Of a stretch of DNA of 64,000 nucleotides, positions 1-64,000 are shown piece after piece. Position 1 is the first letter of the stretch. Each line of letters opens with the position of its first letter. Source of the stretch: Arcobacter sp. EP1. GTDB taxonomy: Bacteria; Campylobacterota; Campylobacteria; Campylobacterales; Arcobacteraceae. The notes beneath the pieces were generated by a model. It was given only the letters and a program-made list of their open reading frames with translations. It did not search any database and had not been told where the DNA came from. Location: NCBI GenBank assembly GCA_001655195.1, contig LPNY01000132.1, forward strand, positions 130,344-194,343, written 5' to 3'. The position numbers were made by a program, and so were the translations under genes.

Positions 1-867
1 TAAAATTAACATTGCAAGAACTAAAACAACTAAAGGGAAAACAATTTTTTCTAATTTAGAAACTTTTCTACTTGCTTTCATCTTTCTTTTTCGCTCTTCA
101 ACAGTAGTTAAAGCTCTCATAATTGGAGGTTGAATAACTGGTACTAGTGCCATATAAGAGTAAGCAGCAACAGCAATAGCTCCGAGTAAATGTGGTGCTA
201 AGGCATTAGCAATAAAAATAGAAGTAGGGCCATCAGCTCCACCAATAATAGAAATAGCTGCAGCTTCTCTTAAAGAAAACTCAATCCCTGGAATATATTG
301 AGAGAGTACAATTGCACCAACTAATGAACCAAAGATACCAAACTGTGCTGCACCACCTAATAGTGCCGTTTTAGGGTTAGATAATAAAGGACCAAAGTCA
401 GTCATTGCTCCAACACCCATAAAAATAAGAAGTGGGAAGAATCCATTTCCAATACCCATATTATAGATAATACCGAGCATTCCACTCTCGCTTGCCATAT
501 CCGCAATTGGAATATTTGCTAATACACCACCAAATCCAATAGGAATCAGTAGTAGTGGCTCAAATCCCTTGTTAATCGCAAGGAAAAATAGAACAAAACA
601 GATGATAATCATAATAATTCTACCACCACTTTGAGCAAAGAGTGACATCTCTTTACCATGTGCATCTTTCACACCCTCTTGTGGTTGAAGAATTGCTTTA
701 AGACCTGTTGTTGCATAAAATGACTCAACTAATTGTGACATTGATTTAGATTCGTACGCTTTTTGTTCCACAGCTTCCCCACTGTGTGCAGGAGCTCCAG
801 CGAATGCATTTACGCTGAATACTCCCATAAAAAGAACAAAAAGTGAAATTAATAAACTTTTTTTCAT
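1..867 (-). CDS. oadB: oxaloacetate decarboxylase beta subunit (partial, 3' end outside window)
   Basis: This is the membrane subunit that couples carboxybiotin decarboxylation to sodium export. The open frame runs from an ATG at 865-867 to the window edge, 289 codons, so the C-terminus is missing. The N-terminus is a hydrophobic signal-like segment ([16 protein letters not shown]) ending in AFA, followed by a short linker and many membrane segments. The stretch [10 protein letters not shown], typical of the family's ion-binding core, is readable, as is [10 protein letters not shown]. It lies 16 bases downstream of oadA in the same direction, so it is the last gene seen of a gamma-alpha-beta operon. 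An N-terminal signal-like extension is common in epsilon-type homologues as I recall, but that is not verified here. Confidence 0.93.
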
Positions 868-883
868 TGTTTCTCCATTTATA

Positions 884-2692
884 TTAGCTGATAGTTGCTA
901 ATATTTGCCCTTCGTCAACTGCTTCGTTAGCATTTACAGTAATACCTGTAATTGTACCAGCAACAGGAGCATTAATATCAATCTCCATTTTCATTGCTTC
1001 TAAAATCATAATTGGTTGATCTTTTTCAACTTTATCACCAACTTTTGCTAAAATTTTCCATACATTACCATTTACAGCTGCTGGAACTTCTGTTCCTTCT
1101 CCTGAAGTAGGAGCTGCTGCCGCTGGTGCTGCATCTGCTGCTGGAGTAACTTGAATATCTGCGTTACCTTCTGCGATACTTACATTAAACTTTTGTCCAT
1201 CTACAACTACTGTATAGTTTCCACTTGCATTACTCATTTTTCCGTTTTCTCCTAAGTTACATTCTTTATCATTTTCACAAACTTCATCAATTTTTCTAAC
1301 ATTTAGAGGTCCATCACCTTTTAAGAAAGTGATACCTTTTTCATCACAAGCTGCTGCAATAAAAATATTCTCTTCAGTTGTTTCAATACCTTCTTCTTTA
1401 AGTCGTCCTTCCCAATATGCCATAGTTTTCTTCTCATCTCTATCTGCAATATCTAACGGATTCTCTTTAGTAGGCTCTAATTTTAGTTTTTCGCTAGCAA
1501 ATTTTACAACTTCTGCATCTGGTTCAACTGGTGTTTTACCAAAGTAACCAAGTACCATTCGTCCATAACCAGGAGCAATTTGTTTCCATGGTCCAAACAT
1601 TACGTTTGCATAAGCTTGTTGCCAATAAAATTGAGAAACAGGAGTTACTGATGTACCATATCCACCTTTTTCAACAACTTCTTGCATTGCTTTAATAACT
1701 TCAGGAAATTTATCTAAAGTTCCATTATCTCTCATCATTTGTGTATTAGCAGTTAATGCTCCACCAGGCATTGGTGAAAATGGAATTAAAGGAGATACTT
1801 GTGTCGCTTCTGGCGGCATAAAGTAATCTTTTAATTGATGTTTTAATACTTCTTGATATTTTAGAACTTTATCAATCTCTAAACCACCAAGGTCATATTT
1901 CATTCCTTTAACTGCGTGCATCATTGTTAAAAGGTCTGGTTGGCTAGTACCACCAGAAACTGGAGATGCTGCTAAATCAATACCATCAGCTCCTGCATCT
2001 AATGCAGCTAAATAACATGCAACAGACACACCAGCAGTTTCATGAGTATGAAGTCTGATGTGAGTGTCTTTTCCTACTAGTTTTCGAGCCATTTTAACAG
2101 TATCAAAAACTTTTTGAGGAGAAGATGTCCCAGAGGCATCTTTAAAACAGATTGAATCATAAGGAACACCACTGTCAAGGATGTTTCTTAATGTTTTTTC
2201 ATAGAAGGCTACATCATGTGCACCTTCACACCCTGGAGGTAAATCCATAAGTGTAACAACAACTTCATGGTTTAATCCATACTTTTTAATACACTCAGCT
2301 GAGTACTCTAAGTTTTGCACATCATTTAATGCATCAAAGTTTCTAATAGTAGAAACACCATGCTTAGAAAACATTTTTGCATGCATATCAACAAGCTCTC
2401 TTGAACCAGTATCTAACATTACAGTGTTAATACCTCTTGCTAATGTTTGTAAATTAGCATCAGGTCCAACAATGTCTCTAAATTTATCCATCATCTCAAA
2501 AGCATTTTCTCTTAAATAAAAGAATAAAGATTGAAATCGAGCTCCTCCACCGAACTCAAAATGAGTAATACCTGCTTCCTTTGCAGCTTCTACAGCTGGA
2601 AAGAAATCGTCCATTAAAACTCTACCACCAAAAACAGATTGGAATCCATCCCTGAACGTAGTATCCATGACATCAATATATTTTTTAGCCAT
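884..2692 (-). CDS. oadA: oxaloacetate decarboxylase alpha subunit / carboxyltransferase-biotin carrier protein
   Basis: The 602-residue protein carries the carboxyltransferase TIM barrel (starting DTTFRDG near residue 10, with metal-site HTHETAG), the conserved PycB/OadA region in the middle, and a C-terminal biotinyl domain. The biotin lysine is in EAMKME, at about residue 568, preceded by an Ala/Pro-rich hinge. In Campylobacter the same family works as PycB of a two-part pyruvate carboxylase; here the adjacent gamma and beta membrane subunits argue for a sodium-pumping decarboxylase. Five bases separate it from the gamma gene upstream. A pyruvate carboxylase role remains possible if a pycA is encoded elsewhere. 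Confidence 0.93.
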
Positions 2693-2697
2693 TTATA

Positions 2698-2940
2698 TTA
2701 ACCTTTAAGATTTTTGTGATGTTGTACAGCAGCGACGATTGCAGCTACTTTTGCAGAATTATTAGTTGCAACTGAAGGTTGAACTTTTTTTGCGGGTTTC
2801 TTTTCCTGTTCAGGAAAATACTTTGTCAAAAGATTTTTTTGACCTTTTAACACGAAAATTAAGATAACTAGAAATGAGAATACAACTCCCATACCTAATA
2901 CCATAAATTTAAATGCTTCGAAAATTACGTTTACTTCCAT
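2698..2940 (-). CDS. oadG: oxaloacetate decarboxylase gamma-chain family protein
   Basis: An 80-residue protein with one membrane segment (FKFMVLGMGVVFSFLVILIF) and a hydrophilic Lys/Ala-rich tail, the usual build of OadG, which anchors and helps assemble the alpha and beta subunits. The ATG at 2938-2940 is preferred over an in-frame GTG 21 bases upstream because GGAGAGG sits just before the ATG. It is the first gene of the operon gamma-alpha-beta. A possible -10 (TATAAA) on the minus strand lies at 2981-2986. OadG sequences are poorly conserved, so the assignment rests on size, topology and position. Confidence 0.85.
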   Translation of the reverse strand: MEVNVIFEAFKFMVLGMGVVFSFLVILIFVLKGQKNLLTKYFPEQEKKPAKKVQPSVATNNSAKVAAIVAAVQHHKNLKG

Positions 2941-3061
2941 ATTCCTCTCCGTGGTTCCCACCAGAAATTAAATACGTAATTTTATAGTAAAGTTGCTTTA
3001 TTAAAATTAATTTTTCTTTTCTTTTCTAGTAAATTTATAAATTTACATTTTTTGTACACTT

Positions 3062-3158
3062 TTACAATATTTTATTACCATACTCGTATAGTAACTCATC
3101 GATTCTTTTAACCCAACTGTTAAAGCTATTTCTTGATTCTAAAATAAGTGCTTGCATA
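3062..3158 (-). other. interrupted small ORF with good ribosome binding site
   Basis: On the minus strand an ATG at 3156-3158 is preceded by AAGGA at suitable distance. The frame stops after 16 codons (MQALILESRNSFKQLG). If one A of the run at 3123-3125 is skipped, reading continues as NSWVKRIDELLYEYGNKIL to a stop at 3062-3064, giving about 31 residues of protein-like composition. This could be a decayed small gene, a sequencing error in a short A run, or chance. I do not recognise the peptide. Confidence 0.2.
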
Positions 3159-3207
3159 ATAGATCCTTTAAAAATATGTCAAATTTTAAACTATTTTTTA
3201 AAAACCC

Positions 3208-3236
3208 TTGTAAAATATTGCAAATTGTAATATAAT
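3208..3236 (+). promoter_or_regulatory. promoter and probable autoregulatory operator of the S24 repressor
   Basis: TTGTAA (3208-3213) and TATAAT (3231-3236) are separated by 17 bases, a good housekeeping promoter. Between them lies an imperfect palindrome ATTGCAA-A-TTGTAAT (3217-3231, six of seven arm positions matching). A dyad filling the spacer is where a CI-like repressor would block polymerase, so self-repression by the downstream gene is inferred. Binding is not shown. Confidence 0.5.
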
Positions 3237-3258
3237 TTTAAATATATAAGGAGATGTC

Positions 3259-3915
3259 ATGTTAATTGTTAGTGAAATAATTGAAAAACTTAAGGATGTT
3301 CTTAGTACTGATGGGAAAGAGGGAAAGGTATTTGATAAAGATGTTGCAACTGCCCTAGAGCTCTCTCAAGCAAACTTTGCAACCATGAAAAATCGCAATA
3401 AAATCCCATATTCTAATATTTTGGACTTTTGTGCGTTAAAAAAAATCTCAATTAATTGGTTACTCTACAATCAAAATCCTGATTCACTTGTAGATAGCAC
3501 CGATAAATACTGGATTAAATACTTTCCTGAAGTAAGTGTGAGTGCAGGGGGAGGGGCCTATGAAAACGAAGATGATTACGAAGCACTAGAGGTTCCACCT
3601 TATTTTATTAATATGTTAGGTGGTAAAGAAAACCTTAAAAACATTGATGCAATTAATGTTGTCGGTGACTCGATGGAACCTACTTTAAACTCTGATAATA
3701 TAATTTTTATTGATAAAGCACGAAAAGATGGTTTTAAAGATGGAATTTATGCCTTTACAACAAATCATGGACTATTTGTAAAACGTATACAAAAAAGAGT
3801 TGATGGTAATTTGGATATTATTTCTGATAATAGGGACTACCCAACACAAATTCTTAATCAAGAAGAAATTAATGTATTAGGAAAAGTTGTTAGTTCTTTT
3901 GGAATGGTTTATTAA
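3259..3915 (+). CDS. S24 (CI/LexA-type) transcriptional repressor
   Basis: The 218-residue protein has an N-terminal helix-turn-helix region (about residues 5-70) and a C-terminal S24 autopeptidase domain. The catalytic pair is Ser138 in GDSMEPTL and Lys175 in LFVKR; the 37-residue spacing equals that of E. coli LexA. The likely self-cleavage region is SAGGGA near residue 96. Proteins of this build are phage-type repressors or stress regulators that may be inactivated by RecA-stimulated cleavage. No other phage genes surround it, so it is probably a domesticated regulator. The start has a strong AAGGAG. Its stop shares the palindrome TTAA (3912-3915) with the stop of the converging gene. Confidence 0.85.
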   Translation: MLIVSEIIEKLKDVLSTDGKEGKVFDKDVATALELSQANFATMKNRNKIPYSNILDFCALKKISINWLLYNQNPDSLVDSTDKYWIKYFPEVSVSAGGGAYENEDDYEALEVPPYFINMLGGKENLKNIDAINVVGDSMEPTLNSDNIIFIDKARKDGFKDGIYAFTTNHGLFVKRIQKRVDGNLDIISDNRDYPTQILNQEEINVLGKVVSSFGMVY

Positions 3916-4898
3916 AGAAGGGTCATCTCATGCATTGATTTTACTAGAGCACTCTCAACTTTAGTAAAATCAAAGCCAACAATATAAGCACAATTAAACT
4001 TTTGAGCCTTTAATACTTCTTTTAAGTTTTTTAAACTTGAAACAATATATTGGTCTTTGCCTAAGCTATCAATATATTCGGTTGTAATAAAAATAGTTCT
4101 TGCATACTTGTATCGTTTTTTTATATAAGCTATCTCATCATCAACTAAACTCTTGTTTTTTTGAGGAATTAAAAACTTATCACTCTTTCCAAAATCAATT
4201 ACATTGATAAATCTATCAACAAAAACTGGTTTAAAACAACTAAAGTTTTTAATCTTACTAAAATCAAGTTCTTGATTATAAAAATTGTAAACATCTAAAA
4301 ATTGTTGTAAATAGAGCTCTGAAGTCTTTACTTTGAAAAAATAGGCACCATCATATGAAAAAGAGGTCTCAAATAAAGAGTGAGAAGTTAAGTTTTCAAT
4401 TCTGTGATCATCTTCTTTAAAATTAACGTTATTTGGATAAATTTTATCAAGTACTTCTTTATTTGTTGATACTAAAATATCATTAGCTTCAATATTCTCT
4501 AAAATCTTTACAGAATCCTCTAAGTTAGATGTTAAAAATTTAAGATTTTTATTTAATGATTTATAAATTTGTAAGAGTTCAAATGTCACATCATCACAGT
4601 AAAATACATTTAAGTCAAAATGTGAAAGATGAAATCGGAAAAGCCGTACTAAGGCATTTGAATAAGAATCAACTTTTATCCATGCAATCTCTTTATCACT
4701 AATTGAAGTTTCAAAATCATAAACAACCCCAAAAGCCCCATTGTCAATTGCAAGTTGTAAATCTTTACTATTTTTAGCAATAAAAAGATCACCTTCATTA
4801 ACACGTCTTGGATTAGTTTTAATATGGTAAACAAAAGAGATAGAGGGAGTATTGAGTAATTCTCCCTCTACAATATCAGTAATTGAAGAGATTTTCAC
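3912..4898 (-). CDS. Mur-ligase-like protein lacking the ATP site (unknown function)
   Basis: The first 90 residues resemble the UDP-binding N-terminal domain of MurE/MurF: residues RRVNEGDLFIAKN and DNGAFGVVYD match the family's 'pGdlFvA...GA.avv' pattern. Where MurE/MurF continue with the GTNGKT phosphate loop, this protein reads FYCDDVTFELL, so ATP binding is lost, and the rest (328 residues in total) has no recognisable ligase motifs. It follows metG by 11 bases in the same direction, and I recall a hypothetical gene in the same place in C. jejuni. It may be a degenerate Mur paralogue kept for a non-catalytic role; the function is unknown. Confidence 0.6.
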   Translation of the reverse strand: MKISSITDIVEGELLNTPSISFVYHIKTNPRRVNEGDLFIAKNSKDLQLAIDNGAFGVVYDFETSISDKEIAWIKVDSYSNALVRLFRFHLSHFDLNVFYCDDVTFELLQIYKSLNKNLKFLTSNLEDSVKILENIEANDILVSTNKEVLDKIYPNNVNFKEDDHRIENLTSHSLFETSFSYDGAYFFKVKTSELYLQQFLDVYNFYNQELDFSKIKNFSCFKPVFVDRFINVIDFGKSDKFLIPQKNKSLVDDEIAYIKKRYKYARTIFITTEYIDSLGKDQYIVSSLKNLKEVLKAQKFNCAYIVGFDFTKVESALVKSMHEMTLL

Positions 4899-4909
4899 GT
4901 AATTTTATC

Positions 4910-6862
4910 TTAGCTGATTTTTGTTCCAGCAACTTTTGGTTTTTCAGGACGGATAAGATTTAAACCATTCTCATCTCGAGCTGCTAAAAGCATACCTTCA
5001 CTAAGCATTCCCATAAGTTTTGCTGGCTTTAAGTTTGCAACAACACATGCTTGTGTTCCTACAAGTTCTTCTGCACTATAAAACTCTTTGATTCCTGCTA
5101 AAACTTGTCTGTTTTTTCCTTCACCCACATCCACTTGGAGTTTAAGTAGTTTTTTCGACTTTGGCACTTCTTGTGCTTCTACAATCGTACCAATTTTTAA
5201 TGTTGTTTCAAAAAACTTGTCAATTGTAATTAAGTTATCATCTTCTTGTTCTACTGAAGGTTCTTCTTTTTTAACTTCAACTTCATTTTTATCTTTTTTA
5301 ACTTCAGGAGCTTGTTCTAATAATATCTCTTCAATTCTTGGGAAAAGCTGTTCAACTTTAGTAATTGTTGTATCATCTAGCAACTCTTTATCTTTGATAA
5401 GTTTATGGTAACTCTCTGTTGAAATTTCCACCCCTAAAGATGTAGCAATTTTAGCAATCTTTTCTGGCATTACAGAATCTAGAAGCAAAGAGACTCTTGC
5501 CATAATATTAGTAATAAGTGCTACTAATGCCATTGCTTCTTCTTCTTTTCCTTCTTTCATTTTTGCCCATGGCTCATAATCACCAATAGCTTTATTTGCG
5601 ATGGTTAAGACTTTCCAAATATCTTCTAGGTATCGATTGATTTGCATTTTATATAAATAGTCTTCAATATTCTCTAATAGTGTTTCAACTTCATCAAGTT
5701 CTTTTTGATGATATTTTTTAACATCTTTTGAGGTAACTTTAAAATCGAAATATTTACCAGACATACCAGAAATTCTATTAAGTAAGTTACCTAAATCATT
5801 TCCTAAATCTGAATTAATTCTGTCCATCAATGCTTTCTGTGAAAAGTCACCATCTTGACCAAATGGTACTTCTCTAAGCATAAAATATCTAAATGCATCT
5901 AATCCATAAGCATCTGCTACTTCTTTAGGATTAACTACATTTCCTTTAGATTTTGACATTTTTTCACCATCTCGTGTCCACCAACCATGAGCAGCAATAT
6001 GTTTTGGTAATGGTAAATCTAAACTCATTAAAAATGCTGGCCAGTAAATAGCATGGAAACGTAAGATATCTTTTCCTACTAGATGACTTGTAGCTGGCCA
6101 AAATTCCATATTCTTTTCATCATTTCCATATCCAAGTGCTGTTACGTAGTTCATTAAAGCATCAAGCCATACATACATAACATGTTTTGGTTCATTTAAA
6201 GATTCTGGAAGCTTAACACCCCAATCAAATGATGTTCGTGAAATCGATAAGTCTCGTAATCCGCCTTTAACAAAATTTACAATTTCGTTCTTTTTTGCTC
6301 GTGGTAAAATACAATCTTCATTTTGTTCATACCATTCAATAAGTTTATCTTCATATTTTGATAGCTTAAAGAAAAAACTCTCTTCTTTTACAATATTGGT
6401 TGGTTTACCACAGTCAGGACAAAATTGTTCGTCAATTAACTGTTTTTCAGTAAAAAATGTTTCACAAGATACACAATAGTATCCTTCATAATCACCCTTG
6501 TAGATATCACCTTTGTTATACATTGTTTCAAAAGCTTTTTGAACACCAATTTTATGTTCTTCATCAGTTGTTCGAATAAACTTGTCATAAGTAATATCAA
6601 AATCATCCCAAAGTGTTCGAAATTTACCTGATACTTCATCTGCATACTCTTGTGCAGTACGACCTCTTTGTTCAGCACTTTGTGCTATTTTTTGACCATG
6701 TTCATCTGTACCTGTTAAGAAAAATGTTTTTGACCCAGTTAAGCGCGAATAACGTGCTAACATATCTGCAATAATTGTTGTATATGCGTGACCGATATGT
6801 GCCACATCATTTACATAATAAATTGGTGTTGTTATATATACATTTTTACAATTTTGTTGCAT
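4910..6862 (-). CDS. metG: methionyl-tRNA synthetase
   Basis: This 650-residue class I synthetase charges initiator and elongator tRNA-Met. HIGH is at residues 22-25, KMSKS at 301-305, and one zinc knuckle is formed by Cys130, Cys133, Cys148 and Cys151. After an acidic/Lys linker (around residues 525-545) a C-terminal tRNA-binding domain of the Trbp111 type follows (KIGTIVEAQEVPKSKKLLKL), which dimerises the enzyme. AAAGG precedes the ATG. It is co-oriented and closely spaced with the small Cys protein upstream and the Mur-like gene downstream. Confidence 0.97.
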   Translation of the reverse strand: MQQNCKNVYITTPIYYVNDVAHIGHAYTTIIADMLARYSRLTGSKTFFLTGTDEHGQKIAQSAEQRGRTAQEYADEVSGKFRTLWDDFDITYDKFIRTTDEEHKIGVQKAFETMYNKGDIYKGDYEGYYCVSCETFFTEKQLIDEQFCPDCGKPTNIVKEESFFFKLSKYEDKLIEWYEQNEDCILPRAKKNEIVNFVKGGLRDLSISRTSFDWGVKLPESLNEPKHVMYVWLDALMNYVTALGYGNDEKNMEFWPATSHLVGKDILRFHAIYWPAFLMSLDLPLPKHIAAHGWWTRDGEKMSKSKGNVVNPKEVADAYGLDAFRYFMLREVPFGQDGDFSQKALMDRINSDLGNDLGNLLNRISGMSGKYFDFKVTSKDVKKYHQKELDEVETLLENIEDYLYKMQINRYLEDIWKVLTIANKAIGDYEPWAKMKEGKEEEAMALVALITNIMARVSLLLDSVMPEKIAKIATSLGVEISTESYHKLIKDKELLDDTTITKVEQLFPRIEEILLEQAPEVKKDKNEVEVKKEEPSVEQEDDNLITIDKFFETTLKIGTIVEAQEVPKSKKLLKLQVDVGEGKNRQVLAGIKEFYSAEELVGTQACVVANLKPAKLMGMLSEGMLLAARDENGLNLIRPEKPKVAGTKIS

Positions 6863-6875
6863 TTTTTACCTTTAA

Positions 6876-7076
6876 TTAAAATTCAAATCCACCGCCAGCG
6901 CCCTTATTCATGGACTCATAGACAGTTCTTACATATTTTTTTCGTAATTCACACTCAAAAAATTTATCACATGAATTACACGACTGAAAACCTAAAGAGA
7001 TTTGACACTGCTTTAACTCTTCAAGTTTAAGTTCTAGTTTCTCATCCCACTCATCTTTATGTTGATTATTTTGCAT
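6876..7076 (-). CDS. small cysteine-containing conserved protein
   Basis: A 66-residue protein with four cysteines, one in QCQIS, and a cluster [10 protein letters not shown] that could bind a metal, ending in a glycine-rich tail ([10 protein letters not shown]). Its start lies inside fbp by 11 bases and metG follows after 13, so it is translated within this operon. I recall a hypothetical gene of the same size between metS and fbp in C. jejuni, which supports it being real. The function is unknown. Confidence 0.75.
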
Positions 7077-7911
7077 GTTCTTTATATACTTCTAAAACAC
7101 GATTAATTTCAACATTAGATCCAAAGAAACAAGGGCTTGTATCATGGATATGTTCAGTTTTTATATCTAAAACTCTTTGGTGTCCATCAATAGCAGCTCC
7201 TCCTGCTTGTTCATATACATATGCAAAAGGGAAGACTTCAAAAAGTTGTCGTAACTTTCCTTTTGGTCTATCAGATGTTCCAGGATATGAAAACAATCCT
7301 CCACCTTTTAAAAGGATTTGATGTAAATCAGGAACCATACCACCTGAATATCTTAAACGATAACCATCATTAAAAATATCATCAACCATTTTTTTATGAT
7401 GATCAGGCCAACAACTTTGCGTTGAACCTGGTGCTTTTAGGTTTCCTTTTGGATTTAAAACAATCTTTTGCATAAAATGAAAATCACCATTAAGTAATCG
7501 GTACATTTTAACTTCATCTGTAGCAATTACAAGTTCTACTCTAGGACCAAACACTACATATACGGCTGCAACTAAATTATCCCCAGTAAAGTCATTTTTA
7601 TAAATACCAAAAATTGAACCAACTGAAAGGTTTACATCAACCAAAGAAGAACCGTCTAATGGATCATAAGCAATTAAATACTCACCATCTGCATTAACGT
7701 TTTTTATTTCATCTTGTTCTTCTGATACAATTGCTTTTACACTTGCAACTTGTGCAAAAAGATCCTCAATGATAATATCACTTTGGATATCTAGTTTTAA
7801 CTGCGTATCGCCTGTTGAATTCTCATTATCACTTTTTCCTGTATCTCCTGTCTCAATTAATGCTTTAATTGCAACAGCAGATTTTTTTATAGCCTCTAAA
7901 ATTTCATTCAT
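7066..7911 (-). CDS. fbp: fructose-1,6-bisphosphatase class I
   Basis: Catalyses the dephosphorylation of fructose 1,6-bisphosphate in gluconeogenesis. The metal-binding signature [14 protein letters not shown] is present, as are the later substrate-site stretches ([18 protein letters not shown] and [11 protein letters not shown]). At 281 residues it is shorter than E. coli Fbp (about 330), as I recall for epsilon homologues. Its start touches the stop of mobB (TAATG type overlap at 7911). It fits an organism that makes sugars from organic acids. Confidence 0.95.
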
Positions 7912-8420
7912 TATTTTACTCTTTTTGCATTATTTTCAACCCATTGAATCACAGATTCAGGGTTATTTAGATCCAAAATATCGATGGAAGACGGAATCTC
8001 ACTTTTATTTATTGTTTCATCACAAGCAATGGCATTGGTTACTTTAAAATAAGTCTCATCTAAACTGTTTCTAAAAATAGAAATTCGCGGTAATGGTAGT
8101 GTTTTTAAACCTTCAACAAGCAGATAATCAAAGGAATCAAACATCTCTACTATTTCATCAATAGTAGAACTATTTTGTTTGAACATCGTTGTTCTATTTG
8201 GACTTACGACTGCAACATCTGCACCTGTTTGAGAAAACTTATCTGAGTCTTTTCCTGGTCTATCGAATCGTGCTTTATCTTTAGGGTCGTGTTTAACAAT
8301 ACAAACCTTAAGTCCACTATCTTGTAATATATTAGCCACTTTAACAATAAGGGTCGTTTTTCCACTATTAGAAGGACCACTAAATGCTACTGCTAAATTT
8401 TTAAATTCATTCTTTTTCAT
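7911..8420 (-). CDS. mobB: molybdopterin-guanine dinucleotide biosynthesis adapter MobB
   Basis: A 169-residue GTP-binding protein with the phosphate loop [10 protein letters not shown] at the N-terminus and [10 protein letters not shown], a family feature, about 25 residues later. MobB assists MobA in loading guanine dinucleotide onto molybdenum cofactor for enzymes such as nitrate reductase or formate dehydrogenase. It is the first gene of the minus-strand run mobB-fbp-small protein-metG and is divergent from the lipoprotein gene. Confidence 0.92.
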
Positions 8421-8500
8421 GAGGGTGATTTTATCTAAATGATGGTTAAAGTATCTTTAGTGTAAAATTACGAAAATTTAGAATATAAAGGTACTTTTTT

Positions 8501-9175
8501 ATGTCAAAACATCTCATTATCTTTTCACTTTTTATTACACTCTTTTTTACAGCATGTTCTTCATATTCTGTTACAAAATATTTTGAAAAAGATGATTTTT
8601 ATAATAGGGCACTACAGTATACTAAGAAAGCTGATATATTAAAAGATAATGAAATATCAATAATGTTAAATGCTACATACTTAAACTCTCTAGACTCCAA
8701 GTATAATAATGAATATGAAAATTTCATTATAGGGGTTTATCATACAAATAGTAAAGTCAAAGGACTAAAAAATAAAGACTATATATTATTGTTAAATAAT
8801 AAAGAACCGGAGATTATTAATCCCATTAAAATTGCTGGTGAATTAAACAACTTACCACTAAAAAACTACTGGGCAAAGTATTATTTAATTTCATTTAAAA
8901 AAGAAAAGTTTACACTTTTAGAAAAATCTATTCACGATTTAGAACTAAGCTATGAAAATATCCTGAAAAGAAATAAAAACCTACATATTGAGCTCCGAAA
9001 AGAAAAGAAATTAAAAAAGCGTAAAGAAATTATTAAAAAACTACAAGTAACTCAAAACATGTCAAAGATTAAAGAAAAAATGAAACAACATAGACAAGAA
9101 GTAGATTCTTTAGAAATAGCTAATAATAAACCTAATGAGTGGAAGGCTTCTTTAACCTTTTTAAAAGAGTTGTAG
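8501..9175 (+). CDS. probable outer-membrane or periplasmic lipoprotein
   Basis: The 224-residue protein starts with a lipoprotein signal: a short basic end, a hydrophobic core (HLIIFSLFITLFFTA) and the lipobox TACSS, so Cys19 would be lipidated. The C-terminal third is strongly Lys/Glu-rich and likely helical or coiled-coil (residues about 150-205). The gene runs opposite to its neighbours and its 3' end overlaps the 3' end of slt by 44 bases. I recall a gene at the same place in C. jejuni (between mobB and slt). I do not recognise a domain beyond the signal. Confidence 0.75.
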   Translation: MSKHLIIFSLFITLFFTACSSYSVTKYFEKDDFYNRALQYTKKADILKDNEISIMLNATYLNSLDSKYNNEYENFIIGVYHTNSKVKGLKNKDYILLLNNKEPEIINPIKIAGELNNLPLKNYWAKYYLISFKKEKFTLLEKSIHDLELSYENILKRNKNLHIELRKEKKLKKRKEIIKKLQVTQNMSKIKEKMKQHRQEVDSLEIANNKPNEWKASLTFLKEL

Positions 9176-10748
9176 TTTTTAAGTTTTTCCCATTTAATTT
9201 ATTCATATAAATGATATAGTTAGTTAACACTTTCTTTCCATACTCTCGAGTTTCATAGTAGGGAACTCTTTCCATACTTAAATAAGGTTCATATTTTCCT
9301 TTTTCAAATAATCCATTTTTTAAAATTGACTGTAGAAAACCTCCACCACCGTTATATGCGTAAGCAATAAAAAGAGGGTGTTTAAATCGTTCTTCTAAAG
9401 CATCAAGATGTTTATTGGCATATCGAATAGAGTATTTGGGCTTAAACATATTATATATAGAGTAGTTATCACCTAACTCATAAGAGAGTGCCTTTGATAA
9501 AAATGGCATTATTTGCATAACTCCTTGCGCATAGGCAGTAGAAATAGCAGAAGGAATAAATTGGCTTTCTTGTCTTGCAATTGAATTTATAAGAACTTGT
9601 CTCTCTTTATTATAGTTTTGCATTAAATCCTCATAAGGATTAATGAAATAGTGTTTTTGATAAGCATTAAACTTCTTATATAAAAAAACCATATGAGGTT
9701 TTGTCTCTTCTTTTGTAAAAATTGTTTCATATCTTTTGATTTTTTCTAAATCAACTTTTTTTGTATCTCGAATAACTTTTATCCAATCAAACTGGTTTGT
9801 AATATCATATTCTTCAATAGGCTCTTTATTTGTTTGCTTCACATCATAAATAATTTCGTTAAAAACTTTATTAAAGTAATCTCTTGCATACAGAGTATAG
9901 ATATTGATATCCCAACTTTTAAGAAGTGCTTTTAGATAGTTTTCATCTTTTGTAATTAGGTATTTCCAAAAATCAACTTTATCTTTATCCATTTGAAAAT
10001 AAGCTTTCTTATAGGCATTGTCTAAATACTTAATTGATTTAGATTCTTGATTATGAGAAATTAAATTGATTGCCAATAAAAAAGAAGTTGATGCACTTAA
10101 TTTGCTATCATCTATTTCAAAAAAAGATTTTTGAGCTAAATTCATTTTAGGATTCGTTATAACAAGTTTAATTAATCTTTCAATTCGTCGATCTTTTGAT
10201 ATCCGTTTTAAAACACGCTTTGGAATACGATAATTCAGCTTATTTGAACGAAATGATCGGGTTGTTTTTGTATAGATATCAAAAAATATATCCTCTTTAG
10301 AGGCAATAAGTCTTGAAAACACAGTTGGGGCATTAAAAACTTTTAATGTATTGGCTAATTTAGGATAAGGTATTTGTATCTTTTGAATAATTGTATCTAT
10401 CTCAAGAGAATTAAGTTTTGATGCTTTTTTTAATGTTAATCCCGTAGCTATACAATCAGCATAACTATGCACTAAACTTTTGGCATCACTTTTCATACAT
10501 TGTACAACTGCCGTTGATTCATCATGATTTAATTTATTAACATAGGCAAAAAAAAGTTTATTATTCATAGTACGAACAAGTCCTAATGCGACATCAGCTT
10601 GCTCTTTTGAAGTAGTTTCTTGTTTTAAATATTGTAATATATAAAAATCTCGTGCAAAGGTTTTTGGATGAGATTCTAGCCAGGGTAAAGTAACTTCATT
10701 TGCACTTAAAAAAGAAGCAAATAAAGCCACAGTTATTAGTTTTATCAT
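9132..10748 (-). CDS. slt: soluble lytic murein transglycosylase
   Basis: The 538-residue protein has a cleavable signal (MIKLITVALFASFLSA), a long helical region of the Slt70 type, and a C-terminal SLT domain. The catalytic glutamate is in ARQESQF, followed by the family motifs AQGVMQIMP and YAYNGGGG. It cleaves peptidoglycan glycan strands in the periplasm with formation of 1,6-anhydro ends. The yggT gene lies 8 bases upstream in the same direction. The 3' end overlaps the converging lipoprotein gene. Confidence 0.93.
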   Translation of the reverse strand: MIKLITVALFASFLSANEVTLPWLESHPKTFARDFYILQYLKQETTSKEQADVALGLVRTMNNKLFFAYVNKLNHDESTAVVQCMKSDAKSLVHSYADCIATGLTLKKASKLNSLEIDTIIQKIQIPYPKLANTLKVFNAPTVFSRLIASKEDIFFDIYTKTTRSFRSNKLNYRIPKRVLKRISKDRRIERLIKLVITNPKMNLAQKSFFEIDDSKLSASTSFLLAINLISHNQESKSIKYLDNAYKKAYFQMDKDKVDFWKYLITKDENYLKALLKSWDINIYTLYARDYFNKVFNEIIYDVKQTNKEPIEEYDITNQFDWIKVIRDTKKVDLEKIKRYETIFTKEETKPHMVFLYKKFNAYQKHYFINPYEDLMQNYNKERQVLINSIARQESQFIPSAISTAYAQGVMQIMPFLSKALSYELGDNYSIYNMFKPKYSIRYANKHLDALEERFKHPLFIAYAYNGGGGFLQSILKNGLFEKGKYEPYLSMERVPYYETREYGKKVLTNYIIYMNKLNGKNLKTTTLLKRLKKPSTH

Positions 10749-10756
10749 CTAAAACC

Positions 10757-11038
10757 TTACATCATTCCTGCAAATAATCTTCCTAAGAATGTCTCTAAGA
10801 AAATTAAAATAAAGATAATAATAAGAGGAGCTAAATCCATTCCTCCAACAACAGTTGGAATAAATTTTCGCACCAAAGCGTAAGCTGGTTCAGTTAAACG
10901 ATGAATCATTTGCACAATTGGATTATATGGATCTGGCTGAACCCATGAAATAACTGCTCCAATAATAATAACCCACTTATATAGTGAAATAACTCCTAAA
11001 ACAACTACCCCAATTGAACTAAAAAGTGCATCTATCAT
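10757..11038 (-). CDS. YggT family membrane protein
   Basis: A 93-residue protein with two long hydrophobic segments, one at each end, and the family pattern [29 protein letters not shown] split by a polar middle. YggT proteins sit in the inner membrane and have been linked to osmotic balance and cell division, but the exact role is not settled. Its start overlaps the stop of gltX by four bases, so the two are probably translationally coupled. Confidence 0.88.
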
Positions 11039-12306
11039 TTTACAATCTCCCCTAAATAGTTTTTAATTAATGGATAAACAGTTGATAGTTTGGGACCATT
11101 ATTATGGCCCGTCAATAGATAATACAATGGGTTATCTAAAGATTTACTCTTTAAGCTAGTTTGTTCCATAACATATTTCTCTAAATCATCAAAAGAGTCA
11201 AAGTAGGGTGCTTTTGATAAACACTTTTTTAATACCGCTAACTCATCATCAAACCCTTTGCAGGAAGTCTTTTCAGAGAAAATAGGTTCAATTTTACTTT
11301 TAATCTCTTTAATTGTACTATATTCACCAATAAAAAGTTTACCCAGTTTACCAATATCCGTATCAGCAAATCCCAAAATTTTTGATAATCTCATTTCATC
11401 CATTGCTTCTAAATGTTTTTTATTAATAATTTTTAATTTTTCAATATCAAATTCAACGCTTGTTTGAGAGATACTGTTTATATCAAACCATTCAATAGCC
11501 TCTTCTAATGAGAAAATTTCTGAAGGAGTTTCAGTTCCAAGTAATACCAAGTAGTTTGCAATAGCACTTGGTAAGAACCCTTCATCAACCAAAAATTTCA
11601 CTGTAATAGTTTCAGCATTAGAAATGTTTGGTATATGAATATAATTTAATATTTTGTCATATCCTAACGATTGTCTTACATGAATTTGTTTTGCTGTATT
11701 ACTTAGGTAATCATCACTTCTAAGAAGTGTAGAAATATTATATAACATATCATCAACAGCACATGCAAAGTCATACGTAGGTGATTTATCATGTCCTAAA
11801 ATAAAAAAGGAATCTACTTCTTCTGGAGTAAAGTTTAAATTCCCTTTAAATTTGTCAATAAATTGTATATTTTCAATAGATTTAGATATTCTAACTGTAA
11901 ATGGAGCATTACAATTCAATACAGTTTCATCAGATAATGTTGAACAAAACCCGTCATATGAGTAGGCTTTTTCCTCTTTTTTTGCAGTCTGCTTTAACTC
12001 ATTTAATTTATCATCTGAACAAAAACATGCAAAAGCTTTCTTTTGTGCCATTAATTGCATTGCCATTTTTTGGTGATATTTTAAATTCTCACTTTGATAA
12101 ACAACACCTTTTGACTCAATAGAAAAAAGAGATAATAACTCAATAATCTCTTTTTCTTTACCTTCAATATTTTTCTCTTTATCAAGATCATCAATACGTA
12201 CTAATAAATCTTCATTTAGCTGTTTAGATAAAATATAATTAAAAATTGCAACTCTTAAACTTCCAATATGCATATCGCCTGTTGGGCTTGGGGCAAATCT
12301 TAACAA
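11035..12306 (-). CDS. gltX: glutamyl-tRNA synthetase paralogue with degenerate active site
   Basis: The 423-residue protein is clearly GluRS-like: [13 protein letters not shown] (HIGH variant, residues 13-16), [12 protein letters not shown] and [10 protein letters not shown]. The position matches the second GluRS gene of Campylobacterota, which in H. pylori charges tRNA-Gln for GatCAB. However, the KMSKR loop is absent: the text reads [14 protein letters not shown] at residues 228-240. RIEDTD has become RIDDLD and RGEDH has become RSDDY (197-201). It starts with TTG one base after the M16 stop, with AAGGA before it. It may be an altered or inactive synthetase; a canonical gltX presumably lies elsewhere. 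Confidence 0.85.
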
Positions 12307-12307
12307 A

Positions 12308-13621
12308 CTATTTCCTTACAATTGAATATGATAATTTTGTAATCTCTTTATGAGATTTAATATATTGGTTTAACTCTTCTAGTGTTAAAGACTCAATATT
12401 CTTTAACTCTTTTTTTGCATGGTTTTGTTCTAATCCTCGATAAAAGTATGTAAAACTTCTATTAAGACGTTGAGATAAGGTTTCAGTACGTAATGGCTCA
12501 CTACCTGTTAAAAAGTTTTTAGCAGCTTCTAGTTCTTCTTTAGTAACTCCATTTTTTACAAACTCATTAACAAGTTTAGATACAAGCTCTTTTGCTTCAT
12601 TAGCAGTTTCGTTTTTAGTCTGTAAATGACCTGTAAAGTAAGAGTGGGATTTATTTACAGAGATGTAACCATAAGCACTGTAGGCTAATCCTCTCTTTAC
12701 TCGTATTTCTTCCATAAGTCTTGAACCAAAACCAGAACCACCTAAAATAAATGAAGCTACTTTTGCCATATAAGCATTTTTGTCTTTAACATTAATGTCA
12801 TATGGACTACCAAAGTAAATATAAGCTTGTTGAGTCTCTTTTTCTAATACTACCTCATTGGCTTGATTACTTGCTTCAAAACTCTCAAATGAAGATTTTT
12901 CTCCAAGAGGTAAAACAGTTAACAAACTTTTCATCTGATGCTCTAAGTCTTTAAAACTAATATCTCCACCAGCAACAATAATCATATTATTTAAATTAAT
13001 AGCATTGTCTAAAAACATCTTGATATCTTCTAAAGAAATATTAGAAATAGATTCAATTGTTCCAGAAGAGGGCATACTTAATGGTGTATTTTGAAATAAC
13101 TCTTTTTTTAGTTCATTTTTAGAAACATAATCAAAATCATTCTCTTTTCGCTTTAAAGCTCCAATTTGTAAGGTTTTTAATTTTTCTAGTGTCTCTTTTG
13201 AATAGTTTGGATCTTTTAAAAGTTTCTTTAAAAGTTTTAAACCATCATCTTGTACGTCTGTTAATGAGGATAATTCAATAACAAATGTCTCAAACCCGTT
13301 ACTTACAGATAGTGAAATTGCTTTCTCTTCAAGTTTTTGCGCAAACTTTACACTTCCTAATGATTTTGTTCCTTCATTAAGCAGTTTAGCACTTAAATTC
13401 GCTAGTCCACTTAATTTTCCGTCTTGAATATAGCCACTATTTTGAAAAACTAATTGTAAATTAAAAGTTGGTAATGTTTTTTGTTTTTCAAAAATAACAG
13501 GTATATTGATATTGTTTACTTTAATATGCTTTATTTCAGTACCCATTAATATTCCTTGTAAAAGTAGTAAAAAAAATAAAATTTGTTTGCCTAAGAACAG
13601 GCTATTTTTATATTTCATCAT
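12308..13621 (-). CDS. M16-like peptidase family protein without the zinc motif
   Basis: The 437-residue protein has a signal-like N-terminus (hydrophobic residues 14-26) and the two-half M16 fold, with the C-terminal substrate motif [19 protein letters not shown]. The HxxEH zinc site expected after SGLA (near residues 75-79) reads NLSAK, so all three catalytic positions are changed. M16 enzymes often pair an active with an inactive chain, and no active partner is next to it. It sits between mqnC (4 bases upstream) and gltX. Its role is probably periplasmic and non-catalytic, by inference. Confidence 0.82.
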
Positions 13622-13625
13622 TTTT

Positions 13626-14696
13626 CTAATAAAATCTTTCTAAAATTTCGTAAGCTGTGTTACGTTTTGCAGGGTTTTCACCCACATCTTTAATTAGATT
13701 TATCATCTCATCTTGATTCATGCAATTAGTTACTCCAGCAGCTGCAACAACGTTTTCTTCCATCATTGTACTACCTAAATCGTTTGCACCAAATTTTAGC
13801 GCCATTTGACCAATATAACTTCCTTGTGTAACCCAAGAACTCTGAATATTTTGAAAATTATCCAAATAAAGCCGTGCTACGGCTAAGAGACGTAAATATC
13901 GATTTGAAGACTGTGGTTTAATATCAGGAACTTCTTCAATAAGTTTCGTATTTGCACTTTGAAACGACCACATAATAAAGGCTCTAAAACCACCTGTCTC
14001 ATCCTGCAATTGACGTATTAAATCCCAATGTTCAATGACTTCCTCATCAGTTTCAACTGTTCCAAACATCATAGTTGCGGTTGTTTTCATACCAATTGAG
14101 TGAGCAAGCCTATGTACTTCTAACCACTGTGCAGCATCAATTTTTTTAGGAGCTACAATATCTCTTACTCTATCACTTAAAATTTCTGCACCCGCACCTG
14201 GAATTGAACTTAATCCTTTAGATTGAAGACGTTTTAAAACCTCTAAGATTGTAATTTTTGAAATTTTGGCAATAAAAACGATCTCTATTGCAGAAAAAGA
14301 GTGTAGGGTTATTTGTGGGAATTTTGTATGAATATGTTCCACTAAATCTTCATAATAATCTATTTTGAGATTTGGATGAACCCCACCTTGCATTAAAATT
14401 TGAGTTCCCCCAATTGCAAGAAGTTCTTCAATCTTTTTATCAATCTCTTCGTAAGATAAAACATAAGAGTCATCGTCTTTACCATGACGATAAAAGGCAC
14501 AAAACTTGCAATCAACCCAACACACGTTTGTATAGTTGATATTTCTATCAACAACAAATGTTGTTACTTTTTTAGGATGAAGTTGTTGTTTTTTTGCAGT
14601 TGCCATTTCCCCTAATTCAAGGAGAGGTTTATGATTTAATAACTCTAAAGCTTCTTCTTTAGAGAGTCTTTTATTATCAACCATCTGTTTAGTCAC
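13626..14696 (-). CDS. mqnC: cyclic dehypoxanthinyl futalosine synthase
   Basis: A 356-residue radical SAM enzyme of the futalosine route to menaquinone. The cluster motif is CWVDCKFCAF (C-x3-C-x2-C) after NINYTNV, a spacing typical of MqnC, followed by GGTQILMQGGVHP and the C-terminal region with LGSTMMEENVVAAAG. It overlaps bamA by one base. Campylobacterota make menaquinone this way, so this fits the lineage. MqnE is a close relative but normally differs around the cysteine motif. Confidence 0.92.
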   Translation of the reverse strand: MTKQMVDNKRLSKEEALELLNHKPLLELGEMATAKKQQLHPKKVTTFVVDRNINYTNVCWVDCKFCAFYRHGKDDDSYVLSYEEIDKKIEELLAIGGTQILMQGGVHPNLKIDYYEDLVEHIHTKFPQITLHSFSAIEIVFIAKISKITILEVLKRLQSKGLSSIPGAGAEILSDRVRDIVAPKKIDAAQWLEVHRLAHSIGMKTTATMMFGTVETDEEVIEHWDLIRQLQDETGGFRAFIMWSFQSANTKLIEEVPDIKPQSSNRYLRLLAVARLYLDNFQNIQSSWVTQGSYIGQMALKFGANDLGSTMMEENVVAAAGVTNCMNQDEMINLIKDVGENPAKRNTAYEILERFY

Positions 14697-16981
14697 TAAA
14701 AAGATCCACCTAAAGAGAATTCAAAACTTGATGTTTTGTCTCCTGGTTTATCATCAACTGGTTGTGCAAAAATAAACTGCATTGGGCCAAAAGGTGAAAT
14801 CCATTCTAACATTGCTCCTGTACCTGCTCGTTTTATATCAGAAAAAGAGTCTTTTCCAATCATACCGTAATCATAAAAAACACCCCATCGCATTTTGGAC
14901 TTAGGAATTAATGGCATACTTAACTCAATTGAATTAGCAAACATTTGTTTATAAACAATATCACTATTATTTTTACCATCTGGTCCAAAAGCATAAGACT
15001 TATACCCTCGTACTGTTTTTGTACCTCCTAGATAAAAAGAATCCCCTTGAGTTAACTTTCCATTATCTTCAAGTAAGTTTACTTGGGCTCTGTATCGTAG
15101 AACAGCATCCCAATCCCATGAGTCTTCTAATCCATGATAATATTTAAAATATGACTTACTTTTTAAGTATTTAGAATCTCCTCCAACCCCTGCAAACTCT
15201 AACGAAGTTCCAGCTTTAATACCACTTCGAGGAAAATAGAAGTCATCAGTAGAATTATAATTAATATATGGAGTAATAGAACTTGAAACGTAATCTTCAT
15301 CTACTTTATAATAGTCATTACCGGAAGGTCCATCTCCGTTAACCTTTATATTATCGCCGTCTGTAGAACTATCATCTGTATATTTCTCTTCAATGAAATC
15401 TAAACGATAAGTAGACCCAATGTAGGCATCTCTGAATATTTCTCGGCCAAGAGAGACTGAAAAACCATTTCGTATTTTATCTAATGTATAATCAGGAGAT
15501 GAATAATCGTATTCATCTTCTGCATTATGAATTTCCACTGTCATATTATATACACTATCATTAATTGCTGGGTCTGTATATGAAAGTTTATAATTATGTC
15601 TTTTTTCAGAGGTATCAACTGAGGCTCCCACACTTTTTCCTGAACCAAAAACGTTTTTCTCATTTACTTTTACAGTAATTAACATACCATCATAAGAGCC
15701 ATATCCTCCACCAAGAACAATAGTTCCAGTAGCATCTTCTTCAACCTTAACAATTAAATCCATTTTATCTTCTGAAACTCTTTTCTGTTCAATTGAAACA
15801 TCACTAAAAAATCCTAAACGTTTTAGTTTTTTCTTTGAATCATCAAAGTCTGTTAAATTAAATAAATCTCCTGGTGCTAAATAGACATTACGTCGAATAA
15901 CTCTATCTAATGTTCTTCCATTTCCTGAAATTAAAACATCATTAATATAAACTTTTTTTCCTGGGATAACATTAAAAATAACATCAACCGTTCCATTTTC
16001 AATATTCTTCTTTAAGTCATGTTTTACTTGTGTAAATGCATATCCCAAATCGGCTACTTGTGTTTTTATAAATTTCACATCTTTTCTAAGTTTTTCTAAG
16101 TTAAAAACTCTATCTTTTTGTAATTTTAATTCACTATAGAGTGTTTCAGGGTCTAATATCGTTGAATCTAAATAAATTTTAATATCTGTAATTGAGTATT
16201 GTTGACCTTCTGTAATAAAATAATCTAAGCTTGCTTTATTTGTAGCAAAATCAACTTTCATAAAAGGGTCTTTTACTTTTGCATCTAAGTAACCTTTTTG
16301 GAAATATTGATCTTGAATTCTAAATACATCATACTCTAATTGATCAAGTTTAGCTTCACCATTATCTTGTCCAAACCACCATGAGAAATAATCTTCTTCA
16401 TTATTTGCAGTCACTTCTTCAAAATCACCTGCATCTAAATTTTCAGCACCATGATAGTTAACTTCTTTAATAAGGATTTCTAACCCTTTATTAACATTAA
16501 ACACTAAAGCTACAGAGTTTTCATTAATATTTTCAACATCAACTTCTACAACCGAGTTAACAAAACCCTCTTTTTCTAATAAATCAAGTAAATCTTTTTT
16601 TGCTTGTTTCACTTTTTCCGTCGTAAACATATTTCCTTTTGCAAGTCGCATTGCTTTAAAAATATTTTTCTTATCTTCTTCTCTTGTTTTGTATCCAATC
16701 ATATCAATACTTGCAATAATTGGTTTTTCAGTAAAAACTAATTCAAGATTCCCTTTTTCATTTGTTACTTGAATATCATCAAAATATCCAAATCGATAAA
16801 ATTCTTTAATTGCTTTATTGATTTTTTTAATATCTAATTGATCGCCAACTTGTAAATCCAAAGTGTCATTTGCAATACTTGTAGAAACACTTGATAAATT
16901 TATATATTTGATAGATTGTATTTGTTCAGCATGAAGTAGTGATGCTAAAACCATTGATGTAGCCAAAAGAGTCTTTTTCAC
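14696..16981 (-). CDS. bamA: outer membrane protein assembly factor BamA
   Basis: The 761-residue Omp85 protein starts with a signal peptide ending LHA, then five POTRA-type repeats (about residues 20-400) and the C-terminal beta barrel ending in phenylalanine (FSLGGSF). Barrel landmarks include LGGTKTVRGYKSYAFGPDG, which holds the conserved RGY-type loop motif. BamA inserts beta-barrel proteins into the outer membrane and is essential. It heads the minus-strand run bamA-mqnC-M16-gltX-yggT-slt and diverges from tyrA. Confidence 0.95.
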   Translation of the reverse strand: MKKTLLATSMVLASLLHAEQIQSIKYINLSSVSTSIANDTLDLQVGDQLDIKKINKAIKEFYRFGYFDDIQVTNEKGNLELVFTEKPIIASIDMIGYKTREEDKKNIFKAMRLAKGNMFTTEKVKQAKKDLLDLLEKEGFVNSVVEVDVENINENSVALVFNVNKGLEILIKEVNYHGAENLDAGDFEEVTANNEEDYFSWWFGQDNGEAKLDQLEYDVFRIQDQYFQKGYLDAKVKDPFMKVDFATNKASLDYFITEGQQYSITDIKIYLDSTILDPETLYSELKLQKDRVFNLEKLRKDVKFIKTQVADLGYAFTQVKHDLKKNIENGTVDVIFNVIPGKKVYINDVLISGNGRTLDRVIRRNVYLAPGDLFNLTDFDDSKKKLKRLGFFSDVSIEQKRVSEDKMDLIVKVEEDATGTIVLGGGYGSYDGMLITVKVNEKNVFGSGKSVGASVDTSEKRHNYKLSYTDPAINDSVYNMTVEIHNAEDEYDYSSPDYTLDKIRNGFSVSLGREIFRDAYIGSTYRLDFIEEKYTDDSSTDGDNIKVNGDGPSGNDYYKVDEDYVSSSITPYINYNSTDDFYFPRSGIKAGTSLEFAGVGGDSKYLKSKSYFKYYHGLEDSWDWDAVLRYRAQVNLLEDNGKLTQGDSFYLGGTKTVRGYKSYAFGPDGKNNSDIVYKQMFANSIELSMPLIPKSKMRWGVFYDYGMIGKDSFSDIKRAGTGAMLEWISPFGPMQFIFAQPVDDKPGDKTSSFEFSLGGSF

Positions 16982-17049
16982 ATGATGTCCTTGTTGGATT
17001 TAATTAAAGTAGATAATATAACCAAATTAAGTTTATAGGATGTTTAAGA

Positions 17050-17055
17050 TATAAT
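17050..17055 (+). promoter_or_regulatory. -10 box of tyrA promoter
   Basis: A perfect TATAAT lies 38 bases before the preferred GTG start of tyrA, in the divergent gap with bamA. No clear -35 is visible, as is common in Campylobacterota. Confidence 0.5.
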
Positions 17056-17092
17056 CGCTTTTTTAAATAAAAATATGAATAAGGTATACGTC

Positions 17093-17923
17093 GTGAATAT
17101 AGGAATAATTGGCTTAGGTTTAATGGGTGGTTCATTTGCCAAAGCTGTAAAAAAATATGGTATTGCAACAAAGGTTTTTGGTTATGCCAGAACACCTAAA
17201 ACAATTGAAGAAATTAAAGAACTAGGTTTAGTGGATGAACTACTATCATTAAAAGAATTAAAAGAAAAATCTGATGTGATTATATTAGCAATTCCTGTTG
17301 ACCCAATCATTACACTCATGGAAGAATTAAAAGATATTAGTAATGATACAACCGTAATAGATTTAGGATCAACAAAAAAGATTATTGTTGATAATATTCC
17401 TACTCAAATACGTACAAATTTTGTAGCCGCACACCCAATGTGTGGTAGTGAAAAATTTGGACCAAAAGCTGCAATGGATGATTTATATGAAGGAAAAACT
17501 GTTGTTTTGTGTGATTTAGAAGAGAACAGTTCCTTACACGAAAGTAGAGCAACTAAAATCTTTCAAGAAATTGGTATGAGAATTGTTTGTATGGATGCAG
17601 ATAATCATGATGTGCATGCTTGTTATATGTCTCATCTTCCCCATGCTATTTCATATTCACTTGCAAACACAGTAATGAATCATGAAGATCCTCGTTCAAT
17701 TATTGCTCTTGCTGCTGGTGGATTTAAAGATATGAGTAGGGTGGCAAAATCAAGTCCTGATATGTGGACAGATATTTTTAGGCAAAACCGAAAAAACTTA
17801 CTTGAATCCATTGATTTATTTGAAGACCATATGAAAAATGTGAGAAAAATGGTTGAAAACGAAGACTATGATACGTTAAAAGAGTGGATGAAAAAAGCAA
17901 ATTCTCTTCATGAGATTCTATAA
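17093..17923 (+). CDS. tyrA: prephenate dehydrogenase
   Basis: The protein opens with the NAD-binding fingerprint IGIIGLGLMGGSFA and continues with the prephenate site features HPMCGSEKFGP and the C-terminal dehydrogenase helices (FKDMSRVAKSSPDMW). It converts prephenate to 4-hydroxyphenylpyruvate for tyrosine. I chose the GTG at 17093-17095 (276 residues) because AAGG lies 8 bases before it and it places MNIGIIG at the N-terminus; an ATG 18 bases upstream is also in frame but lacks a binding site. Its last six bases overlap the end of folP. Confidence 0.93.
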   Translation: MNIGIIGLGLMGGSFAKAVKKYGIATKVFGYARTPKTIEEIKELGLVDELLSLKELKEKSDVIILAIPVDPIITLMEELKDISNDTTVIDLGSTKKIIVDNIPTQIRTNFVAAHPMCGSEKFGPKAAMDDLYEGKTVVLCDLEENSSLHESRATKIFQEIGMRIVCMDADNHDVHACYMSHLPHAISYSLANTVMNHEDPRSIIALAAGGFKDMSRVAKSSPDMWTDIFRQNRKNLLESIDLFEDHMKNVRKMVENEDYDTLKEWMKKANSLHEIL

Positions 17924-19063
17924 AATTTCACTCTTTAAAATTGATTCTTGTACTTTTATAGCTTGAACATGTTCTTTTACGTCGTGACAACGTACAATTG
18001 AAGCACCACGTTTAATACTATCAAGATGGATTGCTAATGTTCCAGGCAGTCTATCTTGTACTTCACAAGGCGTAATTTTATCAATCATAGATTTTCTGCT
18101 AGCTCCAATGAGCACTTCATGTCCAAAACTCAAGAAATGTTCCATGTTCTTTAAAAGTGTTAAGTTATGATGTAAATCTTTTCCAAAACCAATTCCAACA
18201 TCTAATATAATTTTTTTAATGCCAAAGGATTCTGCTTTTTCTATTCGTTCTTTAAAAAATTGACTCACTTCAACAATCACATCATCATAAGTAGGAGAAT
18301 TTTGCATTGTATCAGGAGAATTTTGCATATGCATAATAACAACATCTGCTTCATATAACGCTGCAATACGAGCAACTTCGTCATTAGTTAACCCTGTTAT
18401 GTCATTTACAATTGTAAAACCTCTGTCTAATGCATATTTTAAAACTTCTGGTTCATAAGAGTCTAACGAAAATTTTACTTTTTCATAAAGTTTTTGTTCA
18501 TAAATAACATCAAGAATAGGTTGAGCTCTTGTAAGTTCTTCTTGCCAAGGAATTGGTAAGCTACCAGGTCTGCTGGAAACTGCCCCAATATCAATAATAT
18601 CAGCACCGTCATCAATCATTGTTTCAAGTTTTTGTTGAGCATCTTTTTGACTAAAACGACTCTGTTTAAAAAATGAATCTTCATTTGCATTTAGTACACC
18701 CATAACTTTTACAGGAACTTGTTTTGTTGAAATAAAAGACTTTAACTTTTTTGCTACTTGCTTTAATCCAAATGGTTGGGCAAGTTCTTTTCTCGCTAAT
18801 ACTTCTAAGTGTTTGGAAGTTCCAATTAAAACAGCATTAACGTACTCATCACGTGCCACAATTACACCCGTAGGAACAGCTAATTCAGCACCAATTGACA
18901 AGGCATCTTGTTTTAAAATATTAGCTGCACCAACATGTAAGTTTTTTATTAGAAGAGTATGTAAAGATGACTTCTTTGAAAGGATGTTTATACCACCCTT
19001 ATCACAGCCTAACTGTGTATAAAAGCTTTTTGTATCATCAATTGATATTTTATAAATATCCAT
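17918..19063 (-). CDS. folP: dihydropteroate synthase with N-terminal extension
   Basis: Joins p-aminobenzoate to dihydropterin pyrophosphate in folate synthesis. The DHPS barrel begins near residue 117 with VMGVLNANEDSFF, followed by GADIIDIGAVSSRPGS, NDITGL and the Lys/Arg sites GASRKSM and IVRCHDV. At 381 residues it is about 100 longer than E. coli FolP because of an N-terminal domain, as I recall for Helicobacter and Campylobacter. The usual NVTPDSF motif has Asn-Glu in place of Thr-Pro. It follows holB by 4 bases. Confidence 0.92.
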   Translation of the reverse strand: MDIYKISIDDTKSFYTQLGCDKGGINILSKKSSLHTLLIKNLHVGAANILKQDALSIGAELAVPTGVIVARDEYVNAVLIGTSKHLEVLARKELAQPFGLKQVAKKLKSFISTKQVPVKVMGVLNANEDSFFKQSRFSQKDAQQKLETMIDDGADIIDIGAVSSRPGSLPIPWQEELTRAQPILDVIYEQKLYEKVKFSLDSYEPEVLKYALDRGFTIVNDITGLTNDEVARIAALYEADVVIMHMQNSPDTMQNSPTYDDVIVEVSQFFKERIEKAESFGIKKIILDVGIGFGKDLHHNLTLLKNMEHFLSFGHEVLIGASRKSMIDKITPCEVQDRLPGTLAIHLDSIKRGASIVRCHDVKEHVQAIKVQESILKSEIL

Positions 19064-19067
19064 CAGA

Positions 19068-19685
19068 CTACTTTTTACGCTGAGCTAACGTTAATAAAAG
19101 GGTTGTTAAAACATTAATAGGCCGTGAATTTAGCTCAATTAACTTAATAGCTATGCCAAAAGATTCTAACTCTTTAGTATTTAAAGGAATTTTATGACTA
19201 TTAACACTGAAGAGAATGGACTCAACTAAGTGTTTTGCTTCAGCTTTGGATATTTTTTGATTTTGTTTTAAAAAAATATAGGTTTGTTTTAAATCCAAAT
19301 TTAAAATATCCAAGTTACAATCTACGCGAGATAAAACTTGCTTAAGATACTTATGGGGCATTCGAGAAAGAATGGTAGGTAAAATAGCTGACTTTGATGT
19401 TGTGATTAATATAAAAATGACATTTTTAGGAGGTTCTTCTAAAACCTTTAGCAAAGAATTTTGAGCTTCATGGCGAAATGTATCACCACACAAAAGAATA
19501 TATTTTACACTATTTGAGGCAATATAGGCTTCTTTGATAGCAGCATTAGCTTGTGCCATTAAAAACTCACTCTTCTCTTCGTTTTTAATAACACGCGTTG
19601 AATGAAGAGGTAATGACGCAACAACAGAGGTTAAAGTCTCTTCTATATCATTAACAATTAAAATAGTTGAACTATTTATTTCCAC
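19068..19685 (-). CDS. holB: DNA polymerase III delta' subunit (short form)
   Basis: A 205-residue clamp-loader subunit. The core RHEAQNSLLKVLEEPPKN matches the delta'/gamma conserved block, followed by LSRMPHKYLKQ (sensor region). It lacks an obvious Walker A, as delta' usually does, and is shorter than the E. coli protein (334), similar to epsilon homologues. It lies between hobA (3 bases) and folP (4 bases), an order I recall from H. pylori HP1230-HP1232. Confidence 0.85.
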   Translation of the reverse strand: MEINSSTILIVNDIEETLTSVVASLPLHSTRVIKNEEKSEFLMAQANAAIKEAYIASNSVKYILLCGDTFRHEAQNSLLKVLEEPPKNVIFILITTSKSAILPTILSRMPHKYLKQVLSRVDCNLDILNLDLKQTYIFLKQNQKISKAEAKHLVESILFSVNSHKIPLNTKELESFGIAIKLIELNSRPINVLTTLLLTLAQRKK

Positions 19686-19688
19686 TGA

Positions 19689-20240
19689 TTAACTCTCGAC
19701 ATTAATTTGCGCAAATAGTGCAGCACTAATTGTTTTGTTATAGAGTCTAAACATCTGAAGCAGCTTCATATCTAAAGCTTCATCTGAACTTCTTAGATTA
19801 AAAGCATCAGGAGTCTCTTCATCTAATAACCACAGAAAAGAACTTTTAGAGACTTTTGGAATAATTGCCCTTACATCTTGACTTCTTCCAATATACCAAA
19901 AACAGTACCCATTTGGAAAAGAGATATTTAACATATCTTTTATATAAGCGATATCATCTTCATTTTTAACACTATCAACTTGTTTATAAAAGGCCTTAAA
20001 ATCATAAAATGGTAAATAAGGTCGGTTATAACTTTTACTATTTATGTTAGTTAAAATATATTCTAAAAACCAATTTCTATCATTATCTGTTATCACAATA
20101 ACAGAACATCCTTTATCAAGAAGAGAAGAAATTGATTTTGATACTAAAGGGGTCCACTCATATTTTTTCTCCTCTAGCCAAGGAGAAATAAGTTTATCCT
20201 CTCGTATCGTATCAACGGTCCAGTTTAAAAATTCTTGCAC
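19689..20240 (-). CDS. hobA: DnaA-associating initiation regulator HobA
   Basis: The 183-residue protein matches HobA in size and neighbours (lysC upstream, holB and folP downstream, as in H. pylori). Stretches such as IVITDNDRNWFLEYILTNIN, RPYLPFYDF and SSFLWLLDEETPDAFNLR are characteristic. HobA forms a tetramer that binds DnaA domain I and promotes the oriC complex, the counterpart of DiaA; it is restricted to Campylobacterota. Start and lysC stop overlap by one base. Confidence 0.88.
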   Translation of the reverse strand: MQEFLNWTVDTIREDKLISPWLEEKKYEWTPLVSKSISSLLDKGCSVIVITDNDRNWFLEYILTNINSKSYNRPYLPFYDFKAFYKQVDSVKNEDDIAYIKDMLNISFPNGYCFWYIGRSQDVRAIIPKVSKSSFLWLLDEETPDAFNLRSSDEALDMKLLQMFRLYNKTISAALFAQINVES

Positions 20241-21451
20241 TATTGATCCAAGTTATAAGCTTCATGTAAAGCTCTAACAGCAAGTTCCGCATATTTTTCT
20301 TCAACAATCATAGAGATTTTAATTTCTGAAGTTGAAATAATTCGAATATTAATATTTTCATTTGCTAGTGCTGTAAATGCTTTTGATGCTACACCTGTGT
20401 GAGATTTCATTCCCACACCAACAATTGATACTTTACAAATTGCTTCGTTGTAATCAATATTTTCAGCATCTTCTTCAAACTTTTGCATTACTTCTTTACA
20501 AATTTCCCAATCTGTTGTAGGGATTGTAAAGTCTAAGTCAGTTTTTCCATCAACACCAACTGTTTGAACAATCATATCAACATTAATATTTGCGTCTGCA
20601 AGTGCAGTGAAAATAGCTGAAGCAATACCTGGTCTATCAGTTACTCCATACATTCCAACTCGAACTTGATTTTTATCTAATGCAATTCCACTTACTAATG
20701 GTTTTTCCATAATATTCTCTTCCTTTGTAATCAACGTACCTTCAACTTCTGGAGTAAAGCTACTTCGTGATACTAAATTTACATTTAATTTTTTTGCCAT
20801 TTCAACTGAACGGTTTTGTAAAACCTTCGCTCCTAATGAAGCCAGTTCTAACATTTCATCATATGATATTTTATCTAACTTCTTTGCTTTTGGTTCTATT
20901 CGTGGGTCCGTCGTATAAATACCATCAACATCAGTGTAAATCTCACAAACATCCGCTTGGATAGCTCCCGCAATTGCAACTGCTGTTAAATCACTTCCTC
21001 CACGACCAAGAGTTGATACCCGTCCGTTATCTTGTGAAATCCCTTGGAAACCAGCAACAATAATAGTTTTACCTTCACTAATTGCTTGTTTCATATTTGT
21101 GGTATCAATAGATTCAATACGTGCTTTGGTATGCGCATTATCTGTTACAATACCTGCTTGTCTACCACTCATTGAAGTCGTAGGATAACCTTGTTCATTA
21201 AGTGCAATTGATAACAAGGCAGAGGTAACTCGCTCTCCTGAGCTTAATAACATATCCATTTCATGTGGCATTGCTGATTTAGAAAAATGAGTTGCATACT
21301 CAATAAGTTTGTTTGTTTCACCACTCATAGCTGAAACAACTGCAATCACATCATGCCCATCATCTTTAATATTTTTTATAATTTCTGCAACATTTTGAAT
21401 TCGATCAAGCGTACCAACACTTGTTCCTCCAAACTTTAAAACTTTTAACAT
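20240..21451 (-). CDS. lysC: aspartate kinase
   Basis: A 403-residue monofunctional aspartokinase that phosphorylates aspartate at the head of the lysine, threonine and methionine pathways. The kinase domain begins KFGGTSVGT and contains GRGGSDLTAVA and EIYTDVDGIYTTDPR; two ACT domains follow (about residues 265-403), with KVSIVGVGMKSHTGVA at the effector interface, so feedback inhibition is likely. It lies 14 bases after rppH and overlaps hobA by one base. Confidence 0.95.
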   Translation of the reverse strand: MLKVLKFGGTSVGTLDRIQNVAEIIKNIKDDGHDVIAVVSAMSGETNKLIEYATHFSKSAMPHEMDMLLSSGERVTSALLSIALNEQGYPTTSMSGRQAGIVTDNAHTKARIESIDTTNMKQAISEGKTIIVAGFQGISQDNGRVSTLGRGGSDLTAVAIAGAIQADVCEIYTDVDGIYTTDPRIEPKAKKLDKISYDEMLELASLGAKVLQNRSVEMAKKLNVNLVSRSSFTPEVEGTLITKEENIMEKPLVSGIALDKNQVRVGMYGVTDRPGIASAIFTALADANINVDMIVQTVGVDGKTDLDFTIPTTDWEICKEVMQKFEEDAENIDYNEAICKVSIVGVGMKSHTGVASKAFTALANENINIRIISTSEIKISMIVEEKYAELAVRALHEAYNLDQ

Positions 21452-21465
21452 AAACTTCTTTTCCT

Positions 21466-21966
21466 TTAAATGTAACCTTCACTCTTAAAATATTTTAATA
21501 CTTGTTTATAAACCGTTCGTTTAAAAAAGGTTATATAGTCGTAAATATTTTTTGTAGGTACAAACTTATACTCGCTAAACTCAGGGGTATGGTGTGTACT
21601 TATATCAATTTTAGCACCACTGTTTAGTTTTACTAAATAGTATTTTTGTATCTGACCATCATATGGATACATCTTTTTGGCAATTGCTGGAGGGAACTCA
21701 TAACTAACCCACTCAGGGTATTCTGCAATGATTTTAACGTCCCGTGTACCAATCTCTTCTTCTAATTCTCGAAAAAGAGCCTCACGTGCACTTTCACCTT
21801 TATCAATTCCACCTTGTGGAAATTGCCATGCATTTTCCACATCCGTACGCGATGCAATAAATACTTCACACTTTTCTGGATATTTAGCTGATAGAACTAT
21901 TGCTGCAACATTTGGTCTAAAATTTTTTCCATCTTTACCATTTGGTATCTCATTTTTATCAGTCAT
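21466..21966 (-). CDS. rppH: RNA pyrophosphohydrolase (Nudix)
   Basis: A 166-residue Nudix hydrolase. The Nudix box reads GGIDKGESAREALFRELEEE then IGT, complete with its catalytic glutamates, and FRPNVAAIVL at the N-terminus is as in RppH/InvA. It removes pyrophosphate from triphosphorylated RNA 5' ends and so starts mRNA decay; older names are nudH and invA. It is the first gene of the run rppH-lysC-hobA-holB-folP and diverges from hemW by a 55-base gap. Confidence 0.93.
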   Translation of the reverse strand: MTDKNEIPNGKDGKNFRPNVAAIVLSAKYPEKCEVFIASRTDVENAWQFPQGGIDKGESAREALFRELEEEIGTRDVKIIAEYPEWVSYEFPPAIAKKMYPYDGQIQKYYLVKLNSGAKIDISTHHTPEFSEYKFVPTKNIYDYITFFKRTVYKQVLKYFKSEGYI

Positions 21967-22021
21967 AAATATTAATTCCCTTATAATTAGCCTGATATTA
22001 TATAAATAATAGGATTAAAAA

Positions 22022-23092
22022 TTGCTTTTATATATGCATATTCCATTTTGTGATAGTAAATGCTACTATTGCGCCTTTAATTCTTATGTCAGCATGTTTC
22101 ATCTTAAAAATGATTATATGAAAGCGTTAACAAAACAACTTCAAAATGACATAGATAATTACTTAAAAAACAGTGATAAAAAACTCGAAACAATTTTTAT
22201 TGGAGGGGGAACACCAAGCTGTCTTGATGTTTCATATTATGAAGAGGTATTTACTATTTTAAAACCTTATATAACACCTCAAACAGAAATAACAACCGAA
22301 GCAAACCCAAACTCTGCAACAAAAGAGTGGTTAAGTGGTATGCAAAACCTGGGGGTTAACCGTGTTAGTTTTGGAGTACAAAGCTTTGATGATACAAAAT
22401 TAAAACAGTTGGGACGCGCTCATAATAAAGAACAAGCTATAAAAGCCTTGCAAGTAGCAAAAGAGTTAAAATTTGACTCTGTTAACTGTGATTTTATTTA
22501 TGGTGTACAAAATGATACCTTTGATTTAATATGTAAAGATTTAGATATAGCTAAATCTTTAGATGTAGAACATATCAGTGCTTACTCATTAACAATAGAA
22601 GAAGGAACAAAATTTTTTAATAAATCTTCAATTAAAATTGACGATGAAGAACTCTCCAAAAAAGTTTTTAACTATCTTCAAAATTTAGGTTTTACTCAAT
22701 ATGAAATCTCAAACTTTTCACAAGAAAAAAAGTTTCAATCAAAACATAACTTTGGTTATTGGCAACATAAAGAGTATTTAGGTATTGGAGCAGGTGCTGT
22801 TGGTTTTGTGAACCAGCAAAGAAGATATCCATTAAAAGATATCAATGAGTATATTCAAAAGCCATTAGAACATGTGGTAGAAAACCTTTCTCATGATGAT
22901 ATAAAAGTTGAAAAAGTATTACTTGGTTTACGCTCAAATTGTGGTTTTAGCAAGTCAATTCTAACCTCTTTTGAACAAGAAAAAGTAGCATTTTTAATAG
23001 AAGAAAAAAAACTTATTTCTAAAAAAAATAGCATTTATAATAAGAACTTTTTATTAGCTGATGAGTTGGCACTTTATATTCTTGATTCTTAA
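22022..23092 (+). CDS. hemW: HemW-like radical SAM heme chaperone
   Basis: A 356-residue radical SAM protein with CDSKCYYCAF (C-x3-C-x2-C) near residue 10, FIGGGTPSCL and GVNRVSFGVQSF, close to HemN but of the shorter HemW size and without the HemN N-terminal region. HemW inserts or hands over heme to respiratory proteins and is not a coproporphyrinogen oxidase. The start is TTG at 22022-22024, backed by AGGA 8 bases before it and by the usual N-terminus MLLYMHIPFC; an ATG 12 bases further in has no binding site. Confidence 0.9.
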   Translation: MLLYMHIPFCDSKCYYCAFNSYVSMFHLKNDYMKALTKQLQNDIDNYLKNSDKKLETIFIGGGTPSCLDVSYYEEVFTILKPYITPQTEITTEANPNSATKEWLSGMQNLGVNRVSFGVQSFDDTKLKQLGRAHNKEQAIKALQVAKELKFDSVNCDFIYGVQNDTFDLICKDLDIAKSLDVEHISAYSLTIEEGTKFFNKSSIKIDDEELSKKVFNYLQNLGFTQYEISNFSQEKKFQSKHNFGYWQHKEYLGIGAGAVGFVNQQRRYPLKDINEYIQKPLEHVVENLSHDDIKVEKVLLGLRSNCGFSKSILTSFEQEKVAFLIEEKKLISKKNSIYNKNFLLADELALYILDS

Positions 23093-23114
23093 AAAAAACT
23101 CCAGTTTTTTAAGG
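23091..23114 (+). terminator. A/T-rich hairpin after hemW
   Basis: AAAAAAC-TCCA-GTTTTTT forms a seven-pair hairpin directly after the hemW stop. The T run is in the stem and no further T tract follows, so termination is only likely. Confidence 0.35.
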
Positions 23115-23187
23115 AGATAAAAAATTATTTTTTTCTTGACTACTAAGACAAAATCAAACAATTAATCAACTAAAAGTACAATTAAAG

Positions 23188-23193
23188 TATAAT
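23188..23193 (+). promoter_or_regulatory. -10 box for the prmC operon
   Basis: TATAAT lies 28 bases before the prmC ATG; AAAGGA (23206-23211) is the ribosome site. The upstream 70 bases are A/T rich without another recognisable element. Confidence 0.5.
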
Positions 23194-23220
23194 ATCATCT
23201 TTATAAAAGGACAGAAATAT

Positions 23221-24042
23221 ATGACAATAAAAGCGTGCATAAAACATTATGCAAAAGAGCTCAAAGATGTAACTCATATTCCTAATAAAGAAGTAGAAAT
23301 TCTTATTTTACATCTTCTACAACAAAACGTGATTTGGCTACATCTAAACTCACACGAAGAGTTTAATCAAGAAAATGAGTTAGCAAAATTAGTAAAAAAA
23401 AGAGCAACCCATTTTCCACTAGAATACTTAATAGAAAAAGCATCTTTTTATGGTGAAAATTTCATTGTTAAACAGAATGTTTTAATCCCTCGTCCAGAGA
23501 CTGAATTACTCGTTGAAAATGCATTCAATATTCTCAAAGAGATTCAAAATCCCAAACTTGTAGAAGTAGGAGTTGGAAGTGGAATTATAAGTGTAATGCT
23601 TGCTAAACTATTACCAACAATTAATATAGTTGCTGTTGATATAAATGAAGATGCATTAGCATTAGCAGAACAAAATGCAATCAATCATGATGTAAAAGAC
23701 CGAATTAAATTTATAAAATCTGATTTACTTTCAAAAGTTCAAGGAGAGTTTGATATGTGCATTTCAAACCCACCTTATATAGCAGATGATTATAAGTTAC
23801 CAACAAATGTAAAGTTTGAGCCTTCTAATGCACTTTTTGGTGGTTCAATTGGAGATGAACTTTTAAAAGAGCTTATTATTCAAGTTGATCAAAGAAAAAT
23901 TCCTTATTTACTTTGTGAAATGGGTTATGATCAAAAAAAGCCTCTTGAAGAGTATTTAAAAGCATTTTCGTGCGAGAGTGTGGATTTTTATCAAGACTAT
24001 GAAAAGTTTGATAGAGGATTCACTATAAAATTTAAAATATAA
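23221..24042 (+). CDS. prmC: peptide chain release factor N5-glutamine methyltransferase
   Basis: A 273-residue SAM-dependent enzyme that methylates the GGQ glutamine of release factors 1 and 2. The substrate-binding NPPY is at ISNPPYIADD, preceded by the SAM site VEVGVGSGIISV and by LIPRPETELL. Its N-terminal helical domain is typical of the family. It begins a five-gene plus-strand run; the M3 peptidase follows after 12 bases. Confidence 0.95.
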   Translation: MTIKACIKHYAKELKDVTHIPNKEVEILILHLLQQNVIWLHLNSHEEFNQENELAKLVKKRATHFPLEYLIEKASFYGENFIVKQNVLIPRPETELLVENAFNILKEIQNPKLVEVGVGSGIISVMLAKLLPTINIVAVDINEDALALAEQNAINHDVKDRIKFIKSDLLSKVQGEFDMCISNPPYIADDYKLPTNVKFEPSNALFGGSIGDELLKELIIQVDQRKIPYLLCEMGYDQKKPLEEYLKAFSCESVDFYQDYEKFDRGFTIKFKI

Positions 24043-24054
24043 AGGAGATATAAA

Positions 24055-26022
24055 ATGTTTGAAAAATTTAATTGTAATAATTTAGAAGAGAGTACAGAAC
24101 TGCTTAAACAAAAAGTTCAAGAGAGTAAAGAGATAATAAACAGCTTACTTAAAATCAAAAATAAAACCTATGAAAATTTTGTTATGCCATATCAAGAAGT
24201 AGGGGAGAGACTCAATGAATTTCTAACACCTATCTTTCATATAGACTCAGTTAAGAATTCAGAAATAACTAAAAAAGTTCATGAGGAATGCCTTCCAATC
24301 ATCTCTATTTACGAAACTGAGATAGGTCAAAATGTAGATATTTATAGAGCATTAAAAGATATACAGTATAACTATAATACATCTTTAAATAATATACAAT
24401 TAAAAGTTTTAGAAAATGAGATTAGAGACTATAAACTCTCCGGTTGTCATTTAGAAAATAATAAAAAAGATAGACTCAAAGAACTCAATTTAACATTAAG
24501 TGAACTCTCTCAAAAGTTTTCACAAAATCTATTAGATGCCACAAATGATTTTGAAATGGTAGTGGAAGATTTTGAGGATGTAAAAGAGTTACCAGCTTCA
24601 GATCTAGAATTAGCTAGTTTTGAAGAAGAGGGTAGAACTAAATATAAATTCACCCTTCAAATGCCATCTTATATTGCTTATATTACCTATGGAACGAATA
24701 GGGATTTTAGAGAGAAAATCTATAAAGCATATGCTACAAGAGCACCTCAAAATGCAGATATTATCACTGAAATTTTGACACTAAAAGATGAAAAAGTAAA
24801 GATTTTGGGGTTTGACTGTTATGCTCAATACTCATTATCAACTAAAATGGCTAGTAATGAACAAGAAGTAGTAAGTTTCCTAGAAGAATTAGCTCAAAAG
24901 GGTAAGAATAGGGCTATTGAAGAATTAGATGAAGTAAAAGTGTTAGCCAGTAAAGAGGGGTTAAGAGATATACAATCTTTTGATTTAGCATATTATTCAG
25001 AAAAACTAAAAAAAGAAAAATATGATTTAGATGAAGAGTTTTATCGTCCATATTTTGAAAGAGAGTCTGTATTAAAGGGCTTTTTTGACTTTTTAAATGC
25101 TATTTTTGATATCAAATTTGTACAAGTAGAAGAAGATGCCTGGGATAAGAAAGTCAATGTTTATAATATAGAAGAAGAGGGAAAAGTTATTGCAAGAATC
25201 TTTATAGATTTAGAAGCAAGAAAAGACAAAAGAGGTGGTGCATGGATGAATAATTGGCATACACACTATATTGATAACAATGGAAATACGCATCTAGCAA
25301 CTGCTTATATTGTATGTAATTTCCCACCATCTACAAAAAACACGCCAGCACTTTTACGTCATAATGATGTGGTTACGCTCTTTCATGAAATGGGTCACGC
25401 CTTACATCATTTATTAAGTAAAGTTCCAGAAAGCTATGTTAGTGGTATTGCAGGAGTTGCTTGGGATGTGGTTGAATTCCCTTCTCAGTTCTTAGAGTAT
25501 TTTGCATATGACAAAGAGGTTTTAAAGCTTTTTGCAAAGCATTATGAGACAGGTAAAGTTTTAAGTGATGATGCAATTGAAAAGATAATTAAGGCCAAAA
25601 ATTTCCAGTCATCTTTAGCCATGGTAAGACAAGTTGAATTTGCTCTTTTTGATTTTAAACTTCATCAAAAACTCTACAAAAATGAACAAGAGGTTCAATC
25701 ACTTTTAGATGAAATTCGACAAGATGTTGCTACAATTATTCCTCCTAAATATAATAAATTCCAAAATGGATTTGCACATATTTTTGGTGGTGGTTATGCA
25801 GCAGGTTATTACTCATACAAATGGGCAGAAGTTCTAAGTGCTGATGCATTTTATATGTTTATTGATTCAGGGAATATTTTTAATAAAGAACTTGCAATTA
25901 AATATAAAAAAGCAATTTTAGAGCAGGGTGGTTCTAAAGACATGGAAAAATTATTTTTTGATTTTACAGGTAGAAAACCAAGTGTTGACTCTTTACTCAA
26001 AATTGATGGAATTATTAGCTAA
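24055..26022 (+). CDS. M3 family oligopeptidase (OpdA/PrlC-like)
   Basis: A 655-residue cytoplasmic zinc metallopeptidase. The zinc site is HEMGHALHH, preceded by NFPPSTKNTPALLRHNDVVT, followed by the family motifs EFPSQFLEYFA and GGGYAAGYYSYKW, which bind substrate. These enzymes degrade oligopeptides, including signal-peptide fragments. No signal peptide is present. AAGGAG precedes the start. I cannot separate OpdA from other M3 subgroups by eye. Confidence 0.92.
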   Translation: MFEKFNCNNLEESTELLKQKVQESKEIINSLLKIKNKTYENFVMPYQEVGERLNEFLTPIFHIDSVKNSEITKKVHEECLPIISIYETEIGQNVDIYRALKDIQYNYNTSLNNIQLKVLENEIRDYKLSGCHLENNKKDRLKELNLTLSELSQKFSQNLLDATNDFEMVVEDFEDVKELPASDLELASFEEEGRTKYKFTLQMPSYIAYITYGTNRDFREKIYKAYATRAPQNADIITEILTLKDEKVKILGFDCYAQYSLSTKMASNEQEVVSFLEELAQKGKNRAIEELDEVKVLASKEGLRDIQSFDLAYYSEKLKKEKYDLDEEFYRPYFERESVLKGFFDFLNAIFDIKFVQVEEDAWDKKVNVYNIEEEGKVIARIFIDLEARKDKRGGAWMNNWHTHYIDNNGNTHLATAYIVCNFPPSTKNTPALLRHNDVVTLFHEMGHALHHLLSKVPESYVSGIAGVAWDVVEFPSQFLEYFAYDKEVLKLFAKHYETGKVLSDDAIEKIIKAKNFQSSLAMVRQVEFALFDFKLHQKLYKNEQEVQSLLDEIRQDVATIIPPKYNKFQNGFAHIFGGGYAAGYYSYKWAEVLSADAFYMFIDSGNIFNKELAIKYKKAILEQGGSKDMEKLFFDFTGRKPSVDSLLKIDGIIS

Positions 26023-26067
26023 ATTTTGTCATAATACAATTGTAAAAAATCATTCAAGGGAATATAT

Positions 26068-26586
26068 ATGAGTACAAATAATGATACGGTTTTAAAATTA
26101 AGTGATGCACTTTCAGAATTAATAGAAGCATATGAAAAATTACAAAAAGAGAATGATGATATAAAAACAAAAAATGCACAGTTAGAAGAAGCATTAGCAA
26201 GTATTAAAAATGAGAAAGCGACATTAGAAACAAATGTAAATCAGTTAAGTGAATCAAGTGAAAAACAAGAAACTAACATCAACTCAATGTTGGGTAAAAT
26301 TGAATCATTACTTGGTGTAAAAAATAACCCTAAAAAAGAGTTACGAGATATTGTTATTGAAGAACCTGAGGTTTCAAAAGATGAAGCCCAAGAGTTAGAA
26401 GAGAATATATTTAATGTCCCAACACAACATGAAGCAACTGCTATTAAAGCTGCTCCTGAACTTGAAACCAATGGTGATACTATTAATACTGAGATTAATA
26501 CTCCTAACAAGAATAATGAAGAAGAGGACAATAACAAGCTAGATTTAAATCGTATGGCATCTTTGCTTAACGGCTTTAATAAATAA
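26068..26586 (+). CDS. coiled-coil protein of unknown function
   Basis: The 172-residue acidic protein has a predicted coiled coil over about residues 5-85 (repeating Leu/Glu/Lys pattern such as LSELIEAYEKLQKENDDIK), then a disordered Glu/Asn/Thr-rich region and a short conserved-looking end (LDLNRMASLLNGFNK). AAGGGA precedes the ATG. The stop overlaps the next start by one base, so the pair is co-translated. I do not recognise the family; it has the shape of a scaffold or ZapB-like spacer, without proof. Confidence 0.7.
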   Translation: MSTNNDTVLKLSDALSELIEAYEKLQKENDDIKTKNAQLEEALASIKNEKATLETNVNQLSESSEKQETNINSMLGKIESLLGVKNNPKKELRDIVIEEPEVSKDEAQELEENIFNVPTQHEATAIKAAPELETNGDTINTEINTPNKNNEEEDNNKLDLNRMASLLNGFNK

Positions 26587-26861
26587 TGACAACCCTTCTC
26601 AATAAAACCTTAGTTTTCTCTACCTTTGGCGTAAGTGATTTTGACGCTTTAGAAGGTGCTATTAATACAATGGCTCCTTCCATGGTAGAGTATTACTTAT
26701 CTGACTTATCATCTAACACAGATGAGTTTTACTTAAATAAAAGAAATATTGAAAAAAGTATATCTGTAGGAGAGTACTCTTTATATTACGATTATGATGA
26801 AAATATCTCTTTAGAATTAGATATTGAACTCCTAGAAGAGATAACAGGTAGTCTTTGGTAA
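26586..26861 (+). CDS. small acidic protein of unknown function
   Basis: A 91-residue protein without cysteine, signal or membrane segment, rich in Ser, Asp, Glu and Tyr. Its start overlaps the stop of the coiled-coil gene and its stop overlaps the start of the deoxyribosyltransferase gene, both as TAATG. This tight coupling on each side is the best evidence that it is real. I do not recognise it. Confidence 0.7.
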   Translation: MTTLLNKTLVFSTFGVSDFDALEGAINTMAPSMVEYYLSDLSSNTDEFYLNKRNIEKSISVGEYSLYYDYDENISLELDIELLEEITGSLW

Positions 26862-27364
26862 TGCAAAAAATTTACATTGCAGGTCCTGACGTCTTTGAAC
26901 TAAACTCCATAGAAATAGGGCAAAAATATAAAAAATTATGCCAAAAATATGGTTTTATTGGTCTATATCCCTTAGACAACGAAGTCAATTTTAATCAAAA
27001 TCCTCAAAAAATCGCAAAAGACATCTATAAAGCAAATATCAATCTAATTCACGAATCAGATATTGTTATTGCAAATTTAAATTCTTTTAGAGGAAAAGAA
27101 GCTGATTCTGGAACCGTTTGGGAATGTGGGTACGCGCATGCATTAGGTAAAAAAGTCTATGCCTATATGAAAAAAACACATCCTTATATTCAAAACTTTC
27201 AAAATGATGAAACAATTTTAAATAAAACACATGGCGTATTAGATTTAGATAATAGGGTAATAGAAAATTTCAATCTACCTCTAAACTTAATGCTTGGTTG
27301 CAGTATTGAGAAAATCATAAAAGGTGATTTTGAAACTGTATTAAAAGAAATAAGTGAAACATGA
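26861..27364 (+). CDS. nucleoside 2-deoxyribosyltransferase
   Basis: The 167-residue protein begins KIYIAGPDVF and has GKEADSGTVWECGYAHALGK, the catalytic and substrate region of the family. It exchanges or hydrolyses bases of deoxynucleosides and serves nucleotide salvage. I prefer the ATG at 26861, which overlaps the previous stop (TAATG), to an in-frame TTG six bases earlier. It ends the prmC run; a weak TTAGG/CCTAA dyad follows within the xerH upstream region. Confidence 0.85.
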   Translation: MQKIYIAGPDVFELNSIEIGQKYKKLCQKYGFIGLYPLDNEVNFNQNPQKIAKDIYKANINLIHESDIVIANLNSFRGKEADSGTVWECGYAHALGKKVYAYMKKTHPYIQNFQNDETILNKTHGVLDLDNRVIENFNLPLNLMLGCSIEKIIKGDFETVLKEISET

Positions 27365-27405
27365 TCCATTAGTTTTACGTATTAGGGTATTATGTAGCAA
27401 TCCTA

Positions 27406-27440
27406 ATTTAACTGTGAAAATTTATGTTTTCATAAATTAG
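27406..27440. other. dif-like recombination site (difH candidate)
   Basis: Two 11-base arms, AACTGTGAAAA (27410-27420) and TTTTCATAAAT (27427-27437), flank a 6-base centre TTTATG. The inner half of the arms is an exact inverted repeat (TGAAAA/TTTTCA). This is the architecture of a Xer core site, and it lies 66 bases upstream of xerH, where difH is often found in Campylobacterota. It would mark the replication terminus. The outer arm bases match imperfectly, as usual for dif. Confidence 0.65.
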
Positions 27441-27458
27441 AATTTAAGTTATATTATG

Positions 27459-27491
27459 CCACTATATAGTCAATAAAGACCACTGTATAGT
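27459..27491 (+). repeat. tandem 12-base repeats upstream of xerH
   Basis: CCACTATATAGT (27459-27470) and CCACTGTATAGT (27480-27491) differ at one position and are offset by 21 bases, two helical turns. They lie between the dif-like site and the xerH start (27506). They may form an operator; the second copy holds a possible -10 (TATAGT). Confidence 0.5.
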
Positions 27492-27505
27492 AACTAGGAG
27501 TTAAT

Positions 27506-28564
27506 ATGCGTTATACAATAGACTTTTATGAAAACTTTGAAAAGTGTTTTCTTTTTTGGATACAAAACTTCATTCGTTATAAACTTACCACACTTTCAAA
27601 TCGCCAAGTAAAAGATCGTGAAGCTTTTCAATCAATACTAACACAACTGAATAAAGATATCAACTCAATTGATGAGATTAAATTATTAGCCAAACAAGCC
27701 AGACAAATTGGACTTATTGGAATTAATACTTATATTACTCCTTTAGATAAACTCTATATTGATTTTATTACTAAAGGCTTTCGTTCTATGAAAGAGATTG
27801 ATGAAGAGTTCATTATCGATTTTTTGGCAGTACACACATCCTCTCTAAGTGATGCAACGAAAAAAAACTATCGAATGGCTATCATTGGATTGTTTAAATA
27901 CATTGATAAACAGAATCAAGATACACAAGGTAACTCATTTGTTTATAATATTGAACTTAAGAACTGGGCTGGATTAGGGGGTTCAAAAGGTGAAAAACTC
28001 CCTACTTTTATGCATGATAACGAGATTAAACGTTTTTTAGATGCAATAGAAACGACAGAGTTTAAACCCTACGCTCAAGCAAAGAACAGGCTTTTGATAA
28101 AAATCATCCTCTATACTGGTATGCGGGTATCTGAAGCATTAACTATTAAACAAAAAGATATGCATTTAGAAAATGGTTATTTTGTTTTCTTAATTACTGG
28201 CAAAGGGAACAAACAACGAATTGCTATGATAAAAGAGACCTACATCAACAAAGACTTACAAGAGTGGGAGGAGTTTAGACCTAACACCACCCTACTTTTT
28301 TGCTCTCGAACAGGAAAGGAGCTTTCACAACCATATGTTTCATATATCATGGATAAAATACTTTTAAACGCAGGAATAAGAAAAGAAAAAAATGGTGCTC
28401 ATATGCTAAGACACACCTTTGCAACACGTTTGTATCAGAAAAATAGAGATTTAATACTTGTACAAGAGGCATTAGGACACGCAGATTTAAACACTTCTCG
28501 TATTTATACCCACTTTGATAAACAAAGACTCAAAGCTGCAACATCTGTGATGGATGATTTATAA
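27506..28564 (+). CDS. xerH: tyrosine recombinase XerH
   Basis: The 352-residue recombinase has an N-terminal SAM-like core-binding domain and a C-terminal catalytic domain with the full residue set: Arg207 (TGMRVSE), Lys233 (GKGNKQR), His299 and Arg302 (HMLRHTF), His325 and nucleophile Tyr334 (RIYTHF). Length and N-terminus fit the single-enzyme XerH system of Campylobacterota rather than XerC/XerD. It resolves chromosome dimers at difH, activated by FtsK, which is encoded at 45-47 kb. AGGAG precedes the ATG. The gene ends at a terminator facing the che operon. Confidence 0.92.
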   Translation: MRYTIDFYENFEKCFLFWIQNFIRYKLTTLSNRQVKDREAFQSILTQLNKDINSIDEIKLLAKQARQIGLIGINTYITPLDKLYIDFITKGFRSMKEIDEEFIIDFLAVHTSSLSDATKKNYRMAIIGLFKYIDKQNQDTQGNSFVYNIELKNWAGLGGSKGEKLPTFMHDNEIKRFLDAIETTEFKPYAQAKNRLLIKIILYTGMRVSEALTIKQKDMHLENGYFVFLITGKGNKQRIAMIKETYINKDLQEWEEFRPNTTLLFCSRTGKELSQPYVSYIMDKILLNAGIRKEKNGAHMLRHTFATRLYQKNRDLILVQEALGHADLNTSRIYTHFDKQRLKAATSVMDDL

Positions 28565-28633
28565 ATTATATTAAGTACTGCAATAAAAGGTTATATTTTG
28601 AGTTTAGTCAAGGAAAAGATGAAAATTCAAAAG

Positions 28634-28670
28634 TGAAGCTTACGAAAGGTAAGTAAGCTTTTTAATTTTT
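28634..28670 (+). terminator. rho-independent terminator of xerH
   Basis: Perfect 8-pair stem AAGCTTAC/GTAAGCTT (28636-28643, 28653-28660) with a 9-base loop, followed by TTTAATTTTT. It ends rightward transcription about 70 bases after xerH. Bases 28565-28633 show no other element. Confidence 0.8.
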
Positions 28671-28684
28671 ATATTTGACGTAGA

Positions 28685-28705
28685 ATAAGGTCAAAAGATG
28701 ACCTT
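28685..28705. terminator. hairpin at the end of cheB, probably bidirectional
   Basis: AAGGTCA (28687-28693) and TGACCTT (28699-28705) form a 7-pair stem with loop AAAGA, abutting the cheB stop. T-rich sequence follows on the plus strand (TTATTTT), less on the minus strand. Confidence 0.55.
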
Positions 28706-29785
28706 TTATTTTCGTTTGCCTGATGAGAATTCTATGATATATTGTGCGATATCATCTAAATGTACAATATCCTTTACTGCACCCGCTTGTATCGCCTTTG
28801 CAGGCATACCAAAGACGACGCAACTCTCTTCATTTTGAGCAACTGTATAAGCCTTATTGTCATATATCTCTTTCATGGCAATACTTCCATCATCACCCAT
28901 ACCTGTCATCATGACAGCCATTGCACCACCACCACAACTGTTGTTTACTGATCGAAATAAAATATCGACACTTGGTTTATGCTGACTCACCTTTACGGTG
29001 TCAAGAAGTTTTGTTTTGTACTCTTTAGAACCTTGTTTCTCAATTGTTAAGTGCATATTACCCGGAGCTAAATAAGCATGTCCTCGTTCAAGAGTCATAC
29101 CATCTTTGGCTTCACAAACATTAACTTCAGATGAATCGTTAAGTCGATGAGCAAAAGAATTAGAAAATCCATAAGGAATATGTTGCGTAATTACAATAGG
29201 TGGAAGTCCACCTGGTAATTTCTTAAAAACTCTAAGTAAAGACTCTACTCCACCTGTGGAAGAACCAATTGCAATCACTTTACTACCAGGAAAAGTAGCA
29301 GGATGAGATTTAAGTACTTCATCAGGGTGAACTTTATAGCTAATATCACTGTTTTGTACTTTTTTAACAGGTTTTAAGGCTTTTGGTTTTTTAAGGGTAT
29401 ATCGTTTTAAAAGAAATGTTAAGTTTAGAAGAGTATCTTTAATTCTCGCTTGAAAACTATCCATAGTTTCACCCGCTTCAATTTTTTCGATAAATCCAAC
29501 AGCACCATCATCAAAAATATCATTTCCTCGAACACTCTCTCCTGAAACGACAACTGCTGGCATAGGATGAAGACGCATTAAGTTTCGTAAAAAGGTTACT
29601 CCATCCATTTTCGGCATATTAATATCAATTGTAACCATATCTGGTTCATACTGTTTTATCTTTTCTCTAGCATCGTATGCATCAACTGCTGTACCAATGA
29701 CTTCAAACTCATCTATAGAGTTGATCATATCTTTTAAAATACGACGCATTGAGGCGGAATCATCAATTATTAATACTGTATACAT
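28706..29785 (-). CDS. cheB: chemotaxis protein-glutamate methylesterase/deamidase
   Basis: The 359-residue protein joins an N-terminal receiver (phospho-site Asp54 in TIDINMP) to a CheB catalytic domain from about residue 165. The Ser-His-Asp triad is visible in GSSTGGVES, ITQHIPYGFS and GMGDDGSIAM. It removes receptor methyl groups and resets adaptation. C. jejuni CheB lacks a receiver, as I recall, so this full-length form is a point of difference. Last gene of cheY-cheA-cheR-cheD-cheB. Confidence 0.95.
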   Translation of the reverse strand: MYTVLIIDDSASMRRILKDMINSIDEFEVIGTAVDAYDAREKIKQYEPDMVTIDINMPKMDGVTFLRNLMRLHPMPAVVVSGESVRGNDIFDDGAVGFIEKIEAGETMDSFQARIKDTLLNLTFLLKRYTLKKPKALKPVKKVQNSDISYKVHPDEVLKSHPATFPGSKVIAIGSSTGGVESLLRVFKKLPGGLPPIVITQHIPYGFSNSFAHRLNDSSEVNVCEAKDGMTLERGHAYLAPGNMHLTIEKQGSKEYKTKLLDTVKVSQHKPSVDILFRSVNNSCGGGAMAVMMTGMGDDGSIAMKEIYDNKAYTVAQNEESCVVFGMPAKAIQAGAVKDIVHLDDIAQYIIEFSSGKRK

Positions 29786-29800
29786 TATTTACCTCAAACT

Positions 29801-30484
29801 TTAAAATAATTCAATATCCATCTCTGGTTCAGGAGCTTTTTCATCTTCAACACCAAATAAGTCAACACCACCAACATATTCTTTGATAACTGGTTCTTTG
29901 GTAATTTCTGTCTGTAATGCTTTCTCTTCACTAACAATCTTAGCATCTGTATCACTTTTCTCTGTTACTTTAATAAAGGTTTCAAAGTCATCAGCTAATA
30001 AAATTAATCGACCGTGTTCTCCACGTGTATGTTCACTTATTAGTTTAAAGCCTTCTGATTGACAAAAGTCTTTTGCAAACTCCACATTTCTATGTCCAAT
30101 AGAATTTGCTAGTGAAATATTTAGTTGCATAATATCAGCACCTCCTGATATTTTTGCAACCATATTTTGTTTACTACATCCTAGTTTATACATTTCATTG
30201 AGCATTGCTTCAACAGAATAGAGTCCATACTTCATATCTTCATTAGAGTTAGTAGTCGTTGGAAGTAAAAAGTGATTCATCCCTTTTACTTTTGTTACTC
30301 TATCATAGAACATAATTGCTACACACGATCCTAGTAGTGTTTTAAATGCAATTGAGAAATCATCGTTTCCCACTGCAAACTCACCACCAATTATAGTATG
30401 AGCATTATATCCTTTGATTTTTTGAGTAAATCGTGCACTTGATGCTTTTTCAATACTACCATCTTTATGCCCTATAACTATCAA
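29801..30484 (-). CDS. cheD: chemoreceptor glutamine deamidase with extended tail
   Basis: CheD deamidates receptor glutamines. Catalytic Cys54 (GSCVAIMF) and His71 (MNHFLLP) are 17 apart, the same spacing as in the T. maritima enzyme. The protein is 227 residues; beyond the usual fold (ends near residue 165) it carries an acidic, low-complexity tail with VDLFGVEDE and a terminal DIELF. No cheC is present nearby, although CheC is a common CheD partner. Overlaps the end of cheR by four bases. Confidence 0.92.
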   Translation of the reverse strand: MIVIGHKDGSIEKASSARFTQKIKGYNAHTIIGGEFAVGNDDFSIAFKTLLGSCVAIMFYDRVTKVKGMNHFLLPTTTNSNEDMKYGLYSVEAMLNEMYKLGCSKQNMVAKISGGADIMQLNISLANSIGHRNVEFAKDFCQSEGFKLISEHTRGEHGRLILLADDFETFIKVTEKSDTDAKIVSEEKALQTEITKEPVIKEYVGGVDLFGVEDEKAPEPEMDIELF

Positions 30485-31323
30485 TGTATTTCCTTAGTTT
30501 TTATAAAAATATTTTGTCCTACTCTTTTTACATAGTCAATTAAACTATGTGGAGACTCAGAATGTCCAATATAGAGTGTTCCACCCATTTTTAAATGTTT
30601 GAAAAGTTTTCTCAATATTGCATCTTGATCTTCAACAGAAAAATAGATAAGTACGTTTCTACAAAAAACTACATCAAATTGGTCTTGAGCAAAAGGATAT
30701 GAATTATCATTTAAATTCATAACTTGAAAGCTAACCATTCTTTGTAATTCAGGTTTTACTTTGATTAAAACTTCTTCAATAGCTAAACTCTTTTTAACAC
30801 GTCTTTTAAAATACTTTTGTGGAGAAATCCATTCAGGAAACTCTTTAGAGGATTTTGAAAAACGATAAACACCGTTTGCAGCATATTGTAGAACATTAGT
30901 ATCAATATCCGTTGCAATAATAGAAGCTCTTATTTTTTTATTTAAAATTGCTTCTGTTTCAAAAACAGTCATAGCCATAGAGTATGGTTCTTCACCAGTT
31001 GAAGAAGCAGAACAGTACATTTTTACTTCTTGTCCAGAATTAGCAAATTCAGGAAGCACTCGATCTCTTAAATCAGTAAAATGAAAATCCTCTCTAAAAA
31101 AATGTGTTTTATTAGTTGTAAATGAGTTAATAAACTCTGTAGTATGTTTTCCCTCAGAAATTACATCAAGAAGTTGATCCAAATCTCCGGAGAAACTTGT
31201 ATCTCTTCGTAATTTATGTAATCTATTTGCAATCATAATATCTTTATTCTCTGCAAGGGTTATCCCTGTCAAAGAATAAAGTATTGTTTTTACTTTTTCG
31301 TGTAAGTGTTGTGTATCATCCAT
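30481..31323 (-). CDS. cheR: chemotaxis protein methyltransferase
   Basis: A 280-residue SAM-dependent methyltransferase that methylates receptor glutamates. The SAM motif is CSASSTGEEPYSMAM, with FDVVFCRNVLIYF later in the fold, and FFREDFHF before it. No tetratricopeptide repeats follow. Start overlaps the cheA stop by one base, end overlaps cheD by four, indicating tight coupling. Confidence 0.95.
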   Translation of the reverse strand: MDDTQHLHEKVKTILYSLTGITLAENKDIMIANRLHKLRRDTSFSGDLDQLLDVISEGKHTTEFINSFTTNKTHFFREDFHFTDLRDRVLPEFANSGQEVKMYCSASSTGEEPYSMAMTVFETEAILNKKIRASIIATDIDTNVLQYAANGVYRFSKSSKEFPEWISPQKYFKRRVKKSLAIEEVLIKVKPELQRMVSFQVMNLNDNSYPFAQDQFDVVFCRNVLIYFSVEDQDAILRKLFKHLKMGGTLYIGHSESPHSLIDYVKRVGQNIFIKTKEIH

Positions 31324-33392
31324 TAAGAAGCGTGTTTCGACTCCATTTGATTCTTTTCAATCTTAATTTGTGCATTAATAATACCTAATACATCTAAAAT
31401 TAATCCTATACTTCCATCTCCCCTAACTGTTGCAGCCCCTATTCCTTCAACAGCTCTAAAGTTTTTATCTAAAGGTTTTACAACAACTTGATGTTGATTT
31501 AAGAATTCATCAATAGATAAAGCAACTTTTTGATTTCCAGATTTTACAACGATTAACATTCCATCTTCTAACTTTTCAAAAGTTGGTTTTTCACCAAATA
31601 ATTGATGTAGTCTTACAACTGGAATAAACTCTTCTCTTAGCATTAATAAATCTTGAGTTCCATCACCAATTTTTTTGATCATATCTGATGTTGGTTGTAA
31701 TGACTCAACAATAGCACTTAGAGGTAAAATATACTTTTTATCTCCAACCGCAATATCAAGACCATCAAGAATTGCAAGTGTAAGTGGAAGCATAATTGTA
31801 ATTGTTGTACCAACACCTAACCCTGTATCTAGCTTAATTGCTCCACCAAGTTTTTGGATATTTGTTTTAACAACATCCATCCCTACACCACGTCCAGAAA
31901 TTTCTGAAATTTGGTCAGCAGTTGAAAGTCCAGCTCCAAATACTAACATCGCTTTGTCATTATCTGTCATTGATGCCATTTGATTTTCATCAATTTGACC
32001 ATTCTCAAGGGCTTTTTGGGCAACTCTATCTCCATCAATTCCTCGACCATCGTCTTCAATTGTAATAATCATTTGACCATTTGCTTGCTCTGCAGAAATA
32101 ATAATTGCACCTGTATCGTCTTTACCTGCCGCGATTCTTTCATCTGGAGTCTCTAGTCCATGATCTAATGAGTTTCGAATAATATGCATTAATGGGTCAG
32201 TTAAACCTTCAATCATAGCTTTATCAATCTCAACATTATCCCCATAATGTTTAAATTCAACTTTTTTACTAAGCTTTTTAGAGATATCTCGAACTACCTT
32301 TGGAAATTTCGAATAAATTGATTCCATTGGTACCATTCGAATACTCATAATTGAATCTTGCATATCACGAATATGTCGCTCAAGTAACTCAAGTCTTTCA
32401 AGTACTGAATTTCGTGTTTTTGTCTCTTCTATAGAAGATGAAAACTGTGTAAGCATTGCGTTGGTGATAACAAGATCTCCAACATTATTCATAAGAACAT
32501 CAATTTTATCAAGGTTTACACGGATGTTATTACTTTGAGCAGGTTTTTTAGTAGCACCTTCTTTTGTTGGTCTTGGTTTTCTTGTAGCAGATGCTGCTGG
32601 TGTTGCAGCTGGTGCATTTTGCGCTGGTACTTCAGTAGTTGCTATTTCTTTTGTAAGTTCTGAAGCAGTATCAGTTTCTAATACTGCATCTGGTTTAACA
32701 GGCTCTACATCATCAAAGAAACCAAAGTTTTCTTCCTCTTCTGTCTCTTTTATTTCAATATCAGGTGCATTTTTAGAAGCCTCTTCTAATTCATCAGAAA
32801 AGAATCCATAAGCATCATCTGATGTATCATTTGAAGCATCATCATCAGCAAAAAAACCATAAGAATTAGATTTTACTTGATTATCTAACCCTTCATCATA
32901 AAATCCAATATTTTGTTGTGGTTCAGCTGGTGTTTCAACAGCAGGAGTTGCTTGTTGTGGTGCTGGAGCTGGTTGCGAGGTAGCAACCATTTCACCATTA
33001 CTATATGCACGAATATCTTTTAAAAGGTCTGTAGTCATTTCTGTAAACACATCCTGCGTTAACTCTTCTGCTACTTCTAAGTCTAAAAGCTCTTTCATTA
33101 CATCTAAACCATCGATTAAAGTTCCCGCCATTTCAGGGATAAACTCAATCTCATGATTTCTTAACTTATCCATCATGTTTTCAACATCATGAGTAAATTC
33201 AGCAAATAATTTTAATTCAACTGAGGCACCACTTCCTTTTAATGTATGAACATCACGGAAAAGTTGTCCCATTTCATCATCAGTTAAAGTACCATTATTT
33301 TCAGCTTCTAATAATACATTATCGGCTGACTCAAAAAGCTCTTCAGCCTCTTCTACGAACATCTCTCTATATTTAGATATATCAAAAGACAT
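31323..33392 (-). CDS. cheA: chemotaxis sensor histidine kinase with repeated linker motif
   Basis: The 689-residue kinase has an Hpt domain (residues 1-105, phospho-His49 in DVHTLKGSG), a long disordered linker (about 130-290), dimerisation helices (NIRVNLDKIDVLMNNVGDL), an ATPase domain (N box HIIRNSLDHGLE; DDGRGI; GRGVGMDVV) and a C-terminal CheW-like domain. A P2 CheY-binding domain is not evident. The linker instead has four copies of GF(F/Y) plus an acidic pair: IGFYDE (162), YGFFAD (178), YGFFSD (195), FGFFDD (223). No cheW is in the cluster. Confidence 0.95.
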   Translation of the reverse strand: MSFDISKYREMFVEEAEELFESADNVLLEAENNGTLTDDEMGQLFRDVHTLKGSGASVELKLFAEFTHDVENMMDKLRNHEIEFIPEMAGTLIDGLDVMKELLDLEVAEELTQDVFTEMTTDLLKDIRAYSNGEMVATSQPAPAPQQATPAVETPAEPQQNIGFYDEGLDNQVKSNSYGFFADDDASNDTSDDAYGFFSDELEEASKNAPDIEIKETEEEENFGFFDDVEPVKPDAVLETDTASELTKEIATTEVPAQNAPAATPAASATRKPRPTKEGATKKPAQSNNIRVNLDKIDVLMNNVGDLVITNAMLTQFSSSIEETKTRNSVLERLELLERHIRDMQDSIMSIRMVPMESIYSKFPKVVRDISKKLSKKVEFKHYGDNVEIDKAMIEGLTDPLMHIIRNSLDHGLETPDERIAAGKDDTGAIIISAEQANGQMIITIEDDGRGIDGDRVAQKALENGQIDENQMASMTDNDKAMLVFGAGLSTADQISEISGRGVGMDVVKTNIQKLGGAIKLDTGLGVGTTITIMLPLTLAILDGLDIAVGDKKYILPLSAIVESLQPTSDMIKKIGDGTQDLLMLREEFIPVVRLHQLFGEKPTFEKLEDGMLIVVKSGNQKVALSIDEFLNQHQVVVKPLDKNFRAVEGIGAATVRGDGSIGLILDVLGIINAQIKIEKNQMESKHAS

Positions 33393-33405
33393 GACTTATC
33401 CTTTT

Positions 33406-33774
33406 TTATCTGCTTAATACTATATTTACTGCTTTTAGTAATTGATCTGGTACAAATGGTTTTACAATCCATCCTGTAGCACCTGCTTCTTTACCTTTAG
33501 CTTTCATTTCATCACTTCGTTCAGTAGTTAATACTAAAATTGGTTTTTTTGCATATTCTGGAAGTTTTCTTAACTCTTTAATTAACGTCAAACCATCCAT
33601 ATTTGGCATATTAACATCTGTAATAACTAAATCAAACGAAGCTGCCTTAGCTTTATTTAAACCATCAACTCCATCTACACCTTCTGTAACATCGTTATAT
33701 CCACCTTCGTTAAGTGCATAATTTAACATATCTCTTAACATTGTAGAATCGTCAACTATTAAAAGTTTCGCCAT
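33406..33774 (-). CDS. cheY: CheY-type response regulator
   Basis: A single-domain 122-residue receiver: acidic pair DD at 8-9, phospho-Asp53 in ITDVNMPN, Thr in VLTTERS and Lys in VKPF. Being first in the operon with cheA 13 bases downstream, it is probably the cognate output, either to the flagellar switch or as a phosphate sink. AAGGAG precedes the ATG. A possible -10 (TATAGT) lies in the 80-base gap to pnp. Confidence 0.92.
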   Translation of the reverse strand: MAKLLIVDDSTMLRDMLNYALNEGGYNDVTEGVDGVDGLNKAKAASFDLVITDVNMPNMDGLTLIKELRKLPEYAKKPILVLTTERSDEMKAKGKEAGATGWIVKPFVPDQLLKAVNIVLSR

Positions 33775-33855
33775 GAAAACTCCTTAAATTTTCAAAAAAT
33801 AATAATTTATTTACTATATTAACCAAAGAACTATTAATTTAGTATAAAAAAATAA

Positions 33856-36039
33856 CTATAAAGTTGTACTTGCAAGTTCAATTCTGTCTTTTTTTACTTT
33901 TAGTACTTTGATTTCGACTTCTTGCCCAACATTTAGGACATCACTTACACTTTTTACTCTCTCTTTTGAGATTTTAGAAATATGAAGTAATCCTTCTCCA
34001 CCTTTTGGCAAAACAATGAATGCACCAAAGTCAGCAATTCGTTCTACTTTACCTACTAATACTTCATCAATAGCATAAAGTTTTTCAAAATCTATGTGTT
34101 GTTTTCTATTATCTCTTCGTGCTGGTGCGTTATTTGAGATAGACTTAATATGCTCACAAGCATCCAAAACACTCTGTTTACACTCTCCACTCACTTTTAC
34201 ATTTCCACTATCTCTATCTAAATCAATAGATACAGAGAATTTTTCAATAATCTCTTTAATTGTAGAACCAGCTTTTCCAATAACAACCATAATTTTACTT
34301 GGATCAATTGCAAACTGCTCAATTAATGGTAATGCTTCACTTGGAACAATTTGTTCCGCAGCAATTTCCATAAGCCCAAGAATATGTTCTCTACCCTCTT
34401 TGGCTTGAAGTAGTGCTTCTTGTAATACTGATAACTCAATACCACCAAGCTTAATATCCATTTGAAGTGCTGTGATACCTTCTCTTGTACCTGCTACTTT
34501 AAAGTCCATATCTCCATCATGGTCTTCTAGTCCCATGATATCTGTTAGTACTGAATACTCATCTCCTTCAACAACCATACCCATTGCAACACCTGCAACT
34601 AAGCTAGATACTGGAACACCCGCAGCTTTTAGTGCTAATGAACCACCACAAACTGTTGCCATAGATGAAGAACCATTTGATTCTAAGATTTCTGATACTA
34701 AACGAATAGTTTCAGTAAAATCTGAATCAATCGTTGATTCTAAAGCTCTTTTTCCTAAGTTACCATGCCCTAATTCACGACGCCCTACATTAAACATTGG
34801 TTTTGCTTCTCCTACAGAGAATCCAGGGAAATTATAATGAAGTAAAAAGTTATCAATTTTAGTCGATTTTTCAGTTAACACTTCATACATTTGACCATCT
34901 TTTGCTCCTGTTAGAGTACCAACAACTAATGCTTGTGTTTCACCTCTTGTAAATAGACACGACGAATGAGCAGAAGGTAAAATATTAGTTTCAATTTCAA
35001 TAGGACGAACATCTTTAAGTCCTCTTCCATCAGCTCTTACTTTATCAGTTACAATCATTGCTCGAACAAGTTCTCTTTTAACAACCGATACTGCATTATA
35101 AACAGTTGATAAGTCAAGCTCATTCTCTTCACAATATTCATTTTGAGAAATCATTTTAGCCACATCTTTTAACTCAGTAGCTCTTTCACTTTTTGCCAAT
35201 TTTTTAATGGCATTTTTAATCTCATCACTAAAATTGTGTCGAACGTAGTTAATCACTGTTTCATCAATACTAAACTCTACAAGTTCAATAACAGCTTCTT
35301 CTTTACACGCAGATTCAAATCCCGTCTCATAAGTTGTATTTGCATCTTTTAAAGCTACTTGTGCAACGCCAATTGCCTCAACAAGTTCCGCTTCATTCAT
35401 TTCATTTGATTTATGCACTTTTGTAAATGCTTCAATATCAACTTCTACCATATCTTCGCTAGACATTGATTTCATCTCAATCATTAATAACTCTTCTTTA
35501 GAACCTGCTACATACAAGTCTAAAGTTGACTCTGTCATCTGCGTTGATGTAGGATTTACAAGGTATTCCCCATTGATTCGTCCAACTCTTACTCCTGCAA
35601 CTGATTTTTTAACTGGAATATTTGATGTAAATAAAGCAGCACTTGCAGCATTTAATGCTAATGCTTGAATATCAACTTCTTTATCAGCACTTAAAACAAT
35701 AACTGTGATTGTTGTTGGATACACATACCCTTTAGGGAAAAGCGGTCGTAAACTTCTATCAATAACTCGTGCAGTTAAAGTTTCAAATTCGCTTGGCTTT
35801 GCTTCACGTTTAAAAAAACCACCTGGTACTTTTGCTGCAGCATAGGTTTTTTCAAGATACTGTACAGTTAAAGGGGTAAAATCTTCTTCTACAGGATTGT
35901 CAAACTCACTCACGACTGTTGCTAAAACTACAGCTTTTCCTAATTTTGCTAAAACAGAACCATTTGCTTGTTTAGCAACTTTGTTAAACTCAAAGATTTC
36001 CTGTTTTCCATTTAATTCAAATTCACATACTGTTGACAT
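33856..36039 (-). CDS. pnp: polyribonucleotide nucleotidyltransferase (PNPase)
   Basis: A 727-residue exoribonuclease made of two RNase PH domains, a helical linker, a KH domain (IMVVIGKAGSTIKEI) and an S1 domain at the C-terminus (VGKVERIADFGAFIVLPKGGEG split by its loop). The FFKREAKPSEFETL and MFNVGRRELGHG blocks are typical. It degrades RNA phosphorolytically and takes part in the degradosome-like complex. The phosphoribosyltransferase gene is 5 bases upstream in the same direction. Confidence 0.96.
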   Translation of the reverse strand: MSTVCEFELNGKQEIFEFNKVAKQANGSVLAKLGKAVVLATVVSEFDNPVEEDFTPLTVQYLEKTYAAAKVPGGFFKREAKPSEFETLTARVIDRSLRPLFPKGYVYPTTITVIVLSADKEVDIQALALNAASAALFTSNIPVKKSVAGVRVGRINGEYLVNPTSTQMTESTLDLYVAGSKEELLMIEMKSMSSEDMVEVDIEAFTKVHKSNEMNEAELVEAIGVAQVALKDANTTYETGFESACKEEAVIELVEFSIDETVINYVRHNFSDEIKNAIKKLAKSERATELKDVAKMISQNEYCEENELDLSTVYNAVSVVKRELVRAMIVTDKVRADGRGLKDVRPIEIETNILPSAHSSCLFTRGETQALVVGTLTGAKDGQMYEVLTEKSTKIDNFLLHYNFPGFSVGEAKPMFNVGRRELGHGNLGKRALESTIDSDFTETIRLVSEILESNGSSSMATVCGGSLALKAAGVPVSSLVAGVAMGMVVEGDEYSVLTDIMGLEDHDGDMDFKVAGTREGITALQMDIKLGGIELSVLQEALLQAKEGREHILGLMEIAAEQIVPSEALPLIEQFAIDPSKIMVVIGKAGSTIKEIIEKFSVSIDLDRDSGNVKVSGECKQSVLDACEHIKSISNNAPARRDNRKQHIDFEKLYAIDEVLVGKVERIADFGAFIVLPKGGEGLLHISKISKERVKSVSDVLNVGQEVEIKVLKVKKDRIELASTTL

Positions 36040-36044
36040 ATATT

Positions 36045-36701
36045 TTATCCTTTATCCTTAATATTTTTTATCTGTTCAAACGTTATCTCTTCTAATGTTT
36101 CATAGTAATAATCAATTGCAATAAAATGTTCTAATTTCTTTGCATAATATAAATCATCTGCAATAGATTCAATAATTTGTATACTCGCATCTGGTATTAT
36201 GGGTGTTGCAACAGATACCGACTTAGCACCCATATTGATGGCTGTTTTAATACATGCCATCATTGTTAATCCAGTATTTAATCCTTCATCAACAATCAAA
36301 ATATTTTTATTTTGTAAATCTTGGATTTTATACCCTGCTCTAAATTTATTAATTTTTTTCAAAACTAAATCATCATAAACATATTTTGATCTTGAGAAAA
36401 TAAAATCAAGACTAATATCAAATGATTTCACTATCTCTTCATGAATAACAACCTCTTCACTCTCTGTTACAATAGCAACTTCACACTCTTCATTATTAGG
36501 TGCAACTATCTTTTCTGTAAACATTATTTTGTATTGAGCATTAAGTTTTTCAGCAATCACTTTAGCAATTAAATAACCACCATATGAAGCCCCAACAACA
36601 ATCCAATCTTCAAGTTTCATTTGCCCTATAGGTAATACTTCTACAAGCTGTGCTGCAGCATCCTCCCTATTTTTAAAATAAATCTTACTCTCTTTATTCA
36701 T
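36045..36701 (-). CDS. phosphoribosyltransferase family protein
   Basis: A 218-residue type I PRTase-like protein. The PRPP loop is ILIVDEGLNTGLTMMACI, where the usual DDG-T-G-T becomes DEGLNTGLT, and WIVVGASYGGYLIAKVIAEK matches the fold's earlier strand. The substrate base is not predictable. It overlaps lptD by one base and precedes pnp, so it belongs to the lptD-PRTase-pnp run. Confidence 0.8.
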   Translation of the reverse strand: MNKESKIYFKNREDAAAQLVEVLPIGQMKLEDWIVVGASYGGYLIAKVIAEKLNAQYKIMFTEKIVAPNNEECEVAIVTESEEVVIHEEIVKSFDISLDFIFSRSKYVYDDLVLKKINKFRAGYKIQDLQNKNILIVDEGLNTGLTMMACIKTAINMGAKSVSVATPIIPDASIQIIESIADDLYYAKKLEHFIAIDYYYETLEEITFEQIKNIKDKG

Positions 36702-38776
36702 TATTCATAACTTTGATTAATTTGTCCTAAAGGTTTTAAAACTAATTCTAAGTAAATTACATCTTGTTTAATAGCATTAGCCGTTGAAGAAGAAGGAGTA
36801 ATCACTTTTTCCAATCTAAGACTTAACTTCCAACACTTATCATCAATAATAAAGGTAAATCCTTGCTTACTTCGAATTTTCTTCTCCAAGTTATAGCTTT
36901 CATAATATTTAAATTGATAATCCCTAAGAAACTTTAAACCAGCATCAATTGTATAAGATTCTAGATCACTCTTCCCAGAATTTGGCGTATCTTTAGACAT
37001 ATAATATGAAAGTTTCAAAAAATAGTCTAAATAATCTAAGTTAAAAGAAGTCGAATTTTCAATTAACTCATCATCAAGATGATTATATAAAAGTTTATTA
37101 GAAATTGATCCTAATAAATAATTATATGTGATTTCATTTTCTAAATTTCCTAAGTCAGCATTATTAAAATCATCATATATAATGGCTTGACTAATCTTAT
37201 GATTAATAATTTGTTGTAAATCTTCTATATCATATAAGGAATGATTTAATGCGAAAGAGAGTGTTTTTGTTGTCTTTGATATAGGAAAAGGATTTAACTC
37301 CGTATTATTGTTGGTTACAGGGAAAATATCTCCATCACTTTTAACCACATTTGGTATTGTAAAAACAGAAGACAGGTTTATTGTATGTAATCCAAAATCA
37401 TACTCTTTTAAAAGATCTGTATCCAAAGAGATTAGATGTCGATTTTCAAAAAAAGTAGCATCTTCGTAAACTACTGAGGCTTGAGAGTATCTCTGTTTAA
37501 TAAGAGTCAATTCTTCTTTTAATGTTAAAGTTACATAATCATTAAATAAAGGAATACTATATGAAATAGGTACAACTAATTCATAACGATCGGCATTAAT
37601 ACTTTGTTCACGATAATAATTTGTATATTTAAAATCTGTCGAATATAATAATTTATCCCAAAATAACGGTTTTGAAAAGCTATGCATTTGAAGTTGAGGT
37701 AACTCTTGTAAGGTTGTTTTATTAGAATCAAGTGATGTATCTAAATAATATCGAAAGTAACTACCAACGTAGTATTCTGGAGTTTCATAATAATAATTAA
37801 TTTTTGATTCTAATTTCTTTTCACTTGAACTATTATTTCCTACTTCAACATTTTTATATTCAATATCATTCATCCAGTTAATAGAAACTAAAAGTTCATC
37901 ATCATGTTCACCAGAAGATATTAATCCTTCTCTTTGATAGTCAATACTCCACCCATAATGTTTATTATTTTCTAAATTATTTTCAGTTGAATAAGATTGT
38001 TTTTCTTTAAAAAAACCACTTTTAACTTTCAACATTGAATTATCAGAATCTGCAAATCTATAGTATGCATACATTCCATAACCACGTTCAGTTTTAATTT
38101 GAGGAGTTAATTCAATATCATAATTATGTTGAGGGGCAATAAATATTGGTTGTCCATATAAAAACCCCTCACTACTTGAATATCCAACAGTTGCTGACAG
38201 AAGTCCTGTACGACGCGTTTTATCAGTTGAGAAACCAAAATAAGGAGTATAAAACAAAGGAACATCTTTAATATAAAGCCTCGTATTATAGGTATTTATC
38301 CATTTCTCTTTTTTATCATAATCACCACTTGTAAATCGTATTGTCCAAGCAGGGTCAATACAATCACAACTTGATAAAATAGAATTTGTTAAAGCAAGAA
38401 TATCACCTTCACTATTAGAGTCTTTAGAATTTATCCAAATATTTGATTTTACATCTAGAAGCATCACTGGATTTTGAATAATTTTCTTTTTATTAACATC
38501 TAAAAAAGCATAGTTACTCTGTGCTTGTACTTTGTTCTCTTGTAAAATTACAACTTCATCAAAAAGTTCAAAAGTTCCATTTGTTTTATCATAGATTGCT
38601 TTTTGTGCTAAGATATAGTAAGTAGGAGAAAAAATGACAACATTGTCTTTTGCAACTAAGATATTGTCTTTTGTATCAACACTATTTGCTAATATTTGAA
38701 ACTTCTCATTTTCAACAGAGGCTGCATGTAATAAACTTATTGACAAAGCAATAATAAATAAAATTCTTTTAACCAT
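36701..38776 (-). CDS. lptD: LPS-assembly protein LptD
   Basis: The outer-membrane translocon for lipopolysaccharide, 691 residues. After a signal peptide (KRILFIIALSISLLHA) comes an OstA-like N-terminal domain (about 25-125: KFQILANSVDTKDNILVAKD) and the LptD barrel, rich in aromatic beta strands. The CDCIDPAWTI pair of cysteines may form one of the family's disulfides. I use the ATG at 38774-38776, overlapping the RDD gene by eight bases; a TTG nine bases earlier is possible. Neither has a clear binding site, suggesting coupling. Confidence 0.9.
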   Translation of the reverse strand: MVKRILFIIALSISLLHAASVENEKFQILANSVDTKDNILVAKDNVVIFSPTYYILAQKAIYDKTNGTFELFDEVVILQENKVQAQSNYAFLDVNKKKIIQNPVMLLDVKSNIWINSKDSNSEGDILALTNSILSSCDCIDPAWTIRFTSGDYDKKEKWINTYNTRLYIKDVPLFYTPYFGFSTDKTRRTGLLSATVGYSSSEGFLYGQPIFIAPQHNYDIELTPQIKTERGYGMYAYYRFADSDNSMLKVKSGFFKEKQSYSTENNLENNKHYGWSIDYQREGLISSGEHDDELLVSINWMNDIEYKNVEVGNNSSSEKKLESKINYYYETPEYYVGSYFRYYLDTSLDSNKTTLQELPQLQMHSFSKPLFWDKLLYSTDFKYTNYYREQSINADRYELVVPISYSIPLFNDYVTLTLKEELTLIKQRYSQASVVYEDATFFENRHLISLDTDLLKEYDFGLHTINLSSVFTIPNVVKSDGDIFPVTNNNTELNPFPISKTTKTLSFALNHSLYDIEDLQQIINHKISQAIIYDDFNNADLGNLENEITYNYLLGSISNKLLYNHLDDELIENSTSFNLDYLDYFLKLSYYMSKDTPNSGKSDLESYTIDAGLKFLRDYQFKYYESYNLEKKIRSKQGFTFIIDDKCWKLSLRLEKVITPSSSTANAIKQDVIYLELVLKPLGQINQSYE

Positions 38777-39215
38777 TATTAACAACTAACGTCCTACCCA
38801 TTTTGTCGTGAAAAGTCTGTTTCCCATCATTAAAGAATGCAAAAACAAATCCTATATAGAAGAACATTTCACTTAAAATTCTTGCCATTGATCGTAAAAC
38901 TGCAGACATAAAAGTTACTCTACCAAAGCTGTTATAATCAATCACACGTATTTTAGCAACAATTTTCCCCACTGTTGCACCATAATACCAAACAAAAAAC
39001 GTCTGATATATAAACTTTAAAAATAGTACTTGCCACAAAAATTCATTCATTATAACCAAAAGTACTTGCAAGTCACCACTACTTGCACTAATATTTTCCC
39101 AAAAAATTGCTAAAACTAATAAGGTTATTAGAACATCATCAATAACAAAAGCTATTAAACGAGAAGGTACTGATGCTAGTTCTAAATTATTTGTATCCAT
39201 AGGCTCACTATTCAT
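38769..39215 (-). CDS. RDD family membrane protein
   Basis: A 148-residue membrane protein with the RDD pattern: Arg in VPSRLIAFVIDD with the two aspartates in the first membrane segment, and further hydrophobic segments. The motif GKQTFHDKMGRTLVV at the C-terminus is typical. RDD proteins are poorly understood; some exchange ions. It lies between purD (4 bases upstream) and lptD. Confidence 0.85.
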   Translation of the reverse strand: MNSEPMDTNNLELASVPSRLIAFVIDDVLITLLVLAIFWENISASSGDLQVLLVIMNEFLWQVLFLKFIYQTFFVWYYGATVGKIVAKIRVIDYNSFGRVTFMSAVLRSMARILSEMFFYIGFVFAFFNDGKQTFHDKMGRTLVVNNG

Positions 39216-39219
39216 TCGT

Positions 39220-40485
39220 CTATTTTAAAGCCTGATATGCAATATCTGTTCGACACTTTTTACCAGCAAAATGGACTTGTCCACATAAAGCGTATGCTCT
39301 GTCACGTGCCTCTTTAATCGTTGTTCCAAAACCGACACATAATAGAACTCTTCCTCCTGTTGCAAAGAGTGTATCACCCTCTTTTGTAACACCTGCATAT
39401 GAAATATGAGAATTTGCAGCTAACTCTTCATCTACAATTTCATCAACAATAATCTCTGCAGGTTCACTTGAACTATACGGATAATTTGCACTTGCCATTA
39501 CAACGGCAACTCCAAATTCATCTTTAATCTTAATATCAAGTTTATCTAATTGTTTGGTAGCACCTTTATAGAATAATTCAGAAACTGGCGTTTCCAATAA
39601 AGGCATTAAAATCTCACATTCAGGATCACCAAATCGTACATTGTACTCTAAGATAATTGGCTCACCTTTAACCACCATAACACCAATAAAAAGAACACCT
39701 TCAAAAGGAGCTCCTTCTTGTTTCATTCCTTCTAATGTTGGTTTAATTACTCTCTCTTCAACTTTTTTATAAATATCATCATTTACTAAAGGAGTTGGCG
39801 CATAAGCACCCATTCCACCTGTGTTTGGTCCAGTATCTCCATCGCCTATTCGTTTGTGATCTTGTGCTGCAGGTAAAACTTTATAGTTTTCTCCATCACA
39901 AATTGCAAAAATTGAAAGCTCATAACCATCTAAGTATTCTTCAACAACAATCGAAGTTCCTGCATCACCAAAAGAAGTTCCTGCTAACATATCCGTTGCT
40001 GCCTCTTTTGCTTCATCTTTTGATTGTGCAATAATTACACCCTTTCCTCCACATAAACCATCTGCTTTAACTACAATTGGTTCACTCATGGTATCAATAA
40101 AATCATGGGCTTCTTTTTCGTTAGTTGTTTCAATAAACGCTGCTGTTGGTATATTGTATTTCTTTAAAATATTTTTCATATAAACTTTTGAACCTTCTAA
40201 CTGTGCAGCTGCACGACTAGGTCCAAATACAGTTAATCCATTCTCTTTAAAAATATCAACAACACCATCTACTAATGGAGCTTCAGGGCCTACAATAGTT
40301 AAATCAATACTATTCTCTTTTGCCCATGTTGCTAACTCATTATAATCTTTAATATTTATATTTGTTCCCAAATTATCAGTTGCACCATTTCCTGGCATAA
40401 AAAATAGTTCATGTTCTTTTTCGTTAAAAATGCTTAGCCCAATAGAGTACTCTCTACCACCACTTCCAAGTATTAAAATATTCAC
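39220..40485 (-). CDS. purD: phosphoribosylamine-glycine ligase
   Basis: ATP-grasp enzyme of purine synthesis (421 residues) joining glycine to phosphoribosylamine. It opens MNILILGSGGREYS, with VVKADGLCGGKGV, GPNTGGMGAY and EYNVRFGDPE further on. I prefer the GTG at 40483-40485: AAGGA lies 8 bases before it and it gives the usual N-terminus, whereas an ATG 30 bases upstream falls in the T-run after the 6S-like RNA. That RNA is directly upstream and may share its transcript. Confidence 0.95.
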   Translation of the reverse strand: MNILILGSGGREYSIGLSIFNEKEHELFFMPGNGATDNLGTNINIKDYNELATWAKENSIDLTIVGPEAPLVDGVVDIFKENGLTVFGPSRAAAQLEGSKVYMKNILKKYNIPTAAFIETTNEKEAHDFIDTMSEPIVVKADGLCGGKGVIIAQSKDEAKEAATDMLAGTSFGDAGTSIVVEEYLDGYELSIFAICDGENYKVLPAAQDHKRIGDGDTGPNTGGMGAYAPTPLVNDDIYKKVEERVIKPTLEGMKQEGAPFEGVLFIGVMVVKGEPIILEYNVRFGDPECEILMPLLETPVSELFYKGATKQLDKLDIKIKDEFGVAVVMASANYPYSSSEPAEIIVDEIVDEELAANSHISYAGVTKEGDTLFATGGRVLLCVGFGTTIKEARDRAYALCGQVHFAGKKCRTDIAYQALK

Positions 40486-40507
40486 GTTGATTTTCCTTAA
40501 AAAATTG

Positions 40508-40687
40508 TAGTTCATCCAAGTAGCCGTTAACCATCAAATGGCCCACAAAAGCCAATAACTAGCACGTAAGAATTACGCTTTAGGAGCAGAAGTACTAAAA
40601 GCAAACGCTACACACCGCATAATTACAATTACCTGCAAAAAAATAGTATCGGACCCTCAACAATGGAAATCCCGTACTACTTAGATA
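40508..40687 (-). ncRNA. ssrS: probable 6S RNA upstream of purD
   Basis: A 240-base gap without a gene between hemD and purD. On the minus strand the ends form a 10-pair closing stem, AUCUAAGUAG (40686-40677) with CUACUUGGAU (40523-40514), one pair being U-G on this strand only. Between them are smaller hairpins (CCAT/ATGG at 40531-40541) and a 5' block UUGAGGGUCCGAUA that recalls the E. coli 6S CUGAGCCGAUA. A -10-like GATAAAAT sits 7 bases before the stem and a T6 run follows it (40499-40504). The length (about 175) fits. I recall 6S next to purD in this lineage. Confidence 0.55.
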
Positions 40688-40693
40688 TGTCTT

Positions 40694-40701
40694 ATTTTAT
40701 C
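40694..40701 (-). promoter_or_regulatory. -10 box of the 6S-like RNA
   Basis: GATAAAAT on the minus strand, placed so that transcription would begin about 7 bases on, exactly at the closing stem of the predicted RNA. Confidence 0.45.
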
Positions 40702-40722
40702 GAAGAAAATATGAATAAAAGA

Positions 40723-41361
40723 TTAATCTCTTTGAAGAGTTCGTGCAAGTTCAATACAAGCATCGATACTTTGTTTTTCAGAGGCAATAAAATCAATATT
40801 ATCGGGAAGGTATTTAGCCGTGGTTTTTCCAATAACAACTGCTTTATAGGACTCATTCCATTTAAATCTTTTGAAAAAACATTCAACTGTAGAAGGAGAA
40901 GAAAAGATAATAATTGAATTGGATTTTGGTTGCTCAAACTGCTTTTCATTACAAGCAGTTTTATAAGTTACTAAAGAATTAATATCAATACCATTATCTT
41001 GTAAGATTTCGACCAGAGAAGAGACCGTTTTTTGAGCACAAACATAAAGACATCGTTTATCTTTTAGCAAAGGGATTAACTCTTTTGCAAAACTATTTCC
41101 ATGAGAACTTTCCCCAATAAAAGCTGTTTGTCCATTATATGCCTCAACAGCTGTTGCAGTTTTAGGCGCGATACAATAAGAAGGGATATTTTTCCAATCT
41201 TTATTAAAAGAATCAATTGAATAAATTGCATTTTTTGAAGTAAATATTAAAGCATCATATTGCAATAGGTCCACGATAGAGGGAAGGTACTCAATTTTAA
41301 GTAACGGAAGATTAACAACATTCTCATATTTAATATCACTAAGTAGAACAATACTACGCAA
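40723..41361 (-). CDS. hemD: uroporphyrinogen-III synthase
   Basis: A 212-residue HemD-like protein of tetrapyrrole synthesis. The fold's landmarks are present: ALIFTSKNAIYSI early, YCIAPKTATAV, and IIIFSSPSTVECFF followed by KAVVIGKTTAKYL, the conserved block near the C-terminus. HemD is one of the least conserved heme enzymes, so the call rests on these patterns and length. It overlaps the SulP gene upstream by eight bases. Confidence 0.82.
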   Translation of the reverse strand: MRSIVLLSDIKYENVVNLPLLKIEYLPSIVDLLQYDALIFTSKNAIYSIDSFNKDWKNIPSYCIAPKTATAVEAYNGQTAFIGESSHGNSFAKELIPLLKDKRCLYVCAQKTVSSLVEILQDNGIDINSLVTYKTACNEKQFEQPKSNSIIIFSSPSTVECFFKRFKWNESYKAVVIGKTTAKYLPDNIDFIASEKQSIDACIELARTLQRD

Positions 41362-42928
41362 GATTTAACTCCTTTTTTTGAAAACAATTGATAGCTAAAT
41401 CAATATTTTTAAATATACTAATTTTTTTAAAAACTGCATTTTGATCAATTTTATATAATGCTCTTTTATCTCTCTCTTTTAACACTAAACTTACTCCAAT
41501 ATTTTTTTCTTGTAAATGTAAAACTGCTTCTTCTAATATAAACATTGCTGAGACATCCATAAATGGAATACTCGTACAATCAATAATAATATTTTTTGAA
41601 TTATGTACAACTTTTGATATCTTTTTTTCCAAAATCAAAGCACTACCAAAGAAAAATGCTCCATCAATTTTTAAAACTTTAATATCATCATTATCCACTT
41701 CAATATCAAATAGTGACCGACGACGTCTTGTTTTAATGGTCGTTTGTCGCGATATTTTATAGATTGCTGAAATTGAAGCAAACGTAATTCCAGCACCAAC
41801 AGCCATAATTAAATCAACAAAAACTGTTAACAGAAATACTGTTATCATAATTAATAGATCATTTCGTGGAACTTTCTTTAAAATTCGTAAAAACTTATAG
41901 TCTAAAATATCTACACCCACTTTGATTAAAACCCCTGAGAGCACAGCTAATGGGATTTGTTCTGCGTAAGGGGCTAAAAAAAGTATCGTAACCAATAACA
42001 TAATAGAGTGTGTCATACCCGATATTTTACTGTGTCCTCCACTTTTGATATTAACTACCGTTCGCATGGTTGCCCCAGCCCCTGGAATCGCACCAACAAA
42101 AGAACATAATGCATTACCAATTCCTTGTCCAATGAGTTCCTTGTTTGGTTTATGTTTTGTTTTGGTCATTGAGTCAGCTACTAAAGAGGTTAGCAAAGTA
42201 TCAATTGAACCAAGAAGTGCTAAAGTAATAGATAAAAGAATAATATCTCTTGCTTTTAAAATATCAAAGGTAGAAGGAATAGTAAACTCTGGCAAGCCCA
42301 TAGGAATTTCACCAATTGTTGGCACTTGATAGCCAAAATAGACACTAAAAATTGTCATAGAAACCAATGCAATCAAAGCAGGAGGAATAAAACGTCCTAT
42401 AAAAGAAGGGGTCATAAACATAATAATCAAAGTAACATAAGCAATAATCAATGAATCATCATTAACTAAATGTAAAGTATTAGGAAGTTCTACAAGGGTA
42501 TGAATAACGGAACCATATCCTTCAACACCTAAAAAAGGATTTATTTGCAAAATAATAATGATAAATCCAATTCCTGTCATAAATCCAGAAATAACAGGAT
42601 ATGGTATAAACTTTACCCATTTACCAATACCCGCAAACCCAAAAGAGATTTGTATGAGTCCTGCAAGTAATACTACCATCATAACAGCATTTAAATCATT
42701 GGAAAAAGTTACAATTGCTGTTGCAGCAACAACGGTCATTGGTCCTGTAGGACCAGATATTTGGGTAGAAGTTCCACCAAATAAAGAGGCAAAAAAACCA
42801 AGAATTATAGCACCATAAAGTCCAGCAATAGCTCCCGCACCACTAGCAACTCCAAAAGCTAAGGCTAAAGGTAAAGCAACAACAGCTGCTGTAACTCCAC
42901 CCATAATATCATTCGTTAAGGCTCTCAA
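41354..42928 (-). CDS. SulP family anion transporter with STAS domain (first copy)
   Basis: A 524-residue secondary transporter with about 12 membrane segments and a C-terminal STAS domain (IIDCTSIPFMDVSAMFILEE, about residues 415-510). The signature region ISGPTGPMTVVAATAIV and GSIDTLLTSLVADSMTKTKHKPNKEL is split across segments. Substrates of the family are sulfate, bicarbonate or dicarboxylates. It starts with TTG (42926-42928) preceded by AAGGAG. A second, divergent copy lies at 54157-55701. Confidence 0.9.
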   Translation of the reverse strand: MRALTNDIMGGVTAAVVALPLALAFGVASGAGAIAGLYGAIILGFFASLFGGTSTQISGPTGPMTVVAATAIVTFSNDLNAVMMVVLLAGLIQISFGFAGIGKWVKFIPYPVISGFMTGIGFIIIILQINPFLGVEGYGSVIHTLVELPNTLHLVNDDSLIIAYVTLIIMFMTPSFIGRFIPPALIALVSMTIFSVYFGYQVPTIGEIPMGLPEFTIPSTFDILKARDIILLSITLALLGSIDTLLTSLVADSMTKTKHKPNKELIGQGIGNALCSFVGAIPGAGATMRTVVNIKSGGHSKISGMTHSIMLLVTILFLAPYAEQIPLAVLSGVLIKVGVDILDYKFLRILKKVPRNDLLIMITVFLLTVFVDLIMAVGAGITFASISAIYKISRQTTIKTRRRRSLFDIEVDNDDIKVLKIDGAFFFGSALILEKKISKVVHNSKNIIIDCTSIPFMDVSAMFILEEAVLHLQEKNIGVSLVLKERDKRALYKIDQNAVFKKISIFKNIDLAINCFQKKELNLA

Positions 42929-42952
42929 AAAAACTCCTTACGTGGTAATTAA

Positions 42953-44395
42953 TTAATCCTCTTCGCTAATATGTTCATCATCTTCATCAGCTCGTTCACC
43001 CTTTTTTCGAGCGACAATATGTATTGGCGTTCCTTCAAAATTAATATTATCTCTTAAAAAGTTAATCAAATATCGTTTATAAGAAAAATGTAATAGATTT
43101 GGTTTATTCATAATCAAAGCAACTCTTGGAGGTTTTGTTTGAAACTGTGTTGTATAATAAATTCTTAAATATGCTCCATTTGGACTTGGAAGTGCATGTC
43201 TAATGGTTGCTTCTTCAATTGTTCTATTTAATAGTGATGTAGGAATTCGTTGTGCATAATTTTCATAAATTTCCACAAGTTTATCTTTGAGTCGGTCTAT
43301 ACTTCTTCCTGTTTTTGCTGAAACTGCAATAATAGGTGCATAGTATAAGAATTTGAACTTTTGACGAACTTTGTCCTCTAATTTCTTAAAGGTATCCATA
43401 TTTTCATCCCACTTATTTAAAACAATAATCGTTCCCAAACCATACTCGTCCACTAAACCTGCAATTTTTTCATCTAAATCAACCAGCTCAGATGATGCAT
43501 CTAAGACTACTAGTGCTAAATTTGCCCGACTTAGCATGTCTTTTGTTCTCATGAGGGCATACTTTTCAATACCTTCAATTTTACCTCGTCGTCTTAATCC
43601 TGCAGTATCAACAAAAGTAATTTGTTTATCTTTGAATTCAAAAGATTCATCAACAGGGTCAATGGTTGTCCCTGCAATTGGAGAAACTACTGATCGTTCT
43701 TCTCCAATAATTGCATTTAAGATTGAAGATTTACCCACATTTGTACGACCAATAATAGCTACTCGTAAGTGTCCATCATCTTCTTGTTCCATTGGATTAA
43801 ATTCAGTTTCATCTTCTTGCGAAAACTCTTCATCTTCTTCACTTACTCCAATTGTAGGTTCTTCCTCTTTTTCAGGAAGTTGGTCTCGCAACCACTCAAA
43901 AAGTGCACGTGTTCCCCTATCATGTGAAACTGACATACCAAAAAGTCTGTCATCACTAATACCAAACTCATAGAAGTCCCAAAGACGTTCTTTCTCTTTG
44001 TCATTATCAATTTTATTGACAACAAGTGCTAATTGTTTACCTAAGGCTTGAAGCTCATAAAATAATTCTTTATCTTTATCATCCGGTAATTTTTTACCAT
44101 CTACCATAAAAAGTATTATATCAGCCTCTTTAGCAGTATCAATAGCCTTTCTTTTTACGTTTGAAAAAATTGCATCATTAGTTTCATCAATTCCTCCCGT
44201 ATCAAGCATAAGTGCTTCACGGTCTAAAATCTCCACTTCGTGTTTTCTAATATCTCTTGTTGTTCCAGCTAAGTCAGAAACAATAGCAATACGCTTTTGT
44301 GCAATTCGATTAAATAGTGAACTCTTCCCTACATTTGGTTGTCCCACTAATGCTATTTTTGTTAAATCTTGTCTGTTTGTGTTGATGCTTTGCAT
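42953..44395 (-). CDS. der: ribosome biogenesis GTPase Der
   Basis: A 480-residue double-GTPase for 50S subunit maturation. Two phosphate loops are seen, GQPNVGKSSL and GRTNVGKSSI, each followed by DTGG/DTAG and NKID/NKWD motifs, and a C-terminal KH-like domain (RIYYTTQFQTKPP). The linker between the G domains is strongly acidic (about residues 175-205). The SulP gene follows after 24 bases and a terminator separates it from hpf upstream. Confidence 0.96.
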   Translation of the reverse strand: MQSINTNRQDLTKIALVGQPNVGKSSLFNRIAQKRIAIVSDLAGTTRDIRKHEVEILDREALMLDTGGIDETNDAIFSNVKRKAIDTAKEADIILFMVDGKKLPDDKDKELFYELQALGKQLALVVNKIDNDKEKERLWDFYEFGISDDRLFGMSVSHDRGTRALFEWLRDQLPEKEEEPTIGVSEEDEEFSQEDETEFNPMEQEDDGHLRVAIIGRTNVGKSSILNAIIGEERSVVSPIAGTTIDPVDESFEFKDKQITFVDTAGLRRRGKIEGIEKYALMRTKDMLSRANLALVVLDASSELVDLDEKIAGLVDEYGLGTIIVLNKWDENMDTFKKLEDKVRQKFKFLYYAPIIAVSAKTGRSIDRLKDKLVEIYENYAQRIPTSLLNRTIEEATIRHALPSPNGAYLRIYYTTQFQTKPPRVALIMNKPNLLHFSYKRYLINFLRDNINFEGTPIHIVARKKGERADEDDEHISEED

Positions 44396-44433
44396 TAAAC
44401 TTTTTGTATCCTATTTTATTTTCTCTATAACGG

Positions 44434-44469
44434 AAAAAAGGTACTAGCCAATAATGGCTAATACCTTTT
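44434..44469 (-). terminator. terminator downstream of hpf
   Basis: On the minus strand AAAAGGTA-TTAGCCA and TGGCTAG-TACCTTTT form a long stem around a four-base loop, followed by a run of T, 20 bases after the hpf stop. It separates hpf from der. Confidence 0.8.
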
Positions 44470-44488
44470 CACGTTTTAACTTGGAATA

Positions 44489-45031
44489 TTAGTATAAACC
44501 AAATTGTCCTTCTTCTTTCATTCGGTAAAGAACTCTCATATTATCATCTCTATCGTAGAATACTTTAAATGCAGCATCTGATGCTTTTAACTCATTTAAC
44601 GCTTCTTCAATATCAATTGGCTTATAAGAAGTTAATCTTACTGGAACGATTTCATTTTCGAATTTTTCTAATTCATTTGCGATTTCATCTTCAATCTCAG
44701 CAGAAGCAACTTCAGTTAACTTAGTAGCTCTATGTCCTGTAATCTTGTCATGATGTCTTCTTAATACTTTAGAAACTCTATCAACAGCAATATCAATTGC
44801 TGCATATAAATCTTTATCTTTTTGTTTTACAACAACTGTATCTAAATTTGCAATATTTAACGTAAACTCAAAACTAAAAGCTTTTTTACCATGTTTCTCT
44901 TCTTGAGAAATAATTGAATTTACAGAAATAATATCTAAATTATATTTTTTAAATATCTCTACTGAACTATTAACGTAATCTTTAATTGGCTCAGTTAATT
45001 CTATGTGTCTTCCTACAATACTTGTATTCAT
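44489..45031 (-). CDS. hpf: ribosome hibernation promoting factor, long form
   Basis: A 180-residue protein with the N-terminal S30AE/YfiA domain (MNTSIVGRHIELTEPIKDYV to about residue 100) and a C-terminal dimerisation domain (YKPIDIEEALNEL to FGLY). The long form ties ribosomes into 100S dimers in stationary phase. It is monocistronic: a -10 TATAAT and AAAGGAG precede it and a strong terminator follows. Confidence 0.93.
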   Translation of the reverse strand: MNTSIVGRHIELTEPIKDYVNSSVEIFKKYNLDIISVNSIISQEEKHGKKAFSFEFTLNIANLDTVVVKQKDKDLYAAIDIAVDRVSKVLRRHHDKITGHRATKLTEVASAEIEDEIANELEKFENEIVPVRLTSYKPIDIEEALNELKASDAAFKVFYDRDDNMRVLYRMKEEGQFGLY

Positions 45032-45062
45032 AACATACTCCTTTATCCTTATTAATTAAGAT

Positions 45063-45068
45063 ATTATA
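45063..45068 (-). promoter_or_regulatory. -10 box of hpf promoter
   Basis: TATAAT on the minus strand, 32-37 bases before the hpf ATG. The rest of the 125-base gap is A/T rich and holds the ftsK terminator. Confidence 0.5.
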
Positions 45069-45138
45069 ACTAAGCAATCTTGAAATAATGATAATTATAT
45101 TTAATAAGCGAACAAGAATTTATAAATTTAAAAATAAT

Positions 45139-45158
45139 AAAACTTTTTTTAAAGTTTT
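45139..45158 (-). terminator. terminator overlapping the end of ftsK
   Basis: AAAACTTT-AAAA-AAAGTTTT on the minus strand, an 8-pair A/T-rich hairpin followed by ATTATTTTT; its first bases include the ftsK stop codon. Confidence 0.55.
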
Positions 45159-47334
45159 AAACTAGAATCTCTCGATTTCCTTTAGCATTTGCTTCAGATA
45201 AAACCCCTGTTGTTTCAAGCTGTTCAACAATAGTGGCTGCTCGATTATAACCAATACGAAGTTTTCTTTGAATGTACGAGATTGATGTTTTTTTATCTAT
45301 TAAAACTACTGATTTAGCATCCTCATAAAGTTCATCTAAATCACCAATATCACCCGAGGTAGAACTTAAAGTACCATCTGATTTTTGTTTAACAAAATTC
45401 ATATCATACTCTACTTCTTTTTGATCTTTTAAGAAATTAACAACATCTTCAATCTCTGTCTCTTTTGACCACGGTGCATGAATACGTACAAGCCCAGACA
45501 TACCAGGAGGAGTAAAGAGCATATCTCCTCGTCCTAAAAGTGATTCTGCACCTAAAGAGTCTAAGATAATTTTAGAGTCAACTTTTTGTCCTACTTTATA
45601 TGAAAGTCGACTTGGAAGATTGGCTTTAATCAATCCTGTAACAACATCAACCGATGGTCGTTGCGTTGCAACAATTAAATGAATTCCTGAAGCTCGTGCC
45701 ATTTGAGCAAGTCTAGCAATAGAGAGTTCAACCTCTTTACCACTTGTCATCATAAGATCAGCTAATTCATCAATAACTACCACAATATAAGGAATTAAAT
45801 CAAACCCCTCTTTTTTTGCTTTTTCGTTGTAGTTTTCAATATTTTTTGTTTTAGTTTGACTCATTAATGTATAACGACGTTCCATCTCTCCAACCATATT
45901 CGCCAATGCGTTAATAGCTTCAGTAGGTTTTGTAATAACAGGAGTCAATAAATGAGGAATATCATTGTACATTGAAAACTCTAGCATCTTTGGATCAATC
46001 ATAACCAGCTTTAAATTATCAGGAGAGTTTTTATAAAGCAATGAAAGAATCATTGCATTAATTCCAACTGACTTACCAGAACCTGTAGTTCCTGCAATAA
46101 GAAGATGTGGCAGTTTTTTGAGGTCTGTCACAAAAGGTTTACCAACAATATCTTTACCTAAAACCATTGTCAAAGGGGATTTAGCATTTTGAAAAATTTC
46201 ACTCTCTAAAAGTTCTTTAATATATATGGTTTGAACATCATCATTAGGTACTTCAATTCCTACAACATCTTTTCCTGGAATTGGCGCTTGAATACGAATA
46301 GTTTCCGCTTTTAAAGCCATTGCTAAATCATCTTGAAGATTTAATATCTTAGAAACTTTTACATTAGGGGCAGGTTTAAACTCAAAAGTTGTAACAACAG
46401 GCCCTGTATACGTACGAACCACGTCACCTTCGATTTTAAACATTAAAAGTTTATCCAGTAGATCAGAGATTTTTTGGTCAATTAAATCTTCATTAATTTT
46501 TGATTTCTTCTCTTTTGGTGATGGTTGAAAGAATTTAGTTGGAGGAAGTTGAAAATCCTTAGGCTTTTCAGTCTCACCTAACTCGATTTCATCTTGAAGT
46601 TTTTTATTCTCTTCTAACTCTTCAACAATAACTGAATGAGGTTCCTCTTTTACTTGTTCAATACTCTCATCAATGATTTGTGCATCTTGAATAAGCTCTT
46701 GTTCTAGTGCTTTTTGGGCTGTTTCAACAGGAATAGATATATCCTTGGTCTCAATTAGAATCTCAGCAGTATCACCAACCTCTTTAACGATAACATTTTG
46801 TTCAACTTTTCTTTTTTCACGTTTTTTTGAAATTGTTATCTTTTTAGGTTTTTCTGTTTTTGGTCGATTTAGTGTTGACTCTTTTGCTTTTACTAAAACA
46901 TTTTTAACACTAAACTCGCTCTCTTCTGTAAAAACAATATAAGTTGCAACTAAACCGATTAATACAATCATCCAAAGCCCTGCATTACCGATAAAAGGAC
47001 TTAATTCATGAACAATTATATTACCAATCTCACCAGAAAGTGCATCTTTTCCAACAGCAAGTGATTGAAAGATCAATAGCGTAAACGTTAATATTACTAA
47101 AATTAGTAGTTTAATATAAAAACTTGATTGAAGCTCTTTTTTAAAATTAATTACATATAAGGGGTATAAAAAAAGTCCTAAATATGCATATGAAAGGTAC
47201 CCAAAATATTTATGAGAATAATTTGCAAAGAGTGATCCTATTTGACCAACAGTCTCTTTGGCTGAAATAATTGTTGCATATTCAAAATAGACAATAATAA
47301 AAAGAAAAATGAGAGAGAAAATTTTTTTAACTAT
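45157..47334 (-). CDS. ftsK: DNA translocase FtsK with probable non-canonical start codon
   Basis: FtsK pumps DNA at the septum and activates Xer recombination at dif. Walker A is AGTTGSGKSVGIN, with VVIDELADLMM and RLAQMARASGIHLIVATQRPS after it, and a C-terminal gamma DNA-reading domain (residues SYIQRKLRIGYNRAATIVEQ). The first ATG/GTG/TTG in frame is a TTG at 47076 inside a membrane segment, but the frame stays open upstream through three more segments (KIFSLIFLFIIVYFEYA; YAYLGLFLYPLYVI; LLILVILTFTLLIF). AAAGGG lies six bases before an ATA at 47332-47334, the likely start (725 residues). Confidence 0.85.
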   Translation of the reverse strand: MVKKIFSLIFLFIIVYFEYATIISAKETVGQIGSLFANYSHKYFGYLSYAYLGLFLYPLYVINFKKELQSSFYIKLLILVILTFTLLIFQSLAVGKDALSGEIGNIIVHELSPFIGNAGLWMIVLIGLVATYIVFTEESEFSVKNVLVKAKESTLNRPKTEKPKKITISKKREKRKVEQNVIVKEVGDTAEILIETKDISIPVETAQKALEQELIQDAQIIDESIEQVKEEPHSVIVEELEENKKLQDEIELGETEKPKDFQLPPTKFFQPSPKEKKSKINEDLIDQKISDLLDKLLMFKIEGDVVRTYTGPVVTTFEFKPAPNVKVSKILNLQDDLAMALKAETIRIQAPIPGKDVVGIEVPNDDVQTIYIKELLESEIFQNAKSPLTMVLGKDIVGKPFVTDLKKLPHLLIAGTTGSGKSVGINAMILSLLYKNSPDNLKLVMIDPKMLEFSMYNDIPHLLTPVITKPTEAINALANMVGEMERRYTLMSQTKTKNIENYNEKAKKEGFDLIPYIVVVIDELADLMMTSGKEVELSIARLAQMARASGIHLIVATQRPSVDVVTGLIKANLPSRLSYKVGQKVDSKIILDSLGAESLLGRGDMLFTPPGMSGLVRIHAPWSKETEIEDVVNFLKDQKEVEYDMNFVKQKSDGTLSSTSGDIGDLDELYEDAKSVVLIDKKTSISYIQRKLRIGYNRAATIVEQLETTGVLSEANAKGNREILV

Positions 47335-47344
47335 TTTAAACCCT

Positions 47345-48289
47345 TTATTTTAATAACTTAGCTATACGGCTTTGAAGTTTTAGCCACTTTCTATGTTCCA
47401 TAAGAGGGAAACCAGCCCACTGTTTTTTAGGTTCATCAATAGTTTTAGTTACACCACCACGTGCCGCAATAGTTGTAAAAGGAGCAATTTCTAAATGCCC
47501 TGCAGTTGCACTTTGTCCACCCATAATAACATATTCATGTAGTGTTGTAGAGCCAGAAAGCCCTACTTGTCCTGTGAGAATACATCCTTGTTTCAAGATA
47601 CAGTTATGTGCAATATGAACTAAATTATCTATTCGTACCCCATCACCAATAATCGTTGATTTAAATACTGCTCTATCAATGGTACTGTTTGCTCCAATTT
47701 CCACATCATTACCAATAACAACATTTCCATTTTGATATATTTTGATATATTTACCAGCTTTATTTGCAAATCCAAAACCATCACTACCAATAACCGTTCC
47801 AGCGTGAATAATCACATCACTTCCGATTGAACAATCACGATAGATTGATACATTTGGATAAATTATTGTATTACTTCCAATTGAAACATTATCTCCAATA
47901 TAAGCACCGCTCATGATCGTACAATTGTTCCCTATTGATGAGTTTTTACCTAAATAAACATTTGACATAATTGTAGAATCTTCTCCTACAATACACTCTT
48001 CTCCAACAACTTCAACGACTTTTGGAGCAAAAAACTTACTCAGATAAGCTAAATTTACATACGGTTCATCACACACCAAGGCTATGGTACCAGAAGGAAC
48101 ATTTTTAGCAAACTCTTCTTTTACTAACACAGCTGCTGCTTGTGTTTGTTCTAAATCATTTACATATTTTTTGTTTTCCAAAAATGTTACTTCATTACTT
48201 GAAGCATCAAGAAGGGTATTGAGTCCTGTAATTTCCATTGTACTGTCACAGGTTATATTAAGAGCAGATGAGAGTTCTTTGAGTGTCAA
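47345..48289 (-). CDS. lpxD: UDP-3-O-acylglucosamine N-acyltransferase
   Basis: A 314-residue left-handed beta-helix enzyme of lipid A synthesis, adding the second hydroxyacyl chain. Hexapeptide repeats run from about residue 100 to 270 (e.g. IGNNCTIMSGAYIGDNVSIG), the catalytic His is in LVHIAHNC, and the N-terminal domain reads VTFLENKKY. It lies between ilvN and ftsK, as I recall in Campylobacter. Confidence 0.95.
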   Translation of the reverse strand: MTLKELSSALNITCDSTMEITGLNTLLDASSNEVTFLENKKYVNDLEQTQAAAVLVKEEFAKNVPSGTIALVCDEPYVNLAYLSKFFAPKVVEVVGEECIVGEDSTIMSNVYLGKNSSIGNNCTIMSGAYIGDNVSIGSNTIIYPNVSIYRDCSIGSDVIIHAGTVIGSDGFGFANKAGKYIKIYQNGNVVIGNDVEIGANSTIDRAVFKSTIIGDGVRIDNLVHIAHNCILKQGCILTGQVGLSGSTTLHEYVIMGGQSATAGHLEIAPFTTIAARGGVTKTIDEPKKQWAGFPLMEHRKWLKLQSRIAKLLK

Positions 48290-48330
48290 ATTTTGTCCTT
48301 TAGAAAATAAAAAGATAAGAGAAAATTCTC

Positions 48331-48828
48331 TTATCTTTCCATTGCTACAATACCACTTCGTACAACTTCAAGTGGATTAAATTTTTGCATAACTTTAATA
48401 AAGTTAGCAATTCGTGATGCAGAATCAGTTGCACTTACAATAATTGCTTCATCAGTTACGTTTTGAATAGAACCGTGGTAAGCTCGGGCAATTACATCAA
48501 TATCACTTAAGTTATTGTCAATTGAAAATTTCATTAATACCGTATCTTTTTCAACCACATTTCTGTGTTCATTTACTTTTAATACAGGAATCAATTTATT
48601 TAACTGTTTTACAATTTGATCAATAATTCGTTTATCACCTGTAGTTACAATTGTCATTCTTGAGTACTGGCTTCCCTCAATTGGAGCAACAGTTAATGAA
48701 TCAATATTATACCCTCGTGCTGAAAATAGTCCAACAATACGAGATAAAACATTGTGCTCATTCATCACAATTACAGAGATAACTTGTCGTGTTGTTTCAG
48801 TATCATAGTAGTGATTAAAATTATTCAT
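48331..48828 (-). CDS. ilvN: acetolactate synthase small (regulatory) subunit
   Basis: A 165-residue regulatory chain with an N-terminal ACT domain (VISVIVMNEHNVLSRIVGLFSARGYNI split here by residue limit; it starts at about residue 16) and the C-terminal ALS_ss domain. It confers valine feedback on the catalytic subunit. Its start overlaps the end of ilvB by eight bases, so the two chains are made together. Confidence 0.95.
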   Translation of the reverse strand: MNNFNHYYDTETTRQVISVIVMNEHNVLSRIVGLFSARGYNIDSLTVAPIEGSQYSRMTIVTTGDKRIIDQIVKQLNKLIPVLKVNEHRNVVEKDTVLMKFSIDNNLSDIDVIARAYHGSIQNVTDEAIIVSATDSASRIANFIKVMQKFNPLEVVRSGIVAMER

Positions 48829-50515
48829 TGTTATCTCCTATTAGTGTCATTTCATTTAAGGCATGGCCATTTGGAACCATTGGTAAAACTTCCTCATTTC
48901 TATCTACTATTACTTCAATTAATGCAGGCTTTTTTGCTTTAACTGCATCTTTTAGAGCTTTATCAAACTCTTCTTTTGTCTCTACTCGGTACCCATTTGC
49001 ACCAAATGCTTCTGCAAGTTTTGGGAAATCAGGCTGAGCAGAAAGATCTGTTTCAGAAATTCTATTATCATAAAACATTGTTTGCCATTGACGTACCATT
49101 CCAAGATAGTTATTATTTAAAATAATATTAATAACTGGCAATTTATTCTCTACACATGTCATTAACTCTTGGATGTTCATTAAAATTGAACCATCTCCTG
49201 TAAAGTTAATAGAAACTTTTTCAGGTACTGCTTTAGCAACTCCCATAGCACCTGGCAATCCAAACCCCATAGTTCCTAATCCACCAGAAGTATTAAACTG
49301 TCGTGCAAATGAAAATGGATAGAACTGAGCTGTCCACATTTGGTGTTGTCCAACATCCGTTGAAATAACTGCTCTATCTCCCAAGATTTCACCAACACGT
49401 CTAATTGGCCATTGTGGTTTAATTTTAGTATCTGAATCAATAAATCGTAATGGTTGTTTCTCTCTATACTCATGTAATAAAGCAACCCAATTTGTATAGT
49501 CATTCATCTCTAATTCTTCTAATGAATCAATCATTCCTCGAACAGTAACTTGTAAGTCTCCAACAATTGGAAAATTAGTTTCAACAAGTTTGGCAATCGT
49601 TGCTGGGTCAATATCAATATGGATGACTTTTGCTTTCTTAGCAAACTCATCAAGTCGTCCTGTTACCCTATCATCAAAACGAGCTCCCAATGAAATTAAA
49701 AGATCCGTTTCATGTGCTGCCATATTTGCTGAATATTCACCATGCATACCTAACATTCCAACTAAAAGTGGGTTATCATGTCCCATAACACCACGTGCCA
49801 TTAATGTTTCAACAGCTGGAATATTTGTTTTCTTTGCAAACTCTCTAATATCATGGGCACAGTTTGAGGCAATTGCTCCACCACCAACATATAGTAATGG
49901 TTTTTTTGCTTTTGCCAATGCTTGCATAGCTCTTTTTAACTGCTTTTTATTATAATTTACCGTTGGTTTGTACGTTGGCAATTCTACTTTATCTGGATAA
50001 TCAAAGTTACCTAATTCAGCTGTAATATCTTTTGGAATATCAACATGTACAGGACCTGGACGACCCGTACTTGCAATATGAAATGCCTCTTTAATAATTC
50101 GAGGTAAATCTTTAATATCATTTACTAAATAGTTATGTTTTGTACACGGTCGTGAAATTCCTACAGCATCAATCTCTTGAAATCCATCTGTTCCAATAAT
50201 ATTCGATGGAACTTGTCCTGAAATAACAACCAATGGAATAGAATCCATATACGCATCAGCTAATCCAGTTACAGCATTTGTAAACCCAGGACCACTTGTT
50301 ACAATAGCAACACCTACCCTACCAGTTGCTTTTGCGTACCCTTCGGCTGCATGAATTGCTGCTTGTTCGTGTCTTGTTAAAATATGTTGAAAGTCTGTTT
50401 GTTTATATATTTCATCATAGACGTTCATAATAGCGCCACCAGGGTATCCAAATACTGTATCAACCCTCTCCTCTTTTAATGATTGCGTAACCATTTTTGC
50501 GCCAGTCATTTTCAT
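48821..50515 (-). CDS. ilvB: acetolactate synthase large (catalytic) subunit
   Basis: A 564-residue thiamine-diphosphate enzyme for branched-chain amino acids. FGYPGGAIMNVYD and HEQAAIHAAEGYA (catalytic Glu) open the PYR domain; the ThDP-binding GDGSILMNIQEL ... ILNNNYLGMVRQWQ lies in the PP domain. The ATG at 50513-50515 with GGAGAG just upstream is chosen over an in-frame upstream ATG 48 bases earlier, which lacks a site and would add an unusual extension. The valine-sensitive isozyme is not distinguishable by eye. Confidence 0.95.
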   Translation of the reverse strand: MKMTGAKMVTQSLKEERVDTVFGYPGGAIMNVYDEIYKQTDFQHILTRHEQAAIHAAEGYAKATGRVGVAIVTSGPGFTNAVTGLADAYMDSIPLVVISGQVPSNIIGTDGFQEIDAVGISRPCTKHNYLVNDIKDLPRIIKEAFHIASTGRPGPVHVDIPKDITAELGNFDYPDKVELPTYKPTVNYNKKQLKRAMQALAKAKKPLLYVGGGAIASNCAHDIREFAKKTNIPAVETLMARGVMGHDNPLLVGMLGMHGEYSANMAAHETDLLISLGARFDDRVTGRLDEFAKKAKVIHIDIDPATIAKLVETNFPIVGDLQVTVRGMIDSLEELEMNDYTNWVALLHEYREKQPLRFIDSDTKIKPQWPIRRVGEILGDRAVISTDVGQHQMWTAQFYPFSFARQFNTSGGLGTMGFGLPGAMGVAKAVPEKVSINFTGDGSILMNIQELMTCVENKLPVINIILNNNYLGMVRQWQTMFYDNRISETDLSAQPDFPKLAEAFGANGYRVETKEEFDKALKDAVKAKKPALIEVIVDRNEEVLPMVPNGHALNEMTLIGDNNE

Positions 50516-50627
50516 AATACTCTCTCCGTTATAAAATAGACGATATTTTACAGAAGTTATCATTAAATGGTCTTTAATATAAGTGATTTATATATTTCTT
50601 TTTAGCTTCATTTTAGAAATTTTCCTC

Positions 50628-50633
50628 TATAAT
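50628..50633 (+). promoter_or_regulatory. -10 box before the flagellin-like gene
   Basis: TATAAT 36 bases before the ATG at 50669, with AAAGGGG as ribosome site. No sigma-28 or sigma-54 motif is evident, which is unusual for a flagellin-like gene. Confidence 0.4.
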
Positions 50634-50668
50634 AGTTACAATTACGGAAACAATTAAAGGGGTATAAG

Positions 50669-51475
50669 ATGGATGTAAATAATATTCAAAATAATATCAA
50701 TAATCTTAACAATGTCCAGCAACAAAATCTTGATAAAACTGCCGCTTCCCAAGGAGCAAAACAAGTTACTAACGATGAAGCCTTAAATCTTACTATATCG
50801 CAAGTTTATCAAAAACAAAGAGACGAACTTTCACAATCTTTACAAAATCTCAATGAAGGGATTGCCGTAACAGAGATTGCTAAAAAAGGGTTACAATCTC
50901 AAGAAAATTCACTAAAAGATATACAACAAGAGTTATACAATGTACTAACTGATGATGCAGCAAATCCTAACCCAACAAAAATCAAAGATGATTTAGCACA
51001 ACATTTAAAAAATTTCAATGATATTGCAGATTCAACAAGCTTTCAAAATAAACAAATTTTAACAAAAAATGATCAAGAAGAAGCCTTTACTATTTCAACA
51101 AAAACGGAAACATTTTCTATTGAACCAATAGAAACAAAAGAGATTACTTCGGAGTTAATTCAAAATATTCACAATAATCCTTTATCAACAAATACTAATT
51201 TTAACAAAGGAATTGAAGACGTTCAACAAGCTATTAATAAAATAAACGAATTCTCAAATGAATTTAATGAAGTTCAAACACAAATAAAAAATAGTGCACG
51301 GGAGACCATTACAGACCAAGTTAATTTATCCCAAGAGAATGCAAAAAGAGTCGTGGATTTCGGTCAGGAGACAAGTGATTTCTCAAAAACAAATATCACT
51401 GCAAACGCTGGTTACTTTGTGGGGTCACAAGCAAATATAGTACAAGAACAAAGTATTAGACTACTCGCGAAGTAG
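50669..51475 (+). CDS. short flagellin-like protein
   Basis: The 268-residue protein has flagellin-type ends with little between. N-terminal helices LSQSLQNLNEGIAVTEIAKK and GLQSQENSLKDIQQEL match the flagellin D1 heptad pattern, and the C-terminal SQANIVQEQSIRLL matches the flagellin end that packs in D0. A variable D2/D3 is absent. It is similar in size to C. jejuni FlaC, a secreted flagellin-like protein. It is single, not in a flagellar operon, and its end overlaps the end of the converging ppx by 15 bases. It could be a minor filament or cap-region protein. Confidence 0.7.
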   Translation: MDVNNIQNNINNLNNVQQQNLDKTAASQGAKQVTNDEALNLTISQVYQKQRDELSQSLQNLNEGIAVTEIAKKGLQSQENSLKDIQQELYNVLTDDAANPNPTKIKDDLAQHLKNFNDIADSTSFQNKQILTKNDQEEAFTISTKTETFSIEPIETKEITSELIQNIHNNPLSTNTNFNKGIEDVQQAINKINEFSNEFNEVQTQIKNSARETITDQVNLSQENAKRVVDFGQETSDFSKTNITANAGYFVGSQANIVQEQSIRLLAK

Positions 51476-52372
51476 ACATTGATTTATGGCTACACCTTCT
51501 CGTAGTCCGTCATCAAGTACAATAGATGCCTCTTTTTGAAGAACTTCAAAGATCGCTTTATAAATATAAATTCCAATTTCAATAAACTCTACACGACCAC
51601 TTCCTACAAGCTTTCGTATCTCTTCATCAGATGAGTGGTAAAAAATATCTAAACACTCTTTTAAATCATTTAAATCTACTTTTGTACCATTAACTTTGTC
51701 TTTATCATAATGAAAAAAATCTTGTCCTAATTTAATAGCAGCAATGGTAGTTGGAGTTCCAGCAGTTGCTACAAAAGTATAATCATCTAAATTTATGTCT
51801 AAGGTTAATAAAAAGTTTTTAATTTCAAGCTTTTTAAGCTCTAAATATTCATTTAGCTCATCTTGAGAGTAATTCTTTTGTGTTAGAGTAACAATACCAA
51901 AATTAAAACTATGAGAGATATAATCTTTATGAGTATTTACAATGATTTCAGTAGAACCGCCACCAATATCTAACAGAATAAACTTTTGGGAATCAATCTT
52001 TTCTCGTTTTAAAGCATACTGAATAGCAAGCAGTGTTAAACGTGCCTCTTCTTTGCCATCAATAATACGAAACATTGCACCTGTTTTAGATTCAAAGGTG
52101 TCTAATACCTCTTGTGCATTATCTGCCATACGCATAGCTGCTGTTGTAACACAAATTGCCGTTGATGGATCATATCCCATCTCTTTAGAAGAGTATTCGA
52201 TTGCATCAATTACACGCTGTTGTGCAGCATCTGAGATAACACCTGTAGATACAAGTCCATCAGCCATGCCTACAACTTCTTGATACTCATCTAAGGTTTT
52301 ATGATTTAAGCAATCATAGATTAGTACTCTAAAAGAGTTAGAGCCTAAATCAATAGTAGTAATAGTCCGCAT
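51461..52372 (-). CDS. Ppx/GppA family phosphatase
   Basis: A 303-residue exopolyphosphatase or guanosine pentaphosphatase of the sugar-kinase fold: TTIDLGSNSFRVLIYD (phosphate 1), LLDIGGGSTEIIV (phosphate 2) and TAGTPTTIAAIKL. The short length, without the C-terminal HD-like domain of E. coli Ppx, is usual in epsilon homologues as I recall. It overlaps pssA by one base. Confidence 0.92.
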   Translation of the reverse strand: MRTITTIDLGSNSFRVLIYDCLNHKTLDEYQEVVGMADGLVSTGVISDAAQQRVIDAIEYSSKEMGYDPSTAICVTTAAMRMADNAQEVLDTFESKTGAMFRIIDGKEEARLTLLAIQYALKREKIDSQKFILLDIGGGSTEIIVNTHKDYISHSFNFGIVTLTQKNYSQDELNEYLELKKLEIKNFLLTLDINLDDYTFVATAGTPTTIAAIKLGQDFFHYDKDKVNGTKVDLNDLKECLDIFYHSSDEEIRKLVGSGRVEFIEIGIYIYKAIFEVLQKEASIVLDDGLREGVAINQCLLRE

Positions 52373-52929
52373 TAAGGGTGAGGAATCTTTATTTTAGAGT
52401 TTAGTAAAAACCCAATGATAATCATTGAGATAAGCACTAACGTTTCAGGTAAAATTCCTGTTAACCACACAAGGTAAACAACCCATAGAAGTATTGCACC
52501 AAGAGGAGTTGGAACACCTGTAAAGTATTTTGAGACACTTCCCTCTTCTGCTTGAATGTTAAACTGAATTAGACGTCTAAGACCAGAAATCACATAATAA
52601 ACAAAAGCAAATACAACCAATACCGTATTAAGTTCAAACTCTTTTCCATCAATAACAGCAAAGTAAATAAACATTGTTGGAACAATCACAAAAGATAAAA
52701 AGTCGGCAAAAGAATCCAACTGTATACCAAACTCTGTCGAAAGGTTATATTTTCGAGCAATCTTACCATCTACAATATCAAAAGCACCAGCAACCCAAGC
52801 AAATAGTGCAGCTCCAAAAAACTCACCGTGAGTTAAAAAATAGATAGCTAAAACCCCTGCAGTTATATTAAAAAATGTTGCACAATTTGCTAAATTAAAA
52901 TGACTATGTTTATTAAATAAAAAATCCAA
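52372..52929 (-). CDS. pssA: CDP-alcohol phosphatidyltransferase, probably phosphatidylserine synthase
   Basis: A 185-residue integral membrane enzyme with the full CDP-alcohol motif D-G-x2-A-R-x8-G-x3-D-x3-D (from DGKIAR to the aspartates of DSFAD). The N-terminal NLANCATFFNITAGVLAIYF and the later RRLIQFN/GVPTPLGA blocks match PssA rather than PgsA. It makes phosphatidylserine, the precursor of phosphatidylethanolamine, at the inner membrane. The diguanylate cyclase lies 10 bases upstream. Confidence 0.85.
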   Translation of the reverse strand: MDFLFNKHSHFNLANCATFFNITAGVLAIYFLTHGEFFGAALFAWVAGAFDIVDGKIARKYNLSTEFGIQLDSFADFLSFVIVPTMFIYFAVIDGKEFELNTVLVVFAFVYYVISGLRRLIQFNIQAEEGSVSKYFTGVPTPLGAILLWVVYLVWLTGILPETLVLISMIIIGFLLNSKIKIPHP

Positions 52930-52939
52930 AGTTTCCCTT

Positions 52940-54037
52940 TTACATTACGTATTGATTTCTGCCACTTTGTTTGGCTTTATATAGATTCTCATCTGCTTTT
53001 TTATAAAGCTTATTCGATGAAATTTCCATTCCTGCTTCGTAAAGTACTGCACCTATTGAAATTGTTACGTGCGATGCTACTTTACTCTCTTTGTGTTCGA
53101 TATTAAGTTTTACAATGTGATCTTTTATATCTTTTAAACACTGTTCAAGTATCTGCTTATCCACATCAAATAAAACTGCACCAAACTCCTCACCACCTAA
53201 TCTAAAGACATATTCATACTCTTTATTAAAATACTTTTTTAATTCAGTTGCAACAGCTTTAAGTGTTTTGTCTCCCATATCATGACCATAGGTATCATTG
53301 TATTGTTTAAAGAAGTCAATATCAAACATAATAAAAGCACTTGCCCAGTTATTTGCTGTTGATATTACAGGTAAATTATCAAAAATTGTATCAAAATAGT
53401 TACGATTGTATAACATCGTCATAGAGTCTGTAATAGCCTCTAGTTTATACTTTTTATTTAAAACAGTTAATTGGTTATCTTTTTTTATAATTGAATAGAT
53501 AATAAAACTAATAATACCAAGAGATAAAAGAACTATCGCAATAATATTATAGAAAAGATACTCTTTCATGTCTTTATACTCAGACAAGAAGTCCTTACGC
53601 TGTTTATAGGCCTCTTCTATCTCATAGTCAATCAAGAAGGTGACTTTTTGAATCATAATATTAAATTTTAAAGGGTCTTTACCATCAAATGAGCTTCGCA
53701 AATCATCATCAACTGCATTAATAACAGCACGTTCACTCTCTGTTTTATAACTGTTAAAGTAATAACTCCAATTTTTATCGATGATTTTCTTATATTTTAG
53801 CATTGAGCATGAAGAGTTATTGTTTTCAATACAAATAATTAAATCTTTATAACTATTTACGACAGTATTGAGTTTGAGCACAGGAACAAAATTACCAAAA
53901 TAGATAATATCAATCTGCTTTTTCAGCTTATCGATTTGATTATTAAAAAGAAAACTTGCACTAACAAGAGTTAATATCATTACTAATAGCAACATCATGA
54001 GTCTAAAACTCACCGACTTAAAAAATCCATATTTCAT
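52940..54037 (-). CDS. membrane diguanylate cyclase with periplasmic sensor domain
   Basis: A 365-residue protein with a membrane segment at about residues 10-32, a helical periplasmic domain resembling the four-helix bundle of chemoreceptors, a second segment (FYNIIAIVLLSLGIISFIIY) and a cytoplasmic GGDEF domain with GGEEF. It should make cyclic di-GMP. The inhibitory I-site RxxD five residues before GGEEF is replaced (NKEY). I chose ATG 54035-54037: a TATAAT lies exactly six bases upstream, giving a leaderless message. An ATG 21 bases further up would place that box within the gene. Confidence 0.88.
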   Translation of the reverse strand: MKYGFFKSVSFRLMMLLLVMILTLVSASFLFNNQIDKLKKQIDIIYFGNFVPVLKLNTVVNSYKDLIICIENNNSSCSMLKYKKIIDKNWSYYFNSYKTESERAVINAVDDDLRSSFDGKDPLKFNIMIQKVTFLIDYEIEEAYKQRKDFLSEYKDMKEYLFYNIIAIVLLSLGIISFIIYSIIKKDNQLTVLNKKYKLEAITDSMTMLYNRNYFDTIFDNLPVISTANNWASAFIMFDIDFFKQYNDTYGHDMGDKTLKAVATELKKYFNKEYEYVFRLGGEEFGAVLFDVDKQILEQCLKDIKDHIVKLNIEHKESKVASHVTISIGAVLYEAGMEISSNKLYKKADENLYKAKQSGRNQYVM

Positions 54038-54043
54038 AGGCGT

Positions 54044-54049
54044 ATTATA
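54044..54049 (-). promoter_or_regulatory. -10 box of the diguanylate cyclase gene
   Basis: TATAAT on the minus strand with six bases between it and the ATG at 54037, so transcription would start at or next to the first codon base. Confidence 0.4.
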
Positions 54050-54156
54050 ATGAAACAATGTTTAAATCTATCTCTACTTTTTATAATTTTTGATTAACTT
54101 GATATTTAGTAATATTTAGATACAATCGCGACTTTATTAAATCAAAGGATTATAAT

Positions 54157-55701
54157 TTGTTAAATCTCAAAGAGACTTTTATTGGTCAGTCTGCTAAAAG
54201 CGACATTCTCTCTGGAGTTGTTGTTGCCATAGCCCTTGTTCCTGAAGCAATTGCATTCTCTATTATTGCAGGTGTTTCTCCCCTAGTTGGGCTTTACACT
54301 GCATTTATTTTAGGGTTAATCACCGCAATTTTAGGTGGTAAAGCAGGAATGATTAGTGGTGCAACTGGTGCAGTAGCAGTTGTATTAGTAGGATTAGGTA
54401 TCAAAGTAAAAGAATCCCTTTCTACCTCTGCATACAATGACCTTGTTGCAAATGGCGAACTTTCTATGTATATTCTACAATATATTTTACTAGCAACAAT
54501 AATAGCAGGTATCATACAAGTAGCTGTGGGTGTTTTTAAATTAGGAAAACTTATACGGCTTGTTCCTCAACCTGCTATGTATGGATTTGTAAATGGTCTT
54601 GCAATTGTAATTGCAATGGCTCAATTTCCTCTTTTTGAAGGTGAAAACTGGATTATGTATGCACTTGTTGCTGCAACAATGATTATTGTTAAATATTTCC
54701 CAAAAATTTCAAATGCAATTCCTTCAGGACTTGTCGCAATTGTTGCGATTTCAGTTGTTGTAATTGGTTTAGACCTTGATACAAAACGAGTGGGTGATTT
54801 AGCTGATATTTCAGGAAGTCTTCCTACTTTTGCTATTCCAACACTGCACATAACAATGGAGTCAATTCTAACAGTACTTCCGTATGCAGTACTTGTTTCA
54901 CTTGTTGGACTAATAGAGTCACTTTTAACCCTGTCTGTACTTGATGAGATGGGTGGAAAACGAGGAAGTGGAAACCAAGAGTGTATTGCTCAAGGTACAG
55001 GAAATATTGTATGTGGTTTCTTTGGGGGAATGGCAGGTTGTGCGATGATTGGACAATCGATTATTAACTTCACCAATGGTGGATGGGGACGACTATCCGC
55101 CCTAACAGCTTCAATTTTACTTATCTCTTTTGTTGTGGCACTCTCAGGATTTATTGCTATGATTCCTGTTGCAGTTCTTGTTGGTATTATGTTCATGGTA
55201 TCTATTGGAACATTTGAGTGGGAGAGTGGAAACCGTATTCGATACATGCCAAACTCTGATAAGTTTGTGTTGATTGCTGTTACTATTATTACTATTTTTG
55301 CTGACTTAGCAATTGCAGTTATCACTGGTATTATTATCTCTGCACTTGTTTTTGCATGGAATCATTCAAAGGTACGTTCACGAGTTTATCGAGAAGGTGA
55401 TGATACAAAAATCTATGAATTTGATGGACCATTATTCTTTGGTTCAACAACATCATTTTTTGAACTTTTTGATACAAAACATGACCCAGAAGTTATTATT
55501 TTAGACTTTAAAGATGCTCGTGTTATGGATATCTCAGGTGTTGAAGCCATTGACACTATCACAAAAAAATATGCTGACTTAGGAAAAAAATTAACCATTC
55601 GGCACTTAAGTGAAGATTGTAAAAAAATCCTAAAAAATGCTGGACCATTTTGTACTTATGAAGAAGATGACCCTAATTATAAAGTCGCAATTAACTACTA
55701 A
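54157..55701 (+). CDS. SulP family anion transporter with STAS domain (second copy)
   Basis: A 514-residue transporter with about 10-12 membrane segments and a C-terminal STAS domain (VIILDFKDARVMDISGVEAI). The segment SGVVVAIALVPEAIAFSIIAG near the start resembles the subgroup linked to bicarbonate or sulfate uptake, and CAMIGQSIINFTNGGWGRLS is its well-conserved stretch. The start is TTG at 54157-54159 with AAAGGA 8 bases before it. It differs clearly from the copy at 41.3-42.9 kb. Confidence 0.9.
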   Translation: MLNLKETFIGQSAKSDILSGVVVAIALVPEAIAFSIIAGVSPLVGLYTAFILGLITAILGGKAGMISGATGAVAVVLVGLGIKVKESLSTSAYNDLVANGELSMYILQYILLATIIAGIIQVAVGVFKLGKLIRLVPQPAMYGFVNGLAIVIAMAQFPLFEGENWIMYALVAATMIIVKYFPKISNAIPSGLVAIVAISVVVIGLDLDTKRVGDLADISGSLPTFAIPTLHITMESILTVLPYAVLVSLVGLIESLLTLSVLDEMGGKRGSGNQECIAQGTGNIVCGFFGGMAGCAMIGQSIINFTNGGWGRLSALTASILLISFVVALSGFIAMIPVAVLVGIMFMVSIGTFEWESGNRIRYMPNSDKFVLIAVTIITIFADLAIAVITGIIISALVFAWNHSKVRSRVYREGDDTKIYEFDGPLFFGSTTSFFELFDTKHDPEVIILDFKDARVMDISGVEAIDTITKKYADLGKKLTIRHLSEDCKKILKNAGPFCTYEEDDPNYKVAINY

Positions 55702-55707
55702 TATCAA

Positions 55708-55730
55708 AACCCTCTTTTTTTAAGAGGGTT
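55708..55730. terminator. convergent bidirectional terminator
   Basis: AACCCTCTT and AAGAGGGTT form a perfect 9-pair stem around a T-run loop, between the SulP gene and the converging membrane-protein gene, overlapping the stop of the latter by two bases. Confidence 0.75.
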
Positions 55731-56097
55731 ACAAATAAATCCCCAAACTAAAAACAACAATTGTTAAAATTAAAACAAAGTATCGATAAAGAATACGTTT
55801 GACTGTACTGCACTCTGCTTTCATATATAAAGGACAATAAAAGAAGGCCAAAAGTAATACCAAAGCCAAAACAGCTTTTATAATGGTAACTACTCCTAAG
55901 GGTAAAGAAAAAAGTAAATAAGCCCCTGTTAAAACTAATATAAAAGCAATGAAAAGCATCGGATACTTTACCCGTGAATAAAATCCACCTCGAGCATTTT
56001 CTTCTATAAAAATACGTATATATAATCTATCAATTAAAATATAAATAAGAAAAAAAGTTCCAACACAAAAGTGTATCCATAAAATAGTTTGTAACAT
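55729..56097 (-). CDS. four-helix membrane protein of unknown function
   Basis: A 122-residue protein with four hydrophobic segments. His9 (LWIHFCVG) in segment one and a basic loop between two and three are reminiscent of small cytochrome-like or CopD-like proteins, but the identity is not certain. It stands alone, ending at a shared terminator with the SulP gene and divergent from the metalloprotease gene. The 142-base gap upstream holds a TATAAA-type box but no recognised regulatory motif. Confidence 0.7.
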   Translation of the reverse strand: MLQTILWIHFCVGTFFLIYILIDRLYIRIFIEENARGGFYSRVKYPMLFIAFILVLTGAYLLFSLPLGVVTIIKAVLALVLLLAFFYCPLYMKAECSTVKRILYRYFVLILTIVVFSLGIYL

Positions 56098-56239
56098 GAC
56101 TCTCCAAAAAGTAGATGCATAATATGACGCTTAAACTTAAAAATATCTTATAGAATACTTGCTATAAAATAGAGTTGAAAAAAGTTTAAAGATTAACATG
56201 TTACAATTAAGCAAATTTTAAAAAAGTGAGAACAAAACT

Positions 56240-56731
56240 ATGTTTGTTGGTGATAGTCTTCAAAGTGCAAATCAAATCTATGCAAAACTTAATCAAAACT
56301 ATGCCAAATTAGACTCACTTGAAAAAGATGATGTAGTCGAGAAATTCAATAAAGATGACTATAATCGTGTCACGTCAAATGAAAACTATGACGAAAAAGA
56401 TTATGAAAGAGTTCTTTCACGATATAAAGATAGTGATGCCCAAATTAGACAACATGAACAAGCACATGCGTCATCATTAACAGCTTCAACACCAGACTAT
56501 GACTATCAAGTAGGACCTGACGGTAAACTCTATGCTACAGGAGGAGAGGTTCGAATTGATACTTCTATTCCCGATGATGAAAAAGCAGCAGCCTTTAAAC
56601 TTTCTCAAATGCAAGATGCATCAAGTGCACCCAATGAATTAAGTGCAGCAGATGCTCAAATTAGTAGAACAGCAAACTTAAATAAACTACTAATTCAATC
56701 ACAGCAACAAGGAGAAGAAAATGCAAGTTAA
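56240..56731 (+). CDS. SprA-related putative metalloprotease
   Basis: A 163-residue protein with a possible zinc site HEQAH (His72, Glu73, His76) in IRQHEQAHASS, followed by YQVGPDGKLYATGGEVRID, the hallmark of the SprA-related family (also called CJM1_0395-type). There is no signal peptide. The N-terminal part is charged and helical, the C-terminal end Gln/Ala/Ser rich. Its last 11 bases overlap the start of the mini axial protein gene, so the two are co-translated. The function of the family is not known to me. Confidence 0.8.
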   Translation: MFVGDSLQSANQIYAKLNQNYAKLDSLEKDDVVEKFNKDDYNRVTSNENYDEKDYERVLSRYKDSDAQIRQHEQAHASSLTASTPDYDYQVGPDGKLYATGGEVRIDTSIPDDEKAAAFKLSQMQDASSAPNELSAADAQISRTANLNKLLIQSQQQGEENAS

Positions 56732-56981
56732 TAACAATACAACAGCTATAACCAATAATTTACATGGAATGCTTCAAGCTCAAACTCAAATGAATGATTT
56801 GGCACAAACAGTTGCCGATGTCTCAAATAGTGTAGGAGACCCACAAAACCAAGAGGTAACGCAAGACTTAGTTGATGCAATAACTCAACAAATTCCTACA
56901 CAAATAGCTTATGAAGCAAATGCCCAGTCAATAAAAGTAGAAAATGCAGTACAAGATGTACTGTTAAATATTAAGGCATAA
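56721..56981 (+). CDS. miniature flagellar axial (rod/hook)-like protein
   Basis: An 86-residue protein resembling the two terminal helices of flagellar rod and hook proteins joined without a middle. The N-terminal ITNNLHGMLQAQTQMNDLAQ has the pattern of the axial N-helix, although the usual ANxxTPGF is absent; the C-terminal PTQIAYEANAQSIKVENAVQ then DVLLNIKA closely follows the QRAYEANxKxI...LLNL ending of FlgC/FlgG-type proteins. It could be exported by the flagellar apparatus or cap an assembly. It lies between the metalloprotease and the thioredoxin. Confidence 0.65.
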   Translation: MQVNNNTTAITNNLHGMLQAQTQMNDLAQTVADVSNSVGDPQNQEVTQDLVDAITQQIPTQIAYEANAQSIKVENAVQDVLLNIKA

Positions 56982-56982
56982 A

Positions 56983-57414
56983 ATGGAAAAACTCAAAATA
57001 GTTTGTCCTCATTGCTCAAATATAAATTCTATTCCAAATAAAGAGTCTTATTCCAAGGCAAATTGTGGACACTGTAAAGCATCCCTTCTTCATACAACTC
57101 CTATAGACCTTAGAGAAGATGATTTTGACCATCATATTGTAAATTCTGATATTCCAGTTATTGTTGATTTTTGGGCACCTTGGTGTGGACCATGTAAAAT
57201 GATGGGACCAGTTTTTGAAAGAGTTGCTTCAAAGTATCCTTTAAAAGCACGTTTTGTTAAAGTCAATACTGAAAATGAACAAAATCTAGGGGCTTTATAT
57301 AATATTCGCTCGATTCCAACATTAGTAATTTATAAAAATGGTGTAGAAGTTCACCGAGTTGCAGGTGCAACTGATGAATCACAACTAACTTATCTACTCA
57401 ACAGTATCATTTAA
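56983..57414 (+). CDS. trxC: thioredoxin with N-terminal zinc ribbon (TrxC type)
   Basis: The 143-residue protein starts with two Cys pairs, CPHC (9-12) and CGHC (28-31), which form a zinc ribbon as in thioredoxin 2, followed by a thioredoxin fold with the active site WCGPC and cis-Pro in RSIPTLV. It reduces disulfides and is often redox- or OxyR-controlled in other bacteria. It starts one base after the mini axial protein stop; its end overlaps the converging DUF523 gene. Confidence 0.92.
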   Translation: MEKLKIVCPHCSNINSIPNKESYSKANCGHCKASLLHTTPIDLREDDFDHHIVNSDIPVIVDFWAPWCGPCKMMGPVFERVASKYPLKARFVKVNTENEQNLGALYNIRSIPTLVIYKNGVEVHRVAGATDESQLTYLLNSII

Positions 57415-57852
57415 AAAGGTTAAAAAACTCTCTAACTCTTCTTCGTTATAAACAGCAATTCCGTTATCTAAAAGTTTTTTAGCCGTTATTCCACTCTCAT
57501 CAATTAACACTTTAGAAAATGTACCATCATAGATTTTATTGCTTCCACACGAAGGTGATTTTGCTTTTAAAAGTGCTACTTTGATATTCTCTTCTTGACA
57601 GAGAGTTAAAGCTTTATTCGCACCTTGCTCAAACTGTTTAGTAACATCTTCTCCACTTTGATTAATGACTTTACTATTTAAAATCTCAGCAGGAATTCTT
57701 GGGGTCTCTAATCCCCCTTCAATTTCAGGACAAAATGAAAACAGTTGATGTTTTGATTTTAATTGTTTCAAAACATCAAGTGAAAGAATATTGTGATTCC
57801 CATCATAACGAACAGGCTCACCTAATAAACATGCAGAAACAAGTATTTTCAT
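57394..57852 (-). CDS. DUF523 family protein
   Basis: A 152-residue protein opening KILVSACLLGEPVRYDG, the family signature, with FCPEIEGGLETPRIPAEI and LLKAKSPSCGSNKIYDG later. Conserved cysteines in SACLLG, FCPE and SPSCG suggest a metal or cluster site. Biochemical function is unknown. It follows the TtcA-like gene by a one-base overlap and runs into the end of trxC. Confidence 0.88.
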   Translation of the reverse strand: MKILVSACLLGEPVRYDGNHNILSLDVLKQLKSKHQLFSFCPEIEGGLETPRIPAEILNSKVINQSGEDVTKQFEQGANKALTLCQEENIKVALLKAKSPSCGSNKIYDGTFSKVLIDESGITAKKLLDNGIAVYNEEELESFLTFLNDTVE

Positions 57853-58610
57853 TAGTCTCTATCTAACATTTCTTTATCAAAAAAAGTTGACGTTTGAATA
57901 TTTTTAAAAGCAGCTTTCATAGATATAAACATTTGAGGGTTTTCCTCTTCCATCTTCTCTAATAACTCTTTTGTTGATTGTCTTGCATGTGGCATTTTAA
58001 TATCAAATCTCATTGCAGGACAAGCCTCATCACCAATTACCATAATTTCATTTGAGTCTGCAAAAGCTCTTAATTGTCGTTCTCGACAAAAGATAAGTGG
58101 TCGAATAACTTCTAATCCGTTTTCAGCCTTATAAACAGGTGGCATAGATCGTAATGCTCCGTTATATAAGAAGTTCATAAAAAATGATTCCATAGCATCA
58201 TCTAAATGATGACCAAGTGCTAATTTATTGTATCCTTGCTCTAATGCAGTTGAGTATAAGTACCCTCTTCTCATTCGCGAAAAGAATGAACAAAAAGATG
58301 AATTTTTTCGAATCTTTTCACCTGCTAATTCATAAATTTGAGTATCAATGATTTCATGTTCAATTCCATGCTCTTTACAGTGGTCTGCTAAAAATTGAAC
58401 TTGTTCACCCATACCATATGTCACAGTAACAGCTTTAAATTCAAAATCATATGGAGCAACACGTTTTAAGTGATTTAGAGAGTGTAATAGTGTCGTAGAA
58501 TCTTTTCCTCCACTAAAACCAACAAGAACTTTATCACCTTCTGTGATGAGTCCATACTCTGCATTTGTTTTTCCAACAAGTTTTGATATTTTTTTACTTA
58601 ACTCTACCAA
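57852..58610 (-). CDS. TtcA-like tRNA thiolation PP-loop ATPase, altered cluster site
   Basis: A 252-residue PP-loop ATPase with FSGGKDSTTL at 32-41, GHHLDDAMESFFMNFLY and RPLIFCRERQL, as in TtcA, which thiolates cytidine 32 of tRNA using a [4Fe-4S] cluster. In E. coli the cluster ligands are a CxxC and a third Cys. Here the pair reads C107-S-F-F110, so the second Cys is lost; Cys197 (EACP) could be the third. It may be a TtcA variant or a related thiolase. Confidence 0.8.
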   Translation of the reverse strand: MVELSKKISKLVGKTNAEYGLITEGDKVLVGFSGGKDSTTLLHSLNHLKRVAPYDFEFKAVTVTYGMGEQVQFLADHCKEHGIEHEIIDTQIYELAGEKIRKNSSFCSFFSRMRRGYLYSTALEQGYNKLALGHHLDDAMESFFMNFLYNGALRSMPPVYKAENGLEVIRPLIFCRERQLRAFADSNEIMVIGDEACPAMRFDIKMPHARQSTKELLEKMEEENPQMFISMKAAFKNIQTSTFFDKEMLDRD

Positions 58611-58714
58611 AATAATCTATCCTAAATTTTTTCGCAATTATAGCAAAAAAAGTGCCCTTTCGAGGTAAAACGTATAAATATTTATGGATAAACACAAACT
58701 ACATAAAAAATACT

Positions 58715-58720
58715 TATAAT
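58715..58720 (+). promoter_or_regulatory. -10 box before the DUF1223 gene
   Basis: TATAAT 16 bases before the ATG at 58737 with AAAAGG between them, so the 5' leader would be only about ten bases. The remainder of the 126-base divergent gap shows nothing clear. Confidence 0.4.
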
Positions 58721-58736
58721 ACTCAAAAGGTTTAGT

Positions 58737-59492
58737 ATGAAAACAGATAAAATCGTATCACAAATAACAAAAGTAGCAGCGCTTATTGTTTTAACAACTA
58801 CACTGAATATTGCTTCTGAACTCTCTTTCTCATCAACACAGAAAAAAACAGCAATGATAGAGTTATATACGTCACAAGGATGTAGTTCTTGTCCTCCTGC
58901 AGATAAATGGTTAAGTGAACTAAAAACCCACCCAGATCTTTTTAAGCGTTTTATTCCCTTAGCATTTCATGTAACCTACTGGGATTTTATAGGATGGAAG
59001 GATGTCTTTGCACAAGAAGAGTTTGATACACGCCAACGAAACTACGCCAAGATTTGGAAGTCGCGTTCAGTATATACACCTCAGTTCATCGTTGATGCAA
59101 AAGAGTATCGCGAGTGGTTTTCCTATAAGGCACTACCAAATTTTTCTAATGAGCTTGTAGGAAAACTCTCTCTTACTCTACATGATAATCAACAATTAAG
59201 TATCACCTTTGACAATAAAACAAATTACAAAAAACGTGCAACTGTTAATATTGCAGTTCTTGGATTTGATTATAATATTCCTATAAAAAAAGGCGAAAAC
59301 CAAAATAGAGAACTGAACCATGATTTTGTTGTTTTAGAATTTGAACAATACCCTATCAACTTAAAAAAGAGTTTGCTCAATAAAAAGTATTTTCTGCCAA
59401 AACTAAAAAATAATAAAAGAAAAGCGATTGTAGTGTTCATAACAACTCAAAAAAATGAGCCCTTACAAGCCGTAGGAGGATTTCTAAACTAG
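58737..59492 (+). CDS. DUF1223 thioredoxin-like periplasmic protein
   Basis: The 251-residue protein has a signal peptide (hydrophobic residues about 13-28) and the DUF1223 signature IELYTSQGCSSCPPADKWL, a thioredoxin-like site with CSSC. YTPQFIVDAKEYREW follows where the family's second block lies. It is likely a periplasmic redox or copper-related protein, but its role is unknown. It has its own promoter and no close partner. Confidence 0.85.
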   Translation: MKTDKIVSQITKVAALIVLTTTLNIASELSFSSTQKKTAMIELYTSQGCSSCPPADKWLSELKTHPDLFKRFIPLAFHVTYWDFIGWKDVFAQEEFDTRQRNYAKIWKSRSVYTPQFIVDAKEYREWFSYKALPNFSNELVGKLSLTLHDNQQLSITFDNKTNYKKRATVNIAVLGFDYNIPIKKGENQNRELNHDFVVLEFEQYPINLKKSLLNKKYFLPKLKNNKRKAIVVFITTQKNEPLQAVGGFLN

Positions 59493-59577
59493 ATGCAAAA
59501 AATTCTTATGTCAATTTACTCTATTTTTAGTTAAAACCATTATAATTCATACATCAAAAAGAAAAGATGAAATTAAA

Positions 59578-59766
59578 ATGACAAATGAAGAAATAGATCA
59601 ATTTAAACTGGAAATATATAAAAATATCATTCCTCAGGTTGTAAATATGCCAGAGGAAAAAATTGTAAGTATCATTAAAATGGTAGAAGAGCAAAACCCT
59701 GATTTACCGCAAGGTTTTGGAAATATGCTTTATGAACAAATACTCGTTATAAAATATCGTCAATAA
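59578..59766 (+). CDS. small conserved-looking protein of unknown function
   Basis: A 62-residue hydrophilic, largely helical protein (EEIDQFKLEIYKNIIPQVV) without signal or cysteine. AAGAAAAGATG-type purine-rich sequence precedes the ATG and a hairpin follows, so it looks like a complete small transcription unit. I do not recognise it. Confidence 0.6.
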   Translation: MTNEEIDQFKLEIYKNIIPQVVNMPEEKIVSIIKMVEEQNPDLPQGFGNMLYEQILVIKYRQ

Positions 59767-59773
59767 ATTAATC

Positions 59774-59803
59774 TAACCAGTAGGTCCTTAAACTTACTGG
59801 TTA
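59774..59803 (+). terminator. hairpin after the 62-residue ORF
   Basis: TAACCAGTA (59774-59782) and TACTGGTTA (59795-59803) form a perfect 9-pair stem with a 12-base loop; only AACTTATT follows, so termination is plausible but weak. Confidence 0.5.
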
Positions 59804-59809
59804 AACTTA

Positions 59810-59911
59810 TTAGTCCCCAATCTCTTTAGAAGACTTCTTATACTTCACATACAATAATATTAAAATTATCAGAACAAAAACTTCAAAAAATGTTAATAAA
59901 TTTGTCTCCAT
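59810..59911 (-). CDS. putative 33-residue single-pass membrane protein
   Basis: On the minus strand an ATG at 59909-59911 opens 33 codons encoding METNLLTFFEVFVLIILILL followed by a Lys/Tyr-rich tail (YVKYKKSSKEIGD), i.e. one membrane helix with a positive inside end. It follows putA by 31 bases. No clear ribosome site is visible. Such small membrane proteins are easily missed; without homologues it remains tentative. Confidence 0.4.
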   Translation of the reverse strand: METNLLTFFEVFVLIILILLYVKYKKSSKEIGD

Positions 59912-59921
59912 AACATTTTAC

Positions 59922-59951
59922 ATTAAATAAGAGGAGAACCCCTTATTTAAT
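59922..59951 (-). terminator. long hairpin at the putA stop codon
   Basis: ATTAAATAAGGGG and CCTCTTATTTAAT form 13 pairs (one G-U) around TTCT, with the putA stop in the first arm. There is no T tract after it, so it may act as an mRNA stabiliser as much as a terminator. Confidence 0.5.
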
Positions 59952-62900
59952 CCCTCTTGCACCAATATTACCATATCGGTGGTATGAGTGTGATACTGAT
60001 TGCTCAGCAAAATAATTTAATAACTCTAATCGACCTTCCATCATTGGTTGTTGTCGAACGATAAAGGTTACTGTTTTAGCTGCTGCTTCAAAGATAACTT
60101 CTGGAACTTTATTGATATTAGAATAAATCACTCTGTCGTAATTCTTTAAAGTTTTAGCAAACTCTACATCTTTTTCTTCAATAATCTTATCTTGCATTGT
60201 AAATAGTTCTTTTGCATTCTCTAAGAAGGTTTTGATAGCTTCATTTTGATTAACAGATACTGTAAAGTTAACTTTAGCAACACGTGCTGCTAAGATACGA
60301 GAAATAACTTCAAAGAGACCATCTGTTGAATCCACTCGAATTACAACTTTTTCTAATGGAACATACCTAAAGTGATTATCTTCACCTCGAACTTCACAAT
60401 AATCTTTCTCTTGTGAGAATTCTGTTTCATAGTTAGCTAAATATGATTGCAGTGCAACTTCTAATTTTTCAAAGTCATTTTTACTATCACTGATTGCTTT
60501 ACATCGAGAAATAAATGATGTTAAATCATTTCTATATGACTTAGCTGGTGTTGGAATTGATTTCTCTTCAAAGTCAACAAACTGAGTAATATAGTTATAA
60601 ATACCAACTTTTCGCCCTGCTCCAATAGCAGATTTACCCATACCACCAAATGGCTGACGTAAAACAATAGCACCAGTTGTTCCTCTATTTACATAAAGGT
60701 TTCCTGCTTTTAAATTAGCTTTCCAATAACTTACTTCTCTTTCATCTAATGATTCAATCCCTGAAGTTAATCCATATCCTGTTGAGTTTACAATATCAAC
60801 TGCATGGGCTAAATTACTTGCTCTCATTACTGCTAGTACAGGTCCAAATAACTCATTCATATGACAGAAGTTTCCTTCTTTTACGCCCCATTTAATAGCT
60901 GGTTTTAACATAAATTCATTATTATCAGCATATGATGGTTTTAAAGCCCACTCTTCACCAACTTCTAATGAGTTAATTGCTTTTTCTAAATTACCAGATA
61001 CTGGGTTTGCTAAGGTACCAATTTTGCTACCAAAGTCCCATACAGAACCTACTTTCATAGATGATGCCGTATCGATTAATGCTTTTCTAAATGCTTTATC
61101 ATTATAAACTTCATCTTCAAGAACTAATAATGATGTTGCACTACATTTTTGTCCTGAGTTGTTAAAGGCACTTATACATACATTTTTAACCGCTTGCTCT
61201 CGATCTGCCATATTAGTTACAATCGTTGCATCTTTTCCACCAGTCTCAGCTGTTAAGAAAAGATCCGGTCGAGTTTCTAGCATACTATAAGCAGTATCTT
61301 CACCACCGGTTAAAATAACAAAATCAACATCTTTATTTGAAATAAGATGTTCTCCTGCAAGTGCACCTGGGCATGGGACAAATTGAAGTACATTTTTTGA
61401 AATACCTGCATCCCAAAAACACTTACACATTTCATAGGCTGTTAATGCAGCAACTGATGCAGGTTTAATAATAACCGTATTTCCAGCAGCTAAAATTGAA
61501 GCAATTCCACCTAATGGAATAGCAACAGGGAAGTTCCAAGGTGGTACGACTACACCAACACCTTTTCCACTAAACTCTAAGTTTTCATATTTTTCCCAGT
61601 AGTTTGCACTATGAGCATAAAATTCAATAAAATCAACAGCTTCTGATACTTCAACATCTGTTTCTGTAAATACTTTACCAACTTCTGCAGCAGCAATACC
61701 GATTAAATCATCTCGTCTCTCTCTCACCTTAATAGCTGCTTGTTTTAGTACTTCATGTCGTTGTTTATTGGTTTTACTTCGCCACCCATCAACATCGGCT
61801 TTAGCTACTTCTACGGCTTTTTTGAGGTCATCAGCATTTGCTAATGCAAACTTACCTGCTAATACTCCCTCTTTAACTTGAGACTTATCAATAGCTTCTT
61901 GAACTTTTCTATCCGTGATATCCTCACCAGCAACCACAATTGGTGCAATTTTATGCTCAGTTTCTTTTGAGAACTTCCATTTAGTGATAATATTTTGAGC
62001 CCATTCATGATTTTTTGGTAATACGAAATCAGTATCTGCTTCAGCATGGTAATCACCTGTATCATATGATGAACCATTAAAATCATGCCATTTCTCGTCA
62101 AGTCTATTTTGTTGTCGTTTTGCACCAACAAATGATGTCTTCTCTGCTTCAAAAGACTTAATAAACAGTTCTTTTTGCATATTCCAATCTGCAGTTCCAA
62201 CTTTTAGACCAAATGAGTACCGAATAAAGTTATTTGGTCCTGTATTTTCATCAAGTCGTCTTACTAAATAAGCAATAGCATTTGTAAACTGCTCTTTTGC
62301 TGCTGTTGGAGCATATAAAATTACCTCTTTAGAAATCTCTTTAATAGCTAATCGTGCTGCTTCACTCATCCCTTCTAACATCTCTAATGTATGGTATTCA
62401 GATACACCATTAGCATCAGCAGTTACCGTTGAGAATGCTAACTCAAATAAGTTATGAGAAGCAACCCCTAAATGTACATAAGGAGCGTTTTCTTTTTGTA
62501 ATGCATATCGTGCCATTCTTTTATAGTTTGAATCTGTATCTGATTTTTCAGTATACGTTACCATTTCCCAGTGTTTTTGAGAGGCTTCTGTCTCTTCCAT
62601 CTCCATGTTAGCGCCTTTTACAAGCCTAACTTTAATAGCTGCTCCACCGTTTTCAACTCTATTTCGTGCCCAATCTGTTAAATCCTTTTGAACATTAAAT
62701 GAATCAGGTAGATACGCTTGTAGAACGATACCTGCATGGAAATCTTTAAATTGAGGTTTTTCTAAAGTTTTCTTAAATACTGCAACTGTGATATCTAAGT
62801 CTCGATACTCTTCCATATCAAGGTTAATAAATTTATTTGATTTCGTACCATCTGGTGCAATATATGGGTGTTTTTGTGCTTGTTCATAAATGCGAGTTAA

Positions 62901-63509
62901 TTTTTGAACTAATACATCAACAGTATTATCAAAGTTTAGAGCATTGATTTGAGAATAAATTGTTGATATTTTAATTGAAATATAGTCAATATTTGGGTTT
63001 GATAATGCTTTTAAATATTTTTGAATTCGCTCTTCAGCTTCTTCTTCTCCAAGTACAACTTCACCAATAAGGTTAACATTTACTCGTGTACCTTCACCTT
63101 TTCTTTTTACAAGATGTTCATTAAAAGGTTTATCTTCACCTTTAATAACTACCGTTCTTGTATCTTCTCTAATTTGGTTAACAAACATCGGTACTGATAA
63201 ATCAGGAAGAAACTTTCCAAAGTTTTGAAATAACCACAGAAGCATTCTATCTTGTGTTGTAAAGAAATTTGCCATACCATGTTTTTCTAATAAAAAGATA
63301 ATCTGGTTCGCAATTCTTGCATTTGAATCTGCTCTAAAACATTGATCCATTAGCTCAATTAGAAGTGCTTTATCTTCTGGTTTTTCAAGCATCTTATTCA
63401 TTTTGATATAAAATTCTCTATCAAAATCACTCACAAGTTCAGTAGCTCTGTTTTGCCAACGTTCTGCTAATGCAATGGCAGAATCAATAAGTTCTTGTTC
63501 ATTTTTCAT
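59943..63509 (-). CDS. putA: bifunctional proline dehydrogenase / P5C dehydrogenase
   Basis: The 1188-residue PutA oxidises proline to glutamate. The flavin barrel is in the first 470 residues (ITVAVFKKTLEKPQFKDFHA; GAAIKVRLVKGANMEMEE); the aldehyde dehydrogenase domain follows with VVPPWNFPVAIPLGGIAS, the glutamate of LTAETGGKDATIV and the nucleophile in NNSGQKCSATS. A C-terminal region of about 150 residues ends the protein, as in H. pylori PutA of similar length. There is no N-terminal DNA-binding domain, so it does not repress itself. A folded element lies upstream. Confidence 0.96.
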   Translation of the reverse strand: MKNEQELIDSAIALAERWQNRATELVSDFDREFYIKMNKMLEKPEDKALLIELMDQCFRADSNARIANQIIFLLEKHGMANFFTTQDRMLLWLFQNFGKFLPDLSVPMFVNQIREDTRTVVIKGEDKPFNEHLVKRKGEGTRVNVNLIGEVVLGEEEAEERIQKYLKALSNPNIDYISIKISTIYSQINALNFDNTVDVLVQKLTRIYEQAQKHPYIAPDGTKSNKFINLDMEEYRDLDITVAVFKKTLEKPQFKDFHAGIVLQAYLPDSFNVQKDLTDWARNRVENGGAAIKVRLVKGANMEMEETEASQKHWEMVTYTEKSDTDSNYKRMARYALQKENAPYVHLGVASHNLFELAFSTVTADANGVSEYHTLEMLEGMSEAARLAIKEISKEVILYAPTAAKEQFTNAIAYLVRRLDENTGPNNFIRYSFGLKVGTADWNMQKELFIKSFEAEKTSFVGAKRQQNRLDEKWHDFNGSSYDTGDYHAEADTDFVLPKNHEWAQNIITKWKFSKETEHKIAPIVVAGEDITDRKVQEAIDKSQVKEGVLAGKFALANADDLKKAVEVAKADVDGWRSKTNKQRHEVLKQAAIKVRERRDDLIGIAAAEVGKVFTETDVEVSEAVDFIEFYAHSANYWEKYENLEFSGKGVGVVVPPWNFPVAIPLGGIASILAAGNTVIIKPASVAALTAYEMCKCFWDAGISKNVLQFVPCPGALAGEHLISNKDVDFVILTGGEDTAYSMLETRPDLFLTAETGGKDATIVTNMADREQAVKNVCISAFNNSGQKCSATSLLVLEDEVYNDKAFRKALIDTASSMKVGSVWDFGSKIGTLANPVSGNLEKAINSLEVGEEWALKPSYADNNEFMLKPAIKWGVKEGNFCHMNELFGPVLAVMRASNLAHAVDIVNSTGYGLTSGIESLDEREVSYWKANLKAGNLYVNRGTTGAIVLRQPFGGMGKSAIGAGRKVGIYNYITQFVDFEEKSIPTPAKSYRNDLTSFISRCKAISDSKNDFEKLEVALQSYLANYETEFSQEKDYCEVRGEDNHFRYVPLEKVVIRVDSTDGLFEVISRILAARVAKVNFTVSVNQNEAIKTFLENAKELFTMQDKIIEEKDVEFAKTLKNYDRVIYSNINKVPEVIFEAAAKTVTFIVRQQPMMEGRLELLNYFAEQSVSHSYHRYGNIGARGIK

Positions 63510-63548
63510 ATGTAATCCTTAAAATTAATGCGTTTTTAAATAAATTTT

Positions 63549-63623
63549 AAGTAGCTTAACAAACAGGCTTCAATTGTCTGTACTCGAGGGGAGCAACTGC
63601 CAGGTATGCCCCTCATACTACTT
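63549..63623. other. three-stem structured element upstream of putA, identity unknown
   Basis: A 75-base element in the 146-base gap between livF and putA. AAGTAG (63549-63554) pairs with CTACTT (63618-63623), enclosing ACAGGC-TTCAATT-GTCTGT (63563-63581) and GAGGGG (63586-63591) with CCCCTC (63609-63614). A G-U pair forms only if read on the plus strand, and T-rich sequence follows there, favouring a small plus-strand RNA; on the minus strand it could be a putA leader. It is not a tRNA and matches no riboswitch I know. Confidence 0.45.
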
Positions 63624-63655
63624 TTCTTCAACTATTTCTTTTTATCTTTTTCTAT

Positions 63656-64000
63656 CTAGTGTTTTTTACCTAAATATGCTTCTTGAATTGTCTTAGAATT
63701 TAACAGCTCTTGGGCTGTTCCTTCGTGCGTAATCTTTCCAACTTCAAGTACATAGGCTCTATCAGCTAATTTTAGCGCCGCTTTAGCGTTTTGCTCCACG
63801 AGTAAAACTGTCACACCACTTTGAGCAATCTCTTTAACTGCTTTGAAAATTGCTTTAATCAAAATTGGAGCTAATCCAAGACTTGGTTCATCAAGAATAA
63901 GAAGCTTTGGTTTTGACATAATCGCTCTTCCAATAGCAAGCATCTGTTGCTCACCACCTGAAAGTGTTCCAGCAAGTTGTGTTCGTCGCTCTTTTAATCG
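63656..64000 (-). CDS. livF: branched-chain amino acid ABC transporter ATPase (partial, 5' end outside window)
   Basis: The last 114 residues of an ABC ATPase. The signature LSGGEQQ begins at the window's edge, followed by Walker [15 protein letters not shown], the switch His-region [12 protein letters not shown] and the LivF-type ending ([18 protein letters not shown]). LivF energises uptake of leucine, isoleucine and valine, or other amino acids or urea. The N-terminal half with Walker A is beyond the window. The following gap carries the folded element and the putA promoter region. Confidence 0.92.

Follow-up and report, generated by a model that had tools for sequence, protein, structure and literature searches.

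The SprA-related family (PF12118), for which a zincin fold was predicted in 2013 (PMC3650047), has been found in the flagellar secretome of Campylobacter jejuni. Its C. jejuni member CJM1_0395 no longer appears in the supernatant when flgG is mutated, as seen in two strains (PMC5223770). The CJM1_0395 mutant grows and swims normally, and thus the wider family is dispensable for flagellar assembly in C. jejuni, while adherence and invasion are somewhat lower (PMC5223770). Flagellinolysin, a proteolytic flagellin, is a flagellum-associated zinc metalloprotease in which the protease is inserted in the flagellin (PMC5595980). Among the axial proteins, the rod and hook proteins FlgB, FlgC, FlgF, FlgG and FlgE carry N- and C-terminal D0-helix signatures, and FliE is a small, all-helical protein.

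The locus described here lies in a window of 64,000 nucleotides (the whole stretch of DNA analysed) from Arcobacter sp. EP1 and comprises a short SprA-related gene (ORF1) overlapping the gene of a miniature axial-like protein (ORF2, the mini protein). Flagellinolysin is the nearest described concept to this pair, but here the genes are separate and overlapping, and a flagellin domain is present in neither ORF. ORF1 shares family and HExxH motif with CJM1_0395 and other PF12118 proteins, yet it is shorter (163 versus ~200-230 aa) and its gene is coupled to that of a mini axial protein. The mini family shares both D0-helix signatures with rod and hook proteins; unlike these, ORF2 has 86 aa, a size similar to that of FliE, lacks D1/D2 domains and is encoded outside flagellar clusters. 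According to the first-pass annotation, the pair is not known to have a described function. This stands for the coupled pair and for D0-only mini proteins, no description of which was found in the openly licensed literature, but not for the protease half, which is not new because flagellum-dependent release of an SprA-related protein is already known from C. jejuni (PMC5223770). The features of the locus are as follows.

56240..56731, plus strand: putative SprA-related zinc metalloprotease ORF1, 163 aa, short Arcobacteraceae subfamily (PF12118 match, E=1.8e-17)
56453..56467, plus strand: HExxH motif HEQAH, ORF1 residues 72-76 (conserved across family alignments)
56651..56653, plus strand: codon of ORF1 Asp138, candidate third zinc ligand (59/59 invariance)
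56710..56714, plus strand: Shine-Dalgarno-like AGGAG for the mini gene, within the ORF1 3' end (from the sequence)
56721..56731, plus strand: 11-bp ORF1/ORF2 overlap (phase kept in 26/26 pairs)
56721..56981, plus strand: mini axial-like protein ORF2, 86 aa, D0 helices only (profile A2 against PDB sequences, Flg_bbr_C matches, low-confidence helix-loop-helix model)
56865..56969, plus strand: ORF2 residues 49-83, C-terminal D0-helix region resembling the rod/hook C-terminus (PF06429, E=9.6e-4, 19.1 bits, cut-off 23)
56983..57414, plus strand: TrxC-type thioredoxin, trxC-like (NF008229 TrxC, 8.8e-45)

Both ORFs and their overlap lie where the first-pass annotation had placed them. Judged by conservation they are real genes, since ORF1 scores 64.1 bits against PF12118 (curated cut-off 27.3) and ORF2 recurs in 21 other genomes at 39-62% full-length identity. 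The trxC-like gene, which begins right past the mini stop codon and also lies 3' of mini genes that have no adjacent protease (e.g. L017, L019), is probably co-transcribed with the pair; it is not judged part of the system. Next come a gene of DUF523 type, which Pfam lists as 2-thiouracil desulfurase, and a TtcA-like gene on the opposite strand. In the host genome (3.0 Mb, completeness 100) a wide distance separates the pair, on contig C142, from the flagellar cluster on C24. Inspection by eye and with a simple pattern gave no evident sigma-28 or sigma-54 type promoter at the pair; Arcobacter is reported to be without sigma-28 and sigma-54 regulators (PMC9321776).

Its profile score and its HEQAH motif place ORF1 among the SprA-related putative zincins, as had been proposed. 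In an alignment of 14 short-form relatives ~40 columns are invariant, and H72, E73, H76 and D138 are kept in 14/14 sequences. Across the wider family, drawn from several phyla, E73, H76 and D138 are found in 59/59 sequences and H72 in 58/59. The GEV motif, part of the Pfam description of PF12118, is present in the window protease as GGEV. Its glutamate, Glu103, occupies a position that varies across the wider family (E, S, H, N or R), with S, H or N in place of E in 12/14 short-form sequences. Because D138 is invariant and E103 is not conserved, Asp138 is the better candidate for the third zinc ligand, and Glu103 is unlikely to fill this role. The AlphaFold2 model of ORF1 has a mean pLDDT of 84.9, with ~93-98 in the catalytic part. 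A Foldseek search of this model against the PDB returned no significant match, a result that carries no weight either way. Weak structural alignments of residues 51-159 that span the HExxH helix include those with RseP and FtsH (Z 3.8-5.7), both of which are HExxH membrane proteases. The host encodes a second, longer SprA-related paralogue (C76:36852-37358; L084:6796-7416) that is uncoupled to any mini gene.

ORF2 had been read as a protein that looks like no more than the D0 helices of a rod or hook protein, and the profile search bears this out. Profile A2, built from 22 ORF2 relatives, gave nine matches up to E=10 against PDB sequences, all of them to FlgE, FlgC or FlgG (best 2.1e-4); nine axial flagellar proteins out of nine rule out an artefact of helical composition. 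Taken alone, ORF2 reaches 19.1 bits against Flg_bbr_C (PF06429), under the cut-off of 23. Matches to this domain at E<=1 occur in 12/22 relatives, and the coupled mini protein of one genome (G010) clears the cut-off (33.5 bits, 3e-8). Since ORF2 has no match to the N-terminal domain Flg_bb_rod (PF00460), it is termed axial-like here and not filed as a rod protein; the mini relatives L112 and L117 clear Flg_bb_rod with 22.3 and 22.9 bits, respectively (cut-off 20.7). No match of ORF2 to FliE was found in a Pfam-type profile search. The ORF2 model is a helix-loop-helix of low confidence (pLDDT 60). Together, these comparisons indicate a likeness of ORF2 to the two terminal D0 helices that pair in rod and hook proteins, without a D1/D2 domain. 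Over genome contigs, the single protein gave 0 matches and the alignment 28 loci.

The axial proteins of the host seem complete without ORF2, which comes on top of them. A PF06429 search of the host genome finds eight places, ORF2 being the eighth; the other seven look like FlgG, FlgE, FlgC, FlgF, FlgK, FlgB and an FlgE-like protein, names assigned on size, position and family alone. A true FliE is encoded elsewhere (C24:94548-94805). ORF2 as a stand-in for a missing axial protein is ruled out by FliE and these seven other Flg_bbr_C matches.

Miniature axial proteins extend well beyond the window's family. Run against 298 class genomes, the mini profile retrieves FlgE- and FlgG-sized axial proteins and, in other families, many small stand-alone proteins. 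With the wider profile, mini proteins are found in at least 76 class genomes, at least 58 of them beyond the window's family. Twenty stand-alone relatives were retrieved (L106-L125; e.g. L112:3124-3408, L124:3435-3740), with lengths of 66-101 aa. Many combine an N-terminal rod signature (e.g. NNNAQNVANVNTD) with the D0 C-terminus EANAxxIKTxDEMLGSLLDIKA and have little between; the ANNxANxNT rod motif is kept in mini relatives, and L112 clears the Pfam cut-offs at both ends (Flg_bb_rod and Flg_bbr_C). In the stretches read, the stand-alone minis lie outside flagellar clusters. No mini was present among the matches listed for the f10 genera with SprA-related genes (g44, g45, g48) and the f13 genus g47. 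As the mini protein often occurs by itself across Campylobacterota, its presence does not hinge on the protease.

The flagellar connection suggested by the first-pass annotation is evident in gene content. FlhA is present in all 106 PF12118-positive (P ~4e-8) and all 76 mini-positive class genomes (P ~1e-5), both P values ignoring kinship, and 36/298 class genomes are FlhA-negative. Six FlhA-negative genomes belong to the window's family, and neither protease nor mini occurs in any of them. By this distribution, protease and mini are confined to genomes with a flagellar export gate. Conversely, the SprA-related gene is missing in 156/262 flagellated class members. In two Verrucomicrobia contigs (L048:685-2927; L050:50-3077) an SprA-related gene lies 3' of fliD, and in L050 it also converges on a flagellin gene. 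In a C. jejuni reporter screen, the N-terminus of Cj0416 drives flagellar secretion (PMC2764114); this protein was considered as a possible C. jejuni counterpart of mini and left out of the evidence.

The two genes are adjacent in 15/37 Arcobacteraceae-type genomes, named relatives with the pair being Arcobacter, Halarcobacter, Poseidonibacter, Malaciobacter and Aliarcobacter, so that co-occurrence, on which the proposed pairing hinged, was found. All 26 adjacent pairs, a few of which are one genome entered through two collections, overlap in one relative phase (by 11, 14, 17, 20, 23 or 32 bp), and 25/26 have a Shine-Dalgarno-like motif at the corresponding place. As all share the phase and 25 the motif, the overlap is not due to chance; it is as expected for the translational coupling that had been postulated, in many Arcobacteraceae. 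In most of the 15 genomes the pair occupies a common locus or a similar setting, and in G010 it is found at an unrelated locus beside panC with the overlap retained. Some genomes have mini without protease (G001, G013, G015, G030), others protease without mini (G020, G027, G029), and one has both genes apart (G033). In the congeneric G014 and G031, an intact mini gene stands beside a gutted protease gene of 83 and 73 codons, respectively. The gutted genes are as follows.

L015:1740-1991, minus strand: gutted protease gene, HExxH and hairpin lost
L023:1255-1476, plus strand: gutted protease gene, HExxH and hairpin lost

Both gutted genes retain the N-terminal part and a C-terminal 'LNKA(L/F)LE' stretch; these retained ends may have a function of their own. 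The QIP motif of mini is retained in genomes in which the protease is missing or gutted. The occurrence of each gene alone and the intact minis beside gutted proteases argue against a strict dependence between the two proteins. At the loci examined outside the family, no mini was found adjacent to the longer SprA-related genes, which rules out the pair as universal in Campylobacterota. Even unlinked, the genes tend to co-occur by genus outside the family, with mini in 10/13 SprA genera versus 6/26 others (P=0.002; counting by genus corrects only partially for relatedness).

The pair is rather probably a small flagellar accessory operon. Both products would be exported via the flagellum, mini ending up in or on its axial structure while the protease would act outside. 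Coupled translation would supply the two proteins together, and the type III export channel of the flagellum would be their way out of the cell. Since the D0 helices, the builders of the inner tube, are kept and the surface domains absent, mini may take up sites within the axial lattice, in the rod, the hook or the hook-filament junction, or dock on the end of the lattice. The protease, released or retained at the flagellum, would cleave protein outside the cytoplasm. The least certain step, an escorting or anchoring of the protease by mini, is a guess with clearly less than an even chance of being right. Points against the accessory reading are the distance from the flagellar cluster, the lack of an evident sigma-28 or sigma-54 type promoter, the Flg_bbr_C score of ORF2 under the cut-off, the normal swimming of the CJM1_0395 mutant, the occurrence of each gene without the other and the gutted protease genes. 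The genes might also be mere operon neighbours whose products are exported by the flagellum independently of each other and are partners neither physically nor enzymatically; their joint translation in Arcobacteraceae would then be fortuitous. The lack of adjacency outside the family and the persistence of each gene without the other agree with this, and chance new neighbours are plausible because Arcobacter flagellar genes are extensively shuffled (PMC9321776). However, the single phase of 26/26 overlaps, the retention of the pair at a second locus and the tendency of genera with one gene to have the other even unlinked (P=0.002) speak for more than neighbourhood, and this explanation appears rather unlikely.

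Other roles for the two proteins are less probable still. Mini could stay unexported and, as a mimic of axial subunits at the export gate, serve as a chaperone or regulator, for which its small, chaperone-like size and predicted helical structure of D0 helices only would be suitable; yet both terminal D0 signatures of exported axial proteins are kept, as is the ANNxANxNT motif in relatives, making an intracellular role improbable. Overlapping genes are what would be expected if a coupled supply were needed because mini is a substrate, a pro-peptide-like partner or an inhibitor of the protease, with release or activation upon export. That mini, QIP motif included, survives where the protease is missing or gutted renders such a relationship quite improbable. 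A protease that clears the way for the growing flagellum or trims cap or hook proteins during assembly, much as the FlgJ muramidase domain does its part, and with mini as a rod adaptor, would fit the restriction to flagellated genomes and the fliD neighbourhood in Verrucomicrobia; the FlgJ of C. jejuni is without a muramidase domain (PMC2764114). It is the least probable of these roles, as loss of the wider-family member in C. jejuni leaves motility normal (PMC5223770) and more than half of the flagellated class members (156/262) manage without an SprA-related gene.

With an accessory operon as the favoured reading, a broader and decidedly speculative idea, which we consider unlikely as a whole, is that a class of D0-only axial subunits provides mounting points on the flagella of Campylobacterota. 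The Arcobacteraceae subunit, coupled to an exported zinc protease, would position this protease on the flagellum in a modular arrangement, as an alternative to the protease-bearing flagellin. Axial flagellar proteins are usually taken as a closed list, and a D0-only class, if it is one, would be a new component to be sought in existing cryo-ET maps. Several Campylobacter and Helicobacter genera in the sample apparently lack mini, so that flagellar parts lists compiled with probes from C. jejuni (PMC9321776) have probably missed it. Coupled as it is to a putative HExxH protease that may be exported, mini offers a testable case of an enzyme-carrying or enzyme-releasing flagellum, and the pair bears on the role of SprA-related proteins.

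Some minor observations concern the surroundings of relatives. In L117 (1909-3687), a mini gene lies 14 bp 3' of cheD-cheB and so seems to belong to a chemotaxis operon. In L115 (3345-3828), the mini gene is followed by one for a protein of 68 aa with weak similarity to YjfB_motility (PF14070, E=0.0065), a putative motility protein. In two class genomes, uncharacterised proteins of 180-191 aa are encoded convergently with a long SprA-related gene (L056:1980-2522, minus strand; L081:812-1387, plus strand); they have no Pfam match, and their N-termini are like those of flagellar export substrates.
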